NCBI RefSeq assembly: GCF_923868895.1
Contig: NZ_OV350343.1
Location: 1,736,001-1,800,000, forward strand
Direction: 5' to 3'
DNA length: 64,000 bases
Source of the DNA: Halomonas sp. TD01
GTDB taxonomy: Bacteria > Pseudomonadota > Gammaproteobacteria > Pseudomonadales > Halomonadaceae
Position numbers and translations under genes: made by a program. Shown one piece after another: positions 1 through 64,000 of the stretch; position 1 is the first letter of the stretch; each line of letters begins with the position of its first letter. Under the pieces are notes generated by a model. It had not been told where the DNA came from. It searched no databases and saw only the letters and a list, made by a program, of their open reading frames with translations.

Positions 1-1103
1 GTTTCGCTGGATAGGTAAATAATGGGCAGGCCAATATGCGCGGATTGCTGGCGGATAATCGTTGCCAACTCTTCTCCAGAACATACCGGCATATACACAT
101 CAATCAACAGTAAATCAGGGCTAAAGCGATCTAAGGCGCTTAGCGCGTCCGCAGGGTGGTTAACCTGCTGAACGATCATACCGGCCTCTTCAAGTATCAA
201 AGAGTGGTAGGTTGCTGCATCGGGTTCATCATCGACTACCAACACGCGCAGTGGTTCTTCATTCAAGGGGGTCGTGAGTTCATCGATAGCTAACATCAAA
301 TCCAGTGGCTTAATGGGCTTGGTAAAGTACCCACTGCAGCCAGCTCGAACTGCGCTCAGCCGTGAATAAAAGTCGCCATAGGACGACAGTACGATGGAGG
401 GTAGCCGCTCACCGGTTAATTTATTCAGGCTGGTCAGCGTTTCAGTACCCGCGGTGTTACCTTGGGGAAACTGCACATCCATGATGATAGCGTTGGGGCG
501 GCGGGTAATAACCGCATTAAAAAACGACTCGGTGTCTTCAAAATGGACCACTTCGTGCCCGAAACAGCGAAGATGATGCAGCAACTGGCCTACTTGGTCG
601 GGCTCATCGTCACATAGATAAATAAGCCGCTGACGTTTGCTGCGTGCCTGTGGTGGTGCTGATGAAAATTCGACGCTGTTGAGTGATGCCAGCACTGTTT
701 GTTGGCCATGCTGGGACTGTAAGTACTCAATCTCTTCTTTGAGCTGCTGAAAAAGCTGAGGGATCAGGCTGTCTATGTCATCAAGAGCATGGTCATCAAG
801 AGCATGGTCACCAAGAGCATGGTCATCAAGAACCTGGTCATCAAAAGTAGGCGTTGCCTTAAGTAGTTCTTCGCCTTGATCTGCCAACATGGCAATTCGT
901 TCAAAACCCAACGAGCGACCAGTACCTTTTAAACTATGGAAAAAACGATGAAATTCGGGAGCTAAGCGTGACTCTGCCTCCGCTGACAGGCGGCTTTGTT
1001 GCCACTTTGTCGCGGTTTGCTGTAAACGCGCTGGTAGCTGTTCAATAAAGCGTTGGCGCAGCAGGTTCAGCTTTTCGTGCAGTGTCGGGGCAGATGGTGA
1101 CAT
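1..1103 (-). CDS. Hpt-REC-REC signalling protein, C-terminus cut by window edge
   Basis: Open frame from ATG at 1103 running leftwards off the window, so the protein is partial (about 367 residues visible). An N-terminal histidine phosphotransfer domain is shown by the FHSLKGTG motif. It is followed by an acidic linker coded by a 15-bp tandem repeat, a first receiver domain (CDDEPD, IIMDVQFP, FTKPIKP) and the start of a second receiver (VVDDEPD, LLIDVYMP). In related chemosensory clusters the remainder is usually a GGDEF domain, but that part is not in the window. It is last in the operon, 54 bp after the lone receiver, and is the likely output protein phosphorylated through the CheA hybrid. 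Confidence 0.85.
   Translation of the reverse strand, partial: MSPSAPTLHEKLNLLRQRFIEQLPARLQQTATKWQQSRLSAEAESRLAPEFHRFFHSLKGTGRSLGFERIAMLADQGEELLKATPTFDDQVLDDHALGDHALDDHALDDIDSLIPQLFQQLKEEIEYLQSQHGQQTVLASLNSVEFSSAPPQARSKRQRLIYLCDDEPDQVGQLLHHLRCFGHEVVHFEDTESFFNAVITRRPNAIIMDVQFPQGNTAGTETLTSLNKLTGERLPSIVLSSYGDFYSRLSAVRAGCSGYFTKPIKPLDLMLAIDELTTPLNEEPLRVLVVDDEPDAATYHSLILEEAGMIVQQVNHPADALSALDRFSPDLLLIDVYMPVCSGEELATIIRQQSAHIGLPIIYLSSE
778..842 (-). repeat. 15-bp in-frame tandem repeat, about 4 copies
   Basis: Four imperfect copies of a 15-bp unit (tcatcaagagcatgg and variants) lie inside the Hpt-REC gene. On the coding strand they give a repeating Asp-His-Ala-Leu-Asp type pentapeptide in the linker between Hpt and the first receiver. 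The length is a multiple of three, so copy-number change would keep the frame. Confidence 0.85.
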
Positions 1104-1157
1104 CAGGCTACCTGTTCATGTGGGCGAACAATGTGCTGTAAAGCAAATGGCACACGT

Positions 1158-1514
1158 TCAACCGTTGAGCGCTTGAGTCACGGCATTGCCTAACGTGGAC
1201 TCTAGCTCCGCATCTTTTTGCAGGCAGGCGTTCAAGCCTGGCGTCTGCATAATGGTTGAGTCAGGGGAGTCGCCAGTGAGCAAGATAAAAGGCAGGGTAA
1301 CGCCTTGTTCACGCAACATTTCTAGGAACTCTATCCCATTGATGAGCGGCATATGCATGTCGCTGACAATAAGCCCGATGCTGTCCAGGCTATCTAACTG
1401 CTGCGTAGCCTCCATGGCATCATTGGCCATGACCGTTGTATAGCCCTGGAACTCTAGCAGCGTTGCTGTCATTTCACAGGCCAACGGGTCGTCATCTACG
1501 ACCAGTATTTGCAT
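1158..1514 (-). CDS. Single-domain CheY-like response regulator
   Basis: A 118-residue stand-alone receiver. The acidic pocket D7-D8-D9, phospho-acceptor D52 (SDMHMP), T80 in LLTGD and K100 or K101 are all present, and there is no output domain. A GGAGG ribosome site lies 6-7 bases before the ATG. It starts 25 bp after cheA ends and precedes the Hpt-REC-REC gene, so it probably takes phosphate from CheA, acting as a CheY-type effector or phosphate sink. Function beyond that cannot be read from sequence. Confidence 0.88.
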   Translation of the reverse strand: MQILVVDDDPLACEMTATLLEFQGYTTVMANDAMEATQQLDSLDSIGLIVSDMHMPLINGIEFLEMLREQGVTLPFILLTGDSPDSTIMQTPGLNACLQKDAELESTLGNAVTQALNG

Positions 1515-1539
1515 GATTAACCTCCGTCATGGCGCGTGC

Positions 1540-3681
1540 TTAGCCGAGTAGAGCTTTTAGCGTGTCCACCAAATTATTCTGATCAAAGCTACCTTTGACA
1601 ATATACGCATCAGCGCCTACTTCAATGCCGCGTCGGCGATCCGCTTCTTTTTCTCGTGATGTGATAATGATAATAGGCTTATAACGATAAATCTCATTTT
1701 CTCGCAGACTTGCGGTGAGCGCAAAGCCATCCATGACAGGCATTTCAACGTCAGTGAGCACTGCATCAAACGAATCAGCTAGGGCCTTGTTAAGGCCATC
1801 ACGGCCATTTTCTGCCAGTGTGACCTGATATCCCCAAGCTTCTAAAACATCCTTCTCAATTTCCCGGGTGTTCAGTGAGTCATCGACAACGAGTATACGA
1901 TGCGCTTGGAGCGGTTGATCCGTTTTAGCTAGCACTCTTGGTGCATAGCGGCGCGAATACTCCAGCAGCGTCGGCACGTGCAATAGGCTCACCAACGTAT
2001 TGCGCCCCAGGGTGACCATGCCAGAAACCAGCGACAAATGGCGTAAGTGCGCGGGCAATGGCTTAATCACCATATCGCGTTCATCCACCAAGGTATCAAT
2101 AATTAGCGCAAGTTTTTGATGGCGTTGATGTACGACAAGTAACAATAAATTATCAGAATCAGAGGGCGTATAGGGAAGACCCAATAATTCCGCTAGTGAA
2201 ACGACCGGCACAAACTCGTTACGTAGGATCAGTGTTTTTTGCCCAGCAGCATCGATAAAATTCGTTGATGGGTGCTCGACAAGTTCCGACACATAAGGCG
2301 CTGTTACACCTAGCGTGACAGCGCCCACGTTAACCAACAAAACGCGCATCATGGCCAGCGATAAAGGTAGCCGCAAGGTAAAGTTGGTGCCTTGGCCTGG
2401 TTGACTGGTGAGACGTAAATCACCGTTGAGCTCGTCAATGACCGTTCGTTTGACGACATCCATCCCCACGCCTCGGCCGGAAAAGTCGGTAATCAGGGGT
2501 TTGGTTGAGAAGCCGGGCAGGAAAATAAGCTCTAAGGTTTCCTGTTCGGTTAGGGTAAGCAACTGCTCTTCGCTGAGCAGTTGCTTGGAGCGCGCCTTGT
2601 TCCGTACCGCTTCTAGGGAAATACCCGCGCCGTCATCGCGCATTTCAATGACGACCCAGCTGCCGTCTTGCCATGCCTCTAACGATAACTGCCCTCGCGT
2701 AGGCTTGCCTGCCGCCTCACGTTCATCGGGTGTTTCCAGGCCGTGATCTAACGCATTTCGCAGTAAATGTATTAGCGGATCCGACAGGCGATCTATCATC
2801 TGTCGGTCAAGCTCAATCTCACTGCCGTGAACACGGCAATTGACCTGTTTGCCTAGCGAATGGGCAAGGTCTCTGGCCATTTGGGATAAGGGATCAAACA
2901 CCACGCTCAACGGCAGCATACGCATCTGCAGAGCTCGGTCATGAAGATCACTCATTAGACCGTCGTGGGAAAGAACGCTGTCCTTCAACTCGCGGCTAAA
3001 GGCGTTAAAGGGCGCCTGCTGATCTTTGGGTAACGATACGCCGAGACTCCGAGCCTGCTCTACCAGGGAGTGCAGATGGTGATGCCCCGATAGCACCTCC
3101 CCCATCAGGCGAATAACGTCATCCAAGCGATCAAGGCGCACTCGTACCGTGTCGGTTAAGCGCAGTTCTTGCGCCGGAAGAGCAGGGCTTTTCGCTGCAA
3201 GCGGTGAAATGTCTGGGGTTACGTTATCGGTGTTATCGTTTTCGGGTGATGCTGTTTCAGGAGTAGTGGAGGAAATGGGTGACAGCTTTCCTGCAGCGGC
3301 GTTTTCCAAGGCTTGGCAAAGCTGGTTGTCGGCCTCGGGTAGCTCTGCAGGAGAAACGCCCTGGGTAAGTCGGCTAACCAGATCAGACAGCGCGTCCGTA
3401 GCCTGATTAAGAAGGCTCGTGACGTCAGGCGAGGCGGTTTGTGTCCCATCGCGTAGTGCGCTTAGCAGTTCTTCTGTGCTGTGGGCGATCGCCGTAATAG
3501 GCGCCAGCTTCAACATACGCGAAGAGCCTTTTAGCGTATGGGCAGTACGGAATAACTCATTGATACGTTCTTGATGAGCATCGCCTTGCTCGAGCGCCTC
3601 AATACCCTCCCTCAGCCGTGGCAAGTGGTCTGACGCTTCTTCAATAAAGCGCTGAATAAAGCGTTTAATATCCAGTGCCAT
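1540..3681 (-). CDS. cheA: CheA-type histidine kinase / receiver hybrid (WspE-like)
   Basis: 713 residues. Order of domains: Hpt (P1) with phospho-histidine H48 (AHTLKGSS); a long variable linker with no clear P2; dimerisation region; HATPase with N-box LLRNALDHG, RDDGAGIS and GRGVGMDVV; CheW-like P5 domain; and a C-terminal receiver (VVDDSLNTRE, acceptor D644 in LTDVEMP). This is the architecture of WspE and other alternative-function chemosensory kinases. The ATG overlaps the cheR stop by one base (TAATG), showing translational coupling. In the absence of a cheW in view, its own P5 domain may have to contact the receptor directly. Confidence 0.93.
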   Translation of the reverse strand: MALDIKRFIQRFIEEASDHLPRLREGIEALEQGDAHQERINELFRTAHTLKGSSRMLKLAPITAIAHSTEELLSALRDGTQTASPDVTSLLNQATDALSDLVSRLTQGVSPAELPEADNQLCQALENAAAGKLSPISSTTPETASPENDNTDNVTPDISPLAAKSPALPAQELRLTDTVRVRLDRLDDVIRLMGEVLSGHHHLHSLVEQARSLGVSLPKDQQAPFNAFSRELKDSVLSHDGLMSDLHDRALQMRMLPLSVVFDPLSQMARDLAHSLGKQVNCRVHGSEIELDRQMIDRLSDPLIHLLRNALDHGLETPDEREAAGKPTRGQLSLEAWQDGSWVVIEMRDDGAGISLEAVRNKARSKQLLSEEQLLTLTEQETLELIFLPGFSTKPLITDFSGRGVGMDVVKRTVIDELNGDLRLTSQPGQGTNFTLRLPLSLAMMRVLLVNVGAVTLGVTAPYVSELVEHPSTNFIDAAGQKTLILRNEFVPVVSLAELLGLPYTPSDSDNLLLLVVHQRHQKLALIIDTLVDERDMVIKPLPAHLRHLSLVSGMVTLGRNTLVSLLHVPTLLEYSRRYAPRVLAKTDQPLQAHRILVVDDSLNTREIEKDVLEAWGYQVTLAENGRDGLNKALADSFDAVLTDVEMPVMDGFALTASLRENEIYRYKPIIIITSREKEADRRRGIEVGADAYIVKGSFDQNNLVDTLKALLG

Positions 3682-5033
3682 TAACCCACTCCCTGTGTCG
3701 TTGCTTGCGCACTAAGGTAGCGAGTTGCCAGGAAGTAGGCATCCCCCGGTGGAATAGGCGGCGCAATGACACTCAACCCACCATTGGCCTGTTTGGAGGC
3801 GCCCAGTAGGCGAATAACCGCCGCGTAGCCGCGCTGTCGTTGTGTGGGGGCATCGTTGAGTTCGCCTAGTCGGAAAAGCTCTGCTTGAAAAAAATGAGCT
3901 GGCCAGCACTCTGGGGCAACATAAATAGCTCGCTTAAAGTAGTCGTAGGCGTCAGCAAAGTTCTGCTGCCAACGAGCGACTAAACCAGCCAGTAGTAAGG
4001 CATCCACACTCCAGGGCTGCTGTGCTAAAAGGTTAGAAAGTAACGCGGCTGCTTCTGAAAATGCATTCTGGTTCAGTAAATGATGTGCCTCCTGCAAAGC
4101 CTCATTAAAGAATGCCATCGGCTTATGCTCGGGGTCGTTTTCAGGTGGTTGTGGAGGCGTCTCTGACAACACCGTTGGGTCTGGCAACGGATCGTTGCGA
4201 TAAGGTGGCTCATCATTGGCAGGTAAGGCACTGGGCAGCGTGCTTTCTTGGAAGAAGAACACCCCCTGAGCCTGCTGTAGTTCCAAAACGCCCAGGTCGT
4301 TGCCTAATGTTTCCGTGACACCACACATTAAAACTCCGTGTGGCACTAGTAGTTGTTTCAGGTGGCGCTGTATATCGCGGCGGGTCGTTTCGTCAAAATA
4401 GATCGATACGTTACGAAATAGGATAACGTCAAAGGGGCCAATTTTGTCAGCTTCTGGCTGTAATACGTTGAACGAGCAAAAGGATACCCAGTGGCGAAGC
4501 GCATCATCTATCTTGAAGCGTCGACCCTCTGGGTGAAAATAGCGGCGTTTAAGCGCAGGGTTGAGTGCTCGAAACGACATGCCGCTGTAAATGCCTTTTT
4601 GGGCTTTACTAAGTACCTGCTGATCAACGTCTCCACCGGTAATATGAAAGAGTTGCTTGGCACGCTCACCATAGCGCTCAAACAGCGCAATAGCGACACT
4701 GTAAGGTTCTTCACCCGAAGAACACCCTGCGCTGAAAATAGTCAGTGGCGCCCCTTTTTCAGCTAACCGCTGGGGAAGGTGCGTATCGGCTAACCAATGG
4801 AGTGCCTCAGGCTCCCGGTAAAAGTAGGTTTCGTTCACCGTTAACTGACTAATAAAGCGATCAAACATCGCTTCGTTTTGCTCTAATTGCGCAATGAGTG
4901 ACGGCGTGTTGGTCACGTTGGTTTCTGTTTGAAGTGCCTCAATTGCTTTTACGAGGCGGGCTTCAGCGAGCCCCTCTAAGTGCAAACCGCAGCGGCGATG
5001 CACCAAGTTCTTGAACGGAGTCAGCGAACTCAT
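3681..5033 (-). CDS. cheR: CheR receptor methyltransferase with C-terminal TPR region (WspC-like)
   Basis: 450 residues. The N-terminal half is a CheR SAM-dependent methyltransferase: LTVNETYFYRE, SAGCSSGEEPYS (SAM loop), and DVILFRNVSIYF. It would methylate glutamates on the receptor coded at 6108-8135. A Pro-rich linker (about residues 275-310) joins a TPR-like helical region (NEALQEAHHLL onwards, with AIYVAPECWPA). CheR-TPR fusions are typical of Wsp-type systems. It overlaps cheB by 4 bases (ATGA) and cheA by 1 base. Confidence 0.92.
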   Translation of the reverse strand: MSSLTPFKNLVHRRCGLHLEGLAEARLVKAIEALQTETNVTNTPSLIAQLEQNEAMFDRFISQLTVNETYFYREPEALHWLADTHLPQRLAEKGAPLTIFSAGCSSGEEPYSVAIALFERYGERAKQLFHITGGDVDQQVLSKAQKGIYSGMSFRALNPALKRRYFHPEGRRFKIDDALRHWVSFCSFNVLQPEADKIGPFDVILFRNVSIYFDETTRRDIQRHLKQLLVPHGVLMCGVTETLGNDLGVLELQQAQGVFFFQESTLPSALPANDEPPYRNDPLPDPTVLSETPPQPPENDPEHKPMAFFNEALQEAHHLLNQNAFSEAAALLSNLLAQQPWSVDALLLAGLVARWQQNFADAYDYFKRAIYVAPECWPAHFFQAELFRLGELNDAPTQRQRGYAAVIRLLGASKQANGGLSVIAPPIPPGDAYFLATRYLSAQATTQGVG

Positions 5034-6097
5034 AGCGGTTTCGTCCAGCTAGACAACTGCTGCCCACTGGTCTCACGAATGAGTCTTTCAGGTAGCTCAT
5101 CAAGGGAAATAACATGCTGGATAACACCGGCACTAACCGCTTCCTGGTTCATGCCATAAATAACCGAGCTGGCTTCGTTTTGGGCAAAGGTATTGCCTCC
5201 TGATAAGTGAATAGCGCGCATGCCATTAACGCCGTCACGGCCCATGCCCGTTAAAATGACCCCAATAGCCTCCGGGCCATAAACATCAGCAACGCTCGTT
5301 AACAGCGCATCACAACTGGGGTGATAAAGTGAATTATCTGGGCTTTGCTGTAGCTGGAGGCGGTGGTATGGCGTGACATGTAGATTGCTTTCCGATGGCG
5401 ATAGATAAATACAGCTCGGCTTGAGCGGCTCGCCATGTTGAGCAACGCGAACCGGCATCGAACATAGCGATGTCAACCAGTGCGCCATGCCTTCGATGAA
5501 GCCATGGCTGATATGCTGAGCAATCACCACGGGGGCAGGAAAGTTGGCCGGCAGCTTGCTGAGTAAATGGGCGAGCGCCTGCGGCCCACCGGTTGAACAA
5601 GCAATAGCGATGATGCGCTGGAAAGCTTTCGGCATAGTGTGGTGATAAACAGGTGGTGCGTTTACCGACGCTACAGGCATGGCGGAGGTTGATCGGCGCC
5701 GTAGGCGGGTAATAACGGCCACTCCTGAAAGAAGTCGAACACGCTCGAGTAGTCGTTGTGCGTCTTCATCATCAATGGTCGGTTTCTGCATCACCTCTAG
5801 CGCGCCAACATCGAGTGCACGGTAGGCTGTTTCGGCGTCAGAACGGTCGCTTACCACCAGGATCGGAACCCCTTTGGTATGCATGATTTCTTCAATGGCG
5901 CTGAGACCGTCCATTACCGGCATATTCAGATCCATCGTGATCAACTGCGGCGATAAGCGGCGGGCAAGTTCCACCGCTTCGCGCCCGTTGCTGGCTTCAC
6001 CAACAATCTCAATGTCACCATCGCGGGTGAGGATGTCGCGCAGCACATCGCGTGCTAGTTGGCTGTCGTCCGCCATCACTACCCGAATTGCACTCAT
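5030..6097 (-). CDS. cheB: CheB protein-glutamate methylesterase (WspF-like)
   Basis: 355 residues from the ATG at 6097. A longer frame upstream would overlap the receptor gene by about 60 bp, whereas this ATG is preceded by GAGGA and gives a clean receiver start (IRVVMADDSQ). Receiver domain with phospho-acceptor D56 (TMDLNMPVMDG), then a methylesterase domain with catalytic S168 in ACSTGGPQ, VIAQHIS, and GMGRDGVNGM near the C-terminus. It demethylates or deamidates the receptor and opposes CheR. It begins 10 bp after the receptor stop. Confidence 0.93.
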   Translation of the reverse strand: MSAIRVVMADDSQLARDVLRDILTRDGDIEIVGEASNGREAVELARRLSPQLITMDLNMPVMDGLSAIEEIMHTKGVPILVVSDRSDAETAYRALDVGALEVMQKPTIDDEDAQRLLERVRLLSGVAVITRLRRRSTSAMPVASVNAPPVYHHTMPKAFQRIIAIACSTGGPQALAHLLSKLPANFPAPVVIAQHISHGFIEGMAHWLTSLCSMPVRVAQHGEPLKPSCIYLSPSESNLHVTPYHRLQLQQSPDNSLYHPSCDALLTSVADVYGPEAIGVILTGMGRDGVNGMRAIHLSGGNTFAQNEASSVIYGMNQEAVSAGVIQHVISLDELPERLIRETSGQQLSSWTKPL

Positions 6098-6107
6098 CGC
6101 GGCATCC

Positions 6108-8135
6108 TCACGAAGGGCGTTGGTGGTTTGCATCCTGTTGAGCCAGAGTAAATTCCTGCACCAGTGCATTTAACTCTGCTGACATGTTGATCATATCCTG
6201 GCTGATCTCGGTAATACTACGCACTGACTGTGCATTGCGCGAGCTGGCCGTATCGATATCCCGTAGAGCAATAACTACCTGATTGCTGGCAGTTTTCTGT
6301 TGCTGGGTCGAAAGTGATATTTGCTGTGCTGCGCTACTGGTTTGGCTAGCCGCTTTGAGTAGTGCATCCAGGTCTTGGGCAGTATTAATACTGACCTCAA
6401 CGCCTTTCTCTATCGAAGACGCCCCCTTTTCAGAGGCGACAACTAAACGGTTAATCGCGTTTTGAATATCTTCCGTGTGACCTTCTATCTCTTGGGTTGA
6501 GTCAGTAACGCTATCCGCCAAACGACGTATTTCGTTTGCAACAACGGAAAAACGGCGCCCTGACTCGCCCGCACTTGATGCTTCTAGTGCCGCGTTAAAA
6601 GCAATCAGTTTGGTTTGTGCAGCGAGGGTGTTAATCAGCTCCATGACCTTGCTGATTTGTTTAGACTTAGCGCCCAGAGCCATGATTTCTGCCAAGCTCT
6701 GCTCGCTGTCGCTGCGAATATCCTGCATTTTTGACTGTAGCAGCTGCATCGCTGTGCTGCCTTTACGGCTGCGCTCCAGCGTTTGATTAGCGACTTCTAC
6801 CACGGATTGCGAGTGGTCAGCGATTTGTGTAGATGAAGTTGAAAGCTCCTCCATGGTTGAGGTGATTTCAGCCACTGACGAGGCCATTTCTTCTACGGCG
6901 GCGGCCATTGTCTGGTTCGCTTCATGACTGATGTCACCGCCTTGAATGCCCGATAACCCCGCCGTTTGCGCTAAGCGATCTGCCACTTGAGTCAGTGCCA
7001 GTGCATTGTTGGAAACCGCCATAATGGTACGAGACAAGCGCGCTAACAGTTCGTTGGTCTGATTCGCTAAATCGCCAATTTCGGCCTGATCATCGGTGGC
7101 TACACGGCGTGACAGATCAAGGCTGTTGGTGATCTCTTTGAGCTGGCGTTGAAGACGGGTCAGTGGACGAATCAAGCTGCCGGTAAGTGGATATAAAATA
7201 ATGAGCCCAACCAAAAGAATCAGCAGCCCGATGCCGGTAGATGCCAAGAAGCGCTCTCTGATAGAGCTTAAATATTCCTCTTTGGAGACTTCAATCATCA
7301 AATAACGCTGCAATTCGGGTAACCAACGGGTAGAGACTAAAAGGGTTTGGTTATCGCGTTGGATCTCGCGCACATGAAGTTCATGCTCGCCTTGCGGCAG
7401 GCCGCTTGTCTCTTGGCTCTGCAGTGCTGCAAGTGATGTTTCATCGCTGCGGATAAGCAGCTCACCTTCCGCATTTAGTAACGCGGCGCGGCCGGTTTCG
7501 CCTAGTCGGAAGTCTTCAATTAGCTGCGCTAGTCGAGAAAGATCTAAACCCGCGCCAGCAACAATAAGTGGGCGGCCATTGAGTGCTTGTTCACTGCTAC
7601 GGAAATTTAAAAAGACAAACGCTTCTTCTGGTGAAAACGTATCGCTGTCTAGGTTTAGGTTATAAGCAGCATCGCTATCGGTAAATTGATAGTACCAGTC
7701 ATCATCGCCGCCAGGGGCTTGCAGCGTACGCTCCAGGAACTCTCCATCGCGGTACTGAAAGTAGTAACCGCGTCCTTGATATTGAGCAGCGATAAACAAC
7801 AGTTCGGTGTCGAGCTGTGCCATCAAACGAGACAAGTAGCGCATTATGTCCGGCTGATCGGTATCTGGCAGCCCGTCGCGCACCCACTGCTCAATGAAAT
7901 AGCTGTCGGCTAGGCTTTCCGACAATGCTAGCGCTGGGCTCAACCTAAGCGTTAGCCGGGTGGCAAGGCCCTCTACTTGAGTAGGCAGCTCTTCGTTAAG
8001 CAAGTTTTCCAGGCGCGCCTGACTATGTGAGCGGGCCTGTAGATAGAGCGCTAGCAACATAGCCAGTGCCAATACCGTTCCAAACGAGATAAACAGTCGT
8101 AACCGTAATGGCAAGGATTTCCAACGCGCTATCAT
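6108..8135 (-). CDS. Methyl-accepting chemotaxis protein with periplasmic sensor domain
   Basis: 675 residues. TM1 about 11-33, a large periplasmic domain (about 35-295, dCache-like by size and spacing, judged by eye), TM2 about 299-318, a HAMP region (IRPLTRLQRQL), and a coiled-coil signalling domain. The hairpin tip reads AAQTKLIAFNAALEAS followed by GRRFSVVANEIRRLAD; Lys, Phe and Ser replace residues usual in the canonical tip, a divergence shared with non-motility receptors. It is the first gene of the chemosensory operon and the presumed input. The ligand cannot be inferred. Confidence 0.92.
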   Translation of the reverse strand: MIARWKSLPLRLRLFISFGTVLALAMLLALYLQARSHSQARLENLLNEELPTQVEGLATRLTLRLSPALALSESLADSYFIEQWVRDGLPDTDQPDIMRYLSRLMAQLDTELLFIAAQYQGRGYYFQYRDGEFLERTLQAPGGDDDWYYQFTDSDAAYNLNLDSDTFSPEEAFVFLNFRSSEQALNGRPLIVAGAGLDLSRLAQLIEDFRLGETGRAALLNAEGELLIRSDETSLAALQSQETSGLPQGEHELHVREIQRDNQTLLVSTRWLPELQRYLMIEVSKEEYLSSIRERFLASTGIGLLILLVGLIILYPLTGSLIRPLTRLQRQLKEITNSLDLSRRVATDDQAEIGDLANQTNELLARLSRTIMAVSNNALALTQVADRLAQTAGLSGIQGGDISHEANQTMAAAVEEMASSVAEITSTMEELSTSSTQIADHSQSVVEVANQTLERSRKGSTAMQLLQSKMQDIRSDSEQSLAEIMALGAKSKQISKVMELINTLAAQTKLIAFNAALEASSAGESGRRFSVVANEIRRLADSVTDSTQEIEGHTEDIQNAINRLVVASEKGASSIEKGVEVSINTAQDLDALLKAASQTSSAAQQISLSTQQQKTASNQVVIALRDIDTASSRNAQSVRSITEISQDMINMSAELNALVQEFTLAQQDANHQRPS

Positions 8136-8615
8136 TATCGTTTCCGCTCCAAATTAACCGTTGACGCTAGTAAGTAGGGAAGTGTTAACGCTGGCTGCTT
8201 AGCGTTAAAAAACGTTACTAGTCACATATCATAGGACGATTTCAGCGGCTTTTATGAAGGCTGTCCAGTTTTCTCATTAACGCTATACCCTACGATAGGC
8301 AAATAATGTGGCGAAGGTGCTGCGCTATTCGATGATTTCAATCGTTAAGAGCGGTCGCCGAAGCAATGCCACTGTGGCACTGACTGTGTAGCGTCGCCTG
8401 TGTGGCTTAGCCTTGCCTACTGTAGTGACCAACTTCATTAGTGCCTTGTAAAAAGAGCGCTAAAGTAGTAAAAAAACGCCTCTTTTATTCTTTGTTGCTA
8501 CTAAAGAATAATAGTTGAATCGTTTCATCTCCTTAGAATGCCCGCGCATATTGGTAATTTTACCTACATTCACTGCGTCGCCTGTCGATAAGCGACTATT
8601 CCCAAGGACCTTCCC
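8136..8615. promoter_or_regulatory. 480-bp divergent intergenic region (receptor operon / symporter)
   Basis: No gene seen. It must hold the promoters of both divergent units. Two inverted repeats are visible: TTAACGCT-N8-AGCGTTAA at 8185-8208 and ATTCTTT-N9-AAAGAAT at 8487-8509, the latter about 107 bp before the symporter ATG. Either could be an operator; no binding protein can be named. Confidence 0.4.
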
Positions 8616-10211
8616 ATGCATGCCCTAACGCTGGCATCGTTTATCTTTTTTACCGGCCTAGTGGCCTTTGTTACGTGGCGCATTACGCGCAGAGATGATC
8701 ACCGCAGTACAAGTGGCTATTTTCTAGCCGGCAGGACGTTAACCTTTCCGCTGATTGCAGCCTCAATGCTGATGACTAACCTCTCTACCGAGCAGATGGT
8801 AGGGCTAAACGGTTCAGCGTTTACCGATGGCCTAAGTGTCATGGCCTGGGAGGTGATCGCGGTTATTGCCTTGGTTGCATTGGCACTGTTTTTCCTACCG
8901 CGCTTTCTTAAAAGCGGTATCGCGACGCTCCCACAGCTGTTAGCAATACGTTTTGATAACGGCACTCAACTGATTGCCAACGTTATTTTCTTGATTGCTT
9001 ATGCCGTCGTGCTGTTGCCCATTATCCTCTATTCAGGGGCTATCGGTTTACAGGGCATGTTAGACCTCCAGGGTCTGACCGGCATTGAGTCGAGCACGGT
9101 GCTGCTGTGGGCCACGGTATGGGCAGTCGGTTTAATTGGCGCAGTGTACGCGCTATTTGGCGGCCTGCGCACAGTAGCGGTATCGGACACGTTGAATGGG
9201 GTGGGACTACTAATCGGCGGTTTTGTTATTGTTTATTTCGGTCTTCAGGCAGTGAGCAATGGCAGTGGTGTCATGGAAGGCTGGAGCATTCTGAAAGAGA
9301 GCGACCCGAGTAAATTTAACTCAATGGGTGGCCCTGATCAGCAGGTGCCATTCTCAACTATTTTCACTGGCGTTCTGTTGCTGCATTTATTTTACTGGAC
9401 GACGAACCAGCAGATTATTCAGCGTACCTTTGCAGCTAAGAACCTCGCAGAAGGCCAGAAAGGCGTATTGTTGACCGGTTTCTTTAAACTTTTAGGCCCG
9501 CTCTATCTGGTGTTGCCGGGGATCATTGCTTACCACCTTTACGCCGATCAAGGTGTTCGCGCGGACGAAGCGTATGGCCACTTGGTATTCAACGTGTTGC
9601 CGCCGTACCTAACAGGCTTTTTTGCTGCGGTGATGGTGGGGGCGATTCTCTCCTCATTTAACTCGGCGCTAAATAGCACTACCACGATTTTCAGCTTGGG
9701 TATTTATAAAGGCGTGCTTAAAAAAGACGCCACTGAAGAAGAGGTCGTAAAATCCGGCAAAGTATTTGGCTGGATCATGGCCGTAACGACCATGATTATT
9801 GCGCCACTGTTAGCAGGTCAAGACAGCCTGTTTGGCTACCTGCAGAAGATGAACGCGATTTACTTTATCCCTATTTTAGCGGTTGTCCTGGTGGGGCTTT
9901 TGACTAAGCGCGTGCCTCCAATGGCAGCTAAAGTAGCGCTGGTAGGTGGCTGTTTGCTGATCGCCGCAGGCTATTTCGTTCCGCCGTTTAACAAGCTGCC
10001 GATGGTGATGCATGAGTTCCACTTTGTCGCCGCTGTGTTCGTACTGTTGGTTGCCGTAATGCTGATCATTGGTAAGCTGCGCCCCCGCGCCACCGCCTGG
10101 GTGCAAGAAGACTCGGGTGATGTCGATCTCACCCCTTGGAAAGGCGCCGTACCGACCGGGATTGTACTCGTGGTATTGGTGGTGATTATGTACGCCTCGT
10201 TCGCAGGCTGA
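8616..10211 (+). CDS. Sodium:solute symporter (SSS family, SglT-like)
   Basis: 531 residues with about 14 hydrophobic segments, as usual for the sodium/solute symporter family. Typical stretches are GYFLAGRT near the N-terminus, [15 protein letters not shown] in TM1-2, [14 protein letters not shown], and [20 protein letters not shown], the conserved serine-rich helix. The branch resembles sugar-transporting members, but the substrate cannot be read. It stands alone, with a strong terminator 29 bp after the stop. Confidence 0.88.
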
Positions 10212-10240
10212 CCACTGCTAACACAACGCAGATATTGCCT

Positions 10241-10270
10241 GACGCCCCGCTTAGCGGGGCGTCAGTGTTT
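10241..10270 (+). terminator. Rho-independent terminator after symporter
   Basis: A perfect 10-bp G+C-rich stem (GACGCCCCGC / GCGGGGCGTC) with a 3-base TTA loop, followed by a short T-rich run. It may also serve the converging minus-strand gene ending at 10282. Confidence 0.85.
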
Positions 10271-10281
10271 ACAGCGCATTT

Positions 10282-10650
10282 TCACCACAATCCTAGCTGC
10301 GTTGAAACCCAACGACCAGGTAGCAATGTTCCTACAAATGCCACCACGAGACCTATGTAAGCCCCGCGAATCCATTCACGGTGGTGAGTGATTTCCTGTC
10401 GGCGTGCGGTGCGAATCGCTTGGCATACTGCCCACAGTATCCATACCGATAGCAAGTGAATAGGGCCTAGTTGACCAAATACGGGCAGAACGCCTCCTCC
10501 TAGCCAAAAGGAGCTGATGGCTGAACTTACCATGGCTAGAACCCAAACACGGCCAGCGTATTTATGTTGGCGGGTTCCTTTGGCTAGCAACAGTATGCCT
10601 GCGCCTAACGCGAGGGCGAGAAACGAAGAGGTGATGTGTAGGGTAAGCAT
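10282..10650 (-). CDS. Small membrane protein, DUF2306-like
   Basis: 122 residues from ATG at 10650, with four hydrophobic segments and a loop GTRQHKYAGRVWVLAM that is characteristic of the DUF2306 membrane family (function unknown). An upstream in-frame ATG at 10695 is rejected because it would place the first palindromic operator (10690-10705) inside the coding sequence. It is divergent from the PadR-type regulator and is its likely target. Confidence 0.72.
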   Translation of the reverse strand: MLTLHITSSFLALALGAGILLLAKGTRQHKYAGRVWVLAMVSSAISSFWLGGGVLPVFGQLGPIHLLSVWILWAVCQAIRTARRQEITHHREWIRGAYIGLVVAFVGTLLPGRWVSTQLGLW

Positions 10651-10689
10651 GCCAAATCTCTTTCTTATAGGTTGTGAATAGCGGCTTAT

Positions 10690-10705
10690 ATGCAACTAGA
10701 TGCAT
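10690..10705. promoter_or_regulatory. Putative PadR operator 1 (ATGCA-N6-TGCAT)
   Basis: Perfect 5-bp inverted repeat ATGCA/TGCAT around a 6-base spacer, 40 bp before the minus-strand gene. The same palindrome recurs 46 bp away. PadR-family proteins bind short inverted repeats of this size, often containing ATG/CAT arms. Confidence 0.65.
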
Positions 10706-10735
10706 AGGTATAGTTTAGTCAAAAGGTCATTTATT

Positions 10736-10751
10736 ATGCAACTATGTGCAT
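10736..10751. promoter_or_regulatory. Putative PadR operator 2 (ATGCA-N6-TGCAT)
   Basis: Second copy of the palindrome, just ahead of the ribosome site (aaaaaggagagg) of the regulator gene. Binding here would block the regulator's own promoter and is consistent with autorepression. Confidence 0.65.
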
Positions 10752-10770
10752 ATAAAAAGGAGAGGGCGAT

Positions 10771-11340
10771 ATGTCACTTCGGGGAGTGTTGCTGGTAACA
10801 CTTAGGCGTGAGCCGGGCAGTGGTTATGACGTGCTCCAGCGTTTCAAGGCAGGCATGGCCCATGTATGGCATGCCAGCCATCAGCAGGTCTACAGAGAGC
10901 TAGACAAGATGCGGAACGCTGATTTAGTGAGATGCGAGTCAATCGCGCAGCAAGATCGGCCTGATAAAAAGATCTACTCGATTACCGAGCTGGGTATTAA
11001 TGAGCTTCATGCTTGGCTGTCGGAGCCGCTCGATCACGCACCTGTCCGTTCACCTCTTTTTGCGAAATTTTTTGCGTGGGAAGTATGGCCGGAAGAAGCG
11101 CGTGAAAAAGAGTTTCAGACTTTAAAGCAGGAGCTTGAACAACGGCTAGCTATGTATAAGACCATTGAAACGATGTGGTTCTCAGCGCCAGAACAATTAA
11201 CTGACGCTGAGCGTGCGCCGCTGTATACGTTGCAGCTAGGTCAGCGCTTGACTCACACTTGGCTTGTCTGGGTGGAAGAGCGTCTGAACACGCCTCACAA
11301 GTTAGTTAAAAGTCTCCCGGCGCGCACTGTAGGCAAGTAA
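10771..11340 (+). CDS. PadR-family transcriptional regulator
   Basis: 189 residues. N-terminal winged helix (about 1-80) with SGYDVLQRF, HASHQQVYRELDKM and KIYSITELGINEL as the wing and end of the domain, followed by a C-terminal helical dimerisation region of the Vir_act_alpha type (LWV-rich, residues about 90-175). PadR proteins repress neighbouring membrane or efflux genes and are released by small hydrophobic ligands. The gene is divergent from a small membrane protein, with two palindromes between them. The 3' end overlaps the converging HAD gene by 35 bp. Confidence 0.9.
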   Translation: MSLRGVLLVTLRREPGSGYDVLQRFKAGMAHVWHASHQQVYRELDKMRNADLVRCESIAQQDRPDKKIYSITELGINELHAWLSEPLDHAPVRSPLFAKFFAWEVWPEEAREKEFQTLKQELEQRLAMYKTIETMWFSAPEQLTDAERAPLYTLQLGQRLTHTWLVWVEERLNTPHKLVKSLPARTVGK

Positions 11341-11752
11341 GTCCGAGCGCGCGCCATTGGGCGACTACCGCGTCACGGTCATCCAGCACCAGCCAAGGCA
11401 CAAAGCCGTCACTACGCATTTGGTTGAGTAGCGCGGCCTTCACCTCTTCATCATCTACATGATCATCGCCTTGCGGGCGCAGATACATGGCATCGAAGGG
11501 AATGGTGTGACGCTCTAACCAGCGCTGGGTATGCGCACGGTGGCTATCCGGGCGGCCGCTGCAAATCACGATCTGCTGGCCTTGGGCCTTTAGGATCTTA
11601 ACCAGCTTGGCCACCGCGTCGATCACCGGCGCTTCGGCCATATGGGCAAAAAAAGGATCCCACTGCTTGGCGGGGCCAAGAACCCATTCGTGTACATCGG
11701 TGGGGTGGAATTCGGCAAGCGTGCCGTCAACATCAACAATCACTGCGGACAT
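11306..11752 (-). CDS. HAD-family phosphatase, polynucleotide-kinase 3'-phosphatase-like
   Basis: 148 residues. HAD motif I DVDGTLAEF at residues 7-15, motif II as CSGRPDSHR, and motif IV LVLDDRDAVV near the C-terminus. The spacing matches the small phosphatase domain of the T4 PseT type. As the last gene of the ABC importer operon (10 bp after the metallo-hydrolase) it more likely removes phosphate from an imported small molecule than from nucleic acid; this is inference. It overlaps the end of the PadR gene tail to tail. Confidence 0.8.
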   Translation of the reverse strand: MSAVIVDVDGTLAEFHPTDVHEWVLGPAKQWDPFFAHMAEAPVIDAVAKLVKILKAQGQQIVICSGRPDSHRAHTQRWLERHTIPFDAMYLRPQGDDHVDDEEVKAALLNQMRSDGFVPWLVLDDRDAVVAQWRALGLTCLQCAPGDF

Positions 11753-11762
11753 CGTTAATTTC

Positions 11763-12845
11763 CTAAAAAGTTAAATGGGCGGTGGGGCGCGTGGCCTGAT
11801 GCGGAAGAGCCTCTAGGGTGCGGTGGGTACACAGCCGCTGCCCCAGGCGTTGATGCCATTCGCTTAAGCAGTGTCCAGTGAGTGGGGTAAATAGCGGGAC
11901 TACCTGAGTGGCGCCTAGCTGGTCGGCAAGCGCTACCAGATGGGATGCACGCAGGTGCACGTTCCAGCGCTGACAACGCACCTCGCATGCGGCAAGCTGG
12001 GCTTGACGTTCAGGCGTTAAGTAACCGGTGTGCAGTAGTTGGTAATTGGGCCATTGGTCGGGCGTATCATTGCGATCACTGACCAACTGCAGCACTGGCT
12101 GCGAAGCATTCTGCCGTTCTAGTAGTGCGTTAATCGCACTGTCGAGACCTGGGCGGCGTAAGTCGCTTGGCAGTGCTAGCAGTGCGGCGAGGTTATCGCG
12201 AATAATCGGGTCAATGGCGAAAGGGAGCTGACGGCGGTCGGCCTCTTCCGACAGCCACAGCGCCATTTCCAGGGCGCGCCCCGTTTCAGGCACCGGTAAT
12301 ACTAACGGCTGGTCAAGCTGCAGACGAATAGCCTGCAAACAGCTTTCCTGGGGCTGGTCGTAGTTGCCGTAGGAGGCATCCAATAGCGCGGTGCGGGCAG
12401 TTGGCGGCGTATCAAAGGGAAACAAACAGGATTCAAAACAGGCATCACCGCTGTAGAAAATGCCGCCACCCACATCCAGATGCAGCCAAACGCCACCCAG
12501 CGAGTGCCCTGCCTGGCCGGTGGTCACCTTGATACCTTCTACCGTTAGGCATCCGCGTGCTGGCAAAGGCTGCCAAGCGCGGTGTTTAGGCAATGCGTTC
12601 GCGACTAAGGGCGTGCAGTAGAGCGGGATGGTATCGGGCAGTTCTGAAATGCCGCCGATATGGTCAATATGGTCGTGGCTAACCAGAATCGCATCTACGT
12701 CTAAATCGCCTGCCCAAGTAATGGACTCTCCAGGGTGCAGTGCACCACCTGCGTCCAGCAGTAGTCGCTTGCCGTTAGTTTCGACCACGATAGCCGCGGG
12801 GCCTTTATCGCCCAGCCCGCTTAAGATTTGAATATGGGCGCTCAT
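11763..12845 (-). CDS. MBL-fold metallo-hydrolase
   Basis: 360 residues from ATG at 12845, which overlaps the ATPase stop as ATGA. Metal-binding motif SHDHIDHIGG (about residues 52-61), then QAGHSLGG, YSGDACF and a C-terminal histidine in VHLRASHLVALA; together these are the ligands of a two-metal phosphodiesterase or hydrolase of the beta-lactamase fold. Its position between an anion-type ABC importer and a HAD phosphatase suggests a phosphodiester or phosphonate-derived substrate. No precise substrate can be claimed. Confidence 0.82.
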   Translation of the reverse strand: MSAHIQILSGLGDKGPAAIVVETNGKRLLLDAGGALHPGESITWAGDLDVDAILVSHDHIDHIGGISELPDTIPLYCTPLVANALPKHRAWQPLPARGCLTVEGIKVTTGQAGHSLGGVWLHLDVGGGIFYSGDACFESCLFPFDTPPTARTALLDASYGNYDQPQESCLQAIRLQLDQPLVLPVPETGRALEMALWLSEEADRRQLPFAIDPIIRDNLAALLALPSDLRRPGLDSAINALLERQNASQPVLQLVSDRNDTPDQWPNYQLLHTGYLTPERQAQLAACEVRCQRWNVHLRASHLVALADQLGATQVVPLFTPLTGHCLSEWHQRLGQRLCTHRTLEALPHQATRPTAHLTF

Positions 12846-13900
12846 TGGTCGGGCTCCAGGCACCAGCCTTCCAATAACCGCAGAGCGACTTGCTGACCTT
12901 CCTCAAGCGCGCGGTGATGGTAAGCCAGCAACGCTTCGCCGTTGGGTAAGCGCAGGTGCAACTCATAGCGTTCACCACGAAACGTCAGCCGCTCGACGCG
13001 CCCGGTGAGATCGTGTTCGTTGGGGGCTTGGGCATCTACGCGAATATGCTCAGGGCGCACCAATACGGGCTGAAGTGTGGACTGAGAGCGGGTGTTTTGC
13101 GCTGCTGCCATCCCTTGCATTAGGACACTTTCTGTCAACCGCTGTCCCGGTGCGCCGTTGGCAATAGCCAACTGGCTACCTTGGCCGATAAAGCTTGCCA
13201 CCCATTCGCTGCGCGGTTCGCGATAAAGCATTTCGGGAGTTGCCCACTGCACCAGTTTGCCGTCGCGCATCACGGCAATACGGTCAGCCATCGCCATGGC
13301 TTCGCTTTGATCGTGGGTAACGTACACCATCGTCGCTCGGGTGCGGCGGTGGAAATCTACAAAGCTGTGTTCCATGGACGCACGCAGGTTACGGTCTAGA
13401 TTGGCCAGCGGTTCATCCAACAACACAACTGCAGGGTCAGTCACTAGGCAGCGGGCTAGCGCGACCCGTTGGCGTTGGCCACCGCTAAGCTCCTGGGGCG
13501 AACGCTGTGCATAGGGCTCTAGGGCTACTTGTGCCAGGGCATGGTCAACTCGGCGCTGGTACTCACTGCCCTGAATGCGGCGCAGTTTGAGTGGGTAACC
13601 GACGTTATCGGCCACGTTCATATGCGGCCAGAGCGCGTACGACTGAAAGACCATGGCCATGTTGCGCTGTTCTGGTGGCACATGGTGCTGGCAGCTGGCT
13701 AGCAGCGTATCGTTCAGGCGTATTTCGCCGCCACTGACGTTCTCGAATCCCGCCAGCATGCGCAGCATGGTGGTTTTACCGCAGCCGCTGGGGCCCAGTA
13801 GTGCCACAAACTCCCCCGGTTCAATCTCTAGCGAGAGGTCATTGACCGCGCGGTGGTCGCCAAACTGTTTGGTAACCTGTTGAATCGTTAGCCCTGCCAT
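12842..13900 (-). CDS. ABC importer ATPase, Fe3+/phosphonate/hexose-phosphate family
   Basis: 352 residues. Walker A GPSGCGKTT, Q-loop [12 protein letters not shown], signature LSGGQRQRV, Walker B VVLLDEPLANLD and H-loop VTHDQSEAM, followed by a TOBE-like C-terminal domain. It belongs to the FbpC/PhnT/AfuC type by layout. It overlaps the permease gene by 13 bp and the metallo-hydrolase by 3 bp, so the importer and the enzyme are translated together. Confidence 0.9.
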   Translation of the reverse strand: MAGLTIQQVTKQFGDHRAVNDLSLEIEPGEFVALLGPSGCGKTTMLRMLAGFENVSGGEIRLNDTLLASCQHHVPPEQRNMAMVFQSYALWPHMNVADNVGYPLKLRRIQGSEYQRRVDHALAQVALEPYAQRSPQELSGGQRQRVALARCLVTDPAVVLLDEPLANLDRNLRASMEHSFVDFHRRTRATMVYVTHDQSEAMAMADRIAVMRDGKLVQWATPEMLYREPRSEWVASFIGQGSQLAIANGAPGQRLTESVLMQGMAAAQNTRSQSTLQPVLVRPEHIRVDAQAPNEHDLTGRVERLTFRGERYELHLRLPNGEALLAYHHRALEEGQQVALRLLEGWCLEPDQ

Positions 13901-15588
13901 GGCACGACTCCTTTGGGTAAACGAGGGGCGAGCAGGCTGAGCGACAGCATCAGTGTGGCGACCATTAGGACCACCAGTACCGATACCGCCGATGCCAGCA
14001 CGCTTTCACCGCCCTCATCAAGGTTAAAAATCAATACGCCCAGCGTTTCGTTGCCAGCGCTCCAAAGCAGTGCCGATACCGTCAGCTCGTTCACCGCCAG
14101 CAGGAAGACCAATAGTCCCCCGGCAAATAGCGATGGTGCAATCAGCGGCAGTACGATCGTGGTTAGCCGTCGCCATGGGCCTGCCCCCGCCAGTTGTGCG
14201 GCTTCTTCTAAGGAGGGGGCAAGCTGGGCCAGGCTGGCGCTAACGGGTTTGAGGCATACCACTAAAAAGCGCGCCAGATAGGCCACAAAGATCAGCCCGA
14301 GCGTGCCGTAGAGCGCTACGTTGATCAGCGGCAAAGGGCGTACGAACAGCAAAATGCAGGCGATCGCCAGCACCACACCAGGTAGTGCGTAGGGCAGTTC
14401 AATAGCGCTGAGCGTGAGCTGTTGGAGGCGCGGAGGCAGCCGCTGCAAGCGATACGCCAGCGGCAGGCTGCACAGCATAAGCACCAGCGCGGCACCGCCT
14501 GCCAGCCATAGGCTATTGCGCACAGCGCGCCAAGTGGCGCCTTGGCGGCCAATCACTTCGTGATAGGCGTTTAATGTCACGCTATCGAAGCTAAGGGGAA
14601 CCCCCATGGCGGGCACCAACGAGCTGACCACCAGCGCCGCAAGTGGTGCGACGAGAATCACCAGTAAAACGCTGACTAGCACGGTCGTCACCGCTGGCCG
14701 AAAGCGGCCTAGGGTAAAGTCATGAGAGCGACCACTATGGCCGCCTAAGCCAAAGCGGCTACGATTCATCCAGTATTGTTGAAGGGCAACCCCCGCCAGA
14801 GCCAGTACACCAATCAATAACGAGAGCGCCGCCATTTCTGCCAGCACGCCGGTGCCAAAGCTAGCCATGCGCTGGTAAATCAAAGTAGGTAAGACGTAGT
14901 AGCCCGTTGGAATCCCCAGCATGGCAGGAATGCCGAAGTTGCCCAGGCTAGAAATAAACGCCATCGCCGCCCCGGCAATTAAACCGTGCCGAGTGACTGG
15001 CAAAATAATCTGCCCCCAGACTTGGGCCTGGCGCGCGCCGCTGATGCGGGCAGCTTCGATAAGCTCGCGGGGTAGCGAGATCAGAGAGGTGCGCAGCGCT
15101 AAAAAGACCAGCGGTGCGCTTTGAATCCCCAACAACAGAGCAATGCCTTCCGCCGAGTAGAGCGGCTGAGGGCTACCCAGCGGCGGAGCCATACCAATGC
15201 TTTTCAGCAACGGGCTGGCGGGGCCGAACAGCTGTAGCCAGCTCAGCGCCGTCACTTGGGGGGGAATCATCATCGGTAGCATAAAGCAGAACACTAACCA
15301 CGCTTTGCCACGGATATCGGTCAGGGTAATCACGAAGGCGAACAGGCTACCCAGCATCAAGGCAATCAGCATGCCAAGTCCTGAGGTATACACACTGTGC
15401 CACAACGCTCGCCAAGTACTCGCCGCGTTGAGCACTTTCCACAGCGGTGATTCACTTCCTTGGCCAAGGTCACTAAGTGCCTCTACCAGTAGCCGTATGC
15501 TGGGTGCAAGGCTTAACAACACCACCGTGAGTGTGATTAGGCTGAGCAGCCAGCGGTGCTGGCTGCCAACGTTAAGCGACGGTGTCAT
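13888..15588 (-). CDS. ABC importer permease, two fused membrane domains (FbpB-like)
   Basis: 566 residues with about 12 transmembrane segments and two copies of the EAA contact loop: ELIEAARISGARQAQVW (about 195) and LEEAAQLAGAGPWRR (about 460). Both halves of the transporter are therefore on one chain, as in FbpB, AfuB and PhnU-type permeases. It lies 2 bp after the binding-protein gene. Confidence 0.9.
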   Translation of the reverse strand: MTPSLNVGSQHRWLLSLITLTVVLLSLAPSIRLLVEALSDLGQGSESPLWKVLNAASTWRALWHSVYTSGLGMLIALMLGSLFAFVITLTDIRGKAWLVFCFMLPMMIPPQVTALSWLQLFGPASPLLKSIGMAPPLGSPQPLYSAEGIALLLGIQSAPLVFLALRTSLISLPRELIEAARISGARQAQVWGQIILPVTRHGLIAGAAMAFISSLGNFGIPAMLGIPTGYYVLPTLIYQRMASFGTGVLAEMAALSLLIGVLALAGVALQQYWMNRSRFGLGGHSGRSHDFTLGRFRPAVTTVLVSVLLVILVAPLAALVVSSLVPAMGVPLSFDSVTLNAYHEVIGRQGATWRAVRNSLWLAGGAALVLMLCSLPLAYRLQRLPPRLQQLTLSAIELPYALPGVVLAIACILLFVRPLPLINVALYGTLGLIFVAYLARFLVVCLKPVSASLAQLAPSLEEAAQLAGAGPWRRLTTIVLPLIAPSLFAGGLLVFLLAVNELTVSALLWSAGNETLGVLIFNLDEGGESVLASAVSVLVVLMVATLMLSLSLLAPRLPKGVVPWQG

Positions 15589-15590
15589 GG

Positions 15591-16571
15591 TTAGCCGCCA
15601 AACAGGTCGCTAAAGCGCTGCTTCAACGTTTCTTCCTGCTCCAATGCTTGCTCAATATTGATCGGCATTAGCTGGATAGCATCACGGGCGGGAAAGCCTT
15701 CAGGCGGCGTAGCGGCAGGGTGGGCGGGTAGGTAACCTTGCTGACTAACGAGTTCTTGGCCTTGTTGGGAAAGCACGAAATCAACAAACTTCTGTGCTGC
15801 GTCCAGGTTGTTGGCGCCCTGCATAATTGCGACGGGCTCAGTGACCGCGCTAACGCCCTCTTCGGGGAAGACAAACTCAACCGGAGAGCCTTTGGCTGCC
15901 TCGCGAATCGGTAGGAAATCCACCACGATGCCGTAGGGCTTCGTGCCTGAGGCAACGGCATTGAACACGCCGCCATTACCGCCCTGAGCTTCTGCACGAT
16001 TAGCTTGCAGTGCCTCGTAGTAGCCCATTCCAAGATCGGGGTGGTCGCTCAGCGCTGCCATATGAATAAGCGCTGCGCCTGAATAGAGCGGGCTTGGCAT
16101 TGTTACAAGGTCTTCATAGTCAGGCCCCGTCAGATCTTGCCAACGCTGCGGCTGATGCTCGGCAGCGGTGTTATACACAATCCCCGTGGTGATCAGTTTG
16201 GTGCCGTAGAAGTAGCCTTCCGGATCGTATAGCGCCTCGTCATAAGCCTCCCGCTCTGGGCTGAGGTAAGCCTGCAAATGGCCCTCTTGCTTGAGCGAGG
16301 TCATGGTCATGCTGTCAGCAATTAACAGTACGTCTGGGTTACTGACACCAGCGGAAAGCTCTGAGCGTAGGCGAGTCATCAGACGAGTAGTGCCATCGCG
16401 AACCCACTCCACATCAATCTCGGGATAGGCAGCCTGAAAGGCATCCACGGTTTGCTGGGCGTCGCTATTGGGCTGGCTGGTATAGAGCACCAATTTGTCA
16501 TCAGCCAGCAGCGACGACGATAGAGCAAAGCTTGCAAGTGTAACGGCAGTGCAGAGTGAGCGCTTCAACAT
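15591..16571 (-). CDS. Periplasmic binding protein of an organophosphate/iron-type ABC importer
   Basis: 326 residues with a signal peptide (MLKRSLCTAVTLASFALSS, cleavage about residue 23). The fold pattern is that of class-II binding proteins of the FbpA/AfuA/PhnS group (VLYTSQPNSDAQQTVDAF, GVSNPDVLLIADS). The paired tyrosines used by FbpA for iron are not evident at the expected C-terminal position. With the hydrolases and DeoR-type regulator nearby, this favours a phosphorylated or phosphonate ligand over iron, by inference. Confidence 0.87.
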   Translation of the reverse strand: MLKRSLCTAVTLASFALSSSLLADDKLVLYTSQPNSDAQQTVDAFQAAYPEIDVEWVRDGTTRLMTRLRSELSAGVSNPDVLLIADSMTMTSLKQEGHLQAYLSPEREAYDEALYDPEGYFYGTKLITTGIVYNTAAEHQPQRWQDLTGPDYEDLVTMPSPLYSGAALIHMAALSDHPDLGMGYYEALQANRAEAQGGNGGVFNAVASGTKPYGIVVDFLPIREAAKGSPVEFVFPEEGVSAVTEPVAIMQGANNLDAAQKFVDFVLSQQGQELVSQQGYLPAHPAATPPEGFPARDAIQLMPINIEQALEQEETLKQRFSDLFGG

Positions 16572-16638
16572 GATAAAACCTCCAGTAGGTGAACACTGAT
16601 CACACTACTGTCATCGGCTTACAACATCGTGACACTAC

Positions 16639-16687
16639 GCTTTCGTTTGATGGCGATAGGCTTTCGCCTGTCAAAAAATAGCTTTCG
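16639..16687. promoter_or_regulatory. Three direct repeats GCTTTCG with 21-bp period (putative DeoR operator)
   Basis: GCTTTCG occurs at 16639-16645, 16660-16666 and 16681-16687, each exactly 21 bp from the next, that is two helical turns. DeoR-family repressors (for example GlpR) bind T/C-rich direct repeats containing TTTCG. The array sits in the gap between the ABC operon and the divergent DeoR-type gene. Confidence 0.7.
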
Positions 16688-16719
16688 TTACTTAATTGGT
16701 CGTCAACGTGAAGAAAATA

Positions 16720-17472
16720 ATGGGCTTAAACGAGCGCCGTCGTGCCGTGTTGGCGCAGGTTCGTCAGCAAGGTCGCCAGCCTCTGGAGTCGCTGGCTAGC
16801 CAGTTTGATGTGTCGGTACAAACATTGCGTGGGGATGTTCGTGTTTTAGCGGAGCAAGGGCTGGTATTGCGGCGCCACGGGGAAGTGTTGCCATTTCCTG
16901 ATCAGGAAAATATTGGCTACGATCAGCGCCAAATCGTTAATCAAGCGGGTAAGCGCCAGATTGCCCGCCAAGCCGCTTCACTGATTCAGCATCACCAATC
17001 GCTATTTTTAGGCACGGGTACCACGGTAGAACAGTTGGCTGATGCCTTGCGTGACAAACAAGGTTTGCAGATTATGACCAATAACCTGCATGCACTCATC
17101 AAATTGTGCACCTTGGAGTGTGAGCTGGTGGTGGCAGGTGGGCGGGTACGACGCCGAGATCAAGATGTGATTGGCGGCGATGCCTGGCGCTTCTTTCAGC
17201 GCTATCGAGTGGATGTCGGCATCGTCTCAGTGGGCGGTATGGACAGTCATGGCCATTTATATGACTACAATGATGACGAGGTCATGGCTCGCGAAGCGCT
17301 GCTATCACACGCTGCATACCGTATCCTGGTGCTGGATAAAACCAAATTCGACCTGCCGCTGCGCTGTGCCGCCGGTCAGCTTGCTGATTACCATGCGGTG
17401 ATTACTGATAGCCCGCTCCCCGATAGGCTGCGCAGCCCTTTGGCAGCCCGCGGGGTGAGATTTTTAAGCTAA
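16720..17472 (+). CDS. DeoR-family transcriptional regulator
   Basis: 250 residues from ATG at 16720; upstream in-frame GTG (16708) and TTG (16696) are alternatives. N-terminal HTH (LESLASQFDVSVQTLRGDVRVLAEQG) and a ribose-isomerase-like sensor domain with LFLGTGTTVEQLA, TNNLHALI, VVAGGRVRRRDQD and the C-terminal LDKTKF. Such regulators sense sugar phosphates or related phosphorylated metabolites. It is divergent from the importer operon, so it probably represses it. Confidence 0.88.
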   Translation: MGLNERRRAVLAQVRQQGRQPLESLASQFDVSVQTLRGDVRVLAEQGLVLRRHGEVLPFPDQENIGYDQRQIVNQAGKRQIARQAASLIQHHQSLFLGTGTTVEQLADALRDKQGLQIMTNNLHALIKLCTLECELVVAGGRVRRRDQDVIGGDAWRFFQRYRVDVGIVSVGGMDSHGHLYDYNDDEVMAREALLSHAAYRILVLDKTKFDLPLRCAAGQLADYHAVITDSPLPDRLRSPLAARGVRFLS

Positions 17473-17746
17473 TGATGATGCCTCTTAAATATCATGACCG
17501 GTTTTTTAGCTGGTTAAAGTAGACATATAAATGGAAGCGAATTGTTATATAAGTTATTAGCGGTATCAGATCCATTAGTCATTGTTCTTGAAGTATCAGT
17601 AACATAGGGTTTTGTTTAAAACTGAAAGAAGTTTGCTATTAACTAAACGGTAGTGTGGCACACTGTTTAAGCGTGGAGGTGGTAACCTCGATTTTTCATG
17701 GTGATGCAATCAAAAGAAAATCTCTCAAGCGGTAGAGGGGCAAGGG

Positions 17747-18943
17747 ATGATTAATGATGCGCTGCTTACGGCCGTGGATGAAGAGCTGGAAAAAAGCCCT
17801 TGGCGATTGAAGTTTACAGATGAGGTTGAGTCGCGTTTCGAAGCTGATACTCAGCAACACCGTAGCCGCAACATGGTTGTGGCAGGCCTGATAGCCGCCT
17901 CTATTTATAGTTTGTTTCTCATCAATGATTATAGCTTTCGGCCTGACTCTTTTGTTACGGCGGTGCAGTTAAGAATAGGCGTGATGCTGCCTATTGGTTT
18001 GACGATTCTGTGGTGGGTTTATCGTGGTGTTGCCCCAGCCATACGTGAAACATTAATGGCGACGACAATTGTGGTTGCCATGTTGGTTTCATGTTTGATT
18101 TTTTCAACCTCAACAGAGCCTTATTCTTATTTAGATGTTTTTTCTTTTGGTCTTATTTTGGTAGTGGGAAATATTATTTATCCGCTTCGTTTTAGCTATG
18201 CCTGTGTGTCATCCGGCATTGGTGTTTTGATAATGCTGGTGTTTATTGTGGACTATGACCCCATGCCACAAGAAGCAAAGCGATTGGCGATGTTTTCTAT
18301 CGTTGCTAAAGCGCTGTTTACACTATTTGCTAATTACCGTCTTGAGCGAAGCGAGAGGACGGCATACCTTCTTGTTTTAAAAGAAAAAATATGGTCTGGC
18401 TATTATTTAGAAGACAATCGGAAGCTATCTCGACTGTCGGTTACAGACCCATTAACCAATATCGCCAATCGGCGTCAGTTTGATACGCTTTTTCCGTTAA
18501 GATGGCAGGAAGCTATTGATAAACATAATTTTTTGGGCCTTATGGTAATCGATATCGATTTCTTTAAAGCCTACAACGATTATTATGGTCACCTACAAGG
18601 TGATCAGTGCCTACGCCAAGTGGCGACCACCATACAGGCCAATAGCCGTGATTCCGATTTGGTAGTGCGCTTTGGGGGCGAGGAATTTGTGGTGCTGATG
18701 CCTAATGCAACGCTACAAGCAGTCAGGCAAGCGGCGGAGCGCATCCGGCATAGCATTGAAGCGTTATATATCCCTAATGAGGGTTGTCATGAGCAGCGTC
18801 TTGTAACTGTCAGCATAGGTGCGGCACTGCTACGCCCGACAAAGCGTTTCACGCCAGACGATTTTTTGGCCCATTCTGATGCAGCACTGTATGAAGCTAA
18901 ACGGCGAGGCCGTAACTGCGTTTGGATGGCGAATGTCGAGTGA
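17747..18943 (+). CDS. Membrane-bound diguanylate cyclase (GGDEF)
   Basis: 398 residues. N-terminal region with about six transmembrane helices (about residues 42-205), then a GGDEF domain from about 230 with DPLTNIANRR, VIDIDFFKAYND and the active-site GGEEF at 310-314. An inhibitory I-site RDSD lies just upstream of the GGEEF, so product inhibition is expected. It makes cyclic di-GMP and stands alone; the 274-bp gap before it is A+T-rich and shows no gene. Confidence 0.93.
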   Translation: MINDALLTAVDEELEKSPWRLKFTDEVESRFEADTQQHRSRNMVVAGLIAASIYSLFLINDYSFRPDSFVTAVQLRIGVMLPIGLTILWWVYRGVAPAIRETLMATTIVVAMLVSCLIFSTSTEPYSYLDVFSFGLILVVGNIIYPLRFSYACVSSGIGVLIMLVFIVDYDPMPQEAKRLAMFSIVAKALFTLFANYRLERSERTAYLLVLKEKIWSGYYLEDNRKLSRLSVTDPLTNIANRRQFDTLFPLRWQEAIDKHNFLGLMVIDIDFFKAYNDYYGHLQGDQCLRQVATTIQANSRDSDLVVRFGGEEFVVLMPNATLQAVRQAAERIRHSIEALYIPNEGCHEQRLVTVSIGAALLRPTKRFTPDDFLAHSDAALYEAKRRGRNCVWMANVE

Positions 18944-19037
18944 CTAATAACAGTATTAATACGGCTAAGAAGCCGCCCATTTGACAACCCTGCTGGGGTA
19001 TGACAAACAAGCATCATTTTTCGTGAGGAATCAAATA

Positions 19038-20300
19038 GTGGCACACGAGCAGCCCTATCAGGCATTGAATGTCGATACATTGGCACAGCGGCTAGGTGAT
19101 GTAGAGGAAGTGGCAAGCCGAGTGGGCGGCAACCCTGGGCAGTGGCAGATTCGCGAAGTGGGGGATGGCAATCTCAACCTGGTATTCATTGTATCGGGAA
19201 GTGCAGGAAGCGTGGTGGTAAAACAAGCGCTGCCTTATGTTCGTATGGTAGGCGAGAGCTGGCCGCTGCCGCTTTACCGTGCCCACTTTGAATATTACGC
19301 CTTAGTGCGTCAGGCTCAACGTGCGCCGGGCATAGCGCCAGAAGTGTTTTATTTCGACAAGCCCCAAGCGCTGATCGTCATGGAGTATCTATACCCCCAC
19401 ACGATTCTGCGCCGCAAGCTGATCAGCGGTGAGCGGGTTGCTCAGCTTGGCGAAACCATCGGTGAGTTCTGCGCTCGGATGGCGTTTCGTGGCTCGGAAC
19501 TCTCCTTAAGCAGCCCTGAGAAAAAAGTCGACGTGGGACTGTTTTCAGGCAACGTTGCGATCCCTGCGATAACGGAATCACTGGTATTTACCGACCCCTA
19601 TTACGGCGCCGAAATGAACCGCCATACGCCGGAGCTTTCGCCGGTAGTGGATGAGCTGCGTCGTAATACGCGCTTAAAAGCCAAGGTGCAGCGGTTGTTG
19701 ATGAAGTTCACCGCGAATACCGAAACCATGCTGCACGGTGATTTGCACTCTGGGTCAATTATGGCCACCGAGTCCGATGTGCGGGTGATTGATCCCGAGT
19801 TTTCCCAGTATGGCCCTATGGCTTTTGACCTAGGAATGGCCGTCGCCAACTTCTTGATGGCCTACTTCAGTCAGCCCGCCCATCGCCAAGCCGATGAACT
19901 TGAGCCGTACCAAGCGTGGATTCTTGAGGTGATAGAGGCGTGCTTTACCCGCTTTGATGCTGAGTTCCGCCACCTGTGGCAAACCGAGCGCACCGGTATA
20001 CTGTTTCCGAAAGCGCTGTTTGAAGCCCAGGGTAACAGCGCCGATGACGCCTGTGATGCATTGCTGGAAGAGATTCGTTTGGATGCGCTGGCTTACTGCG
20101 GCATTGAAATGCATCGTCGCGTTTTATCGCTGGCTCACAATGCTGACTTTGAAGAGATTGAAGATACTGCCCTTCGCGCCAAGCTGGAGGCACGCAATGT
20201 GCTGATGGGCCAAGCGTTAATTATGGAGCCAGAAGCCTATAGTGACCTTACCGCGCTGGCGGATTTAGCCAGGGCGTATAACCAGCAAGAGGTGTTATAA
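19038..20300 (+). CDS. mtnK: S-methyl-5-thioribose kinase
   Basis: 420 residues from GTG at 19038, chosen because GAGGA lies about 10 bases upstream; a TTG at 18981 would add 19 residues with no site. It phosphorylates methylthioribose in methionine salvage. Kinase features: VGDGNLNLVF (nucleotide loop), VVVKQALPYV (lysine), LHGDLHSGSI (catalytic Brenner motif) and VIDPEFSQYG (metal). Length matches MtnK. It converges on mtnD and serves the same pathway as mtnD, mtnC, mtnB and mtnA. Confidence 0.93.
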   Translation: MAHEQPYQALNVDTLAQRLGDVEEVASRVGGNPGQWQIREVGDGNLNLVFIVSGSAGSVVVKQALPYVRMVGESWPLPLYRAHFEYYALVRQAQRAPGIAPEVFYFDKPQALIVMEYLYPHTILRRKLISGERVAQLGETIGEFCARMAFRGSELSLSSPEKKVDVGLFSGNVAIPAITESLVFTDPYYGAEMNRHTPELSPVVDELRRNTRLKAKVQRLLMKFTANTETMLHGDLHSGSIMATESDVRVIDPEFSQYGPMAFDLGMAVANFLMAYFSQPAHRQADELEPYQAWILEVIEACFTRFDAEFRHLWQTERTGILFPKALFEAQGNSADDACDALLEEIRLDALAYCGIEMHRRVLSLAHNADFEEIEDTALRAKLEARNVLMGQALIMEPEAYSDLTALADLARAYNQQEVL

Positions 20301-20348
20301 ACTCTTACCCCTCTCGATATAATGGGCTTCTCGATAATGGCACTGTGG

Positions 20349-20425
20349 CTGATCCCGCCTCGGTGCCAACCTCGGTAACGCTGGCGCGTTGCTTCGCGGG
20401 TGCGCTGACGCTTACGCCGCGCTAC
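20349..20425. repeat. REP-like intergenic repeat, copy A
   Basis: About 77 bp from ctgatcccgcctcggtgcc to gcgctac; nearly the same sequence recurs at 20546-20623. The end module GCGGGTGCGCTGACGCTTAC plus GCCGCGCTAC is shared with elements near 45.1 kb in the other orientation. Confidence 0.8.
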
Positions 20426-20458
20426 ATAATGAGCCCAACTCAACTATTGTTAAGCCCA

Positions 20459-20530
20459 GTAGCGCAGTGTAACGAATCTCGCGAGGGACGAGCGTATGAG
20501 GCACCCGCGACGGCGGCGCCAGCCGCCTGG
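20459..20530. repeat. REP-like intergenic repeat, middle module
   Basis: The module GTAGCGCAGTGTAACGAATC with CGAGCG and GAGGCACCCGC is the reverse complement of the module at 45053-45104, with only a few differences. It lies between copies A and B. Confidence 0.75.
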
Positions 20531-20545
20531 ATAATGCCTCCGCGC

Positions 20546-20623
20546 CTGATCCGGCCTCGGTGCCACCTTCGGCACCGCTAGCGCGCTGCTTCCGCGGGTG
20601 CGCTGACGCTTACGCCGCGCTAC
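20546..20623. repeat. REP-like intergenic repeat, copy B
   Basis: About 78 bp, near-identical to 20349-20425. With the middle module, these repeats fill most of the 367-bp gap between the converging mtnK and mtnD genes, where no gene is seen. Confidence 0.8.
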
Positions 20624-20667
20624 AACTGCCTCCCACGATTCACTACTTACGATTTACTATTCACTAA

Positions 20668-21216
20668 TCAAAGCTGATCCAAGCGATCAAATTTCCCGGC
20701 GATATCGCTCTCTGTCCAGTGAGGCACCCAGCCTTCAACGTTATCGAAGAAGCGCAGCGCAGTGAATTCTGGCGCTGGGCCCATATCAAACCAATGGGGC
20801 GTGTTCGCGGGTACGCTGATCAGGTCATTGCGGGTACACAGTACCTGATACACCTTGTCTTCAATATGCAGGCAGAAAAGCCCCTGGCCTTTAACGAAGA
20901 AGCGCACTTCGTCTTCGTGATGGCGGTGCTCGTTTAAGAACTTCTGGCGCATGGCGTCTTTGTCTGGGTGTGTGGGCACCATGTGCAGCACATCAACGGT
21001 TTGGTAGCCGCCCATGGCTTTCACCCGGTCGATATCGTCTTGGTAGAGCGCCAAAATGTCTTCCTGGGTGGCATCGTCGGCGATCTCGCCCAGCGTTGCC
21101 CAGCGCTCAAACAGCACACCCACCTTGTTCAGCTCAGCAGTTATCTGCTCGCCGTCAGTGATGTCTAGCAGGGCATCGTTAGGGTTCTGATCAGCAAATA
21201 CTTTCAGTTGCGACAT
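20668..21216 (-). CDS. mtnD: Acireductone dioxygenase
   Basis: 182 residues, normal for bacterial ARD. Cupin metal ligands are readable in HRHHEDEVRFFV (His, His, Glu) and in TPHWFDMGP (His). It oxidises the acireductone of methionine salvage to formate and the keto acid of methionine when iron is bound. The gene follows mtnC by 35 bp and probably shares its transcript. Confidence 0.96.
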   Translation of the reverse strand: MSQLKVFADQNPNDALLDITDGEQITAELNKVGVLFERWATLGEIADDATQEDILALYQDDIDRVKAMGGYQTVDVLHMVPTHPDKDAMRQKFLNEHRHHEDEVRFFVKGQGLFCLHIEDKVYQVLCTRNDLISVPANTPHWFDMGPAPEFTALRFFDNVEGWVPHWTESDIAGKFDRLDQL

Positions 21217-21251
21217 CGTAGGCTCTCCTTAAAGGTGATGGGCCATAAAGG

Positions 21252-21938
21252 CTAAAGGGCAATTTCATCAAAGCGGGTAACGCACGCGTGGGTGTTGCCC
21301 GCCTGGGTGCCTTCGCGAACTAACTGCAGGGTTTGCATGCCCGCCTGCTTGGCGGCGTCCAACTCTTCGACCACGTCCGACAAGAACAGCACCGCTTCCG
21401 GCGGTAGGTCAAGCTCAGCGATAATTCGCTGGTAGGCCGTGGCTTCGCGCTTATGGCCAATATGAGTGTCGAAGTAGCCGCTAAACAGGGGGGTTAAGTC
21501 GCCTTCATCGCTGTAGCCAAACAGCAGCTTCTGCGCCTGCACGGAACCTGATGAGTAGACGTACAGCGCCTTGCCTGCCTGCTGCCACTGGCGCAGCGCC
21601 GGGGCGACGTCGCTATACAGGTGGCCTTTAAAATCGCCACGCTGATAGCCGTCCGCCCACACCATGCCTTGCAGTGCTTTCAGCGGCGTGGCTTTTTGGT
21701 CGGTCTCGATCCAATGCAGCAACTGCGCAATGACAGCATCCAGCGTGGCATCAGGGTCACCCATTTCACTGCGCACGGCGCTAATTTGCTCGGCAACCGC
21801 AGGTGTGTCTGCATTCGCGCGTAGAAAGTCGGGCAGCTTGGCCTGGGCGTAGGGAAACAGCACCTTATGCACAAAGTTAATATCCGTGGTGGTGCCTTCG
21901 ATATCGGTTACAACGGCGCGAACAGCTGGGTTATTCAT
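21252..21938 (-). CDS. mtnC: Enolase-phosphatase E1
   Basis: 228 residues. HAD-type motifs: DIEGTTTDI (residues 12-20), YSSGSVQAQ, and LFLSDVVEELDAA. It enolises and then dephosphorylates diketo-methylthiopentyl phosphate, making the MtnD substrate. The ATG overlaps the mtnB stop by 4 bases (ATGA). Confidence 0.96.
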   Translation of the reverse strand: MNNPAVRAVVTDIEGTTTDINFVHKVLFPYAQAKLPDFLRANADTPAVAEQISAVRSEMGDPDATLDAVIAQLLHWIETDQKATPLKALQGMVWADGYQRGDFKGHLYSDVAPALRQWQQAGKALYVYSSGSVQAQKLLFGYSDEGDLTPLFSGYFDTHIGHKREATAYQRIIAELDLPPEAVLFLSDVVEELDAAKQAGMQTLQLVREGTQAGNTHACVTRFDEIAL

Positions 21939-22558
21939 TTAGACCACCGGCTCTCTTCAAGTACACAGGACAGTAAAAATTCAATGGCTTCCAAGTGCCG
22001 ACGGCAACTAGCGATGCTATCGCCCACGGCATAAATACCGTGCCCCGCCACCAAAAAGCCCCAGGGCATCGGCCAGCCGAGGCGTACATGCTCCGCTAGC
22101 TCGTCCATATCTTGGGAATTTGGTACCACAGGTAAAAGAACCGAGGCATCATGAGTCACGTTGCCCGCTAAGGCTTTTTGCATTTCAAAGCCACTTAGCT
22201 CAATGCCGTTTGGAAAGCGCCGTGACAGCACAGTGCTGGCTAACGTATGGGTGTGCAGCACGCAGTTGATGGTCGGGTCTAGCCGATAAAGCGCAGCGTG
22301 AAGATCACTTTCCGCGCTCGGCTTACCATCGCCTGATAGCACCCGGCCATCCAGGTCGCACAGCAGCAGGTCTTCGGCTTGAATACGAGTCTTATCGCGC
22401 CCGGAAGCGGTGACCCAATAGCCTGACTCGGTACGGGCGGAAAAGTTACCGCCGGTGGCTGGCGTCCAGCCTTGCTGCGCCGCCCATGAAATGGCATTCA
22501 GCAATTCAGTTTGTAGCGTCATCATAGGGTCTGCGTCGCCTCTTCTAATGGCCGTCAT
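21935..22558 (-). CDS. mtnB: Methylthioribulose-1-phosphate dehydratase
   Basis: 207 residues; class-II aldolase fold with zinc ligands in LHTHTLAST and AGHGIYAVG, and the early motif GWTPATGGNFSAR. It dehydrates methylthioribulose 1-phosphate. The start is uncertain: ATG at 22558 has no ribosome site, while ATG at 22525 (MMTLQ) follows an AGAGG sequence, though at a long spacing, and would leave a wider divergent gap to mtnA. Confidence 0.94.
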   Translation of the reverse strand: MTAIRRGDADPMMTLQTELLNAISWAAQQGWTPATGGNFSARTESGYWVTASGRDKTRIQAEDLLLCDLDGRVLSGDGKPSAESDLHAALYRLDPTINCVLHTHTLASTVLSRRFPNGIELSGFEMQKALAGNVTHDASVLLPVVPNSQDMDELAEHVRLGWPMPWGFLVAGHGIYAVGDSIASCRRHLEAIEFLLSCVLEESRWSK

Positions 22559-22600
22559 TCTATATGATAAGCTTCGCGCCTGATATTAAGGAGCCCAACG

Positions 22601-23629
22601 ATGCCCCCACTTCTTCAATCACGCAGTTTACGGGTCTATGCCGATAACCTTGAGTACTTGGATCAAACTCGGTTGCCCCAGGCTGAGCAGTGGCAGCGTT
22701 GCGACACGCCCGACGCGTGGCAGAGTGCGGTTAAAAACCTGGCGATTCGTGGCGCGCCGCTGATTGGCTTGAGCGCTGCCTTTGTGCTGGCGCAGACTGC
22801 CGCGCGCCATCCAAACGGTGATTGGCAGTCTGTCAGTGATCGCTTACGTGCCACGCGTCCCACCGCGGTGAACCTGATGTACTGCCTGGATGCCATGGAA
22901 GCCTGCTTTGAGCAAGGGGTTGCCGCCTTGGCTGAGCGTGCCGCTGAATTGTTTGCAGAAGACCGCGCGCTTTGTCAGCGTATGGCCGAGCGGGGAGCTG
23001 ACCTTTTGCAATCAGGTGACCGCGTCCTGACCCACTGTAATACCGGGGCGCTTGCTACCGCAGGCGTTGGCACCGCCATTGGCGCGTTGGCAATCGCCAA
23101 GCAACGCGGTGTGGCGCTGCATGTGTATGTGGATGAAACACGTCCGCTGCTCCAGGGTGGCCGTTTAACCGCTTGGGAAATGGCTGACCTAGATATTCCC
23201 TACCAACTGATTGCTGACAGCATGGCTGCCAGCCTGATGGCCGCAGGGAAAGTCGATAAAGTCATGGTCGGTGCCGACAGAATTTGCGCCAACGGCGACT
23301 TCGCCAACAAAGTGGGCACCTACATGCTCGCCGTTGCCGCCCACTACCATAACGTGCCGTTTTACGTGGTTGCGCCTTACACCACGGTGGATCCTGCCTG
23401 CGCATCCGGCAGTGATATTCCGATTGAACAGCGCGATGCGGCAGAAATCCGTGGTGCTTCCGGCGCTTTTGGTGATGTCGTCTGGGCTCCCGAAAATGCC
23501 CCCGTGTGGAACCCTGCCTTTGACGTGACACCCGCTACGCTTGTCACCGCCTGGGTACTGGACACCGGCATCTTCGATGCCGCCGCGATAGCGCGTGGCG
23601 AACACTGCCAAGGGCGGGGAGAAAGATAA
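22601..23629 (+). CDS. mtnA: S-methyl-5-thioribose-1-phosphate isomerase
   Basis: 342 residues. Active-site Cys146 in THCNTGALAT and Asp226 in VGADRICANGDF; also LAIRGAPLIG near the N-terminus. It isomerises methylthioribose 1-phosphate to the ribulose form, linking MtnK to MtnB. A site AAGGAG lies 8 bases before the ATG. It is divergent from mtnBCD with a gap of only 42 bp, so the two promoters must overlap. Confidence 0.96.
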   Translation: MPPLLQSRSLRVYADNLEYLDQTRLPQAEQWQRCDTPDAWQSAVKNLAIRGAPLIGLSAAFVLAQTAARHPNGDWQSVSDRLRATRPTAVNLMYCLDAMEACFEQGVAALAERAAELFAEDRALCQRMAERGADLLQSGDRVLTHCNTGALATAGVGTAIGALAIAKQRGVALHVYVDETRPLLQGGRLTAWEMADLDIPYQLIADSMAASLMAAGKVDKVMVGADRICANGDFANKVGTYMLAVAAHYHNVPFYVVAPYTTVDPACASGSDIPIEQRDAAEIRGASGAFGDVVWAPENAPVWNPAFDVTPATLVTAWVLDTGIFDAAAIARGEHCQGRGER

Positions 23630-23772
23630 TCGCCATCCCTGTCATTACAGGCGAAGTGGCGCCCCAATTGTCTGAGCTCAAAAAGGGCGGTGTTAGTCAG
23701 TGATAATAAAGAATGGTACTGCTATAAATATGAGGGTTCCCATTGATTAAATAGTCTTTCTCTGGAGTTACA

Positions 23773-25170
23773 TTGACAAAGCATATTGCCCACCTATTAC
23801 TACGCCGCTTTCAGTTGCTTGCTCTGATATTGGCGGCTTTTATTTTAATAGCGTTGGGGTGGCAGGGCGTGCGTGTACAAGAAGCGCTTTTAACGTCCAA
23901 TGCTGCTGTTCATAAACACCTTGAAACCATCACTCTGATCCAAGCGTTCCAAACAACGTTACTAGACCTAGAGACGGGTGAGCGTGGCTATGTAATTACT
24001 GGTCAGCCTGCCTATTTGCTGCCTTACCAGCAAGCTCGAGCAAAGATAGAAGATAAGCTCAACCGATTGATGCAGTTAACGGCATTGACTGAGATAAATA
24101 TTGGGCGCTTGGAAAGTTTCGATGTTTTAGTGGCTCGTCGTATTCAGATTGCTGAGGATAACATTGCTGTGCGAGAAAGTGATGGTATGGAGGCAGCAGC
24201 ATTGAGGTTGTTAGCGGCAGGCGGTAGACAGACGATGGATCATCTGCGTGGCCATCTCAATGTCCTTGAGCAGCGCGAGCGCGAGTACTTAAATACACAG
24301 ACCCAGAAGGCTACCCGCCAAGCTCACCAATCGCGATGGCTGTGGGGGGCTGGAGCTGCCTTTGTGGCGCTGCTTTTAATGATTACTAGTATGTCTATTA
24401 TCAGTCAGTGGCGTCATCGCCAGCGAATCATGACGATGCAACAGACATTCGTTTCTACAGTGAGCCATGAGTTACGTACGCCACTAACCGTGATTTTGGG
24501 CGCCTTAGATATGTTGCATAGTGGTATTGATGGTTCGCTAAATAATGATGCGCAGCGTTTGGTCGCCGTGGCGAACAGTAATGGTCAGCGCTTAAAGCGT
24601 TTAATTGATGATATCTTAGATATCGAAAAGCTTGAAAGCGGACAGCTGACCTTTCAATGGCAGTTAGTGTCACTTAAGTCATTAGTAGAACTGGCTGTGG
24701 CTATTAATCAGCCTTATGCAGCCAATTTTGGCGTTTCCTTGATTTTTGGCTCCTCGGTGTTAACCCCTCCTTTTAGCAACGCGTTGGCAGAGCCAATCGA
24801 GGATAGTGATCTCGTTGAAGTAGATCCAGAGCGGTTTGCCCAGGTAATGGCTAACCTGATTTCAAATGCGTGCAAACACTCTCCTCAAGGTGGGGATGTG
24901 CAAGTTAATGCAAGGCGAGTGGATAGCCGTTGGTTTGAAGTAAGCGTTAGCGATAATGGTAATGGCATTCCGCTGCAATTTCAGCCCCGCGTATTTGATC
25001 GTTTTGCCCAGGCAGATGGCTCAGATCGGCGACGTACAGGGGGGACTGGGCTAGGATTGGCAATTACTAAGGCCCTTGTAGAGGAGATGAGAGGAACCAT
25101 TGGTTTTGACTCAGAGCCGTCCAAAGGAAGCTGTTTTTGGTTTCGGTTACCTATAATTAGCAATACTTAG
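23773..25170 (+). CDS. CHASE3-domain sensor histidine kinase
   Basis: 465 residues from a TTG start behind CTGGAG. TM1 about 13-31; CHASE3-type sensor with the signature LLDLETGERGYVITGQPAYL (64-82 region); TM2 about 190-210; HisKA with H232 in VSHELRTPL; HATPase with NLISNACKHSP, VSDNGNGIP and GTGLGLAI. It is the first gene of a five-gene cluster and pairs with the receiver gene that follows. The signal is unknown. Confidence 0.92.
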   Translation: MTKHIAHLLLRRFQLLALILAAFILIALGWQGVRVQEALLTSNAAVHKHLETITLIQAFQTTLLDLETGERGYVITGQPAYLLPYQQARAKIEDKLNRLMQLTALTEINIGRLESFDVLVARRIQIAEDNIAVRESDGMEAAALRLLAAGGRQTMDHLRGHLNVLEQREREYLNTQTQKATRQAHQSRWLWGAGAAFVALLLMITSMSIISQWRHRQRIMTMQQTFVSTVSHELRTPLTVILGALDMLHSGIDGSLNNDAQRLVAVANSNGQRLKRLIDDILDIEKLESGQLTFQWQLVSLKSLVELAVAINQPYAANFGVSLIFGSSVLTPPFSNALAEPIEDSDLVEVDPERFAQVMANLISNACKHSPQGGDVQVNARRVDSRWFEVSVSDNGNGIPLQFQPRVFDRFAQADGSDRRRTGGTGLGLAITKALVEEMRGTIGFDSEPSKGSCFWFRLPIISNT

Positions 25171-25220
25171 TTTACGCATCAATAATTAATAATATGACAT
25201 AACTAATGTAAGGAATGTTT

Positions 25221-25616
25221 ATGCCATCAGCGACTGCCACCATTTTAATGGTCGAGGATGAAGAGGATATCGCTTTTCTATTGCGCTTTATATTGGAGCG
25301 GAACGGCTACCAAGTAGAGCATGCCGAGGATGGCAAGCAAGCGCTAGAACGAATTGCCATTGGGACGAACAATAGCCAAGTGCCCGATCTTGTTCTGCTA
25401 GATATTATGCTCCCTTACCATGATGGTTTAGAAGTGCTTGCTCGATTGCGTGCGTTACCTGCGTGGGAGGATGTGCCCGTATTAATGCTAACCGCCAAGG
25501 CACGGGAAGCGGACATTGTCCGTGCGCTGGAGTTGGGAGCGGACGACTATGTCACTAAGCCGTTCCAACCAGATGAGCTATTGGCGCGCTTACGCCGTTT
25601 TTTGCGTAAACGTTAA
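25221..25616 (+). CDS. Single-domain response regulator
   Basis: 131 residues from ATG at 25221; the ATG at 25215 sits directly on the AAGGA ribosome site and is rejected. A complete receiver: EDEED pocket, acceptor D61 in LLDIMLPYHDG, T91 and K113. There is no output domain, so it must act by protein contact, perhaps on a membrane protein of the same cluster. It ends 12 bp before the YaiO-like gene. Confidence 0.9.
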   Translation: MPSATATILMVEDEEDIAFLLRFILERNGYQVEHAEDGKQALERIAIGTNNSQVPDLVLLDIMLPYHDGLEVLARLRALPAWEDVPVLMLTAKAREADIVRALELGADDYVTKPFQPDELLARLRRFLRKR

Positions 25617-25628
25617 AGGGGAAAACTG

Positions 25629-26426
25629 ATGGTTCACGTTGATCGTGCTAATGGTAAAGGAAATGCGGCAAGCAAGCGGCATCTAGTACTAATGGTCCTA
25701 GCCTTGGGTATTGCCCCCTTTGTGACGGCCGATGAAGGCCGGACTGAAATTGAAGTATCGCAGCGTTATGAGCACCTAGACAGCGGATTCTCCTCCTGGC
25801 AGGCCCAGCGCTTTGATGCCCAGCATCACACTGCTGAGGGGGTAACGTGGTATGGCACTGTGCTGCGGGAGCGTCGTTATGGAAGTTGGGATGAAGGCAT
25901 TGAAGCAGGTACTGCTGTACCAATAGGACAGAACTGGTTTGTACAGCCAGAAGTAGGTAGATCGTTTGACGCTGATTTTCTGCCTAACTGGTACGCTGAC
26001 CTTCGCATACAGCGCTTATTTCCTGATGGATGGTTGGGTAACGCTAGTATACGCCGTACGCAATATGAGGACTCCCAGGTTGACCGTTTAGCACTAGGGG
26101 TTGAGCGCTATTGGGGAAGTTGGCGTGGCGCTTATACCTTGAACATTAGTGATGTTGAGGGGGCAAGTACGCCAGTTGGGCACGCAGTGGCACTTGAACG
26201 CTACTATAACGACACAAGCTTTATTGGCCTTCGTGCCAACGCCGGGCGTGAGGAAGAGGGGCTGCCGAATGGCAATGTATTAACTAGTTCCGTTTCAGGA
26301 CTAGGAGTGCGTGGCAGGCATTGGCTAGATGCGAACTGGGCCATTGCCTGGGATCTCGGCTGGCTCAGCCAGGGGGATATTTATAACCGCTATGGTGTTC
26401 AGGTGGGCGTACGCCGTGCTTTCTGA
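25629..26426 (+). CDS. YaiO-family outer-membrane beta-barrel protein
   Basis: 265 residues. A hydrophobic signal (HLVLMVLALGIAPFVTA) is followed by alternating hydrophobic strands and a C-terminal aromatic, VGVRRAF, expected for insertion by the BAM machinery. Motifs YGTVLRERRYG and QLD-like strand repeats match the YaiO family. The family's role is poorly known; beside a polysaccharide-synthase-like gene it may be the export channel or a periplasm-facing partner, by inference. Confidence 0.82.
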   Translation: MVHVDRANGKGNAASKRHLVLMVLALGIAPFVTADEGRTEIEVSQRYEHLDSGFSSWQAQRFDAQHHTAEGVTWYGTVLRERRYGSWDEGIEAGTAVPIGQNWFVQPEVGRSFDADFLPNWYADLRIQRLFPDGWLGNASIRRTQYEDSQVDRLALGVERYWGSWRGAYTLNISDVEGASTPVGHAVALERYYNDTSFIGLRANAGREEEGLPNGNVLTSSVSGLGVRGRHWLDANWAIAWDLGWLSQGDIYNRYGVQVGVRRAF

Positions 26427-27549
26427 ACTACAAACGTTAGTTGACCTATTGTTAGCGGCCCTTCAAGAGCTCACCGTTATGCTAGGTGATCCTGTTCTTA
26501 GGATAGCCGTTTACAGCGTTATGGCGCTTGCCTCGGTTACGCTGTTAATGATGTTAAATGTACTGGTGCTCTCTGAGTTAGCTACTAGGCGCGAGCGAAG
26601 GCGAGCTGCCTTTACGCAGCTATGGCGCCCAGTGCTCACTGCTTGGAGTATTGGCGAGTATGAGAAGTTGCCGCCATTAACTCAGAAACGCCAGGAAGAG
26701 CGCCTTTGGCTACTGCTGATGTGGGTGAGTTTGCAGCGCCAGCTACGAGGCAGCACGAAAGAAAAGTTAAATGCGTTTTTTAACCACTTAGTGATGGATG
26801 ACTATGTAGTAGCTCTTCTAGGCAGTAGAAAAGTACACCGGCGGCTTTTAGCACTTACCTGCTTACGCTATGTAGGTGAAGAGCGTCATTGGGTGTCTGT
26901 AGCGCCGCTGGTAATGTCATCAAACGCGATAGAAAGCTTGGCGGCCGCGCAGGTGCTGGTTGCGATGAACCCAGCCCGTGCCATGCAGTTTTTAGTTCCT
27001 TTTTATATGCAACGACGAGATTGGGCGTATCTCCGCTTTAAGTCGCTCTGTAAGCAGGCGGGACGGACAGCAGCAGGGCCGCCGCTTCTTACGGCGTTGC
27101 AGCAAGGCTCTCCCATGCGAATTGTGGCGTTGCTTGAGTGGGTGTTACCGGCTAAAGCAGCAGGATGGGCTAGGCGTTGCCTTCACCAAACGCCTGTCTC
27201 TGTGGAAATGAGTAAAGAGCAGTGCGATGCCGTGTGTGCGTCGTTACGTTGTTTGGCAGAGTTGCATGATCGGCAAGACCGGGAGTTGTTAATAAATGCG
27301 CTCGACCACCCGCTGCCACAGGTGCGGGCTGAAGCTGTTGTTGCGTTCAAGCGCCAGGCAAACAGTGATGATGAGGCGCAATTTATTCGTGTGTTAAGTG
27401 ATTCTAATTGGTGGGTGCGTCAAGCGGCGGCTGACGCTTTAGTTGCGCTTCCGGGTATCGAGGCTCACCATCTTAGCGCCCTATACGAAGGGCTACAGGA
27501 TCGTTATGGCCGTGATGCGTTGCGTCGCGCGATGACGGAGAAGCAGTGA
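26416..27549 (+). CDS. Membrane-anchored HEAT-repeat protein
   Basis: 377 residues from a GTG at 26416, overlapping the YaiO gene by 11 bp; ATG at 26392 in the same frame is an alternative. A single transmembrane helix near the N-terminus (AVYSVMALASVTLLMMLNVL) is followed by a basic stretch and a long all-helical domain with HEAT-like units, for example LINALDHPLPQVRAEAVVAF and LSDSNWWVRQAAADALVAL. Such scaffolds bind proteins; the likely partners are the adjacent glycosyltransferase or receiver. Confidence 0.78.
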   Translation: MLSELQTLVDLLLAALQELTVMLGDPVLRIAVYSVMALASVTLLMMLNVLVLSELATRRERRRAAFTQLWRPVLTAWSIGEYEKLPPLTQKRQEERLWLLLMWVSLQRQLRGSTKEKLNAFFNHLVMDDYVVALLGSRKVHRRLLALTCLRYVGEERHWVSVAPLVMSSNAIESLAAAQVLVAMNPARAMQFLVPFYMQRRDWAYLRFKSLCKQAGRTAAGPPLLTALQQGSPMRIVALLEWVLPAKAAGWARRCLHQTPVSVEMSKEQCDAVCASLRCLAELHDRQDRELLINALDHPLPQVRAEAVVAFKRQANSDDEAQFIRVLSDSNWWVRQAAADALVALPGIEAHHLSALYEGLQDRYGRDALRRAMTEKQ

Positions 27550-28973
27550 TGGAAAGCTGGCAAGCAGTGCTCGGATTTGATTGGATTTGGTGGTTACAAG
27601 TTGGATTTATTAGTTACTTTGTACTGCTGAATGGCGGTTACTTAGCTCTGAATGTATTGTCCATGATTAGCCTCCGTCGCTATATGCGCCAGCGTGCTGA
27701 GCTTGGTGAAACAGTGCCATACCTTGGTGTGGAGCCAGCTGTATCCATTCTGGTGCCAGCGTTTAACGAAGAGGCTACCATTCGCACGTCGCTTCTATCG
27801 CTGATGCAGCTTCAGTATCCTGAGTTTGAAATTGTGGTTATTAACGATGGTTCAAAGGACAACACCCTGGCAGAACTGAAAGAAGCCTTTGATCTAGAGG
27901 AGTATCCTGAACCACTGCGCCTCAGTGTTTCCCATAAAGAAGTGTTAGGTGTTTATCGCTCGCGTCGCTATAGCCATCTAAAAGTGATTGATAAAGCGAA
28001 TGGGGGTAAGGCAGACGCTTTAAATGCTGGGATTAACGCGGCTAGGCACGAGCTTTTTTGCGCAGTAGATGCCGATTCCATTTTGCAGCGAGATAGCCTG
28101 TTACGGGTTGTTCAACCTTTTTTAGAGGATGAGCGCACGATAGCGGCTGGTGGTACGGTGCGTATTGCCAATGGCTCCAAAGTTCAAGGGGGGTATTTGC
28201 TTGAGGCAGGACTTCCTCGCAATTTGCTAGCACGTTTTCAAATTGTTGAGTATTTGCGCGCGTTCTTATTAGGCCGTTTAGGCTGGACGCCGATGAATGC
28301 GGTGTTGATTATTTCAGGAGCATTTGGCCTATTTAATCGTGAGCGAGTGATTGATATCGGTGGCTATAGCACTACCACTGTAGGGGAAGATATGGAGCTA
28401 GTGGTGCGGTTGCACCGCTATCACCGTGAAAAGAACCTTCCGTATCGTATCCAATATTTGCCAGACCCTATTTGCTGGACAGAAGCGCCCGAAGATATTG
28501 CCACGTTAGGCAAGCAGCGTAGTCGTTGGCAGCGTGGGCTGGCCGAAAGTCTATCGCGTCATGCCAAAATGGCGGTGAGTCGTCGAGGTGGAGCGCCGGG
28601 AAGGCTGGCATGGCCATTTATGGCATTGTTTGAGTGGCTGGGGCCATTAATTGAACTAGGTGGCTACCTGTTTATGTTGGTCGGTTTCAGTTTGGGGGTT
28701 ATTTCTCCTGTAGCGTTGACCGTCTTTATGTTGGTTGCCATTGGTATGGGCATCCTGCTGTCGGTTAATGGGTTGTTACTGGAAACGCTATCGTTTCGCG
28801 TATACGCAAAACGGGGGGATATGTGGCGGCTATTTCTTGTGGCAGTGATAGAGAACTTTGGTTATCGACAATTAAATACTCTCTGGCGCTGTCGTGGTTT
28901 ATGGCAATGGTTTTCACGTCGTAAGCATCAGTGGGGGGCTATGAAGCGGAGTGGCGAATGGGGAAAACATTAA
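27549..28973 (+). CDS. Processive family-2 glycosyltransferase (PgaC/HAS-like)
   Basis: 474 residues; ATG at 27549 overlaps the previous stop (TGATG). Membrane helix about 17-40, GT2 domain (SILVPAFNEEATI, VINDGSKDNT), catalytic D174-A-D176, TVGEDMELV acceptor motif and Q323-x-x-R326-W327, the mark of processive synthases, then three or more C-terminal helices. It probably polymerises an activated sugar into a chain across the inner membrane. The product is unknown; no deacetylase typical of Pga clusters is nearby. Confidence 0.9.
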   Translation: MESWQAVLGFDWIWWLQVGFISYFVLLNGGYLALNVLSMISLRRYMRQRAELGETVPYLGVEPAVSILVPAFNEEATIRTSLLSLMQLQYPEFEIVVINDGSKDNTLAELKEAFDLEEYPEPLRLSVSHKEVLGVYRSRRYSHLKVIDKANGGKADALNAGINAARHELFCAVDADSILQRDSLLRVVQPFLEDERTIAAGGTVRIANGSKVQGGYLLEAGLPRNLLARFQIVEYLRAFLLGRLGWTPMNAVLIISGAFGLFNRERVIDIGGYSTTTVGEDMELVVRLHRYHREKNLPYRIQYLPDPICWTEAPEDIATLGKQRSRWQRGLAESLSRHAKMAVSRRGGAPGRLAWPFMALFEWLGPLIELGGYLFMLVGFSLGVISPVALTVFMLVAIGMGILLSVNGLLLETLSFRVYAKRGDMWRLFLVAVIENFGYRQLNTLWRCRGLWQWFSRRKHQWGAMKRSGEWGKH

Positions 28974-29075
28974 ATGCTATCTGAAAATCAGCGGTAGTCA
29001 GTCGCGACTCCCGCAGGGTTTACCGATAAGTCCTAGTTTGATACACCTGTTTTGCGGGCTTTGCGACTAAAATAT

Positions 29076-29933
29076 CTAGCGAATCCCTGCCCTTAAAAAC
29101 GACTGCACGAATTGACGCTGAAAGAGCAGGAAGGCGATTAGCAGTGGGGCGATACTTAATAGCGTGGCGGCACTCACCGTGGCCCAGTTTACGCCGGTTT
29201 CCGGGGCAGAGAAGACCCCTAAGCCGACGGTTAATGGGCGGCTTTCTACTGAATTGGTCACAACCAGTGGCCACAGGAAATTGTTCCAGTGGTGGCTGAT
29301 GGAGACCAACCCGTAAGCAAGATAAGTGGGCTTGGCCAGGGGAACATATACTTTCCAAAGAATTTCGAGCCAGTTGCAGCCTTCAATGCGGGCTGCATCT
29401 TCTAGTTCTCGGGGAATCGTCTTAAAGGTTTGGCGCAGCAAAAAAATGCCGAAGGCACTGGCTACGTAGGGCAGGCCAATACCGGTGATAGTGTTGATCA
29501 GCCCCAGCTCGCTAGCGATGCGGTAGTTTTCGACAATCAGTACTTCGGGAAATACGAAGAGCTGAATAAGCACCAGCATAAACAGTATGTTCTTGCCAGG
29601 AATTGGAAAGCGCGCAAAGGCAAACGCCGCCAAGGTGCACACAATGAACTGGGCGAGTACCACCCCCGTTACCAGCATAAAGGTGTTTAGATAATAGCGA
29701 GCAAAGGGGGCTTGCCCCCAGGCGACAGCGAAGTTCTCCAGTGTTAATGGCGCAAACAGCGTAAAACTGACCATAAATTCGCTGGGGTGGAACGCTGCCC
29801 AAAATGCGTACAGCAGCGGAAAAATCCAGATAAGCGCCAGCAGCCAAGCAGCAATGGTTTCAAGCGATGGCACTGAAAAAAAGCGCGCGCGTGGCGAGTA
29901 TGTTTTTGAAGGCAGTGATGAGGTTGAGCTCAT
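29076..29933 (-). CDS. Carbohydrate ABC importer permease (UgpE/MalG-like)
   Basis: 285 residues, six transmembrane segments, with the EAA loop ELEDAARIEGCNWLEI. It is the second inner-membrane subunit of the importer and overlaps the first permease gene by 4 bases. Last gene of the unit, converging on the glycosyltransferase gene across about 100 bp. Confidence 0.92.
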   Translation of the reverse strand: MSSTSSLPSKTYSPRARFFSVPSLETIAAWLLALIWIFPLLYAFWAAFHPSEFMVSFTLFAPLTLENFAVAWGQAPFARYYLNTFMLVTGVVLAQFIVCTLAAFAFARFPIPGKNILFMLVLIQLFVFPEVLIVENYRIASELGLINTITGIGLPYVASAFGIFLLRQTFKTIPRELEDAARIEGCNWLEILWKVYVPLAKPTYLAYGLVSISHHWNNFLWPLVVTNSVESRPLTVGLGVFSAPETGVNWATVSAATLLSIAPLLIAFLLFQRQFVQSFLRAGIR

Positions 29934-30814
29934 TGGTAGTGTGTCCTGCGATCGAGAACCGTGAACTTCAGCGTGGCCACCACCGCAAGCACTAGCAAAA
30001 TGACCACGGTGATGGTGGCCGCCATGGTGCGGTCAAAGAAGGAGAACGCGTTCTCATAAACGTAATAAAGCAGCAGGTTAGTGGCGTTGTTCGGACCGCC
30101 CTTGGTCAAAATGAACAGGTGATCGACGACCCGTACTGCATTAATTAGCGCGTTGATCAGCACAAATAGCGTGGTGGGCATCAGCAGTGGGAAGGTCACC
30201 CGCCTGAAGAAGCTCCAGCGACTGGTGCCCTCAAGCTCAGAAGCCTCCTTCAGTTCTGGCGGAATCCCCTGCAGCGCTGCCAGATAAAAAATCATGAAAA
30301 AGCCGGCTTCCTTCCATATCGACATCACAATCACAGAGCCAAGCGCCACGCTTGGATCGCCAAGCCAGTTCACGCCGGAAAATCCTAGCGCGCCGAGCAA
30401 CTTGTTAAACAGGCCGATCTGCGGCGCGTAGAAGAACATCCAGATATTGGCGGCTGCGATCATTGGCAAAATAGTAGGGGTAAAATAAGCCATCCGCACA
30501 AAGCCACGCCCGCGCAATTTGCCATTTACAAACAGCGCCATCGCCAAGGCCAGAGCGATAGACGTAGGAATCGTACCTAGCGCATAGATCAGGTTGTTAC
30601 GGGCTACCTTCCAAAACGTCGGGTCTGCAAACAACACGTGGTAGTTTTCTAGCCCTACAAATTGCGTAGGCGCACCGCGAAAGCCGGGTAAAAACAAGCT
30701 GTTGACCACAGTGGCGATGGTTGGAAGGTAAGCAAAGGTGGCTAACAGTATGGCGGCAGGCAACAGCAACAGGGCGCCGTAAAGCTGCATTTTGCGGTGG
30801 TCGGTGAAGGACAT
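29930..30814 (-). CDS. Carbohydrate ABC importer permease (UgpA/MalF-like)
   Basis: 294 residues from ATG at 30814 (a GTG 15 bases upstream is an alternative; neither has a strong site). Six helices and the EAA loop ELKEASELEGTSRWSFF. It pairs with the following permease. The G3P-type importer UgpAE is the nearest family by appearance, but the substrate is open. Confidence 0.9.
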   Translation of the reverse strand: MSFTDHRKMQLYGALLLLPAAILLATFAYLPTIATVVNSLFLPGFRGAPTQFVGLENYHVLFADPTFWKVARNNLIYALGTIPTSIALALAMALFVNGKLRGRGFVRMAYFTPTILPMIAAANIWMFFYAPQIGLFNKLLGALGFSGVNWLGDPSVALGSVIVMSIWKEAGFFMIFYLAALQGIPPELKEASELEGTSRWSFFRRVTFPLLMPTTLFVLINALINAVRVVDHLFILTKGGPNNATNLLLYYVYENAFSFFDRTMAATITVVILLVLAVVATLKFTVLDRRTHYQ

Positions 30815-30891
30815 AATTGAATACCGCACGTTGGAAGCGCCGGAGCGAACCCCGGCGAACAGGTCTATAAATTACCTTTGAACGAAGAGCC

Positions 30892-32172
30892 TTAGCGGGC
30901 GTAGCGACGCAGCACGCTATCGGCCTCTTGCTGCGCTTGGTTAAGCGCTTCTCGTGGTGTCATTTGACCGGTCAGCGCCGCTTGCACGGCGTTATCCAAG
31001 GCGCGGCGAATGCGGCCACCCTGGTAAGTGGAAAGCTCTGCCGTGCCGTGTTCAAGCTGGTCGCGGGCGACCGCGGCAGGTGGGAACTCTTCCACATAGT
31101 CTTGCAGCGCGTCGGTTTCGTAGGCGGCGGGGCTAACGCCCATATAGCCGGTCTCAATTGACCAAGCAGCGGCGCGCTCAGGGTCGGTCATCCAGCGAAT
31201 AAAGGTCATCGCCGCGCGTTGCTCTTCTTCCGTCGTATCTTCAAAAATGTAGAAGTTGCCACCGCCAGTAGGACTGCCGCGCTGGGTTTTCATCGGCAGC
31301 ATGGCGACGCCAAAATCAAACGTTGCGTCACTCCGCACAGCGGTTAGGTTGCCGGTGGTGTGCCACATCATCGCGGTAGACTGTTCGAGAAAGTTCTGGC
31401 GTAGGGTGCCCCACTCAATGGTGCCGTCAGGCATGGCATTGTGCTCGGTGGCTAGCGATACCCAATACTCCAGCGCTTCAACCGCTGCGGGGTCATCGAA
31501 GTAGACTTCGGTGCCATCTTCGCTCATTAGCCGGTGGCCATTTTGAAAAGCGAATGCCTGGAACATCCAGTAGGGGTAGCCGGTAGAAGGAACCATCACA
31601 CCCCACTGCTCACCATTAGAGGTTTCGCGCACGGTAGCGGCCATGTCGGCCATCTCTTGCCAGTTTTCAGGGGGCGTTTCGGGGTCAAGACCTGCCGCTT
31701 CAAAGACGTCTTTGTTCCAGAACAGCACAATGGTCGAGCGTTGGAAGGGGATGCCGTAAGTTTTGCCATCCAACTGGCCGTTTTCCATCAGGCCTGGGTA
31801 GAAGCTATCGAGCCACTCACGCTCTTCATCGGTTTCGACCAGGTCGTCGAAGGCGACAATGGCGTTTTGCTCAATTAACTCGTATAGGTCGATAGAAAAC
31901 AGCACCGATAGTTGCGGTGTATCGCCTGCTTCGATGGCAGACATTGCCCGCACGCGGGTGTCATCGTAGTTGCCAGCATAAATCGCAGCTACGTTGATAT
32001 CCGGATGCTCGCTTTCAAACTCAGCTACTAAATTATCCACCACGTCGGTTAGCGCACCGCCCACCGAAACGGGGTAGTACATAGTGAGGTCAACGCTATT
32101 CGCATTAGCGTGAGCAACACTTAATAGGCCAGCTGCCAGGGTAGTCATAGCGAAAGGAATACGTAAACGCAT
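30892..32172 (-). CDS. Carbohydrate ABC importer binding protein (UgpB-like)
   Basis: 426 residues from ATG at 32172, chosen because GGAG lies 7 bases before it (a GTG start 12 bases upstream would swallow that site). Signal peptide to about residue 25. The pattern VDNLVAEFESEHPDI, GKTYGIPFQRST, VLFWNKDVFEAAGLDP and a late TGYMGVSPAAY matches UgpB-type solute-binding proteins. It could bind glycerol 3-phosphate or another polyol or sugar. Confidence 0.9.
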   Translation of the reverse strand: MRLRIPFAMTTLAAGLLSVAHANANSVDLTMYYPVSVGGALTDVVDNLVAEFESEHPDINVAAIYAGNYDDTRVRAMSAIEAGDTPQLSVLFSIDLYELIEQNAIVAFDDLVETDEEREWLDSFYPGLMENGQLDGKTYGIPFQRSTIVLFWNKDVFEAAGLDPETPPENWQEMADMAATVRETSNGEQWGVMVPSTGYPYWMFQAFAFQNGHRLMSEDGTEVYFDDPAAVEALEYWVSLATEHNAMPDGTIEWGTLRQNFLEQSTAMMWHTTGNLTAVRSDATFDFGVAMLPMKTQRGSPTGGGNFYIFEDTTEEEQRAAMTFIRWMTDPERAAAWSIETGYMGVSPAAYETDALQDYVEEFPPAAVARDQLEHGTAELSTYQGGRIRRALDNAVQAALTGQMTPREALNQAQQEADSVLRRYAR

Positions 32173-32189
32173 AAACGGCTCCACGAGTG

Positions 32190-33317
32190 TCAGTGCTGGA
32201 AAGAGCCCACCGCGGGTGGACGAGGAACGGTTCGGTATGTTGGCGTAAGCGCGCCCATCATGAGGTCGTCTCGCCGTGTACCGTGAGGATCGAAAAAGTG
32301 AGCGCTTTCTGCTGGCCAGTACAGACGGCAGGTCGAGTTGGGTACAGAGTGTTTGCCGCTAATTCGAACGCGTAAGGTATGTGCGCCCACTACCACATGA
32401 GCAATGGTGTCCGCGCCTAGGTACTCTTCGCTCAACACCATTGCGGGAACGCCGGGTTCAGATTCGGGGCGTAGCTCGATATCTTCTGGGCGCACACCCA
32501 GTTGCCCGCCCGCGGCTTCTAAAGGAGCGACCGGCGTCGTTGGTTCGCCTTCTATAACGGCTCCCTTTTCACCTGCTACCAGTGGCAGGAGATTCATGGC
32601 GGGGCTACCAATGAAACTAGCGGCGAAGGCACTGGCCGGGCGGTTATAGAGCTCGTCAGGTGTGCCGTCTTGAACGATTTTTCCTTGCTGCATCAAAATC
32701 ACACGATCGCCCATGCTCATGGCCTCCACTTGGTCGTGAGTAACGTAAATCACCGTCATGTTTAAGCGGCTTTGCAGCGCTTTAATTTCCCGACGCATAT
32801 CACTTCGCAGCCGTGCATCCAGGTTGGAAAGTGGCTCATCCATCAAGCAGATCGGGTGTTCAGAAATAATCGCGCGGGCCAACGCCACCCGCTGGCGCTG
32901 GCCGCCGGAAAGCTGGGCAGGCTTGCGGTTTAAGTAGTCAGTAAGATCAACCAGTTCAGCGACGTGGGCTAACCGTTGGCGCTGTTCGGCTTTGGGTACG
33001 TTGCGGCTGCGTAGGCCAAAAACGATATTGTCGGCAACGCTCAAGTGCGGGAACAGCGCATAGGACTGAAACACCATGCTCAGCCCGCGGTCGCCGGGGG
33101 GAAGAAGGGTGACATCGCGCTCGCCAATATGGATTTTCCCGCTACTGGCCCCTTCCAAACCCGCCACCATACGCAGCGTGGTAGATTTGCCGCAGCCAGA
33201 TGGCCCCAGCAAAATAACGAACTGCCCAGGCGTGACATCAAACGAGATGTCATCGACAGCGGTTGTCGCGCCCCAACATTTGGAGACGCGCTCCAGGCGG
33301 ATACGCGATTGGCTCAT
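32190..33317 (-). CDS. Carbohydrate ABC importer ATPase (UgpC/MalK-like)
   Basis: 375 residues from ATG at 33317 behind AAGGGG; an upstream in-frame start at 33335 lacks a site. Walker [43 protein letters not shown] and VTHDQVEAM, then a TOBE/MalK-type regulatory domain (about 240-375). It is first in the importer unit, 17 bp ahead of the binding-protein gene, an order unlike E. coli ugpBAEC. Confidence 0.92.
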
Positions 33318-33415
33318 AAACCCCTTCACCAGCAATAAACAACGATGTTTCAGAGTGCGATGAAGGTGTTTCGGTTGTGTGACGCTTATGTGGCGAGGAT
33401 ATGTCAGCCTAAGCG

Positions 33416-34834
33416 TTAGACAGTGATTTTAATGCCATAACGCTGCAGCCTGCGCACCACGCTGGATTGGCTGATACCCAGCCGTTCAGCGATGGCATAC
33501 GTGCTGGGTAGCGTTTTGCTCAGCGCTTCCAGTGTGTCGCGCTCCAGCCTGGCGAGGTACTGCTTTAGGGTTTCCTCTGGTGCTAAGGCGGCGACTAACG
33601 AAGAGGTTGAAGTTTGCGCTAGATTAGCAGGGGGCTGCTCCGTAAAGGGGTGAGGGCTAGGTGCTTCAATTTGATCCGTTGGGCTGGATAACCAAGCTCT
33701 TTCTAGCCAGTTTTCAAGCTCGCGGACGTTACCTGGCCAGTCGCTTCCCATTAAGGTTGACCATACTTGGTTGCCCAGGATTTTTTGTCGCCCATAGCGT
33801 TGGTTAAGGCGCTTCAAACAGGCTTCCACGAGATCAGGAATATCCTCTCGGCGGTCGCGTAAAGGAGGAAGCGTGACCGGTATGACGTTGAGACGGTAGT
33901 AAAGATCCAGGCGAAATAGGCCCGCTTCTACTTGTTTAGCTAGATTCTGATTCGTGGCGACAACTAAGCGAAAGTCCACTTTGCGCGGTCGTGTATCACC
34001 TAACCGGGTAAGGCTCCCGTCCTGGATGACTTTTAGCAGTTTGGTTTGCATTAATAGCGGAAGCTCACCGATTTCATCGAGAAACAGTGTGCCGCCTTCC
34101 GCCTGCTCTAATAAGCCTGCTTTTCCTTGACGGGCAGCGCCGCTAAACGCGCCTGGTTGATAGCCAAACATCTCAGACTCAAATAAGTTTTCGGGAATGG
34201 CCGCACAGTTAACCTCAATAAAGGGGTGGTCCTGACGCTGGCTCCAGCGGTGAAGCTGCTTGGCAAACGCGGTTTTCCCCACGCCTGACTCCCCTAGCAT
34301 CAATACATTGGCGTCCGAGGGGGCGACCCGCTTGAGAAGCAAGGCGACTTCACGCATAACGTGGCTTCTTGCCTGCAGGTTATCCAACGCATCGTCCAGC
34401 GCTTGCTCTTCTGCATCGGGGGCTGCTTGGCTGCGCTTTAAATGCTCACTAAAGCGCTTCTGGAGTAGTGCATATTCGTCTTGTAGTAACTGTAAATCGG
34501 TTAAGTCTCTGGAACGGCTAATAACACGTTCCAATTTTCCATTAACAAAGACGGGGTAAGCGTCAGCAATAACACGGCGTCCGGTGCCTGTTACCTGCAT
34601 AAGTTGTGCTGGTTGGTGGGTGCGCATCACTTCTAAGGTGATGGATGGCTTCAAGATGCCTGCTTGCTGAAGCTGGTAAACGCTACTGCCTAGCAACTCT
34701 TCCCGGGGCGCGCCATAAACAGCCTCAGCGCCAGGACTAATATCAAGCACTCGACCTTCGCCGCTGACGATAAAGAAGTGGTCGTTGGCGGTTTCCACAA
34801 TGGTTTTTAGCACGCACTTATCGATTTCACTCAC
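33416..34834 (-). CDS. Sigma-54-dependent activator with PAS domain
   Basis: 472 residues. PAS sensor (about 10-120: [19 protein letters not shown]), AAA+ domain with Walker [10 protein letters not shown], Walker [13 protein letters not shown] and sigma-54 loop GAFSGA (Ser for the usual Thr), and a Fis/TyrR-like HTH at the C-terminus ([19 protein letters not shown]). It is divergent from gbuA, and the gap holds a -24/-12 promoter and paired TGCATC palindromes, so it is the probable activator of the guanidinobutyrate operon. Confidence 0.93.
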
Positions 34835-34869
34835 AGCGATTGTCTCTTGAATAATCTCTGATTCATTTT

Positions 34870-34884
34870 TGCATCAACGATGCA
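34870..34884. promoter_or_regulatory. Putative activator site 1 (TGCATC-N3-GATGCA)
   Basis: A perfect 6-bp inverted repeat 85 bp upstream of the -24 element. The same hexamer recurs in the second site, suggesting an enhancer for the divergent sigma-54 activator. Confidence 0.6.
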
Positions 34885-34910
34885 TATTTGACTTAAGTGT
34901 ACGTCATTTT

Positions 34911-34926
34911 GATGCATTATTGCATC
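34911..34926. promoter_or_regulatory. Putative activator site 2 (GATGCA-N4-TGCATC)
   Basis: The same hexamers in everted order around 4 bases, about 42 bp upstream of the -24 element. With site 1 there are four half-sites in 57 bp. Confidence 0.55.
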
Positions 34927-34966
34927 GGTGATGGCTGGAAGCCCTATTATCAGGGCGTTCAGAGAC

Positions 34967-34985
34967 TTGGCATGTTCTGTGCAAT
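34967..34985 (+). promoter_or_regulatory. Sigma-54 (-24/-12) promoter of gbuA
   Basis: TTGGCATGTTCTGTGCAAT: the invariant GG (34969-34970) and GC (34981-34982) are 12 bp apart, as required, and match TGGCAC-N5-TTGC closely. The start of transcription would be near 34993, about 50 bases before the gbuA ATG. Confidence 0.8.
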
Positions 34986-35045
34986 GTATTTCGCTATTAG
35001 TACGCAATACAGCGCTACAACATAAACAACGCCAAGGAGATCTGT

Positions 35046-35996
35046 ATGTCTGATTTTAACCAGCCGCTCGGTGGCAATATCATGCCGCGCTTTGGTGGGC
35101 CTGCCACTATGATGCGTTTACCCACCCAAGAAAGCGCAGCTGGCTTAGATGCTGCTTTTATCGGTATTCCAATGGATATTGGTACGTCTAATCGACCTGG
35201 TACGCGTCTTGGCCCACGTCAGATTCGTGATGAATCTCGCATGCTTCGACCCTATAACATGGCGACCCGCGCCGCGCCGTTTGAAAGTTTACAAGTGGCC
35301 GATATAGGTGACGTGCCCATCAACACGTTTCATCTGCCCAAAAGCGTTGACATCATCACGGCCTTTTATGATGACGTGCTTAAGCACGACTGCATTCCGT
35401 TAACGCTGGGTGGCGAACACACCCTGACACTGCCCATTTTACGTGCCATTGCCAAAAAACATGGGCCAGTGGGGCTGATCCATATTGATGCCCATGCCGA
35501 TGTAAACGAGCACATGTTCGGTGAGCCGATTGCCCATGGCACGCCGTTTCGCCGTGCCCAGGAAGAAGGCCTGTTAGCCCACGGCAAAGTGGTTCAAATC
35601 GGCCTTCGTGGTACCGGTTACGCAGCCGAGGATTTTGATTGGTGCCGAGGCCAGGGTTTCCGCGTCGTTCCCGCTGAAGAGTGCTGGTATCGCTCGCTTG
35701 CCCCCTTGATGGAAGAAGTGCGCGAGCAGATGGGCGATGTGCCTGTCTATATCAGCTTCGATATCGATGGCTTGGACCCTTCCGTTGCGCCAGGAACGGG
35801 AACGGTTGAGATGGGCGGGCTGACCTCAGCGCAAGGGCTGGAAATTGTGCGCGGTGCGGCAGGGTTAAACATTGTCGGCTGTGATCTGGTAGAAGTGTCG
35901 CCTCCTTACGACCCTAGCGGTAACACCGCATTAATGGGCGCCACACTGCTGTACGAAATGCTCTGCGTGCTGCCGGGCGTGAAGCACGGTGATTAA
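35046..35996 (+). CDS. gbuA: Guanidinobutyrase (ureohydrolase family)
   Basis: 316 residues. Dinuclear manganese ligands: H125 in GGEHT, D148-A-H150-A-D152 and FDIDGLDP. The N-terminal pattern QPLGGN..MPRFGG..TMMRLP and YNMATRAAPF closely resemble Pseudomonas GbuA rather than agmatinase SpeB. It hydrolyses 4-guanidinobutyrate to GABA and urea. It sits upstream of a carrier, a 2-ketoarginine-decarboxylase-like gene and an aldehyde dehydrogenase that would make its substrate. Confidence 0.88.
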   Translation: MSDFNQPLGGNIMPRFGGPATMMRLPTQESAAGLDAAFIGIPMDIGTSNRPGTRLGPRQIRDESRMLRPYNMATRAAPFESLQVADIGDVPINTFHLPKSVDIITAFYDDVLKHDCIPLTLGGEHTLTLPILRAIAKKHGPVGLIHIDAHADVNEHMFGEPIAHGTPFRRAQEEGLLAHGKVVQIGLRGTGYAAEDFDWCRGQGFRVVPAEECWYRSLAPLMEEVREQMGDVPVYISFDIDGLDPSVAPGTGTVEMGGLTSAQGLEIVRGAAGLNIVGCDLVEVSPPYDPSGNTALMGATLLYEMLCVLPGVKHGD

Positions 35997-36057
35997 CCAG
36001 TCCTGAAATAGAACAAATAAAAGCGCTTACCTGACAAGGCGCTAATGAACAAAGAAA

Positions 36058-36081
36058 TGGCAGGCTGCTTATTGCCTGCCA
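36058..36081 (+). other. Stem-loop between gbuA and carrier gene
   Basis: 8-bp stem TGGCAGGC / GCCTGCCA with an 8-base loop and no T-run. It may stabilise or attenuate the transcript between gbuA and the downstream genes; it does not look like a full terminator. Confidence 0.5.
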
Positions 36082-36129
36082 GGATGCCGCCAACCCACCT
36101 CTAATAATCACTTCCAATAGGTGAAACGT

Positions 36130-37512
36130 ATGTCTTACTCTCAAGTAAAGTCGGAAGAACCGACGTCTCCGGCGGAGATCCCCCGCGCGCATTTATTGAA
36201 GTTTCTTATTCCATCGTTGATCGGGGTGCTGCTGTTTCTAGTGCCTTTTCAAGTAGGCGACTCCATTAACATTGGCATGGGCCTGATGGCGGACGGCTTG
36301 CAAACGCTATTGGGGGCAGCACTACCCGCCATTGCGGTAGTCATTCTTTGTCTTTCGGTGGTGGTAACACTATACGCCAAGCTTGCCAAACCTGATTGGG
36401 CAAAAAATGGCCCCTTTCACGATATGTTTGATGTAAGCGCTATTTGGGTTGTCATGCGCATATTAGGTGCGATTTTTGTCCTCATGACCTTTTTTCAATT
36501 CGGCCCTGAGTTCGTCACCGCCTCGTTTACCGGTGGCGTCATGTTGAATGATTTGGCCCCGGTACTGCTAACGTTCTTCTTCTTTGCGGCGATTCTGCTA
36601 CCGTTTCTGGTCGAGTTCGGCTTTATGGAGTTTATCGGCACCATGGTGCGTAAACCGTTTCGGGTGATTTTTAACCTACCGGGACGCAGCGCTATCGATG
36701 CCACCGCCTCGTGGATGGGGTCGGGCACCGTGGGGGTTTTGATCACCGCCCAGCAGTACGAACAGGGTTACTACAACGGCCGTGAAGCGTCAGTCATTGC
36801 GACCAACTTCTCTGTTGCCTCCATTGCTTTCAGTCTATTGGTTACTAACTTTGTTGATATTAACCATCTCTTCGTGCAGTTCTACTTCACGGTAGTGGTG
36901 TCTGGTTTGATCGCTGCGGTCATCGTGTCGCGGATTCCGCCACTTTCGCGCAAATCTGATGACTACTATGAGCCCGTCGGATGCCAGCTTAGCGAAGAGC
37001 GCACTGAAAAAGTGGGACTGTTTCGCTACAGCCTTTTACAGGCCACTCGTCGAGCAGGCAGTGCGCCGGGGCCGCGCGAGTTGGGACGCATAGCGCTACT
37101 CAACGTGATTGATATCTTCCTGACACTGCTGCCGCTGGTGTTTGCGATCGGCACTGTCGCGCTGATCTTAGCCGAGTTTACTCCGCTGTTTACCTGGCTC
37201 TCTTACCCAATGGTGCCGGTGCTTGAATTGCTGCGTATCCCTGAAGCACAAGCGGCGGCCCCTGCCACGCTGGTCGGGTTTGCCGATATGTTCTTGCCAG
37301 CGGTGCTAGCGACGAATATTGAAAGTGAGCTGACCCGTTTTGTCATTGCCTGTCTCTCCATGACGCAGCTTGTGTACATGTCTGAAATCGGTGCGCTGCT
37401 ACTCAAATCGAAAATTCCCATCAAGTTTTGGGAACTGGCAGTGGTTTTCTTACTGCGTACCGCGATTACACTGCCGATTATTGCCTTTATGGCCCACACA
37501 TTTTTCTTCTGA
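36130..37512 (+). CDS. YjiH-family membrane protein with nucleoside-recognition (Gate) domains
   Basis: 460 residues from ATG at 36130, six bases behind AGGTGA; a GTG at 36121 is the alternative. About ten transmembrane segments; Gate-type stretches ATASWMGSGTVGVLITAQQY and FADMFLPAVLATN. Members of this family are proposed carriers. Its place inside the guanidinobutyrate operon suggests uptake of arginine, 2-ketoarginine, or a guanidino acid, or release of a product; this is inferred. Confidence 0.82.
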   Translation: MSYSQVKSEEPTSPAEIPRAHLLKFLIPSLIGVLLFLVPFQVGDSINIGMGLMADGLQTLLGAALPAIAVVILCLSVVVTLYAKLAKPDWAKNGPFHDMFDVSAIWVVMRILGAIFVLMTFFQFGPEFVTASFTGGVMLNDLAPVLLTFFFFAAILLPFLVEFGFMEFIGTMVRKPFRVIFNLPGRSAIDATASWMGSGTVGVLITAQQYEQGYYNGREASVIATNFSVASIAFSLLVTNFVDINHLFVQFYFTVVVSGLIAAVIVSRIPPLSRKSDDYYEPVGCQLSEERTEKVGLFRYSLLQATRRAGSAPGPRELGRIALLNVIDIFLTLLPLVFAIGTVALILAEFTPLFTWLSYPMVPVLELLRIPEAQAAAPATLVGFADMFLPAVLATNIESELTRFVIACLSMTQLVYMSEIGALLLKSKIPIKFWELAVVFLLRTAITLPIIAFMAHTFFF

Positions 37513-37523
37513 GAGGGCCTGTT

Positions 37524-39176
37524 ATGAACGCTGACGCAACGCGCAATCACTCAACCATGACCTGTGCCGAGCTGTTGATCCGCCTGCTGCGCGAAACCTA
37601 TGGGGTTCGAACTCTGTTTGGCATTCCAGGCGTGCACACGGTAGAGCTTTACCGTGGGCTGGAAGGCAGCGACGTGAAGCATATAACCCCGCGCCATGAG
37701 CAGGGCGCAGGGTTTATGGCTGACGGCTATGCCCGCGCTAGCGGCCAGCCTGGGGTATGCCTGATTATCACTGGCCCAGGGATGACCAATATTGCCACTG
37801 CCATGGGCCAAGCATTAGCAGACTCTATCCCCATGCTGGTGATCTCTAGTGTGAGTCGTCGAGATACGTTGGGGCTAGGCCAAGGTCGGCTGCATGAGCT
37901 GCCCAGCCAACAGCAGATGATTAGCGGCGTAGCGCGGTTTAGCCATACGCTATTGGATGCCAATACGCTACCAGATGTGCTGGCCCGCGCCTTTGCGATC
38001 TTCAATGGTGCGCGCCCAGGCCCAGTGCATATTGAAATTCCGATTGACCTGTTCAATGCGCCGGTGAAGGTGCCGACCAGTTGGCAAGCGCCAACGCTTT
38101 ACCGAGCAGCGCCTGACCCGCAGGGGCTTGCTGAAGCGGCTCGTTTATTAAAAGCGGCCAAACAGCCGTTGGTGCTTCTGGGAGGGGGCTGCGTGGCAGC
38201 GCCAGTCGCTGCTCGGGCATTGGTGGAGAAGCTTGATGCCCCCACGGTGACGACCATCAACGCTAAAGGGCTACTAGGCCGCGAACACCCGCTGGATTTG
38301 GGCGCGAATGCCGCGCTGCCAGCGGTGCGCGAACTGGCGGCCAATGCCGATGTGATTTTGGCGGTGGGCACCGAACTCGGCGAGACCGACTACGACGTCG
38401 TGTTTGACGGTGGTTTTCACCTTAATGGCACGCTGATTCGTATTGATCTCGACCCCGAACAATTGGTGCGCAACCAGCGTGTAACGCTAGGGTTAGTTGG
38501 CGATGCCGGGCGTAGCCTAGAACTTTTACTCGCTCATTTCCCCGACCCCTTGCAGCGCCAAGGTAGTGAACGAACTACCACGACGTTGGGCGCACTGAAT
38601 CTGGTTAACGATCCGGCTTTTAGCGACTTTGTACCGCTTTATAAAACCCTAGCAGACTACTTGCCCGAGGCGATTTTAGTAGGCGACTCCACCGCGCCGG
38701 TGTATGCGGGCAACCACCTAGTCAGCCAGCCAGCGCCAAGACGCTACTTCAATGCTTCTACTGGCTACGGCACTTTGGGCTATGGACTGCCAGCAGCGTT
38801 AGGTGCGCAGTTAGCTCGCGCTGATCTACCCGTGGTGGCGCTTGTTGGTGATGGCGGGGTGATGTTCACCCTTTCTGAGCTTGCTACCGCGGTGGAGGAA
38901 CGCCTGCCGGTGGTGATTGTGCTGTGGCACAACGCAGGCTATGAAGAAATTCGCCGCTATATGGATGCCAACGGTGTGGCGCGTTTGGGCGTGGATATTC
39001 AAGCCCCCAACTTTCTTACTTTGGCCGAAGGGTTTGGTTGCCCAAGCGTGCGGGTTGAAAGCCCTGAGGAGCTTGCAAACTCACTCGCTAAGCGCGTTTC
39101 AAATGGCCCGTTACTCATTGAAATAGGCGCGGCTGCTTGGCAGCGTGCGTGCAGAATTTCTGACCAGGATACGTAG
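37524..39176 (+). CDS. aruI: Thiamine-diphosphate decarboxylase, 2-ketoarginine (5-guanidino-2-oxopentanoate) type
   Basis: 550 residues from ATG at 37524 (behind GAGAGGG; the longer frame runs into the carrier gene). PYR-domain glutamate E59 in PRHEQGAGFMADGYARASG, central domain, and ThDP motif G442-D443-G444 to N470. AruI decarboxylates 2-ketoarginine to 4-guanidinobutyraldehyde. The assignment over acetolactate-synthase-like relatives relies on the flanking gbuA and aldehyde dehydrogenase. The stop is followed immediately by the next ATG. Confidence 0.8.
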   Translation: MNADATRNHSTMTCAELLIRLLRETYGVRTLFGIPGVHTVELYRGLEGSDVKHITPRHEQGAGFMADGYARASGQPGVCLIITGPGMTNIATAMGQALADSIPMLVISSVSRRDTLGLGQGRLHELPSQQQMISGVARFSHTLLDANTLPDVLARAFAIFNGARPGPVHIEIPIDLFNAPVKVPTSWQAPTLYRAAPDPQGLAEAARLLKAAKQPLVLLGGGCVAAPVAARALVEKLDAPTVTTINAKGLLGREHPLDLGANAALPAVRELAANADVILAVGTELGETDYDVVFDGGFHLNGTLIRIDLDPEQLVRNQRVTLGLVGDAGRSLELLLAHFPDPLQRQGSERTTTTLGALNLVNDPAFSDFVPLYKTLADYLPEAILVGDSTAPVYAGNHLVSQPAPRRYFNASTGYGTLGYGLPAALGAQLARADLPVVALVGDGGVMFTLSELATAVEERLPVVIVLWHNAGYEEIRRYMDANGVARLGVDIQAPNFLTLAEGFGCPSVRVESPEELANSLAKRVSNGPLLIEIGAAAWQRACRISDQDT

Positions 39177-40637
39177 ATGCCGTTAATCAACCAGCAATTT
39201 ATCAATCAGCAGTTCATCAGCAATCAATGGGTTGCCTCAGCAGGCACGCGCATGCTCGATGTGATGAACCCTTATCGCGAAGAGCGCATTGCTCAGGTCA
39301 CGGCGGGGGACGCGGCAGATGTCGACGCTGCCGTTAAAGCCGCTCAGCAAGCACAACCTGCTTGGCAAGCGCTGGGTGGAGCTGCGCGTGCAAAGTACCT
39401 AGATAGTTTTGCCGATGCGTTGGAGGCTCGCCGAGAAGCGCTAATCACTCTGTCAGCCACTAATAACGGCAAACCGCTAGCTGAAGCAGGCATAGACCTG
39501 GACGATGCGATTGCCTGTTATCGCTATTACGCTAAGCAGGCCAAAGCACTGGATGCCCGCCAAGGCGAGTTGATTAGTGTGGAAATGGAGGGCGTTGAGG
39601 CACGTACGTATCATGACCCGGTGGGTGTCGTTGGGCTGATTGCGCCCTGGAACTTCCCGCTGGTGACAAGCGCCTGGAAACTGGCGCCCGCGTTGGCGGC
39701 AGGCTGTACCGCAGTGCTCAAACCGTCAGAGGTGACGCCGCTCCCCGAGTTGGCACTGGCAGAAATTGCCCTGGAAATTGGTCTGCCAGCCGGTGTACTG
39801 AACCTGCTTAACGGCGATGGCGAGGGCATTGGCGCACCGCTAACCAATCACCCAGGTGTAGATAAAATCTCTTTTACGGGCAGTAACCGAGTCGGCGAAG
39901 CCGTCATGCAAGCTGCTGCCGTTCGCACTGCCAGTGTCTCCCTAGAGCTAGGTGGAAAATCGCCGATCCTGGTAATGGAAGACGCCGACCCATCTCAAGC
40001 CGCCGACTGGGTAATGGCGGGTATCTACTTCAATGCCGGGCAAATCTGTTCAGCGACTTCGCGTTTACTGGTGCATGAAAGCGTGGCAGAAGCACTCTAT
40101 CTCGCCCTAGCTGAGCGGATGGATGCGCTAACCTTAGGTGACCCACTCGCCGAAGGTACCGACTTAGGGCCGTTGACCAGCGCTAAGCAGCGCGATGCGG
40201 TACAGCGCTATTTAGACTTGGCAGAACAAGAAGGCCTAACGGCAGTGCGCGATATTACCCATCGCACGTTACCCACGCAGGGCTACTTTTTAGCGCCGAC
40301 GCTTTACCGCGATGTTCCGCTGGAAAGCCGCTTGTGGCAAGAGGAGATTTTCGGCCCAGTGCTCTGCGCACGCAGCATTACCAGCGAAGAAGAGGCGATT
40401 AAACTCGCCAACGATAGCGCTTATGGATTAGCTGCGACGGTGATTAGCGGTGACCCTGAGCGGGCAAAGCGCATTGGTCGCCAGCTAAAAGCCGGTAGCA
40501 TTTGGTACAACAGTGAGCAGCTGGTGCTGCCTGAAACCGCCTGGGGCGGCTTCAAGCGCAGCGGCATTGGGCGTGAACTCGGCCCCTGGGGGCTAAGTGC
40601 CTACCTGGAAGTGAAGCATGTGATTGGGCCTAAATAG
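39177..40637 (+). CDS. NAD(P)-dependent aldehyde dehydrogenase, probably 4-guanidinobutyraldehyde
   Basis: 486 residues. Catalytic C291 in NAGQICSA, general base E257 in SLELGGKSP, nucleotide motif SFTGSNRVGE and APWNFPL. It belongs to the betaine/aminobutyraldehyde dehydrogenase group. Start abuts the aruI stop with no gap, so the two are co-translated and the substrate is probably the AruI product. The extreme N-terminus carries a tandem INQQF/INQQF duplication. Confidence 0.9.
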   Translation: MPLINQQFINQQFISNQWVASAGTRMLDVMNPYREERIAQVTAGDAADVDAAVKAAQQAQPAWQALGGAARAKYLDSFADALEARREALITLSATNNGKPLAEAGIDLDDAIACYRYYAKQAKALDARQGELISVEMEGVEARTYHDPVGVVGLIAPWNFPLVTSAWKLAPALAAGCTAVLKPSEVTPLPELALAEIALEIGLPAGVLNLLNGDGEGIGAPLTNHPGVDKISFTGSNRVGEAVMQAAAVRTASVSLELGGKSPILVMEDADPSQAADWVMAGIYFNAGQICSATSRLLVHESVAEALYLALAERMDALTLGDPLAEGTDLGPLTSAKQRDAVQRYLDLAEQEGLTAVRDITHRTLPTQGYFLAPTLYRDVPLESRLWQEEIFGPVLCARSITSEEEAIKLANDSAYGLAATVISGDPERAKRIGRQLKAGSIWYNSEQLVLPETAWGGFKRSGIGRELGPWGLSAYLEVKHVIGPK

Positions 40638-40639
40638 CT

Positions 40640-41845
40640 CTAAATAATGCCCGCTTGACGCAGCTTGGCACGGGTTTCTTGGTCAATACCCAGCTCATCC
40701 AGCACGTCATCGGTATGCTGGCCAAGCGCAGGGCCGCCATCGCCGAGTCGCCCTGGCGTAGCGCTCAGTTTGGGCAGTACTCCAGGGACTTTTAAGGGTT
40801 TTCCGTTGGGGCGGGTGAAGGTCTGAATCATTTCCCGCGCCAAGTAATGGGGGTCAAAGGCAATATCTTCAGCGGTGTACGGATAGCCTGCTGGCACGCG
40901 TGCCTCATCCAGCGCTTTAAGAATCGCCTCTTTTGGGCGCTCTTCAGACCACGCTTGTATAGCAGCGTCGATCTTTTCAGCCTGCTGGCTACGGCCATCG
41001 TTGTGGGCCAGCGTGGGGTCGTTGGCCAGATCATCACGGCCAATGACGCCCATCAAACGTTTGAAAATGCTGTCGCCGTTACCGGCAATGAGTACGTAAT
41101 CGCCGCCCTGGCAGCGGTAGGCGTTAGACGGCGTAATGCCGGGGAGAGCACTGCCGCTAGGTTCGCGCACTTGGCCGCTGGCATCGAATTCCGGCAGCAA
41201 GCTCTCCATCATGGCAAATACTGATTCATACAGCGCCACGTCGATTTCTTGCCCCAGGCCGCTGCGATTGCGTTCTTGCAGTGCCAGCAAGGTACCAATG
41301 ACAGCGTAAAGCGCGGAAAGCGAATCACCAATGCTCACACCCACGCGCACAGAGGGCTCTCCTGGCTGGCCGGTGAGATAACGCAGCCCTCCCATGGCTT
41401 CGCCCACCACACCAAAGCCGGGCTTGTCACGGTAAGGCCCCGTTTGTCCGTAGCCGGAAATATGCACCATGATCAGCTTTGGGTTGAGTTTTGATAGCGC
41501 CTCCCAGCCTAGCCCCCAGTTATCTAATGTGCCTGGGCGGAAGTTTTCCACCACCACATCAGCCTCGGCAGCGAGCTTGCGCACCAGCGCTTGGCCCTCT
41601 TCACTGCGCAAGTCCAGCGCCACGGATCGCTTGTTGCGGCTCTGTACGTGCCACCAAAGCGAGGTGCCTTCCTCAAGCATTCGCCATTTGCGAAGGGGGT
41701 CGCCGGTGCCAGGCGGCTCAACTTTAATCACATCGGCGCCAAACTCACCTAGTAGCTTGGTCGCAAAAGGGCCTGCAATGAGCTGGCCAAGTTCAAGAAC
41801 TTTCACGCCTTTTAAAGGAAGCTGGCGCGCTTCGGGAGCATGCAT
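40640..41845 (-). CDS. Family III CoA-transferase (CaiB/BaiF)
   Basis: 401 residues from ATG at 41845, exactly placed behind AGGAGGG; a longer frame exists but lacks a site. Typical opening LKGVKVLELGQLIAGPFATKL, NKRSVALDLRSEEG, GFGVVGEAMGGL and the nucleophilic aspartate in VSIGDSLSAL. It moves CoA between carboxylic acids. Partner acids are unknown. It converges on the aldehyde dehydrogenase with only 2 bp between stops. Confidence 0.93.
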   Translation of the reverse strand: MHAPEARQLPLKGVKVLELGQLIAGPFATKLLGEFGADVIKVEPPGTGDPLRKWRMLEEGTSLWWHVQSRNKRSVALDLRSEEGQALVRKLAAEADVVVENFRPGTLDNWGLGWEALSKLNPKLIMVHISGYGQTGPYRDKPGFGVVGEAMGGLRYLTGQPGEPSVRVGVSIGDSLSALYAVIGTLLALQERNRSGLGQEIDVALYESVFAMMESLLPEFDASGQVREPSGSALPGITPSNAYRCQGGDYVLIAGNGDSIFKRLMGVIGRDDLANDPTLAHNDGRSQQAEKIDAAIQAWSEERPKEAILKALDEARVPAGYPYTAEDIAFDPHYLAREMIQTFTRPNGKPLKVPGVLPKLSATPGRLGDGGPALGQHTDDVLDELGIDQETRAKLRQAGII

Positions 41846-42226
41846 TAAGGCCCTCCTGGTCGTGTCGTTAATATTATGTTCATTACGTTTAAGGCGCATG
41901 GCCGATATTGTCTAGTAGTTGAAAGCAAGTTTATGGCCTTGCTGTCATGCTGCAGCGGGGCTCATGTGTCATTGATAAACAATAAATCACTAATTAAAGA
42001 TCGCTGCGGCATTAGATTGGCATGCACGATTTTTATTCAAGTAATTGTATTTATAGTGTTTTTTATTTTTTTGGCATTTCCTGGTATGGCGGCTGCAATG
42101 TGTTGGGCAAGAGCGCAGTGTTAGGAAGACACGACGTTCTTGCCACTAACCAACGTTTTCAAGCTATCGAATTTTTTGATTACCGAAAACTGAAGTGAAA
42201 GCGAAGCCATATCAGGAGGCATGACT
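41846..42226. other. A+T-rich intergenic region, no gene seen
   Basis: About 380 bp between the divergent CoA-transferase and small acidic protein genes. A short plus-strand frame (41876-42124) lacks a ribosome site and coding character. The stretch 41980-42080 is A+T-rich and probably contains the promoters. Confidence 0.5.
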
Positions 42227-42541
42227 ATGAAAAAGGAAGCTCTCAAGAAACTTGGCATTTTAGGCGTATCGTTTGGTTTAATCGCTAGCCCGCTGGCCTT
42301 TGCCGGCATGGAAGGCAACGATGATTACGAGCCTGCTCCGCAGGAAGAAACGACTCAGGATGAGCAAGGCGCTTACAACTCTTTCGACTCTGATCAAGAG
42401 CAAGGTGCCACCACTGAAGGCGCTACTAATGAAGGTGTAACGACCGAGTACGAAGAGGAAGAGCAAGAATTCACTTATGAAGAGGAAGAAGAAGAGCAAG
42501 ACACATGGGAAACTGAAGAGGAAGATGACTCCGGTTGGTAA
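42227..42541 (+). CDS. Small exported poly-acidic protein
   Basis: 104 residues from ATG at 42227 (AGGAGG is 7 bases upstream; the ATG at 42221 is too close). Signal peptide MKKEALKKLGILGVSFGLIA ending near SPLAFA. The mature part is almost free of Lys and Arg and carries long runs of glutamate, for example YEEEEQEFTYEEEEEEQD. No domain recognised. It may be a halophile-type periplasmic cation or water-binding protein; this is speculative. A strong terminator follows. Confidence 0.78.
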   Translation: MKKEALKKLGILGVSFGLIASPLAFAGMEGNDDYEPAPQEETTQDEQGAYNSFDSDQEQGATTEGATNEGVTTEYEEEEQEFTYEEEEEEQDTWETEEEDDSGW

Positions 42542-42594
42542 TCCATGACTGCTAAAGGATTAACTTCTATTCCGGTTCACGGATGAACCATGAA

Positions 42595-42621
42595 ATGCCC
42601 CGCCAGTTGCGGGGCATTTTT
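42595..42621 (+). terminator. Rho-independent terminator after acidic protein
   Basis: 9-bp stem ATGCCCCGC / GCGGGGCAT with a 5-base loop followed by TTTTT. Confidence 0.92.
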
Positions 42622-42710
42622 GCGTTAAAAGATGTTAAGTAGGGCGCAGGGAGTGAATAGGCTATGGTTAGAGTCCTATTATTACTATCAGCCACAAGGA
42701 CGTTGCCGAC

Positions 42711-43817
42711 GTGTTGAATTGGAAGGAGGTACCACAGCTTCCTAAAGCGCAAGGCCGTATTGAGGCGATTGATCTCGCTCGCGGTATCGCCATTGGGCTG
42801 ATGATTATCAGCCATGCCGTTAGCGGTTTAGTTGGCATACGTCATGTACCCGACTGGGGCATGGTGCCTATCCACTTGTTGACTAAATTCTCGTCCTCGC
42901 TGTTTATTTTAGTATTTGGCATCGCGTTGGCGGTGGCCTTCTTGTCTCACACGCAAGGTGACGATTGGCCCAAGCGGCGGTTAAAGCTGTGGGTAAGGGC
43001 CATTGAGGTTTGGTTTTGGTATAAAGCACTGATTATTATAGAAATGCTCCCCTTTAGTTCGCCTGGCGATATCGTTGATACGCTGCTCTACGGGCGATTT
43101 GCTATCTGGGTAGAGATTCTAGGTTTTTATGCCATTGCCTTGCTATGGGTGCCGTTAATATTGCCGCTGTGGGCGCGAACGCCACTGTGGGGGCGTTTGG
43201 CGACCATTGCAGGGTTAACGGCGCTTTCAGCGTGGTTACAAGGCTTTTCCTTTGGGGGCTACGAGCTCTTAAAAGCGTTTCTGGTAGACCATGAAGAGCA
43301 CTATGCCTGGGGGCAGCTTAGCCGCGCCCCGCTAATATTGTCTGGATTATTGATCGGCGAAGCGCTGTTACGTTGCTATTTCGATGCCACTTTACGCCGC
43401 CGCTTAATTCGTTGGCTGGTAGTGGCGGGGGTGCTGATGGTAGCTGCCTTTTATGGCATAGCCATCGCCGGGGGCGATGTTCATGGTGCGATGATGGCGG
43501 TGGCTCGTAATGTGGGAAAACACCCGCCAGGGATAAACTTTATGCTGTTTAGCGTGGGTGGCGCGTTGGTGCTGCTTGGGCTTGCCTTAGCGGGTGGAGC
43601 AGCCGCTGCGAAAGTACTGTTGCCGATCACCCTCGTTGGCAGTGATGCGCTCAAAGCCTTTATTTTCCATATCGTGATGATTTTTCTGGTATTGCGTTTT
43701 TTATTGGAAGGTGAAGGATCCTACAGCTATCCGCAGGCGCTTGGCGTTGGTGGCTTATTAATACTCGGTGCCGCGCTGTGGATTTGGTTGACCCGCTGGA
43801 TGGCGGCTCATCGTTAA
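42711..43817 (+). CDS. Membrane protein, DUF1624 / heparan-glucosaminide acetyltransferase-like
   Basis: 368 residues, about ten transmembrane segments. The opening RIEAIDLARGIAIGLMIISHA has the conserved Arg, Asp and His of this acyltransferase-like family (DUF1624/HGSNAT catalytic). GTG at 42711 is used; the site AAGGA is 11 bases upstream. The acceptor is unknown. 34 bp separate it from the next gene. Confidence 0.78.
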   Translation: MLNWKEVPQLPKAQGRIEAIDLARGIAIGLMIISHAVSGLVGIRHVPDWGMVPIHLLTKFSSSLFILVFGIALAVAFLSHTQGDDWPKRRLKLWVRAIEVWFWYKALIIIEMLPFSSPGDIVDTLLYGRFAIWVEILGFYAIALLWVPLILPLWARTPLWGRLATIAGLTALSAWLQGFSFGGYELLKAFLVDHEEHYAWGQLSRAPLILSGLLIGEALLRCYFDATLRRRLIRWLVVAGVLMVAAFYGIAIAGGDVHGAMMAVARNVGKHPPGINFMLFSVGGALVLLGLALAGGAAAAKVLLPITLVGSDALKAFIFHIVMIFLVLRFLLEGEGSYSYPQALGVGGLLILGAALWIWLTRWMAAHR

Positions 43818-43851
43818 AATAAGCGCGATTAAACTGACGGGAGTTCACGAT

Positions 43852-44943
43852 TTGCGACACTGGATACAGCGCGGGCTGATGGTAGTAGCGCTTTTAATAG
43901 CACTGCCCGTTCATGCAGATTGGTACTATGAAGTCGATAAACAGAGCCGCTGGCAGGGCGATTTAAATGCCCGCATGGCCGCCATTGAAGAGGAGTTTAG
44001 CGGACAGTTGGGCGTGTATGTGCAGAATTTGGCTAGTGGTGAAGCCTATTCCTGGCAAGCTGATGAACCGTGGTATTTGGCATCGCTGATAAAAGTGCCG
44101 GTGGCTGCTCAGGTGTTGGCCGAACGCCAAGCTGGCAGGCTATCGCTTGATGAGCGGATTACCCTGGCGCGAAGTGACTATGTGGATGGCGCAGGCCCGG
44201 TAAACTGGCATGATCCAGGCACGCCTATTTCTATTCGTTATTTGTTGGAACAGATGATCACCGTTAGCGATAACACCGCCTCAGATATGCTGATTGACCG
44301 TGTAGGGCTTGAGGCAGTGAATGAACGAGCAAAGGCCATGGTGACAGCGAGCGGTGGAAGGCCCGGCGATATAGGGCCGATTAGCAAGCTCGTTGGAGTT
44401 CGCCAAGGCGTTTATGGCCAGCTTCATGCAGATGCTCAAGGCTTAGGTGGTTTAGATTTTATGGCACTGCGCAAGCATGGTGTTAGCCAGCGGCCGGTAG
44501 CGCTAGCCCACGCCCTTAGCGTGCGCCAAGATGCCTTCGAACAACCTGACTACGACCGCGCCTTTGATGCCTATGAAGCCACGGGTGAGAACGTAGGCAC
44601 GCTGCGTGCCTACGGGGATGTGCTGGCCTCGCTTCACCATGGGGGCATGACGGACTTAAAGGCGGAACAACGCCAAATGCTGCTGGCGGTAATGAGCCGC
44701 ACCTCCTCTGGCGAGCGCCGCTTGAAACAAGGGTTGGGCAGTGACATCCATTTTGCCCATAAAACCGGTACCCAGCACCGTCGCAGTTGCGATGCAGGTA
44801 TTGCCTCGCGTATTTCTTCAGCGCAGGGGCCGTGGGTAATTGTCGCCTGTAGCCGAGGCCCGCTTCCGGTAAGCGCCCACGAACGCGCCTTGGCAAGTGT
44901 TGGTGATGCGCTACGTTTTAGTGGTGCGTTAGCTGACCTTTAA
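43852..44943 (+). CDS. Class A beta-lactamase-related serine hydrolase
   Basis: 363 residues from a TTG behind GGGAG. Signal peptide to about residue 22. Active-site SLIK (S-x-x-K), SDN triad and HKTGT (K-T-G) are all present, but no E-x-x-L-N omega-loop motif is seen in the region expected to supply the deacylating glutamate of class A beta-lactamases. It may be a penicillin-binding or peptidoglycan hydrolase-like enzyme rather than a resistance enzyme. Confidence 0.85.
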   Translation: MRHWIQRGLMVVALLIALPVHADWYYEVDKQSRWQGDLNARMAAIEEEFSGQLGVYVQNLASGEAYSWQADEPWYLASLIKVPVAAQVLAERQAGRLSLDERITLARSDYVDGAGPVNWHDPGTPISIRYLLEQMITVSDNTASDMLIDRVGLEAVNERAKAMVTASGGRPGDIGPISKLVGVRQGVYGQLHADAQGLGGLDFMALRKHGVSQRPVALAHALSVRQDAFEQPDYDRAFDAYEATGENVGTLRAYGDVLASLHHGGMTDLKAEQRQMLLAVMSRTSSGERRLKQGLGSDIHFAHKTGTQHRRSCDAGIASRISSAQGPWVIVACSRGPLPVSAHERALASVGDALRFSGALADL

Positions 44944-45031
44944 TCCAGCTAACGCTAGCACCTAACGCCGTACCAGCATGATAAACTGAGCCAATGCTCT
45001 GTTGATGTTTCACGGCCTGCCGTTGGAAAGT

Positions 45032-45104
45032 TGTAGCGCTTGGTGGCTAACGACGCGGGTGCCTCATTCGCTCGTACCTCGCGAGATTCGTTACACCGCG
45101 CTAC
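45032..45104. repeat. REP-like intergenic repeat, inverted relative to 20.4 kb
   Basis: The modules GTAGCGC..., GCGGGTGCCTCATTCGCTCG and GCGAGATTCGTTACACCGCG are the reverse complement of the 20459-20510 module with few changes. Located between the serine hydrolase and ppiC, where no gene is seen. Confidence 0.8.
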
Positions 45105-45123
45105 GGTAGGTGCCATAGGTTTT

Positions 45124-45153
45124 GTAGCGCGTGGTAAGCGAAGCGCACCCGCG
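45124..45153. repeat. REP-like short module
   Basis: GTAGCGCGTGGTAAGCG followed by AAGCGCACCCGC; the same module as the inverted end of the 20.4-kb repeats. Confidence 0.7.
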
Positions 45154-45223
45154 ATGACGGTTATGGCAAAATGAAACAGCAACAGGTTATGTAGGTTCTT
45201 TTTTTATTACTTAGGAGTTTGTT

Positions 45224-45502
45224 ATGGCACGCGCCAGCGCCCGTCATATTTTGGTAAGCAGTGAAGAGCAGTGCAACACACTGAAACAAGAGATCGAAAA
45301 CGGTCGTGATTTCGCAGAAGTGGCTAAGCAGCACTCTAGCTGCCCTTCTGGCCGTCAAGGCGGTGATCTGGGTAGCTTTGGCCCCGGCCAAATGGTACCG
45401 GAATTCGACAAAGTCGTTTTCAGCGGTGACCTGAACAAGGTACACGGCCCGGTCAAAACCCAGTTTGGCTACCACCTGTTGGAAATCACCAGCCGCAGTT
45501 AA
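45224..45502 (+). CDS. ppiC: Parvulin-type peptidyl-prolyl isomerase
   Basis: 92 residues, a single cytoplasmic parvulin domain with no signal: [12 protein letters not shown] at the start, [17 protein letters not shown] in the middle and FGYHLLEI at the end. This matches PpiC (93 residues in E. coli). It speeds cis-trans isomerisation of X-Pro bonds. A TAGGAG site precedes the ATG. Confidence 0.95.
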
Positions 45503-45560
45503 TGGCGCCGAACATCCGTCAAGCACCGCGGCAATGCTGTCGCGGTGTGAGGAGCACGCC

Positions 45561-46496
45561 TTGAACGATCCCATTATTACTATTGAAGGCTTGAACAAAA
45601 CCTATGAAGGTGGCTTTCAAGCCCTTAGCCGTGTGGATTTAACCATTCAGCGCGGCGAGATTTTTGCCTTGCTTGGCCCCAATGGGGCGGGCAAAACAAC
45701 GCTAATCAGCGTGGTGTGTGGGCTGGTGAACCCAACCCAGGGCCACGTGTTAGTGGATGGCTATGATAGCGTTAGCCACTATCGTCAGGCCCGCGAACGT
45801 ATTGGTCTTGTGCCTCAAGAACTGACCAACGAAGCCTTTGAAACGGTATGGAACACGGTCAGTTTTAGCCGTGGCTTGTTTGGAAAGCCGCCCAATCCAG
45901 CGCATATCGAGAAGGTGCTTAAGTCGCTGGCCTTGTGGGACAAACGCAACAATCGTTTGATGACTCTTTCGGGTGGCATGAAGCGCCGCGTATTGATCGC
46001 CAAAGCGCTCTCCCATGAACCGCGCATTCTATTTCTAGATGAACCCACCGCCGGGGTAGACGTCGAGTTACGCCGTGATATGTGGGAAGTGGTACGCGGG
46101 CTGCGGGATAATGGTGTCACGATCATTCTCACCACCCATTATATTGAAGAAGCCGAAGAAATGGCCGATCGCATTGGCGTTATCAATCGCGGTGAGATTG
46201 TATTGGTGGAAGAGAAAGCAGCGCTAATGAACAAGCTTGGCAGCAAGCAACTGACGCTTCAGCTGCACGCGCCACTTTCTGCGTTGCCTGCGTCCCTTGA
46301 TCAAGACGAGCTGAGCCTGGCAGCAGATGGCTATGAATTGGTGTACACCTACGATGGCCGTCAGGAAGAGGAAGGCCGCGGTATTTCTGCGCTGCTCACG
46401 CAGTTGGAAAAGGCGGGCATTGGCTTTAAAGACCTGCACACCCGGCAAAGCTCGTTGGAAGATATTTTCGTCGACTTGGTAAAGGAGCGCCCATGA
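45561..46496 (+). CDS. yadG: ABC exporter ATPase, YadG-like
   Basis: 311 residues from TTG at 45561 behind GAGGAG; an upstream ATG at 45465 lies inside ppiC. Walker [10 protein letters not shown], signature LSGGMKRRV, Walker [12 protein letters not shown] and [14 protein letters not shown]. It has the C-terminal extension of YadG-type exporter ATPases (about 240-311). It overlaps the permease gene by 4 bases. Confidence 0.9.
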
Positions 46497-47254
46497 ATCT
46501 CTACCCCGTTCGTGCCATTTATATGGCGGAAATGGCGCGTACTCGCCGCACGTTGCTGCAAAGCATTGTGTCGCCAGTGATTTCAACCTCGCTTTACTTT
46601 GTGGTGTTTGGCGCGGCGATTGGTTCACGCATCAGCGAGATTAACGGGGTCAGCTACGGTGCCTTTATTGTGCCTGGGCTGATTATGCTGATGCTACTTA
46701 CCCAGAGTGTCTCTAATGCCTCGTTTGGAATTTTCTTCCCGAAGTTCTCCGGCAGCATTTATGAAATTCTCTCAGCGCCCATCTCTTATTTAGAAGTGGT
46801 GGTTGGCTACGTAGGCGCTGCTGCCTCGAAATCGATTATTCTGGGGCTGATTATCCTGGCAACGTCCAGCTTATTTGTGCCACTGGAAATTGCTCATCCG
46901 ATTTGGATGCTGACCTTCCTGGTGCTGACCGCCGTCACTTTCAGCCTGCTGGGCTTTATTATCGGCATTTGGGCGGATGGTTTCGACAAGCTGCAGTTGG
47001 TGCCTTTGCTGGTAATCACGCCGCTAACGTTTTTGGGGGGCAGCTTCTATTCCATTGATATGCTGCCGCCGTTTTGGCAAACCGTCACTCTGGCCAACCC
47101 TGTGGTCTACTTGGTCAGTGGGTTCCGTTGGAGCTTCTACGGCATTAGCGATGTCAGCCTAGCGGCCAGCGTGGCGATGATTCTGCTCTTCCTGGCCGCT
47201 AGCCTTGCCACCATTGCCTGGATTTTCCGCACCGGTTATCGCTTAAAGCCCTAA
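46493..47254 (+). CDS. yadH: ABC-2 type permease, YadH-like
   Basis: 253 residues, six transmembrane segments, ABC-2 signature [17 protein letters not shown] with [18 protein letters not shown]. The pair resembles E. coli YadGH (308 and 256 residues). Substrate unknown. A hairpin GAGCGGT-N11-ACCGCTC follows the stop at 47273-47297 without a clear T-run. Confidence 0.9.
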
Positions 47255-47367
47255 ACGCGCTGATTGCCTGTTGAGCGGTTCTTTGCCAACACCGCTCTTA
47301 TGATGACTTGTTTTTTAATCAATCGTTCTTAGCTAAACCGCTCTTAAATAAAAGGTAACTCCCGCTT

Positions 47368-48381
47368 ATGCCGCTACTGCAAAGTATTGTGCACCGCCTT
47401 GACCCATCGCTAGATGGTGAACGCTTGACCGTCACGGCGGCACCCGCGTCAACACTCGCGGCCAACGACGACCCAGTGATGGCAAGCTTGGTGAATTCGC
47501 TAAATGACACCTACAACACCAAAGCCAAAGGGTGGGGGCGATTTGCTGAGCAGGGCGAGCAGGCTGGGCCGCTGGTCGCCTGGCTGCGGGCATATATGGC
47601 AGAAGAGCAGGATTTCACCCAGCTTTCTATTGCTATTGCAGAACGCTTGGCGCAAACACTGCAAGAGCAGCTCTCTGTTAGCGGCTACTTAGTGTTCGCA
47701 CATCTGCGACAGGGCGATACCGAGACGCTGTTTCTAGGCTTAGTCCATCAACGGGAAGGTATTGGCATTAACGCAGAACACCAAGCGGTGCCCGCTGCGC
47801 AGCTTAATACCAGCCAGCTCACCCTGGCAGCACGGGTAAACCTTACCCAGTGGCAGAGCGATTCTGAAAGCGCACAATATGTGTCATTTTTAAAAGATCG
47901 CGGCGGCAAAAAGCTCGCCGATGGTTTGGTAGCGCTGTTGGGAATGGAGGAGGGCATTGATGCTCCCGCCGAGACCCGCACGCTGCTGAAAGCCTTCAGT
48001 GATTACGTCGAAAAAGAGGACTACGACGACGAAGCCAGCCGAGAAAAAACCGACACTTTGGTCGACTACGCCAATGAACAGCTGCGCCGTGGCGAGCCAA
48101 TGACGTTAGAAGAACTTTCGGGGCTGGTGGACGAAAAGCAGCCCAAAGCGTTTTACGACCATATCCGTAATGCTGACTACGGTCTTTCTCCAGAGATCCC
48201 GCCGGACAAGCGCACCATCAGTCAGTTTCGCCGATTTACCGGGCGCGCTGGGGGCGTATCGATTAGTTTTGACTCTCACCTGCTTGGGTCCAGCATTGAG
48301 TACGATGAAAACCAGGATCGTCTGATTATCAAGCAAGTGCCCAAACAGCTAAAAGAGCAGTTGGCGAAGCGCAAGGAGTGA
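47368..48381 (+). CDS. yejK: Nucleoid-associated protein YejK/NdpA
   Basis: 337 residues, the usual size for NdpA. Recognisable stretches are LVNSLNDTYNTKAKGWGRF, YLVFAHLRQGDTETLFLG, YVSFLKDRGGKKLADGL and VSISFDSHLLGSSIEYD. A DNA-binding nucleoid protein of the cytoplasm. It has its own start behind AAAGG and a gap of about 110 bp on each side. Confidence 0.93.
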   Translation: MPLLQSIVHRLDPSLDGERLTVTAAPASTLAANDDPVMASLVNSLNDTYNTKAKGWGRFAEQGEQAGPLVAWLRAYMAEEQDFTQLSIAIAERLAQTLQEQLSVSGYLVFAHLRQGDTETLFLGLVHQREGIGINAEHQAVPAAQLNTSQLTLAARVNLTQWQSDSESAQYVSFLKDRGGKKLADGLVALLGMEEGIDAPAETRTLLKAFSDYVEKEDYDDEASREKTDTLVDYANEQLRRGEPMTLEELSGLVDEKQPKAFYDHIRNADYGLSPEIPPDKRTISQFRRFTGRAGGVSISFDSHLLGSSIEYDENQDRLIIKQVPKQLKEQLAKRKE

Positions 48382-48490
48382 GGGAGCAACTGTGAGGTGT
48401 AAGGTGTGCTTCCAGTTTTCAGGCAGTGTCTAGGCACTTAGTACGGTAACTGCAGTCGAATAGCAAGATTCAATAACAGGAGAGCTTAAC

Positions 48491-48943
48491 GTGCTGGATG
48501 CCATTAGCAATTTTTTCCAACGCGCGCTGGCAGAACCTGAACAGCGCGATAATCAAACCCTGACGCTAGAACTCGCAACGGCGGCGTTGCTTTGTGAAGT
48601 CATGCGCGCCGATTACGATAAAAGCGATGCTGAACGCGCCGCACTGAAGCAGATGTTAATCAATCGCTACCACCTAAGTGAAAGCGACGTTAACGAGTTA
48701 ATGACGTTGGCGGAAGCAGAAGTGGATGACGCCGTCGATCATTACCAGTTTGTCAGCCTGATAAAAGAGCACTACGTTTATGAGCAGCGCTGCGAGTTAG
48801 TGGCATTAATGTGGCAGCTTGCCTGGGCAGACGGCAGCATCGACCCGCTTGAAGAGCACCGTATCCGGCGGCTGGCAGACCTCCTGCACGTCAGCCATAG
48901 CGACTTTATTCGCAGCAAGCTTGCTAATACGCCGCAGGTTTAA
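48491..48943 (+). CDS. TerB-family protein
   Basis: 150 residues from GTG behind AGGAG. An all-helical TerB-like domain with paired acidic motifs, MRADYDKSDAERAALK and WADGSIDPLEEHRIRR, that in TerB proteins bind metal or contact membranes. Although named for tellurite resistance, family members are widespread in stress responses. No other ter gene is nearby. Confidence 0.85.
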   Translation: MLDAISNFFQRALAEPEQRDNQTLTLELATAALLCEVMRADYDKSDAERAALKQMLINRYHLSESDVNELMTLAEAEVDDAVDHYQFVSLIKEHYVYEQRCELVALMWQLAWADGSIDPLEEHRIRRLADLLHVSHSDFIRSKLANTPQV

Positions 48944-49044
48944 CAGCAAGCTCCAACAAACAGTAAACCTAAGCAGTAAACCCGAGCCGTCGACATAGCC
49001 ATTGTTATAGCTATTGAAACAGGACATGGAGCGCCAAAACGCCA

Positions 49045-49638
49045 ATGAGTGATATGCAGGATGCATCGAACTTAACCGAACTGATTAACACCATGGAACG
49101 AATGGAGCGTGAAAAAGCCAAGGTAAGCGTAGACGACGTGGTTCACGCGGTAGGCAGGCGTTCGTTTGGGCCACTGTTGCTGGTCGCCGGGCTAATTACG
49201 CTCGCGCCCATCATTGGTGATATTCCCGGTATGCCAACTCTAATGGCGATGCTGGTAGTGCTCACGTCCGTTCAGTTATTAATCGGCAGGGAAACTTTCT
49301 GGTTACCTAAATGGCTGGTAAAACGCTCGATCTCCCGAACCAAATTCGATAAAGCCATCCAGTATATGAAGAAGCCCGCCAAGTGGGTCGATGGTTTGCT
49401 AGGGGTGCGCCTAGCGTGGATGACCGGCTATATCGGGATACGCGTCACTGCCGTGATGTGCTTACTCATCGCGTTAGCCATGCCGCCGATGGAGTTTATT
49501 CCGTTTAGCGCCAACGGCGCGGGTTTAGCGCTGACACTGTTCGGTTTAGGATTAGTTGCCAGAGACGGCATAATGCTCTCGCTGGGTTTTCTACTCACCG
49601 GGGTCACCTTTACCGTTGTGCTGATTAACGTGCTATAA
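49045..49638 (+). CDS. ExoD-family membrane protein
   Basis: 197 residues. Early cytoplasmic helix, then four to five transmembrane segments with GRRSFGPLLLVAGLITLAP, DIPGMPTLMA and the late FSANGAGLALTLFGLGLVARDG, the family pattern of ExoD (linked to exopolysaccharide production and alkali tolerance in Rhizobium). Function here is not shown by context. Confidence 0.87.
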   Translation: MSDMQDASNLTELINTMERMEREKAKVSVDDVVHAVGRRSFGPLLLVAGLITLAPIIGDIPGMPTLMAMLVVLTSVQLLIGRETFWLPKWLVKRSISRTKFDKAIQYMKKPAKWVDGLLGVRLAWMTGYIGIRVTAVMCLLIALAMPPMEFIPFSANGAGLALTLFGLGLVARDGIMLSLGFLLTGVTFTVVLINVL

Positions 49639-49702
49639 ACCCGCGTACGATCATCCTAGCGCCGCCAAAATCGGCGACTTTTTAAAGGAGAAAATTCGCA
49701 CC

Positions 49703-50338
49703 ATGTCTGATCCAGTACCGCCTAGTTCGTTATCATCAAGCTCGTCGTCACCAAGCTCATCATCGCCACATTCATCCCAGACACATTCAGCGCCGCCACC
49801 CGCACCCAAGACGCCGCACGAACAATCGCCTTGGGAGCGGCGAATTGAAACAGCGCTTTGGAATTCGCGCTTTCTGGTAATGCTGGCGGTAGTGCCAAGC
49901 CTATTAGGCTCACTGATGCTGTTTATTGTTGGAACGCTAGATATCTTAACTGTGGTGGGTGACGTACTGCGTTACTACTTGATTGATAGCTCTCAAGATA
50001 TTCACGACACCTTGGTGCCAGACATTATTATCGCCGTTGATGTTTATTTGATTGCGATAGTGCTGCTAATCTTCGGGCTAGGTATCTATCGACTGTTTGT
50101 TTCCCGTATCGATCAGGCGGAAGTGAGCTATCCCAAGCACCCGTTTAACGTAGGCTCGCTGGATCAGCTCAAGGACAAAATTGCCCGTGTGGTGATTCTT
50201 GCGGTAATTATTGAGTTTTTCCGCGCTGTGGTGGATATCCGTTTCACGACGCCACTGGAAGCCATCTACCTCGCGCTTTCGGTGCTGGCGCTTGCCGCAG
50301 CGCTTTATCTTATGAGTCTTGGCCATAAAGATGAGTAA
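49703..50338 (+). CDS. YqhA-family (UPF0114) membrane protein with serine-rich N-terminus
   Basis: 211 residues. The first ~45 residues are Ser/Pro-rich and coded by near-repeated tcatc/tcgtc triplets; the rest has four transmembrane segments with WNSRFLVMLAVVPSLLGS, DVYLIAIVLLIFGLGIYRLF and SLDQLKDKIARVVI as in YqhA. The low-complexity leader is an addition compared with the E. coli protein (about 164 residues). Ribosome site AAAGGAG. Confidence 0.87.
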   Translation: MSDPVPPSSLSSSSSSPSSSSPHSSQTHSAPPPAPKTPHEQSPWERRIETALWNSRFLVMLAVVPSLLGSLMLFIVGTLDILTVVGDVLRYYLIDSSQDIHDTLVPDIIIAVDVYLIAIVLLIFGLGIYRLFVSRIDQAEVSYPKHPFNVGSLDQLKDKIARVVILAVIIEFFRAVVDIRFTTPLEAIYLALSVLALAAALYLMSLGHKDE

Positions 50339-50391
50339 ATAAGGATAAGTAAATAAGAATGGGTAGAAACGAGCCGCTACTCACTTTTTGG

Positions 50392-51393
50392 CTATTCATC
50401 TTCTAGCAAGCCAACCACTAACTGGTTTAGCTGCTGCTGAAACTGACCGCCGGGCGAAGGCGGTGTTGGGTCGGAGGTGATCACCAGGGTCATCTCCCGC
50501 TCGGGAATCACATAAAGTGCTTGGCCGCCGTATCCACGCCCGTACATAACAGGCTCCTGCGCCAAAGTGGTGATAAACCATCCGTAGCCGTAACCATCGC
50601 CTGTCCAGGGCGATTGACCTCTCGGCGTCCACGACGCCTCTACCCAGCCTTCTGGTAATACTCGCTTGCCATCGACCATGCCGTCATTGCGATAAAGTTC
50701 GCCTACTTCCACAAGCGCTCTTGGGGAAAGCTGCATATCGTTGCCCCCAAAGTAAATACCTTGGGGGTCTTGCGGCCAGGCAGGAATCGTAATGTCCAGT
50801 GGTTCGCCAAGCAGGCGCTGGGCAAGGGCATGAGTACTTTCACCACTTGCCTGGGTTAGCGCCGCAGAGAGTAAATGGCTAGTGCCAGTGGAGTAGAGCA
50901 TGCGACCACCGGGTTCATCGACAAACGGGCGGGTAAGCGCATCGTTCACCCAGTTGCTGCTGGCGACCCAGGCGCCATAGTTGCTACCCGATGTACGTTC
51001 TAGGCCTGCCTGTAAGGAAAGCAGATGCGCCACAGTAATATCGTTTACCCGTGGGTCTATGCCGCTAGGTAGTTGGCCTAACAGGTCTGCTAAGGGCTGC
51101 TCGGTAGACGCAATAATGCCGTCTTCAATGGCCGCACCAGTAATAGCGGCTAGCACGGTTTTAGAAAGCGACTTGATGTTGGCGGGTGTAGCCGGTCCAG
51201 GGCCGCCTTGATGACGTTCGTGAACAATATCGCCTCGGTAAGCGACCACCACCGTATGCACACGGCTGAGCGCTCCTGCTTTTTTATCAAGCGTTTGCAG
51301 CGCCTCAGCCGAAGGTTGGCTTGCTAAGGCAAACGTAGGAAGAAACCACGACACGGTGAGTGTAAGCAGTAGAGGGAGAGCAGGGCTGCGCAT
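50392..51393 (-). CDS. Class C beta-lactamase-related serine hydrolase
   Basis: 333 residues from ATG at 51393 (site AAGG, then signal peptide MRSPALPLLLTLTVSWFLPT). The longer frame to 51537 adds a second hydrophobic stretch without a ribosome site. S-x-x-K as SLSKT, a Tyr in NYGAW, and a late HGG-like motif GRGYGGQALYV. It resembles the AmpC/esterase/EstB group; a cell-wall or ester substrate is possible. Confidence 0.85.
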   Translation of the reverse strand: MRSPALPLLLTLTVSWFLPTFALASQPSAEALQTLDKKAGALSRVHTVVVAYRGDIVHERHQGGPGPATPANIKSLSKTVLAAITGAAIEDGIIASTEQPLADLLGQLPSGIDPRVNDITVAHLLSLQAGLERTSGSNYGAWVASSNWVNDALTRPFVDEPGGRMLYSTGTSHLLSAALTQASGESTHALAQRLLGEPLDITIPAWPQDPQGIYFGGNDMQLSPRALVEVGELYRNDGMVDGKRVLPEGWVEASWTPRGQSPWTGDGYGYGWFITTLAQEPVMYGRGYGGQALYVIPEREMTLVITSDPTPPSPGGQFQQQLNQLVVGLLEDE

Positions 51394-51647
51394 TAATGGA
51401 CCTTCTAAGATAAAAGTTAACTCATCATTATACGAACTGGGGGTCTTGATAAATAAGTATCGTACAAGGTTCGAGGCGATAAGCGACAGGAGGTTCAATA
51501 AAAGGCAGGTTAACCCCATCAAGAGTAAATTACGCAAACATAACCAATCACTGCTAGGCTTGGGGTGTTATTTCAAAGGTAAGCACCCGGCTGCCTTTTT
51601 TGAAACGAAAAGCAAATCCCAAAACGCAAAAAGCAAGGAGTGCCGTT

Positions 51648-51722
51648 ATGCGTAACATTATCTACATTATTGGTCTAATCGTTGTTGTGCTGTTTATTTT
51701 ATCGTTGCTCGGACTGCGCTAA
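51648..51722 (+). CDS. 24-residue single-helix membrane mini-protein
   Basis: Starts at ATG 51648 behind AAGGAG with good spacing and ends at TAA; the product is MRNIIYIIGLIVVVLFILSL plus GLR, one hydrophobic helix with a positive N-terminus. A strong terminator follows 20 bp later. No family is recognised. Site, helix and terminator together argue for a real gene. Confidence 0.6.
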   Translation: MRNIIYIIGLIVVVLFILSLLGLR

Positions 51723-51741
51723 GCACACCACGCCAATAAAA

Positions 51742-51780
51742 AAGCGCCCGCGGCCCCTTCTGCAGGTCTTGCGGGCGCTT
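51742..51780. terminator. Bidirectional terminator
   Basis: 10-bp perfect stem AAGCGCCCGC / GCGGGCGCTT, loop 19 bases, A-run before and T-rich bases after. It can serve the plus-strand mini-protein and the minus-strand gene ending at 51844. Confidence 0.82.
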
Positions 51781-51843
51781 TGGTTTATAGAGCAGTACTG
51801 ATCAGTTCTCAATGCCGTGGCTTTCAGAGCAAAACGAGCGCGA

Positions 51844-52173
51844 TTAAGCGCAGTCGGCAGCACCCTGACCAAACATATCAAACATCAGTTCACGGCCCAT
51901 CGTGGTCAGCACGAAGCGGTCATAATCATTAAATTCAGCGGCACCGCTTTCTTCAAGTACCCGTTGGCATGTTTTCCAACTAGCGCAATGACCATTCAAA
52001 TGAGCCAGCTCGCGCCGGGAAAGACCGCGCTGCGGCAAGGTAATAGTTTCGAGCACATGGCCGTTATCGTAAAGAAGCTCAGCAACGGTAGAAAGACAGT
52101 GGCGTAGGCTGCGCTGCACATGATAAGCGGCAGACGCTACGGTGGATGCGGGTTGTGACACCTCGGAAGGCAT
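51844..52173 (-). CDS. Hypothetical protein
   Basis: 109 residues from ATG at 52173, correctly placed behind AGGAGAA; a start at 52221 has no site. Soluble, mainly helical by eye, with four cysteines (RHCLS, GHCAS, KTCQR, ADCA), and a DYDRFVLTTMGRELMFDMFG segment. No family recognised. Confidence 0.72.
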   Translation of the reverse strand: MPSEVSQPASTVASAAYHVQRSLRHCLSTVAELLYDNGHVLETITLPQRGLSRRELAHLNGHCASWKTCQRVLEESGAAEFNDYDRFVLTTMGRELMFDMFGQGAADCA

Positions 52174-52620
52174 AAGTCGTTCTCCTGCAAACGGCCCTAA
52201 AATGGGCTTGTTGCAGTGCATTATAAAGCAATACAGATGTTAGACCAAGGTCTATATTTAGAGGGTTGTAGTTCCTCTGTCCCTATTAGGGTGCTACATG
52301 GTAGTAGATACTACGGTTTATTAGTGAACTCTTATGCCAATGCCTATTCAGAAGGTAAAGATGAATAAAGTTAAGGGTGGTGTTTGATTAATAGTTGAGT
52401 TTAATTAATTGAATTTATTCGGTTAAAATATTTTCGCTACCAATTGTTACTTTGCGTTACGTAAATGGTGAGCAAAGAGTGTTATGTTCAAGCTATAGCT
52501 AACCTTGTCGAGACTTCAGGGTGAAGAAATCAACAAATAGTGCTACGCAATAATTCATACACAAACGGTATTTATAGTAGGTAGTAAGCGTAGCAGCATT
52601 TTAGAAAAGGCATGTGTTTT
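52174..52620. other. A+T-rich intergenic region before fliD copy 1
   Basis: 446 bp without a gene. A weak sigma-28-like element TCAAGCTA-N11-GTCGAGAC lies at 52488-52514; the -35 half is good and the -10 half only partly fits GCCGATAA. Other promoters may be present. Confidence 0.35.
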
Positions 52621-53979
52621 ATGGCTTCGATTACATCACTTGGTATTGGCTCTGGATTGGATCTCACCGGCTTGTTAGATAAACTTCGTGAAGCAGAGCA
52701 GCAAAAGCTAGTGCCAATTCGACAGCAGGTTGAATCTGAGCAAGCAAAAATATCTGCATTTGGGCAATTGAAAGGTGGACTATCGCAGTTGCAAACAGCG
52801 GCTTCAGCACTTAATAACGCTGATCTTTATGAAAGCTTAACCACCTCTGTTGAGGGAGATGGAGTTCGTGCGGTTACCAGTGATGATGCCCAGCCTGGCC
52901 AATATGAGGTTGCCGTAGAGCAGCTAGCCACAGCAGGCAGCCTTGCAACTGAACGCTTAGCAGCGCCAGATGAAGCGATTATCGACGGTGATACTGAACT
53001 GGCATTTGCATTTTCAGATAGTGATATGAGCCTCATCACTATTGCAGATGGGAGTTCTCTCGAAAATATTCGTGATGCGATTAACACTGAAAGTGATGGT
53101 CGCTTGAATGCCTCTATTATCAACGATGGCGAAGGGTATCGGTTGTCGGTTAATGCAACAGAAACAGGGGCGAATGCCAGTATTCAAAGCACCAATTTTA
53201 GCGATATTTTAGCCGATGATGTTGCCACCAGTGATTCTCAGGTAGTGCAAGAAGGCTTAGATGCGCTCGTTAACGTGAATGGTATCGATATTGTCAGCTC
53301 GTCGAACCAGATAGAAGAAGCCATCCAAGGAGTAACATTAAATCTAAATGAAGCGAATACATCCAATACCATTACCGTCGCCCAGGACAGCCAGGCCATT
53401 AATGAAGAAGTGAAGGCTTTTGTTGAGGCGTTTAATACGCTGAAAGGCACCATCGGTGATTTGACAGCCTTTGATGCCGCAAGTGGCCAAGCGGGCCAAC
53501 TTAATGGCGATAGTGCTACTCGTGCTGTTGAATCTACGCTACGTAGTGTACTTAGCGGCATGGTGGATGGGGAGGGTTTACGAGTTCTCTCTGATGTGGG
53601 TATTTCTCTACAAGTAGATGGGACTTTGGAACTTGATGAAAGCGTGTTAAACAGCGCAATTGCCAATCAGCCTGATGCTTTGGCGAATTTCTTTGCAGGG
53701 CCTGATAGCAAAAGCGGTATGGCGGGGCAGGTTAATGAGGCTATTGGACAGATGTTGAATGATTCAGGAGCCGTGCAAAACGCTATCAGTGGGTCAGAGC
53801 GTCGAGTTGAGTCTTTTGATGATCGACTCTCCCGCACTGAGGTTCGTATTGAAGAGACGGTGGAGCGGTATCGTACTCAGTTCGCTCAATTGGATACGAT
53901 GATGTCCCAAATGAACTCCACCAGTAATTATTTGACACAGCAGCTGGCAGGCTTGAATCAGCAGCAAACACAAAGCTAA
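52621..53979 (+). CDS. fliD: Flagellar filament cap protein, copy 1
   Basis: 452 residues from ATG at 52621, matching the start of the second copy (MASITSLGIGSGLDLTGLL); ATG at 52612 abuts AAAAGG and is less likely. FliD folds at the filament tip and places flagellin subunits. The N- and C-terminal D0/D1 regions (KLREAEQQKL, ERYRTQFAQLDTMMSQMNST) are typical. About 50% identical by eye with copy 2; the two differ most in the middle. Terminator at 54018-54047. Confidence 0.94.
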   Translation: MASITSLGIGSGLDLTGLLDKLREAEQQKLVPIRQQVESEQAKISAFGQLKGGLSQLQTAASALNNADLYESLTTSVEGDGVRAVTSDDAQPGQYEVAVEQLATAGSLATERLAAPDEAIIDGDTELAFAFSDSDMSLITIADGSSLENIRDAINTESDGRLNASIINDGEGYRLSVNATETGANASIQSTNFSDILADDVATSDSQVVQEGLDALVNVNGIDIVSSSNQIEEAIQGVTLNLNEANTSNTITVAQDSQAINEEVKAFVEAFNTLKGTIGDLTAFDAASGQAGQLNGDSATRAVESTLRSVLSGMVDGEGLRVLSDVGISLQVDGTLELDESVLNSAIANQPDALANFFAGPDSKSGMAGQVNEAIGQMLNDSGAVQNAISGSERRVESFDDRLSRTEVRIEETVERYRTQFAQLDTMMSQMNSTSNYLTQQLAGLNQQQTQS

Positions 53980-54017
53980 TAAAAACAAAACCATACAGTT
54001 GGCTTAGCGTTTAAAAG

Positions 54018-54047
54018 AAGCCAAGTTTCACTAACTTGGCTTTTTTT
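54018..54047 (+). terminator. Terminator after fliD copy 1
   Basis: 10-bp stem AAGCCAAGTT / AACTTGGCTT, loop of 5, followed by a T-run. Confidence 0.92.
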
Positions 54048-54069
54048 ATGTCTGATAGGGAGGGCGGAT

Positions 54070-55155
54070 GCAGACTCTGAGTGCAACACACTCATTGGAT
54101 GGTTGATGGGCTTTCATGGTACTTGGCCATCAGCTCGCTCATCACTTCTATCGGACATTTAAATCCAAAGCGTTTTCGAGGTCGCATATTCAGCTCAAAG
54201 GCAATGGCGTCCAGCTCTTCCTGGCTATGTACTGAAAGGTCCGTTCCTTTCGGTAAATATTGACGGATAAGGCCATTGATATTCTCATTGGCCCCACGTT
54301 GCCAGGGGCTATGGGGATCGCAAAAGTAAATCGCAACGCCGGTTTCTTGAGTGATTTTTGCATGTTGTGCCATTTCACGCCCCTGATCATAGGTCATGCT
54401 TTTTCGAGCGGTGGTCGGCATTCGATTCAGAGCAGCACTAAAGCCTGCTACGGCGGAGGTGGCGGTGGCGTCGTCCATTTTTGCGAGGATCAGATAGCCA
54501 CTACTAAGCTCTACCAAGGTGCCTACCGCGGACGCGTTATTCTTACCTTTGATCAGATCGCCTTCCCAGTGGCCGGGCATTTCACGCTTACTGACCTCGG
54601 GCGGACGTAAGTGAATGCTGACCATGTCAGGGATCTGGCCACGTCGATCCACTTCGCCACGGCGAGGCTTGCGTGTGGTTTTACCTTGTCGCAAGCAGTG
54701 AATCAGTTCCTTGCGAAGGTGGCCAACAGGCAAGGCATAAATGGCCGTGTAGATGGTCTCTCGGCAGACGTAGGCATCGCGCAAATCAGGTAGTTTCATC
54801 GTCTTGAGCTTGCCGCTAATTTGTTCGGGAGACAAGCGTCGCCGCAACATATGCACGATGAGATCAAACCGCTCGGTGCCTGGCAAAAGCTTACGCGCAG
54901 GACGACAGACCTCTCGACGCTTTTCTCGCTGACGTTGGGCGTACCGGGCGCAGTAACCGTTCTGGGCCATTTGGTTACGGCGTATTTCACGAGAGATGGT
55001 TGAAGGAGCTCGCCCCAGGAGCTGGGCAATATGCCGAAGGCTCATCCCTTGGGCTTGACCCACTTGGATGCTGGCACGTTCTTCAATACTGAGTTCGAGG
55101 TAAGACATGGGACAACACCTTAGCGAAATGCTCAGGTGTTGCACTCAGTTTCTGC
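54070..55155 (-). mobile_element. IS30-family insertion sequence
   Basis: About 1086 bp bounded by inverted repeats GCAGANNCTGAGTGCAACAC (54070-54089 and 55136-55155), 18 of 20 bases matching. It contains a single full-length transposase gene. No target duplication is obvious at the edges. It is inserted between the two fliD genes, 20 bp upstream of the sigma-28 promoter of copy 2. Confidence 0.88.
54092..55108 (-). CDS. IS30-family transposase
   Basis: 338 residues from ATG at 55108. N-terminal HTH (LSIEERASIQVGQAQGMSLR, then LGRAPSTISREIRRN) and a DDE integrase core: HWEGDLIKGKNN, MTYDQGREMAQH and PHSPWQRGANENINGLIR. All three acidic positions appear intact, with no frameshift. The start 36 bases upstream in the same frame is not favoured. 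Confidence 0.93.
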   Translation of the reverse strand: MSYLELSIEERASIQVGQAQGMSLRHIAQLLGRAPSTISREIRRNQMAQNGYCARYAQRQREKRREVCRPARKLLPGTERFDLIVHMLRRRLSPEQISGKLKTMKLPDLRDAYVCRETIYTAIYALPVGHLRKELIHCLRQGKTTRKPRRGEVDRRGQIPDMVSIHLRPPEVSKREMPGHWEGDLIKGKNNASAVGTLVELSSGYLILAKMDDATATSAVAGFSAALNRMPTTARKSMTYDQGREMAQHAKITQETGVAIYFCDPHSPWQRGANENINGLIRQYLPKGTDLSVHSQEELDAIAFELNMRPRKRFGFKCPIEVMSELMAKYHESPSTIQ

Positions 55156-55174
55156 GGCCAAGGAGAATAAGCGC

Positions 55175-55201
55175 TAAAGTTGCTGCCTTTTTTGCCGATA
55201 T
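55175..55201 (+). promoter_or_regulatory. Sigma-28 promoter of fliD copy 2
   Basis: TAAAGTTG-N11-GCCGATAT fits the flagellar consensus TAAAGTTT-N11-GCCGATAA at 14 of 16 bases. It starts 20 bp from the IS30 right end, so the insertion leaves it intact. Confidence 0.85.
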
Positions 55202-55246
55202 GCTCAATACAAGCATCATTAACTAAATATACAAGGAACTGAGCCA

Positions 55247-56653
55247 ATGGCTACGATCACCTCTCTTGGCGTTGGATCAGGGCTGGATCTTACTGGCCTA
55301 TTGGAACAGCTACGCGGCGCAGAGCGCCAAAAGTTGGTACCAATCACTCAGCAAAAAACGCAGCAAGAAGCAAAGATATCCGGGTACGGTCAGTTGAAAA
55401 GTGCGATGTCTCAGTTTCAGACCTCGGTCAACAAGCTGAACGATCCCAAGCTTTATCAAAGTTTGTCTACCGAAATACGTGGCGGCACCGCTATAAAGGC
55501 AACAGCTAGTAGTGAGGCAACTGCAGGGCGTTATGATGTGGAGGTAACACAGCTTGCCCGTGCAGGTAGCTTAGCCACTAATAGCATTCAAGGGGATGAT
55601 GCGCTTACTCAGGGCCTAACAGAGGCCGGTGCAAGCCTGACATTAACCTTCGGAAAAGATGCTGATAATAATGACATTACGCGAACTATCGCGCTGACGG
55701 AAGGTAGTTCTCTCGAAGATATCCGCGACCAGATTAACGATTTTGATTTTGAAGAGGGTCCAAAAGTTAATGCTTCTATCGTCAACGATGGTAGCGGGTA
55801 TCGGCTGGCGCTTAACTCCGCGAAGACCGGAGAAGAAGGGTCTATCAATGGTATGGCCTTCTCGGGGCTGGCGGGTGGAGTCGTACTTGCCTCTGATGCG
55901 AACACAGCTTACGAAGGTCGTAACGCCAATTTGAAAGTAAACGGGATTGCAATTACCAGTGAAACTAATAGCGTCCAAGGTGCCATCGCTGGTGTGACAC
56001 TAAATGTAGAAAAGGTGACCGAAGCGGATAGCCCGAATACCGTAGTCGTCGCGCGAAACACGTTGGCTGTGCGTGAAGCCGTCGAAGGCTTTGTAAAAGG
56101 TTATAATGATCTGAAAGCCAAAATCGGTGAGCTAACGGCTTTCAATGGCGGTGGCGATGCAGCAGGCGATTTGATTGGTGATCGTGCAGTGCGTTCTATT
56201 GAATCCCAGTTGCGCTCTGCGCTGGTAGGTAATGTGCCCGGCGGTGATATCTCTCGCCTATCCGACATCGGTATTGAGCTTAAAAAAGATGGCACCCTTG
56301 AGCTTGATTCAACCAAAATGAGTGATGCTGTGGCGAACAATCAAGATGCCGTGGCGGCATTTTTTGCCAGCGACAGTGATGACGCTGGTATGGGGGGGCA
56401 GGTAAGTGCGGTATTGGATAGGGTGCTAAGCGAAAATGGCGCATTGGGCAGTGCCCAGCGTAGTGCGGAGGGGCGAGTGGAGTCGTTGGATAGCCGCTTT
56501 GAGCGAATGGAAACGTCTATTGAGCGCACGGTTGAGCGCTATCGTAAGCAGTTTACTCAGTTAGATATGATGATGTCGCAAATGAACTCCACCAGCGGCT
56601 ATTTGTTCCAGCAGCTGGATATGATGAATTCGCAAATGGCAAATCGTAGATAG
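55247..56653 (+). CDS. fliD: Flagellar filament cap protein, copy 2
   Basis: 468 residues; ATG behind AAGGA. Same opening (MATITSLGVGSGLDLTGLL) and same end (VERYRKQFTQLDMMMSQMNST) as copy 1, with a divergent middle, so a paralogue. It has its own sigma-28 promoter and terminator and is followed by fliC. Having two caps next to two flagellins suggests matched cap-filament pairs or variant filaments. Confidence 0.94.
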   Translation: MATITSLGVGSGLDLTGLLEQLRGAERQKLVPITQQKTQQEAKISGYGQLKSAMSQFQTSVNKLNDPKLYQSLSTEIRGGTAIKATASSEATAGRYDVEVTQLARAGSLATNSIQGDDALTQGLTEAGASLTLTFGKDADNNDITRTIALTEGSSLEDIRDQINDFDFEEGPKVNASIVNDGSGYRLALNSAKTGEEGSINGMAFSGLAGGVVLASDANTAYEGRNANLKVNGIAITSETNSVQGAIAGVTLNVEKVTEADSPNTVVVARNTLAVREAVEGFVKGYNDLKAKIGELTAFNGGGDAAGDLIGDRAVRSIESQLRSALVGNVPGGDISRLSDIGIELKKDGTLELDSTKMSDAVANNQDAVAAFFASDSDDAGMGGQVSAVLDRVLSENGALGSAQRSAEGRVESLDSRFERMETSIERTVERYRKQFTQLDMMMSQMNSTSGYLFQQLDMMNSQMANRR

Positions 56654-56680
56654 CGTCTTTCGAGTTCAGTTTTCTTTTAG

Positions 56681-56707
56681 CCCCAGCCCGAAAGGTTGGG
56701 GTTTTTT
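56681..56707 (+). terminator. Terminator after fliD copy 2
   Basis: Stem CCCCAGCC / GGTTGGGG (with G-T pairing) and a TTTTTT tail. Confidence 0.85.
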
Positions 56708-56824
56708 AATGGCGCCGAAGTGGCCAGTATGAATGAAATTAGCGACAGGCTGTGCTATTGAAAGGGGCAAGTAGTGGCAGACGTTAGTGGTTGATACTTT
56801 TTTACAAAAAAGAGCGTAAAAAAT

Positions 56825-56851
56825 TCAAGTATTTCCCCTAGCTGCCGTTAA
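56825..56851 (+). promoter_or_regulatory. Sigma-28 promoter of fliC copy 1
   Basis: TCAAGTAT-N11-GCCGTTAA; spacing is exact and both boxes fit FliA promoters. A leader of about 60 bases follows to the ATG and is nearly identical to that of fliC copy 2. Confidence 0.82.
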
Positions 56852-56917
56852 TTAATATAACGGCAGTAAGCCGTAAGGCAGGCCGATCAGGCCAGTAACT
56901 ATATGTAGGAGAAGCAC

Positions 56918-57814
56918 ATGTCTGTTATCAATACCAACATCACCGCGTTGATTGGCCAAAACAACCTGAAAGGCGCACAAAGCTCGCTACAGCAAGCACA
57001 AGAGCGCCTTTCTTCAGGTCTGCGTATCAACAGTGCTGCTGACGATGCCGCTGGCCAGGCTATTGCTAACCGCATGACCAGCACAGTGACTGGTCTGAAC
57101 CAAGCATCACGTAATGCTAACGACGGTATTTCGCTGGCACAGACAGCTGAAGGCGCGCTGGATCAAGTTAACGACAACTTGCAGCGTATTCGTGAGTTGA
57201 CGGTTCAGGCGCAGAATGACACCAACACTGCCCAAGACATCGACTCTATCCAGGAAGAAGTTAACGAGCGTCTAGCTGAAATTGATCGTGTTACTGAACA
57301 AACTCAGTTTAACGGGCGCGATTTGTTTGATGCATCTGCCTCAGGTACTAGCTTTTCTATTCAAGTTGGCGCTAAAGACGGCGAAACTATTTCAATTAGC
57401 ATTGGCGGAGCGAGTGGTGCCGGCGATTCTACTGCTGCTGGTGGCTGGAACATGCTCTCCGCGTTGGCCGCAGGCACGCAGGGTAATCTCGCAACTGGCG
57501 ATACCCGCGGCGTTAGCGCTGCTGGTTTTGATGTTCTGCAAGCCAATTCTTTGGCGATTCTGGACGAGCGCTTATCAACTGTTGATAAAGAACGTAGCAA
57601 TTTGGGTGCCATGCAGAACCGCTTTGAAACTGCGCTAGACAACATCCAGACGACTTCTACGAACTTACAGGCAGCTCGTTCACGTATTGAAGATGCTGAC
57701 TACGCGGTTGAGGTTTCCAACCTGACTCGCGCGCAGATTCTCGAACAGGCAGGTACCTCTATCCTTGCCCAGGCGAACCAGAGCCCGCAGAGCGTTCTTT
57801 CTCTGCTCCAGTAA
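56918..57814 (+). CDS. fliC: Flagellin, copy 1
   Basis: 298 residues. Canonical N-terminal D0/D1 ([40 protein letters not shown]) and C-terminal D1/D0 ([37 protein letters not shown]), with a short central domain of about 80 residues rich in Ser, Thr, Gly and Ala that offers sites for O-glycosylation. The first 62 residues are identical to copy 2. The ribosome site is GGAGAAG. Confidence 0.97.
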
Positions 57815-57882
57815 GCCAAATTTAGGTTAATGTCATAACGCCCGATAATTAATATTTACGTCGATTATCCGGTAAGCCAATG

Positions 57883-57917
57883 TTCCGGCATCAGTGCCCA
57901 CTGATGCCGGAATTTTT
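57883..57917 (+). terminator. Terminator after fliC copy 1
   Basis: 12-bp stem TTCCGGCATCAG / CTGATGCCGGAA, loop of 6, then TTTTTA. The rest of the 435-bp gap up to fliC copy 2 shows no gene; it contains the copy 2 promoter and leader. Confidence 0.93.
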
Positions 57918-58156
57918 ATTGGACAATCAAGTTGTTGGGGATGCTGTCGTCTGATCTAAAAGGCCGCAATTAATCTATAAATTTAGGTTTCCTGCAGCTG
58001 ATATACATGTCGAGGGTAGGTTTACTCCTTGGATACACATAGTTCACAGAAGGGAGATGAGGGTTGGTCTATGTTCGGTCTGTCATGCAAGGAAATGAGA
58101 TCTAGGTTGAAAATTAAGGCTGGTACATTATTTCTACAAATAAAGAGCGTAAAAAT

Positions 58157-58183
58157 TTAAGTATCTCCTCAGTCTGCCGTTAA
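58157..58183 (+). promoter_or_regulatory. Sigma-28 promoter of fliC copy 2
   Basis: TTAAGTAT-N11-GCCGTTAA, same layout as the copy 1 promoter, 66 bp before the ATG. Confidence 0.82.
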
Positions 58184-58249
58184 TTAATACAACGGCAGCA
58201 AGCCGTAAGGCAGGCCGATTAGGCCAGTAATCATATGTAGGAGAAGCAC

Positions 58250-59173
58250 ATGTCTGTTATTAATACCAACATTACAGCGTTGATTGGCCAAAACAACTTG
58301 AAGGGTGCGCAAAGCTCGCTACAGCAAGCACAAGAGCGTCTTTCTTCAGGCCTGCGTATCAACAGCGCTGCTGACGATGCCGCTGGCCAGGCCATTGCCA
58401 ATCGGATGACCAGCACTGTAACTGGCCTGAACCAAGCTGCTCGTAACTCTAACGACGGTATTTCACTGGCGCAAACCGCTGAAGGTTCACTGGACCAAAT
58501 CAACGATAACTTACAGCGTATTCGTGAGCTGACCGTTCAAGCACAAAATGATACCAACACCGCGCAGGACATCGACTCCATTCAGGAGGAGGTCAACGAG
58601 CGCCTAGCTGAAATTGATCGGGTAACCGAGCAGACTCAGTTTAACGGACGAAATTTGTTTGATGCGGATGCAGATACTACATTCAGTATTCAGGTGGGCG
58701 CTAAAGACGGCGAAACTATTTCCATTACGATCGGCAGTGCTGAAGCAGATGGTAGCATTGCGACGGGCGGTGGTTGGAATATGCAAGCGACTGCTGGCGG
58801 TGGTTTTGTTGCGGCAGGAACACTTGCAAGCGTTGGTGGCGTAGCACGTTCGGTTGATGCGAATGGTTTTGACGTGATGTCCACCGATGCCGGTGGAGAT
58901 AGCGACGCGCTGGCAATTTTGGATGCACGTTTGTCAGAAGTTGATAAGCAGCGTAGTAACTTAGGTGCCGTGCAGAACCGTTTTGAAACCGCCCTTGATA
59001 ATATTCAGACGACTTCTACGAACTTGCAGGCTGCCCGTTCGCGGATCGAGGATGCTGACTATGCCGTTGAAGTCTCCAACCTGACTCGCGCGCAGATTCT
59101 TGAACAGGCGGGTACCTCTATCCTGGCCCAGGCGAACCAGAGCCCTCAGAGCGTTCTTTCTTTGCTTCAGTAA
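58250..59173 (+). CDS. fliC: Flagellin, copy 2
   Basis: 307 residues; N- and C-terminal domains almost identical to copy 1, with the central region different in sequence and slightly longer (GSAEADGSIATGGGWNMQAT and following). It has its own sigma-28 promoter and terminator. Differing central, surface-exposed parts would give filaments with distinct surfaces. Confidence 0.97.
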   Translation: MSVINTNITALIGQNNLKGAQSSLQQAQERLSSGLRINSAADDAAGQAIANRMTSTVTGLNQAARNSNDGISLAQTAEGSLDQINDNLQRIRELTVQAQNDTNTAQDIDSIQEEVNERLAEIDRVTEQTQFNGRNLFDADADTTFSIQVGAKDGETISITIGSAEADGSIATGGGWNMQATAGGGFVAAGTLASVGGVARSVDANGFDVMSTDAGGDSDALAILDARLSEVDKQRSNLGAVQNRFETALDNIQTTSTNLQAARSRIEDADYAVEVSNLTRAQILEQAGTSILAQANQSPQSVLSLLQ

Positions 59174-59193
59174 GTCAGTTTTAAACCTAAAGA

Positions 59194-59217
59194 ACCCGAG
59201 CTTAGGCTCGGGTTTTT
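59194..59217 (+). terminator. Terminator after fliC copy 2
   Basis: Stem ACCCGAGC / GCTCGGGT, 4-base loop, then TTTT. Confidence 0.9.
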
Positions 59218-59291
59218 ATCGTTTGTAGAAAGCATGAAGTGAGTATAGTAGTACGCAACTACTCATAAATTTCGTTCGGGCAAAGCGCACC

Positions 59292-62200
59292 ATGGCTAAG
59301 AAAAAAACACGTCAGAAAAAAACTATTTCTCCTCAGTCAATAAAAAACAACAGCCTTGATTTAGGTGTGCCTAAAAAAGAGGTGGGTGCTTTTATGGCGC
59401 TCTATAACGCCAAGCAGCTGTCACAAGCTCAACAGGCGGCACAGCGAATGACTGAGAACTACCCTGATAGTGCATTTGCATGGAAAGCGCTCGGTACGAC
59501 GTTGTTAGAGGCAGGTGATTTTTCGGCCGCTTTGGCTCCTCTATTGAGATCCTACGAGTTTAATGCTGAGGACGCATTAATGCTCACTAGCCTGGCAGCT
59601 GTCTACTACCGACAAGGAGAAGCACAGCAAGCAATTAAGCATCAAATGGAAGCCGTAGCACTTCAACCCCAATACGCTCCTGCGCAGTACCGGCTGGCAG
59701 AAATGCTACAGAGTTCTGGGCAGCATGCTGCAGCGCTTGAATATGCCCAAAAATCTCTGGAGCTAGGTTATGATGAATTAAAAGCACGCTTACTTATAGG
59801 TTCTTTGCAGTACCAGACCAAGTACTTTAGTAGAGCCCTTGAAAATTATCTGCTGTTGGAAAATGAATTTCCCGGAAATCATTCTGTTTATAATAATTTA
59901 GGTAATTTATACAAAGATATGGGGGAGTACAAAAGAGCCGAAAGCTACTATCAGAAAGCTTTGGCTAAAAGGCCTGATTTTGTAATGGCTTATTCAAATA
60001 TTTTCTTTTCTAAACACTATGATCCATCTGTTACTCAAGAAGAAATAATCGATTTTGCGAAAGGTTGGGATGAAAGATTTTCTTTATTTAAGCTTAGTTC
60101 TCCTGAGAATGTTAAGAAATTAGATAAGTCACTAAAAGTAGGCTTGATATCCTCCGGGTTTAGAACACACCCAGTTGGTCAAATGATTACTGCCGCCCTG
60201 GAGCGAAGTCGGTCTGATATAAATTTTTATGCTTACTCTACCAGTGATATTAATGATCAGTTTACAAAAAAAATTAGTAATGTTTGCAAGCAGTGGCGGC
60301 AAGTTCGTCATTTGAGCCAAAAGGCGATAGCTGAGCAAATTCGGAATGATGAAATAGATATCCTTATTGACCTTTCGGGGCATGGTGATGGTAGCTGCTT
60401 GCAAGCTATCTCCATGCGGCCAGCACCTTTATGCATTAAGTGGGTAGGTGGGCTGGTAAATACGATGGGTCTAGAGTCTATTGACTATCTACTGTCAGAT
60501 AGTATCGAAACGCCCGAAGGTGTCGACGATCAATACACAGAGAAATTGATTCGATTGCCGGATGACTATATTTGTTACTCTCCCTGTGAGTATGCACCGA
60601 ACACAACGTCACTACCTGCACTTAAAAATCGCTATATTACGTTGGGCTGTTTAAATAATGCTGCAAAAATTAGTGCACAGCTTCTCGGAGAGTGGGCTAT
60701 TTTAATGCACCAACTGCCGAAAAGCCGCCTACTTTTGCGAGGACCTTTGTACGAGAGCCAAGACTATTGCCAGCGTATATGGAATGAAATGGCCCAGCAC
60801 GGCATAGAGCAGGAGCGCATTTTATTAGAAGGTCCTATCAATCATAAGGACTTTATAGGCACCTACCAGCGTATCGATATTGCGTTAGATACTTGGCCCT
60901 ATTCTGGTGGTTTAACTACCTGTGAAGCTTTATTAATGGGGGTGCCTGTTGTTACCCTGCCGGGGCCAACTTTTGCCGGTCGCCACAGTGCCACTCACTT
61001 AATTAATGCAGGTTTGCAGGAGTTGGTCGCCAATAGCTGGGGTGAGTACCGCCAGCGTGTGATAGAGCTTGCAAATGATTTACCTAACCTTGCGGTTATT
61101 CGTGCGGGGCTGCGCACCATTTTGCATTACTCTCCTGTGTGTGATGCACCAAGGTTTGCGAATCATTTTAATAACGCCTTACGCGCTATTTGGGTACGCT
61201 ATTGCGAAGGTAAAGCGCCCGAAGCGCTAACTTTCAACAAAGAAGGTGAAATGTGGTTTGCTGATGAAGACGCGTTAGTAGAGTTGCCCGAGTGCTCAGG
61301 TGAAGAAATATCTGACGTTGATTTTTTTGAATGGCAAATTGATAAACCTATCACCATCATAGATAACGCTGCTGTCCTACCTCGAAACCCTGATTATGCA
61401 AAGTGGATGTCGAGCGGACACCTAGCGATTATTAGTTTTGACCCAGCTAGTTTGCTTACTAAAAAAGTGGAAAAGCTTAAAGAATACGGAGAGTTTCATC
61501 ATTATCCTCACGCCTTATTAGGTGATGGCCAACCTACTACTCTTTACGCCACTTTAGATGCAGAAAAAGGGAGTACGCTGAAGCCTCTAAAAGAAGCTCA
61601 ACAACTGAAACACTTGCGTGAAAAGCTTAAAGTGTTAGCTGAACTGCCGATTACTACAGTAGCACTAGATAGCATCGAAGGCTTACCCAGCGTAGATATG
61701 CTGGTGTTAGATGACCTGCATGATGCTATGAAAGTGCTAGAAAATGGCGAGAGATCGCTAAAAAATACGCTATTAATTCAGGTTAGAGTGGCTTTTCAGC
61801 CAAGCTATGAGCACCAGCCGAATTTAGCTGAATTACAGCACTGGATGGCTCGCCATGGTTTTCGTTTTTACTGTTTCAATAACGAGGAATACCAAAGTCA
61901 TTTCTCGGAAAGCGTGCCAGTGAACCGGCTTCAAGCCACAGAGCTAGTCAATGTTAATGCAATTTTTCTGCCCACCTATAAGCGGGTGGTTGAGTTGAGT
62001 GAGAGTCAATGCACTAAACTCGCATATTTGTTGCATTCAATGTACGACATTAAAGACATGACATATGCGTTATTGAAGGCAGTGGATAGTGAAAAGGCAA
62101 ATAAATATTTAGATAAAGAAGTTTTGAATGAAAAAAAATTGAGAGTACCGTTAAAGCGAGAAGTGATTCACTCTACTTGTCAGCTTGAGAGCAACCAGCG

Positions 62201-63008
62201 TGAATTTACCTTGTGTGTTGGTGTGCCTGTTTATAATGAAGAGAAATATATTCTAGAAACTATTAGGTCATTGAAAGATCAAGATTTCAAAGATGTTAAG
62301 TTCCTGATTTCTGATAACTGCTCAACGGATAGAACGCTGGATATTATTTGCGAAGAAACGGCAGGTGATGAGCGTTTTGAAGTATTTAAACAGCCTGCAA
62401 ATATCGGCGCGTCGAAAAATTTTGAATTTGTTTTTAAGAATAGTAGATCAAAATATTTTATGTGGTTAGGGGCTCATGATGTTTTGTCAAAATCTTATTT
62501 ATCACTTGCTGTTGATGAAATAAAGAAACATTCTGACACTTCGATGGTAATGGGGACGCCGGTGGCCATTGATGAAGAATCTAATGTGAAAGGCTTTTTG
62601 GAGAACGCTATTTATGACTTTTCACATGATAAAAAAGAAGCGCGTTATCTGAAATCGGTTGCAGAGCTTTCAAACTGTACCGTGTTACACTCGGTCTTCC
62701 TTCGAAAAGCTCTAGATAAATTTGAATTCAGAGCTACTATTTCTGCTGATCATGTTTTGATAAGTCATCTATTGTGGTTTGGGGTGCTAAGAAATATAGA
62801 TGGTGAAAGCTATTTTAGGCGATACTTTCATACAAGGACTGAGAGTCAAGAGGAAAGAATTGCTGGTAATAATGTTAGATTGGATAGGAATGGTTTTATT
62901 GAGTATTACCTCGATGATTTAAAAGAGCTTTTAGTTAGCTTAAGTTCTTCTAAGTCTGAAAGAATTATTAAAAAAACAAATGAAATTCTCAATGCTAGGT
63001 TTTTCTAG
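59292..63008 (+). CDS. TPR / GT41 (OGT, SPINDLY-type) / FkbM-like / GT2 fusion glycosyltransferase
   Basis: 1238 residues. TPR repeats about 30-245 (NLGNLYKDMGEYKRAESYYQ), GT41 core about 285-650 (SSGFRTHPVGQM with the OGT histidine, LNNAAKISAQLLGEW with the lysine equivalent, RHSATHLINAG), a degenerate FkbM-methyltransferase-like part about 690-880, and a GT2 domain from 970 (VGVPVYNEEKYI, SDNCSTDRT). Codes downstream of the flagellins and upstream of CDP-sugar genes, so flagellin O-glycosylation in the cytoplasm is likely, as for Caulobacter FlmG (TPR plus GT41). Composition varies along the gene: A+T-rich around 59.8-60.3 and 62.1-63.0 kb. Confidence 0.85.
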   Translation: MAKKKTRQKKTISPQSIKNNSLDLGVPKKEVGAFMALYNAKQLSQAQQAAQRMTENYPDSAFAWKALGTTLLEAGDFSAALAPLLRSYEFNAEDALMLTSLAAVYYRQGEAQQAIKHQMEAVALQPQYAPAQYRLAEMLQSSGQHAAALEYAQKSLELGYDELKARLLIGSLQYQTKYFSRALENYLLLENEFPGNHSVYNNLGNLYKDMGEYKRAESYYQKALAKRPDFVMAYSNIFFSKHYDPSVTQEEIIDFAKGWDERFSLFKLSSPENVKKLDKSLKVGLISSGFRTHPVGQMITAALERSRSDINFYAYSTSDINDQFTKKISNVCKQWRQVRHLSQKAIAEQIRNDEIDILIDLSGHGDGSCLQAISMRPAPLCIKWVGGLVNTMGLESIDYLLSDSIETPEGVDDQYTEKLIRLPDDYICYSPCEYAPNTTSLPALKNRYITLGCLNNAAKISAQLLGEWAILMHQLPKSRLLLRGPLYESQDYCQRIWNEMAQHGIEQERILLEGPINHKDFIGTYQRIDIALDTWPYSGGLTTCEALLMGVPVVTLPGPTFAGRHSATHLINAGLQELVANSWGEYRQRVIELANDLPNLAVIRAGLRTILHYSPVCDAPRFANHFNNALRAIWVRYCEGKAPEALTFNKEGEMWFADEDALVELPECSGEEISDVDFFEWQIDKPITIIDNAAVLPRNPDYAKWMSSGHLAIISFDPASLLTKKVEKLKEYGEFHHYPHALLGDGQPTTLYATLDAEKGSTLKPLKEAQQLKHLREKLKVLAELPITTVALDSIEGLPSVDMLVLDDLHDAMKVLENGERSLKNTLLIQVRVAFQPSYEHQPNLAELQHWMARHGFRFYCFNNEEYQSHFSESVPVNRLQATELVNVNAIFLPTYKRVVELSESQCTKLAYLLHSMYDIKDMTYALLKAVDSEKANKYLDKEVLNEKKLRVPLKREVIHSTCQLESNQREFTLCVGVPVYNEEKYILETIRSLKDQDFKDVKFLISDNCSTDRTLDIICEETAGDERFEVFKQPANIGASKNFEFVFKNSRSKYFMWLGAHDVLSKSYLSLAVDEIKKHSDTSMVMGTPVAIDEESNVKGFLENAIYDFSHDKKEARYLKSVAELSNCTVLHSVFLRKALDKFEFRATISADHVLISHLLWFGVLRNIDGESYFRRYFHTRTESQEERIAGNNVRLDRNGFIEYYLDDLKELLVSLSSSKSERIIKKTNEILNARFF

Positions 63009-63022
63009 ATAGGATAAGTTAT

Positions 63023-63796
63023 ATGAAATGCGTCATACTGGCGGGCGGTCTGGGTACTAGAATTTCTGAAGAAACTCACCTGAAGCCAAAGCCGATGATT
63101 GAGATCGGAGGTAAACCAATACTCTGGCATATAATGAAGCTTTACTCTTTTTATGGTGTAAATGACTTTATTATTTGTTGCGGTTACAAAGGCTATGTGA
63201 TTAAAGAATATTTTGCTAACTACTTCTTGCATATGTCTGATGTGACTTTTGATATGTCAAGCAATTCGATGCAGGTACATGAAAAGCATGCAGAGCCATG
63301 GCGAGTTACATTGGTCGATACTGGGGAAGAAACTCTGACAGGTGGGCGTCTCAAGCGAGTCGCTAACTATGTCCGCGATGAGTCATCTTTCTGCTTTACC
63401 TACGGTGATGGAGTGGCCGATATAGATATCGGTGCTCAGCTTGCTTTTCATCAGCAGCATGGAAAGCTCGCTACTGTAACGGCAGTACAGCCTCCAGGTC
63501 GATATGGGGCACTGCTTCGTGACGGAACTGCCGTAAGTGGTTTCCAGGAAAAGCCACCTGGCGATGGCGCATGGATCAATGGTGGCTTTTTTGTCCTAAA
63601 CCCGCAAGTTCTGGACTTTATTGATGGGGATCAAAGTTCATGGGAAGGCCGTCCATTGGAGAGCATCGCCAATAATGGACAGCTAGAAGCTTTTGAGCAT
63701 CTTGGATTCTGGCAACCTATGGATACCCTGCGTGAAAAAAATCATCTAGAGCATCTTTGGGATTCAGGACAAGCCCCTTGGAAGTTATGGTCATGA
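63023..63796 (+). CDS. rfbF: Glucose-1-phosphate cytidylyltransferase
   Basis: 257 residues. Nucleotidyltransferase motif LAGGLGTRI, PKPMIEIGGKPILWH, FTYGDGVADID (metal) and GAWINGGFFVLNP are all those of RfbF, normal length. It makes CDP-glucose from CTP and glucose 1-phosphate, the first step to CDP-dideoxyhexoses. It starts 14 bp after the fusion glycosyltransferase and overlaps the next gene by 4 bases. Confidence 0.96.
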   Translation: MKCVILAGGLGTRISEETHLKPKPMIEIGGKPILWHIMKLYSFYGVNDFIICCGYKGYVIKEYFANYFLHMSDVTFDMSSNSMQVHEKHAEPWRVTLVDTGEETLTGGRLKRVANYVRDESSFCFTYGDGVADIDIGAQLAFHQQHGKLATVTAVQPPGRYGALLRDGTAVSGFQEKPPGDGAWINGGFFVLNPQVLDFIDGDQSSWEGRPLESIANNGQLEAFEHLGFWQPMDTLREKNHLEHLWDSGQAPWKLWS

Positions 63797-64000
63797 ATAA
63801 AGCTTCGCTATCGTTTTGGCAGGGTAAGCGAGTATTGGTGACCGGCCACACAGGTTTTAAGGGGTGTTGGTTGTCCCTGTGGTTACAGCGCTTGGGGGCG
63901 GAAGTAACAGGAGTTGCTTTGGCGCCCAATACACACCCCAGCTTGTTTATGCTTGCCAAGGTAGATAACAGCTTGAAGAGCTATGAGTGTGATATCCGCG
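63793..64000 (+). CDS. rfbG: CDP-glucose 4,6-dehydratase, partial at window edge
   Basis: 69 residues from ATG at 63793, running off the right edge. SDR Rossmann motif VLVTGHTGFKGCWLSLWL is typical of RfbG and the position after rfbF is the standard order. It would convert CDP-glucose to the 4-keto-6-deoxy form, the precursor of paratose, abequose, tyvelose or related sugars. Confidence 0.93.
   Translation, partial: MNKASLSFWQGKRVLVTGHTGFKGCWLSLWLQRLGAEVTGVALAPNTHPSLFMLAKVDNSLKSYECDIR

Follow-up and report, generated by a model that had tools for sequence, protein, structure and literature searches.

A candidate flagellin glycosylation enzyme of exchangeable parts in Halomonas sp. TD01

Beside two flagellin genes of Halomonas sp. 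TD01 lies a gene whose product appears to join four parts on one chain: TPR repeats, a GT41 transferase, an FkbM-like module and a GT2 transferase. What would such an enzyme do, and why should two transferases share a chain? The original prediction, made from the 64,000-nucleotide stretch analysed here (the window), was that the protein binds flagellin, attaches the first sugar and extends or caps it in one pass. The fusion itself is real: the gene is a single frame of 1238 aa with Pfam domains and full-length relatives (Table 1). A fusion made by chance or by a frameshift is ruled out by the unbroken frame, the one-contig genome and those same relatives. In the structure model (1194 aa, pTM 0.55) the packing of the domains is uncertain. 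Our preferred reading, to which we give a probability of about 0.6, is that of a cytoplasmic enzyme that O-glycosylates flagellin and is built from exchangeable parts, with a hub in the middle and a capping tail.

Table 1. Features of the locus, in positions of the window.
Feature	Positions	Strand	Basis or remark
FliA (sigma-28)-like site 5' of flagellin 1	56825-56851		1 mismatch
Flagellin 1, 298 aa	56918..57814	+	PF00669, PF00700
FliA (sigma-28)-like site 5' of flagellin 2	58157..58183	+	0 mismatches to pattern used
Flagellin 2, 307 aa	58250..59173	+	PF00669, PF00700; 118 bp 5' of enzyme gene
Intrinsic terminator between flagellin 2 and enzyme gene	59190..59217	+	-19.8 kcal/mol, z -5.3
Fusion enzyme gene	59292..63008	+	1238 aa; Pfam domains; full-length relatives
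TPR part, residues about 30-240	59379..60011	+	Pfam TPR families; helical repeats in the model (1194 aa)
GT41 (OGT/SPINDLY-type) transferase, residues about 250-640	60039..61211	+	Pfam; invariant H293, K459, Y537
Middle module, putative degenerate FkbM (pseudo-methyltransferase), residues 655-945	61254..62126	+	
Exchangeable tail (a GT2 transferase in this protein), residues 971-1238	62202..63005	+	Pfam; four invariant aspartates
rfbF, glucose-1-phosphate cytidylyltransferase, donor gene	63023..63796	+	TIGR02623, 472 bits vs cut-off 300
rfbG 5' part, CDP-glucose 4,6-dehydratase	63793..64000	+	Extends past the window; TIGR02622, 471 bits (whole gene)

Judging by sequence, the GT41 transferase and the GT2 tail both look intact. 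Pfam scores the protein at 139.6 bits for Glyco_transf_41 (cut-off 25) and its tail at 90.8 bits for Glycos_transf_2 (cut-off 23.3). All 24 aligned sequences, the query among them, share the GT41 residues H293, K459 and Y537, and the GT2 aspartates D1008, D1013, D1063 and D1153 are likewise invariant in 24/24. The solved structure closest to the GT41 part is 7y4i (E 7.8e-149). The catalytic His and Lys are kept, H293 standing at the position of SPINDLY H495 and K459 at that of SPINDLY K665, residues whose catalytic roles are described in the available part of PMC9715652. An active-site Tyr at the position of SPINDLY Y744 makes the domain SPINDLY-like rather than human-OGT-like. The resemblance to SPINDLY and OGT has its limit, however: the alignment to SPINDLY chains stops at profile position 618, N-terminal of the middle module. 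Up to that point the enzyme has the layout of FlmG, an N-terminal TPR followed by a GT-B transferase, its TPR and GT41 parts being recognised by Pfam; here we take GT41 to have the GT-B fold.

The proposed link to flagellin proves stronger than a single adjacency. Searching for the same architecture elsewhere, a check suggested with the original prediction, brought 61 family loci with the middle module into the comparison, and gave close homologues of the GT2 tail in 4 of 275 family genomes. In all 61 loci (our own included, from 10 genera) the middle module lies downstream of a flagellin gene on the same strand, in 58 at less than 500 bp; these loci are mostly best-scoring matches, non-random and related to each other. 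The module is present in 109 of 250 family genomes, all 109 with flagellin, and flagellin in 214 of the 250 (hypergeometric p 1.2e-10, kinship ignored). At E 1e-10, 105 of the 214 flagellated genomes are without the module, so that it is not needed for flagella in general. Glycosyltransferase and sugar-nucleotide genes adjoin flagellin in the window, the arrangement of a flagellin glycosylation island. As for transcription, the FliA-like pattern, built on what we take to be the FliA consensus, has 4 matches at no more than 2 mismatches against 2.0 expected, so that the site 5' of flagellin 2 is supported by its position and perfect match only.

The terminator that separates flagellin 2 from the enzyme gene is a point against our reading. 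It would better suit an enzyme that acts on another protein or on a surface glycan and sits beside flagellin only at an insertion hot spot, as would the gene between both fliD copies in the window that we read as an IS30-like transposase. Such an account is highly improbable, however, given that every one of the 61 loci, spread over 10 genera and widely differing in their N-terminal parts, lies 3' of a same-strand flagellin gene, and that none of the 109 module-bearing genomes is without flagellin. The N-terminal partners of the module across the 61 loci, in types named after scanned members, are GT41 (42 loci), TPR-sulfotransferase (5), GT4 (5), TPR plus an unassigned part (4), a sulfotransferase-like part (1) and a split gene (1), with no partner in the remaining 3. 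What stays constant at the locus is the middle module, which occurs also without GT41 and as a stand-alone protein.

What, then, is this constant element? It is homologous to the FkbM methyltransferases (PF05050; hhalign 99.6%), is 27-32% identical to second FkbM-type copies on the same proteins, and has a class I methyltransferase fold, which rules out a new fold. The prediction of an FkbM-like module without clear SAM motifs nevertheless holds up. The Lys and the Glu of the KxDxxGxE signature, as read from the FkbM copies aligned in this analysis, are each present in 12 of 13 FkbM-type copies but in 0 of 176 middle modules (198 rows, reduced to 176 once identical and contained sequences were removed). 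The second motif I glycine is found in 12/176, and the Glu of TEV in 1/176, where 152 have Arg or Lys. Other positions are kept in this non-redundant set: D717 in 176/176, D807 in 174/176, the Asp opening motif I in 172/176, an acidic residue (Asp) at the FEP position in 176/176, and the first glycine of motif I in 110/176. The middle module is, by these residues, a putative conserved pseudo-methyltransferase, with the FkbM signature lost and other residues fixed. One could argue from its fold, its clear FkbM homology and the retained motif I Asp, FEP-position Asp and first glycine that it is still a methyltransferase with a changed active site, methylating side chains of flagellin or the initial sugar. 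We consider this quite unlikely in view of the missing signature residues, second glycine and TEV Glu; moreover, in some relatives a true FkbM follows the middle module as an extra tail module, which looks as though methylation were handled separately.

PF05050 has no match in the window protein at E up to 1 and none in the Pfam scan of the stand-alone module L093, and it scores 13.7 bits, below the cut-off of 22.7, in the stand-alone module L101 (302 aa). Compared by sequence with solved structures, the middle module had just two chance-level matches (E 0.27 and 0.81). Among 321 genomes sampled from the class, the module's profile matched our own genome alone at E 1e-12; among 293 sampled from the order, the query module matched 11 at E 1e-15, 6 of them from its own family.

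C-terminal to the middle module the picture changes. In 23 close relatives, chosen because their alignment to the query stops at the tail, sequence identity drops from 0.81 (residues 801-850) to 0.34-0.48 (881-940) and then to 0.05 (951-1000). For 21 locus pairs, overlapping one another, with fronts at least 75% identical, a single pair has a tail type in common; for 77 protein pairs at least 80% identical, the tail cluster is common to 20, both members are tailless in 3, and the tails differ in 54. The front of the query is closest to that of L044 (80% identity), whose tail we read as methyltransferase-like, and its tail is closest to the one in L053 (63%), a locus with a front just 46-49% identical. 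Tails in relatives comprise GT2, GT4, GT56, sulfotransferase and methyltransferase domains, and five fronts (L061, L064, L072, L075, L083) have no tail. Thus, so far as sequence comparison can tell, the tail is an exchangeable part, apparently exchanged among close relatives.

The genes downstream suggest what the GT2 tail might transfer. Strong homologues of this tail, own genome included, are each followed by rfbF, rfbG, rmlC, a C-methyltransferase gene and a CmcI-type gene, with DegT and GNAT genes matched at only 2 of these 4 loci. In the genome analysed here (locus L004), the genes beyond rfbG, outside the window, encode an RmlC-type epimerase, a sugar C-methyltransferase, a DegT aminotransferase, a GNAT acetyltransferase and an RMNT_CmcI-type methyltransferase. 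Tail and sugar cluster are both present in 4 of the 61 loci, cases that are few and non-independent, and both are missing from the other 57. The predicted division of labour, with GT41 adding the first sugar and GT2 extending it, is still the best reading of the chain, and a GT2 donor of its own is supported by the tail's co-occurrence with CDP-sugar genes. The sugar genes also occur apart from the tail: 50 of 275 genomes have rfbF-type genes, but 46 of these lack such a GT2 tail, and L118 has the same five-gene set with no flagellin, front or tail within 15 kb. In L114 the front has no tail, and an rfbF/rfbG/DegT/RmlC-like cluster on the opposite strand starts about 1.1 kb downstream, so CDP-sugar genes can sit near a front that lacks the GT2 tail.

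L114 is one reason to ask whether the CDP-deoxysugar is instead the donor of GT41, the GT2 tail being idle or using something else; the GT41 donor is not readable from sequence, and the donor genes come after the gene as a whole. We hold this to be very unlikely. L084 combines the GT2 tail with the same donor genes (its rfbF is 95% identical) but has GT4 in place of GT41, the cluster is missing at the 39 other GT41-type loci of the 61, including the one with a front 80% identical, and the GT2 aspartates are invariant (24/24).

Taken together, a cytoplasmic enzyme of exchangeable parts would work as follows, with flagellin as the presumed substrate and both donors presumed. The TPR region would hold flagellin, by analogy with FlmG, and the GT41 domain, as its family suggests, would add the first sugar to Ser or Thr. 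The middle module may be a hub or docking domain that does not methylate but holds the modifying enzymes to flagellin or to the first sugar. The GT2 tail, a finishing tool replaced in relatives, would then cap the glycan with a CDP-activated, C-methylated 6-deoxysugar, probably aminated, acetylated and O-methylated, made by the downstream genes. A broader proposal, which we offer tentatively and with rather less than even confidence, is that the halomonad pseudo-methyltransferase is a constant flagellin- or glycan-docking tool-holder. It would have initiating transferases joined to its one side and, to the other, finishing enzymes (glycosyl-, sulfo-, methyl- or phospho-transferases) accompanied by their donor genes; recombination near one fixed junction would swap these parts and so renew the flagellar surface chemistry.

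How far does this depart from known systems? The claim that the design is not a textbook one needs qualification, since GT41 enzymes with a fused methyltransferase domain were reported in 2016 from the flagellin glycosylation islands of Enterobacteriaceae (PMC4875605, in its available part). Those islands likewise combine a SPINDLY-type GT41 fused to an AdoMet methyltransferase domain with strain-variable sugar genes, and one type has CDP-4-keto-6-deoxyglucose genes. As far as that text goes, however, the transferases of each strain belong to a single family, whereas here GT41 and GT2 share a chain; a further difference is that the methyltransferase-like part of our enzyme has lost its signature and that the C-terminal tail is swapped between close relatives, the methyltransferase parts being compared by description. 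Caulobacter crescentus FlmG (available part of PMC7591256) also has an N-terminal TPR, which binds flagellin, and a GT-B transferase acting on flagellins, but it has 596 residues, puts pseudaminic acid on flagellin, and is described there without a middle module or tail. In the viosamine island of Pseudomonas syringae (excerpts of PMC3927599), the outer-sugar transferase VioT likewise lies beside its own strain-variable donor genes; its system differs in using separate proteins and a dTDP-sugar, with the initiating fgt1 and fgt2 elsewhere, upstream of fliC. The type B flagellin GT2 of Clostridioides difficile (excerpts of PMC5207246) joins a family 2 transferase to a methyltransferase domain for glycan extension, but those excerpts describe no TPR or GT41, and a separate GT1 adds the first sugar.

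These precedents, the enterobacterial fusions with their variable sugar genes and the further fusion in C. difficile, could mean that ours is an ordinary enzyme of a flagellin glycosylation island whose fusion has no special meaning, and in some loci the finishing enzymes do seem to be separate genes (tailless fronts, stand-alone middle modules). We judge this unlikely: a constant pseudo-enzyme middle with parts exchanged to either side of it, and two transferase families per chain, are not described in the portions of the literature considered. Among the open-access matches listed, the architecture of constant hub and swappable tail has no prior description, and no open-access paper combines Halomonas, flagellin, glycosyltransferase and glycosylation. 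The original prediction as a whole is partly supported; it was silent on the swappable tail, the constancy of the middle module and the downstream sugar-nucleotide genes.

If our reading is true, the locus would offer a naturally occurring modular platform for glycosylating proteins, in which one conserved enzyme body serves while the last domain sets the decoration of a surface protein. The tail domain and the next genes would form a readable code from which the outer flagellar sugar could be predicted, and the pseudo-enzyme would be open to test. A conserved front with an exchanged tail suggests how halomonads could keep altering their flagellar chemistry; more speculatively, this might account for fast diversification of the flagellar surface against phages or predators, with assembly intact.

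Seven loci share a further gene cluster (L060, L071, L065, L061, L072, L067 and L070), whose scanned member, in L060, is APS-kinase-like. A regular expression for a PAPS-binding motif matched 0 tails, Pfam sulfotransferase tails included, and is uninformative. A rule pairing sulfotransferase tails with APS kinase is suggestive only. L060 and L071 have Pfam sulfotransferase tails, and the tail of L065 falls into one cluster with that of L048, a sulfotransferase. Neither L061 nor L072 has a tail, and the gene downstream of each only resembles a sulfotransferase (the L061 copy has no Pfam match), and the tails of L067 and L070 are methyltransferase-like.

The enzyme gene is a single reading frame of 1238 residues, unbroken in a one-contig genome of 4.14 Mb in which the window spans bases 1736001-1800000, and the closest named relatives are Halomonas and Vreelandella. 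Pfam recognizes TPR repeats, GT41 and, at residues 975-1142, GT2, and finds no match in residues 640-960, even at E 1. Upstream lie two flagellin genes, 83% identical to each other, each with a FliA-like site in front of it; a strong terminator separates the second from the enzyme gene. On the 3' side follow rfbF, rfbG, an RmlC-type epimerase, a sugar C-methyltransferase, a DegT aminotransferase, a GNAT acetyltransferase and an RMNT_CmcI-type methyltransferase (together, the CDP-sugar cluster), and then genes whose sequences suggest an ABC transporter. An IS30-like gene between two fliD copies adjoins the flagellin pair.

Coordinates of features, in the window or in fetched loci (L-numbers; L004 is the enzyme's own locus)
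Feature	Sequence	Position	Strand	Remark
Fusion enzyme gene	window	59292-63008	+	
fliD copy	window	52612-53979		
IS30-like transposase gene	window	54092-55144	-	350 aa, by sequence reading
fliD copy	window	55247-56653		
CDP-sugar genes	L004	5024-11373		
CDP-sugar genes	L084	1684-8027		
Enzyme in two frames	L102	6475-11964		769 + 557 aa
Enzyme in two frames	L103	7754-12308		437 + 1072 aa
~1000-codon gene	L091	10384-13413		matches pyridoxal-dependent decarboxylases
Stand-alone module and next genes	L101	9529-12080		
Stand-alone module and next genes	L093	7699-10233		

Among 250 family genomes, the whole protein is matched at E 1e-50 in 111 and the middle module at E 1e-10 in 109; flagellin occurs in 214, including all 109 with the module. 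A point against constancy is that the other 105 flagellated genomes showed no module at that threshold. We compared 61 loci: our own and those of 60 genomes with matches, 40 of them GT41-type (mostly best-scoring) and 20 with the middle module only or with split frames. In all 61 the gene lies downstream of flagellin on the same strand, at a distance of at most 500 bp in 58. When clustered, with types named after scanned members, the N-terminal parts are of GT41 type (42, including the split L102), TPR-sulfotransferase (5), GT4 (5), TPR plus unassigned (4), sulfotransferase-like, below the Pfam cut-off (1), split (1) or absent (3). The two-frame enzymes, whose pieces were analysed separately, could reflect decay, sequencing error or on/off switching. 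In L088, L091, L094 and L095 the module is the C-terminus of an 811-818-aa protein, and a gene of ~1000 codons lies nearby.

The tail is an exchangeable part. In 23 close relatives, chosen because their alignment to the query ends there, identity is 0.81 at residues 801-850, 0.34-0.48 at 881-940, 0.18 at 941-950 and 0.05 at 951-1000. Fewer than 60 residues follow the middle module in 12 of the 61 loci; the remaining 49 have tails that fall into 26 clusters when 70% mutual coverage is required. Just one of 21 locus pairs with fronts at least 75% identical has a tail cluster in common; of 77 protein pairs at least 80% identical, 20 share a lenient tail cluster, 3 are both tailless and 54 differ. 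Scans of 21 excised cluster members and of whole proteins gave GT2, GT4, GT56, sulfotransferases, FkbM and other methyltransferases, and CDP-glycerol phosphotransferase, some of them paired; the tails of L044 and L050 had no Pfam match. The most frequent cluster (11 loci, one member scanned) carries the motif FEFGxGGST, which looks like methyltransferase motif I. The G+C content of the tail DNA here is 34.7%, that of the front 42-44% and that of the window 52%. Behind each of five tailless fronts (L061, L064, L072, L075, L083) stand the same two separate genes, one for a hexapeptide-repeat protein (L061 copy scanned), the other for a protein of ~275 aa, sulfotransferase-like in appearance and without Pfam match.

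At E 1e-12 the GT2 tail has homologues in 5 of 275 family genomes. Four are strong (E 1e-79 or better, our own included); the weak one, in genome G207, is a 355-aa protein with no other probe matched within its 20 kb. Genes for rfbF, rfbG, rmlC, the C-methyltransferase and the CmcI-type enzyme stand behind all four strong tails, DegT and GNAT being matched in the query and L084 only. Tail and cluster occur together in 4 of the 61 loci and both are missing from 57, a split expected once in 521,855 if the loci were independent, which they are not. In L084, the informative case, GT4 replaces GT41, and the middle module is closest (81%) to that of L098, whose tail belongs to another cluster; the L084 tail is nevertheless of the query's type (53% identical), and rfbF, DegT and CmcI are 95%, 90% and 87% identical to the query's. 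Since L084 keeps the GT2 tail and donor genes with GT4 in place of GT41, the CDP-sugar appears to go with the GT2 tail and not with GT41. Against this, 50 of the 275 genomes carry rfbF-type genes, and 46 of these have no such tail; L118 has the five-gene sugar set with flagellin absent within 15 kb; and in L114 an opposite-strand cluster resembling rfbF/rfbG/DegT/RmlC, in which the C-methyltransferase and CmcI-type probes were unmatched, starts ~1.1 kb downstream of a tailless front. The cluster is a mosaic: between L084 and L004 the C-methyltransferase is 84% identical, but rfbG only 50% and RmlC 52%, as if these two, which lie between rfbF and the C-methyltransferase gene, differed in history from the rest.

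Both transferase domains look intact. When the query and 23 other GT2-tailed sequences are aligned, GT41 residues H293, K459 and Y537 and GT2 residues D1008, D1013, D1063 and D1153 are invariant in all 24. The SPINDLY counterparts of H293 and K459 in the alignment are H495 and K665, and mutating these abolishes activity (PMC9715652). Because Y537 aligns with SPINDLY Y744, where Cys stands in human OGT (PMC9715652), UDP-GlcNAc should not be assumed as the GT41 donor.

The middle module has a predicted class I methyltransferase fold (pLDDT 84.3), and profile comparison with three genuine FkbM domains from relatives' tails gives 99.6%; the FkbM parts of three scanned tails match PF05050 at E 1e-21 to 1e-23. 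Over 176 non-redundant copies of the module, a hydrophobic residue or Ala always stands in place of the FkbM signature Lys, and the signature Glu position never holds Glu, while D717 is present in 176, D807 in 174 and D811 in 166. Judged by its residues, the module is rebuilt rather than simply decayed. Ten of the 120 best relatives carry a second copy after the first.

Anatomy, conserved catalytic positions, genomic place, tail exchange and co-occurrence of tail and donor genes are established. For the mechanism we propose that the TPR part would grip flagellin, as in FlmG (PMC7591256), that GT41 would attach the first sugar, that the middle module may serve as a docking part, and that GT2 would add a CDP-activated C-methyl-6-deoxysugar. 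Enterobacterial flagellin islands join GT41 to methyltransferase domains, and one island type carries CDP-4-keto-6-deoxyglucose genes; those islands, however, have only one transferase family per strain (PMC4875605), whereas here GT41 and GT2 are combined. In C. difficile a methyltransferase domain is joined to a family 2 transferase (PMC5207246), and P. syringae has an island for a capping sugar (PMC3927599). We found no earlier report, in the open literature searched, of a constant hub with swappable tails.

Stand-alone homologues of the middle module also adjoin flagellin in L101 (302 aa) and L093 (304 aa). A second branch of stand-alone proteins (P0127-P0139, 323-331 aa) consists, where members are named, of hypothetical proteins, one from Rhodanobacteraceae; as far as named, it lies outside the halomonads. 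In L101 and L093 the next gene encodes a TPR protein, whose scanned L101 copy matches LicD below the cut-off, and a cytidylyltransferase-like gene follows; a phospho-substituent on flagellin is possible, and the L101 arrangement may parallel the pairing of tail and donor genes.
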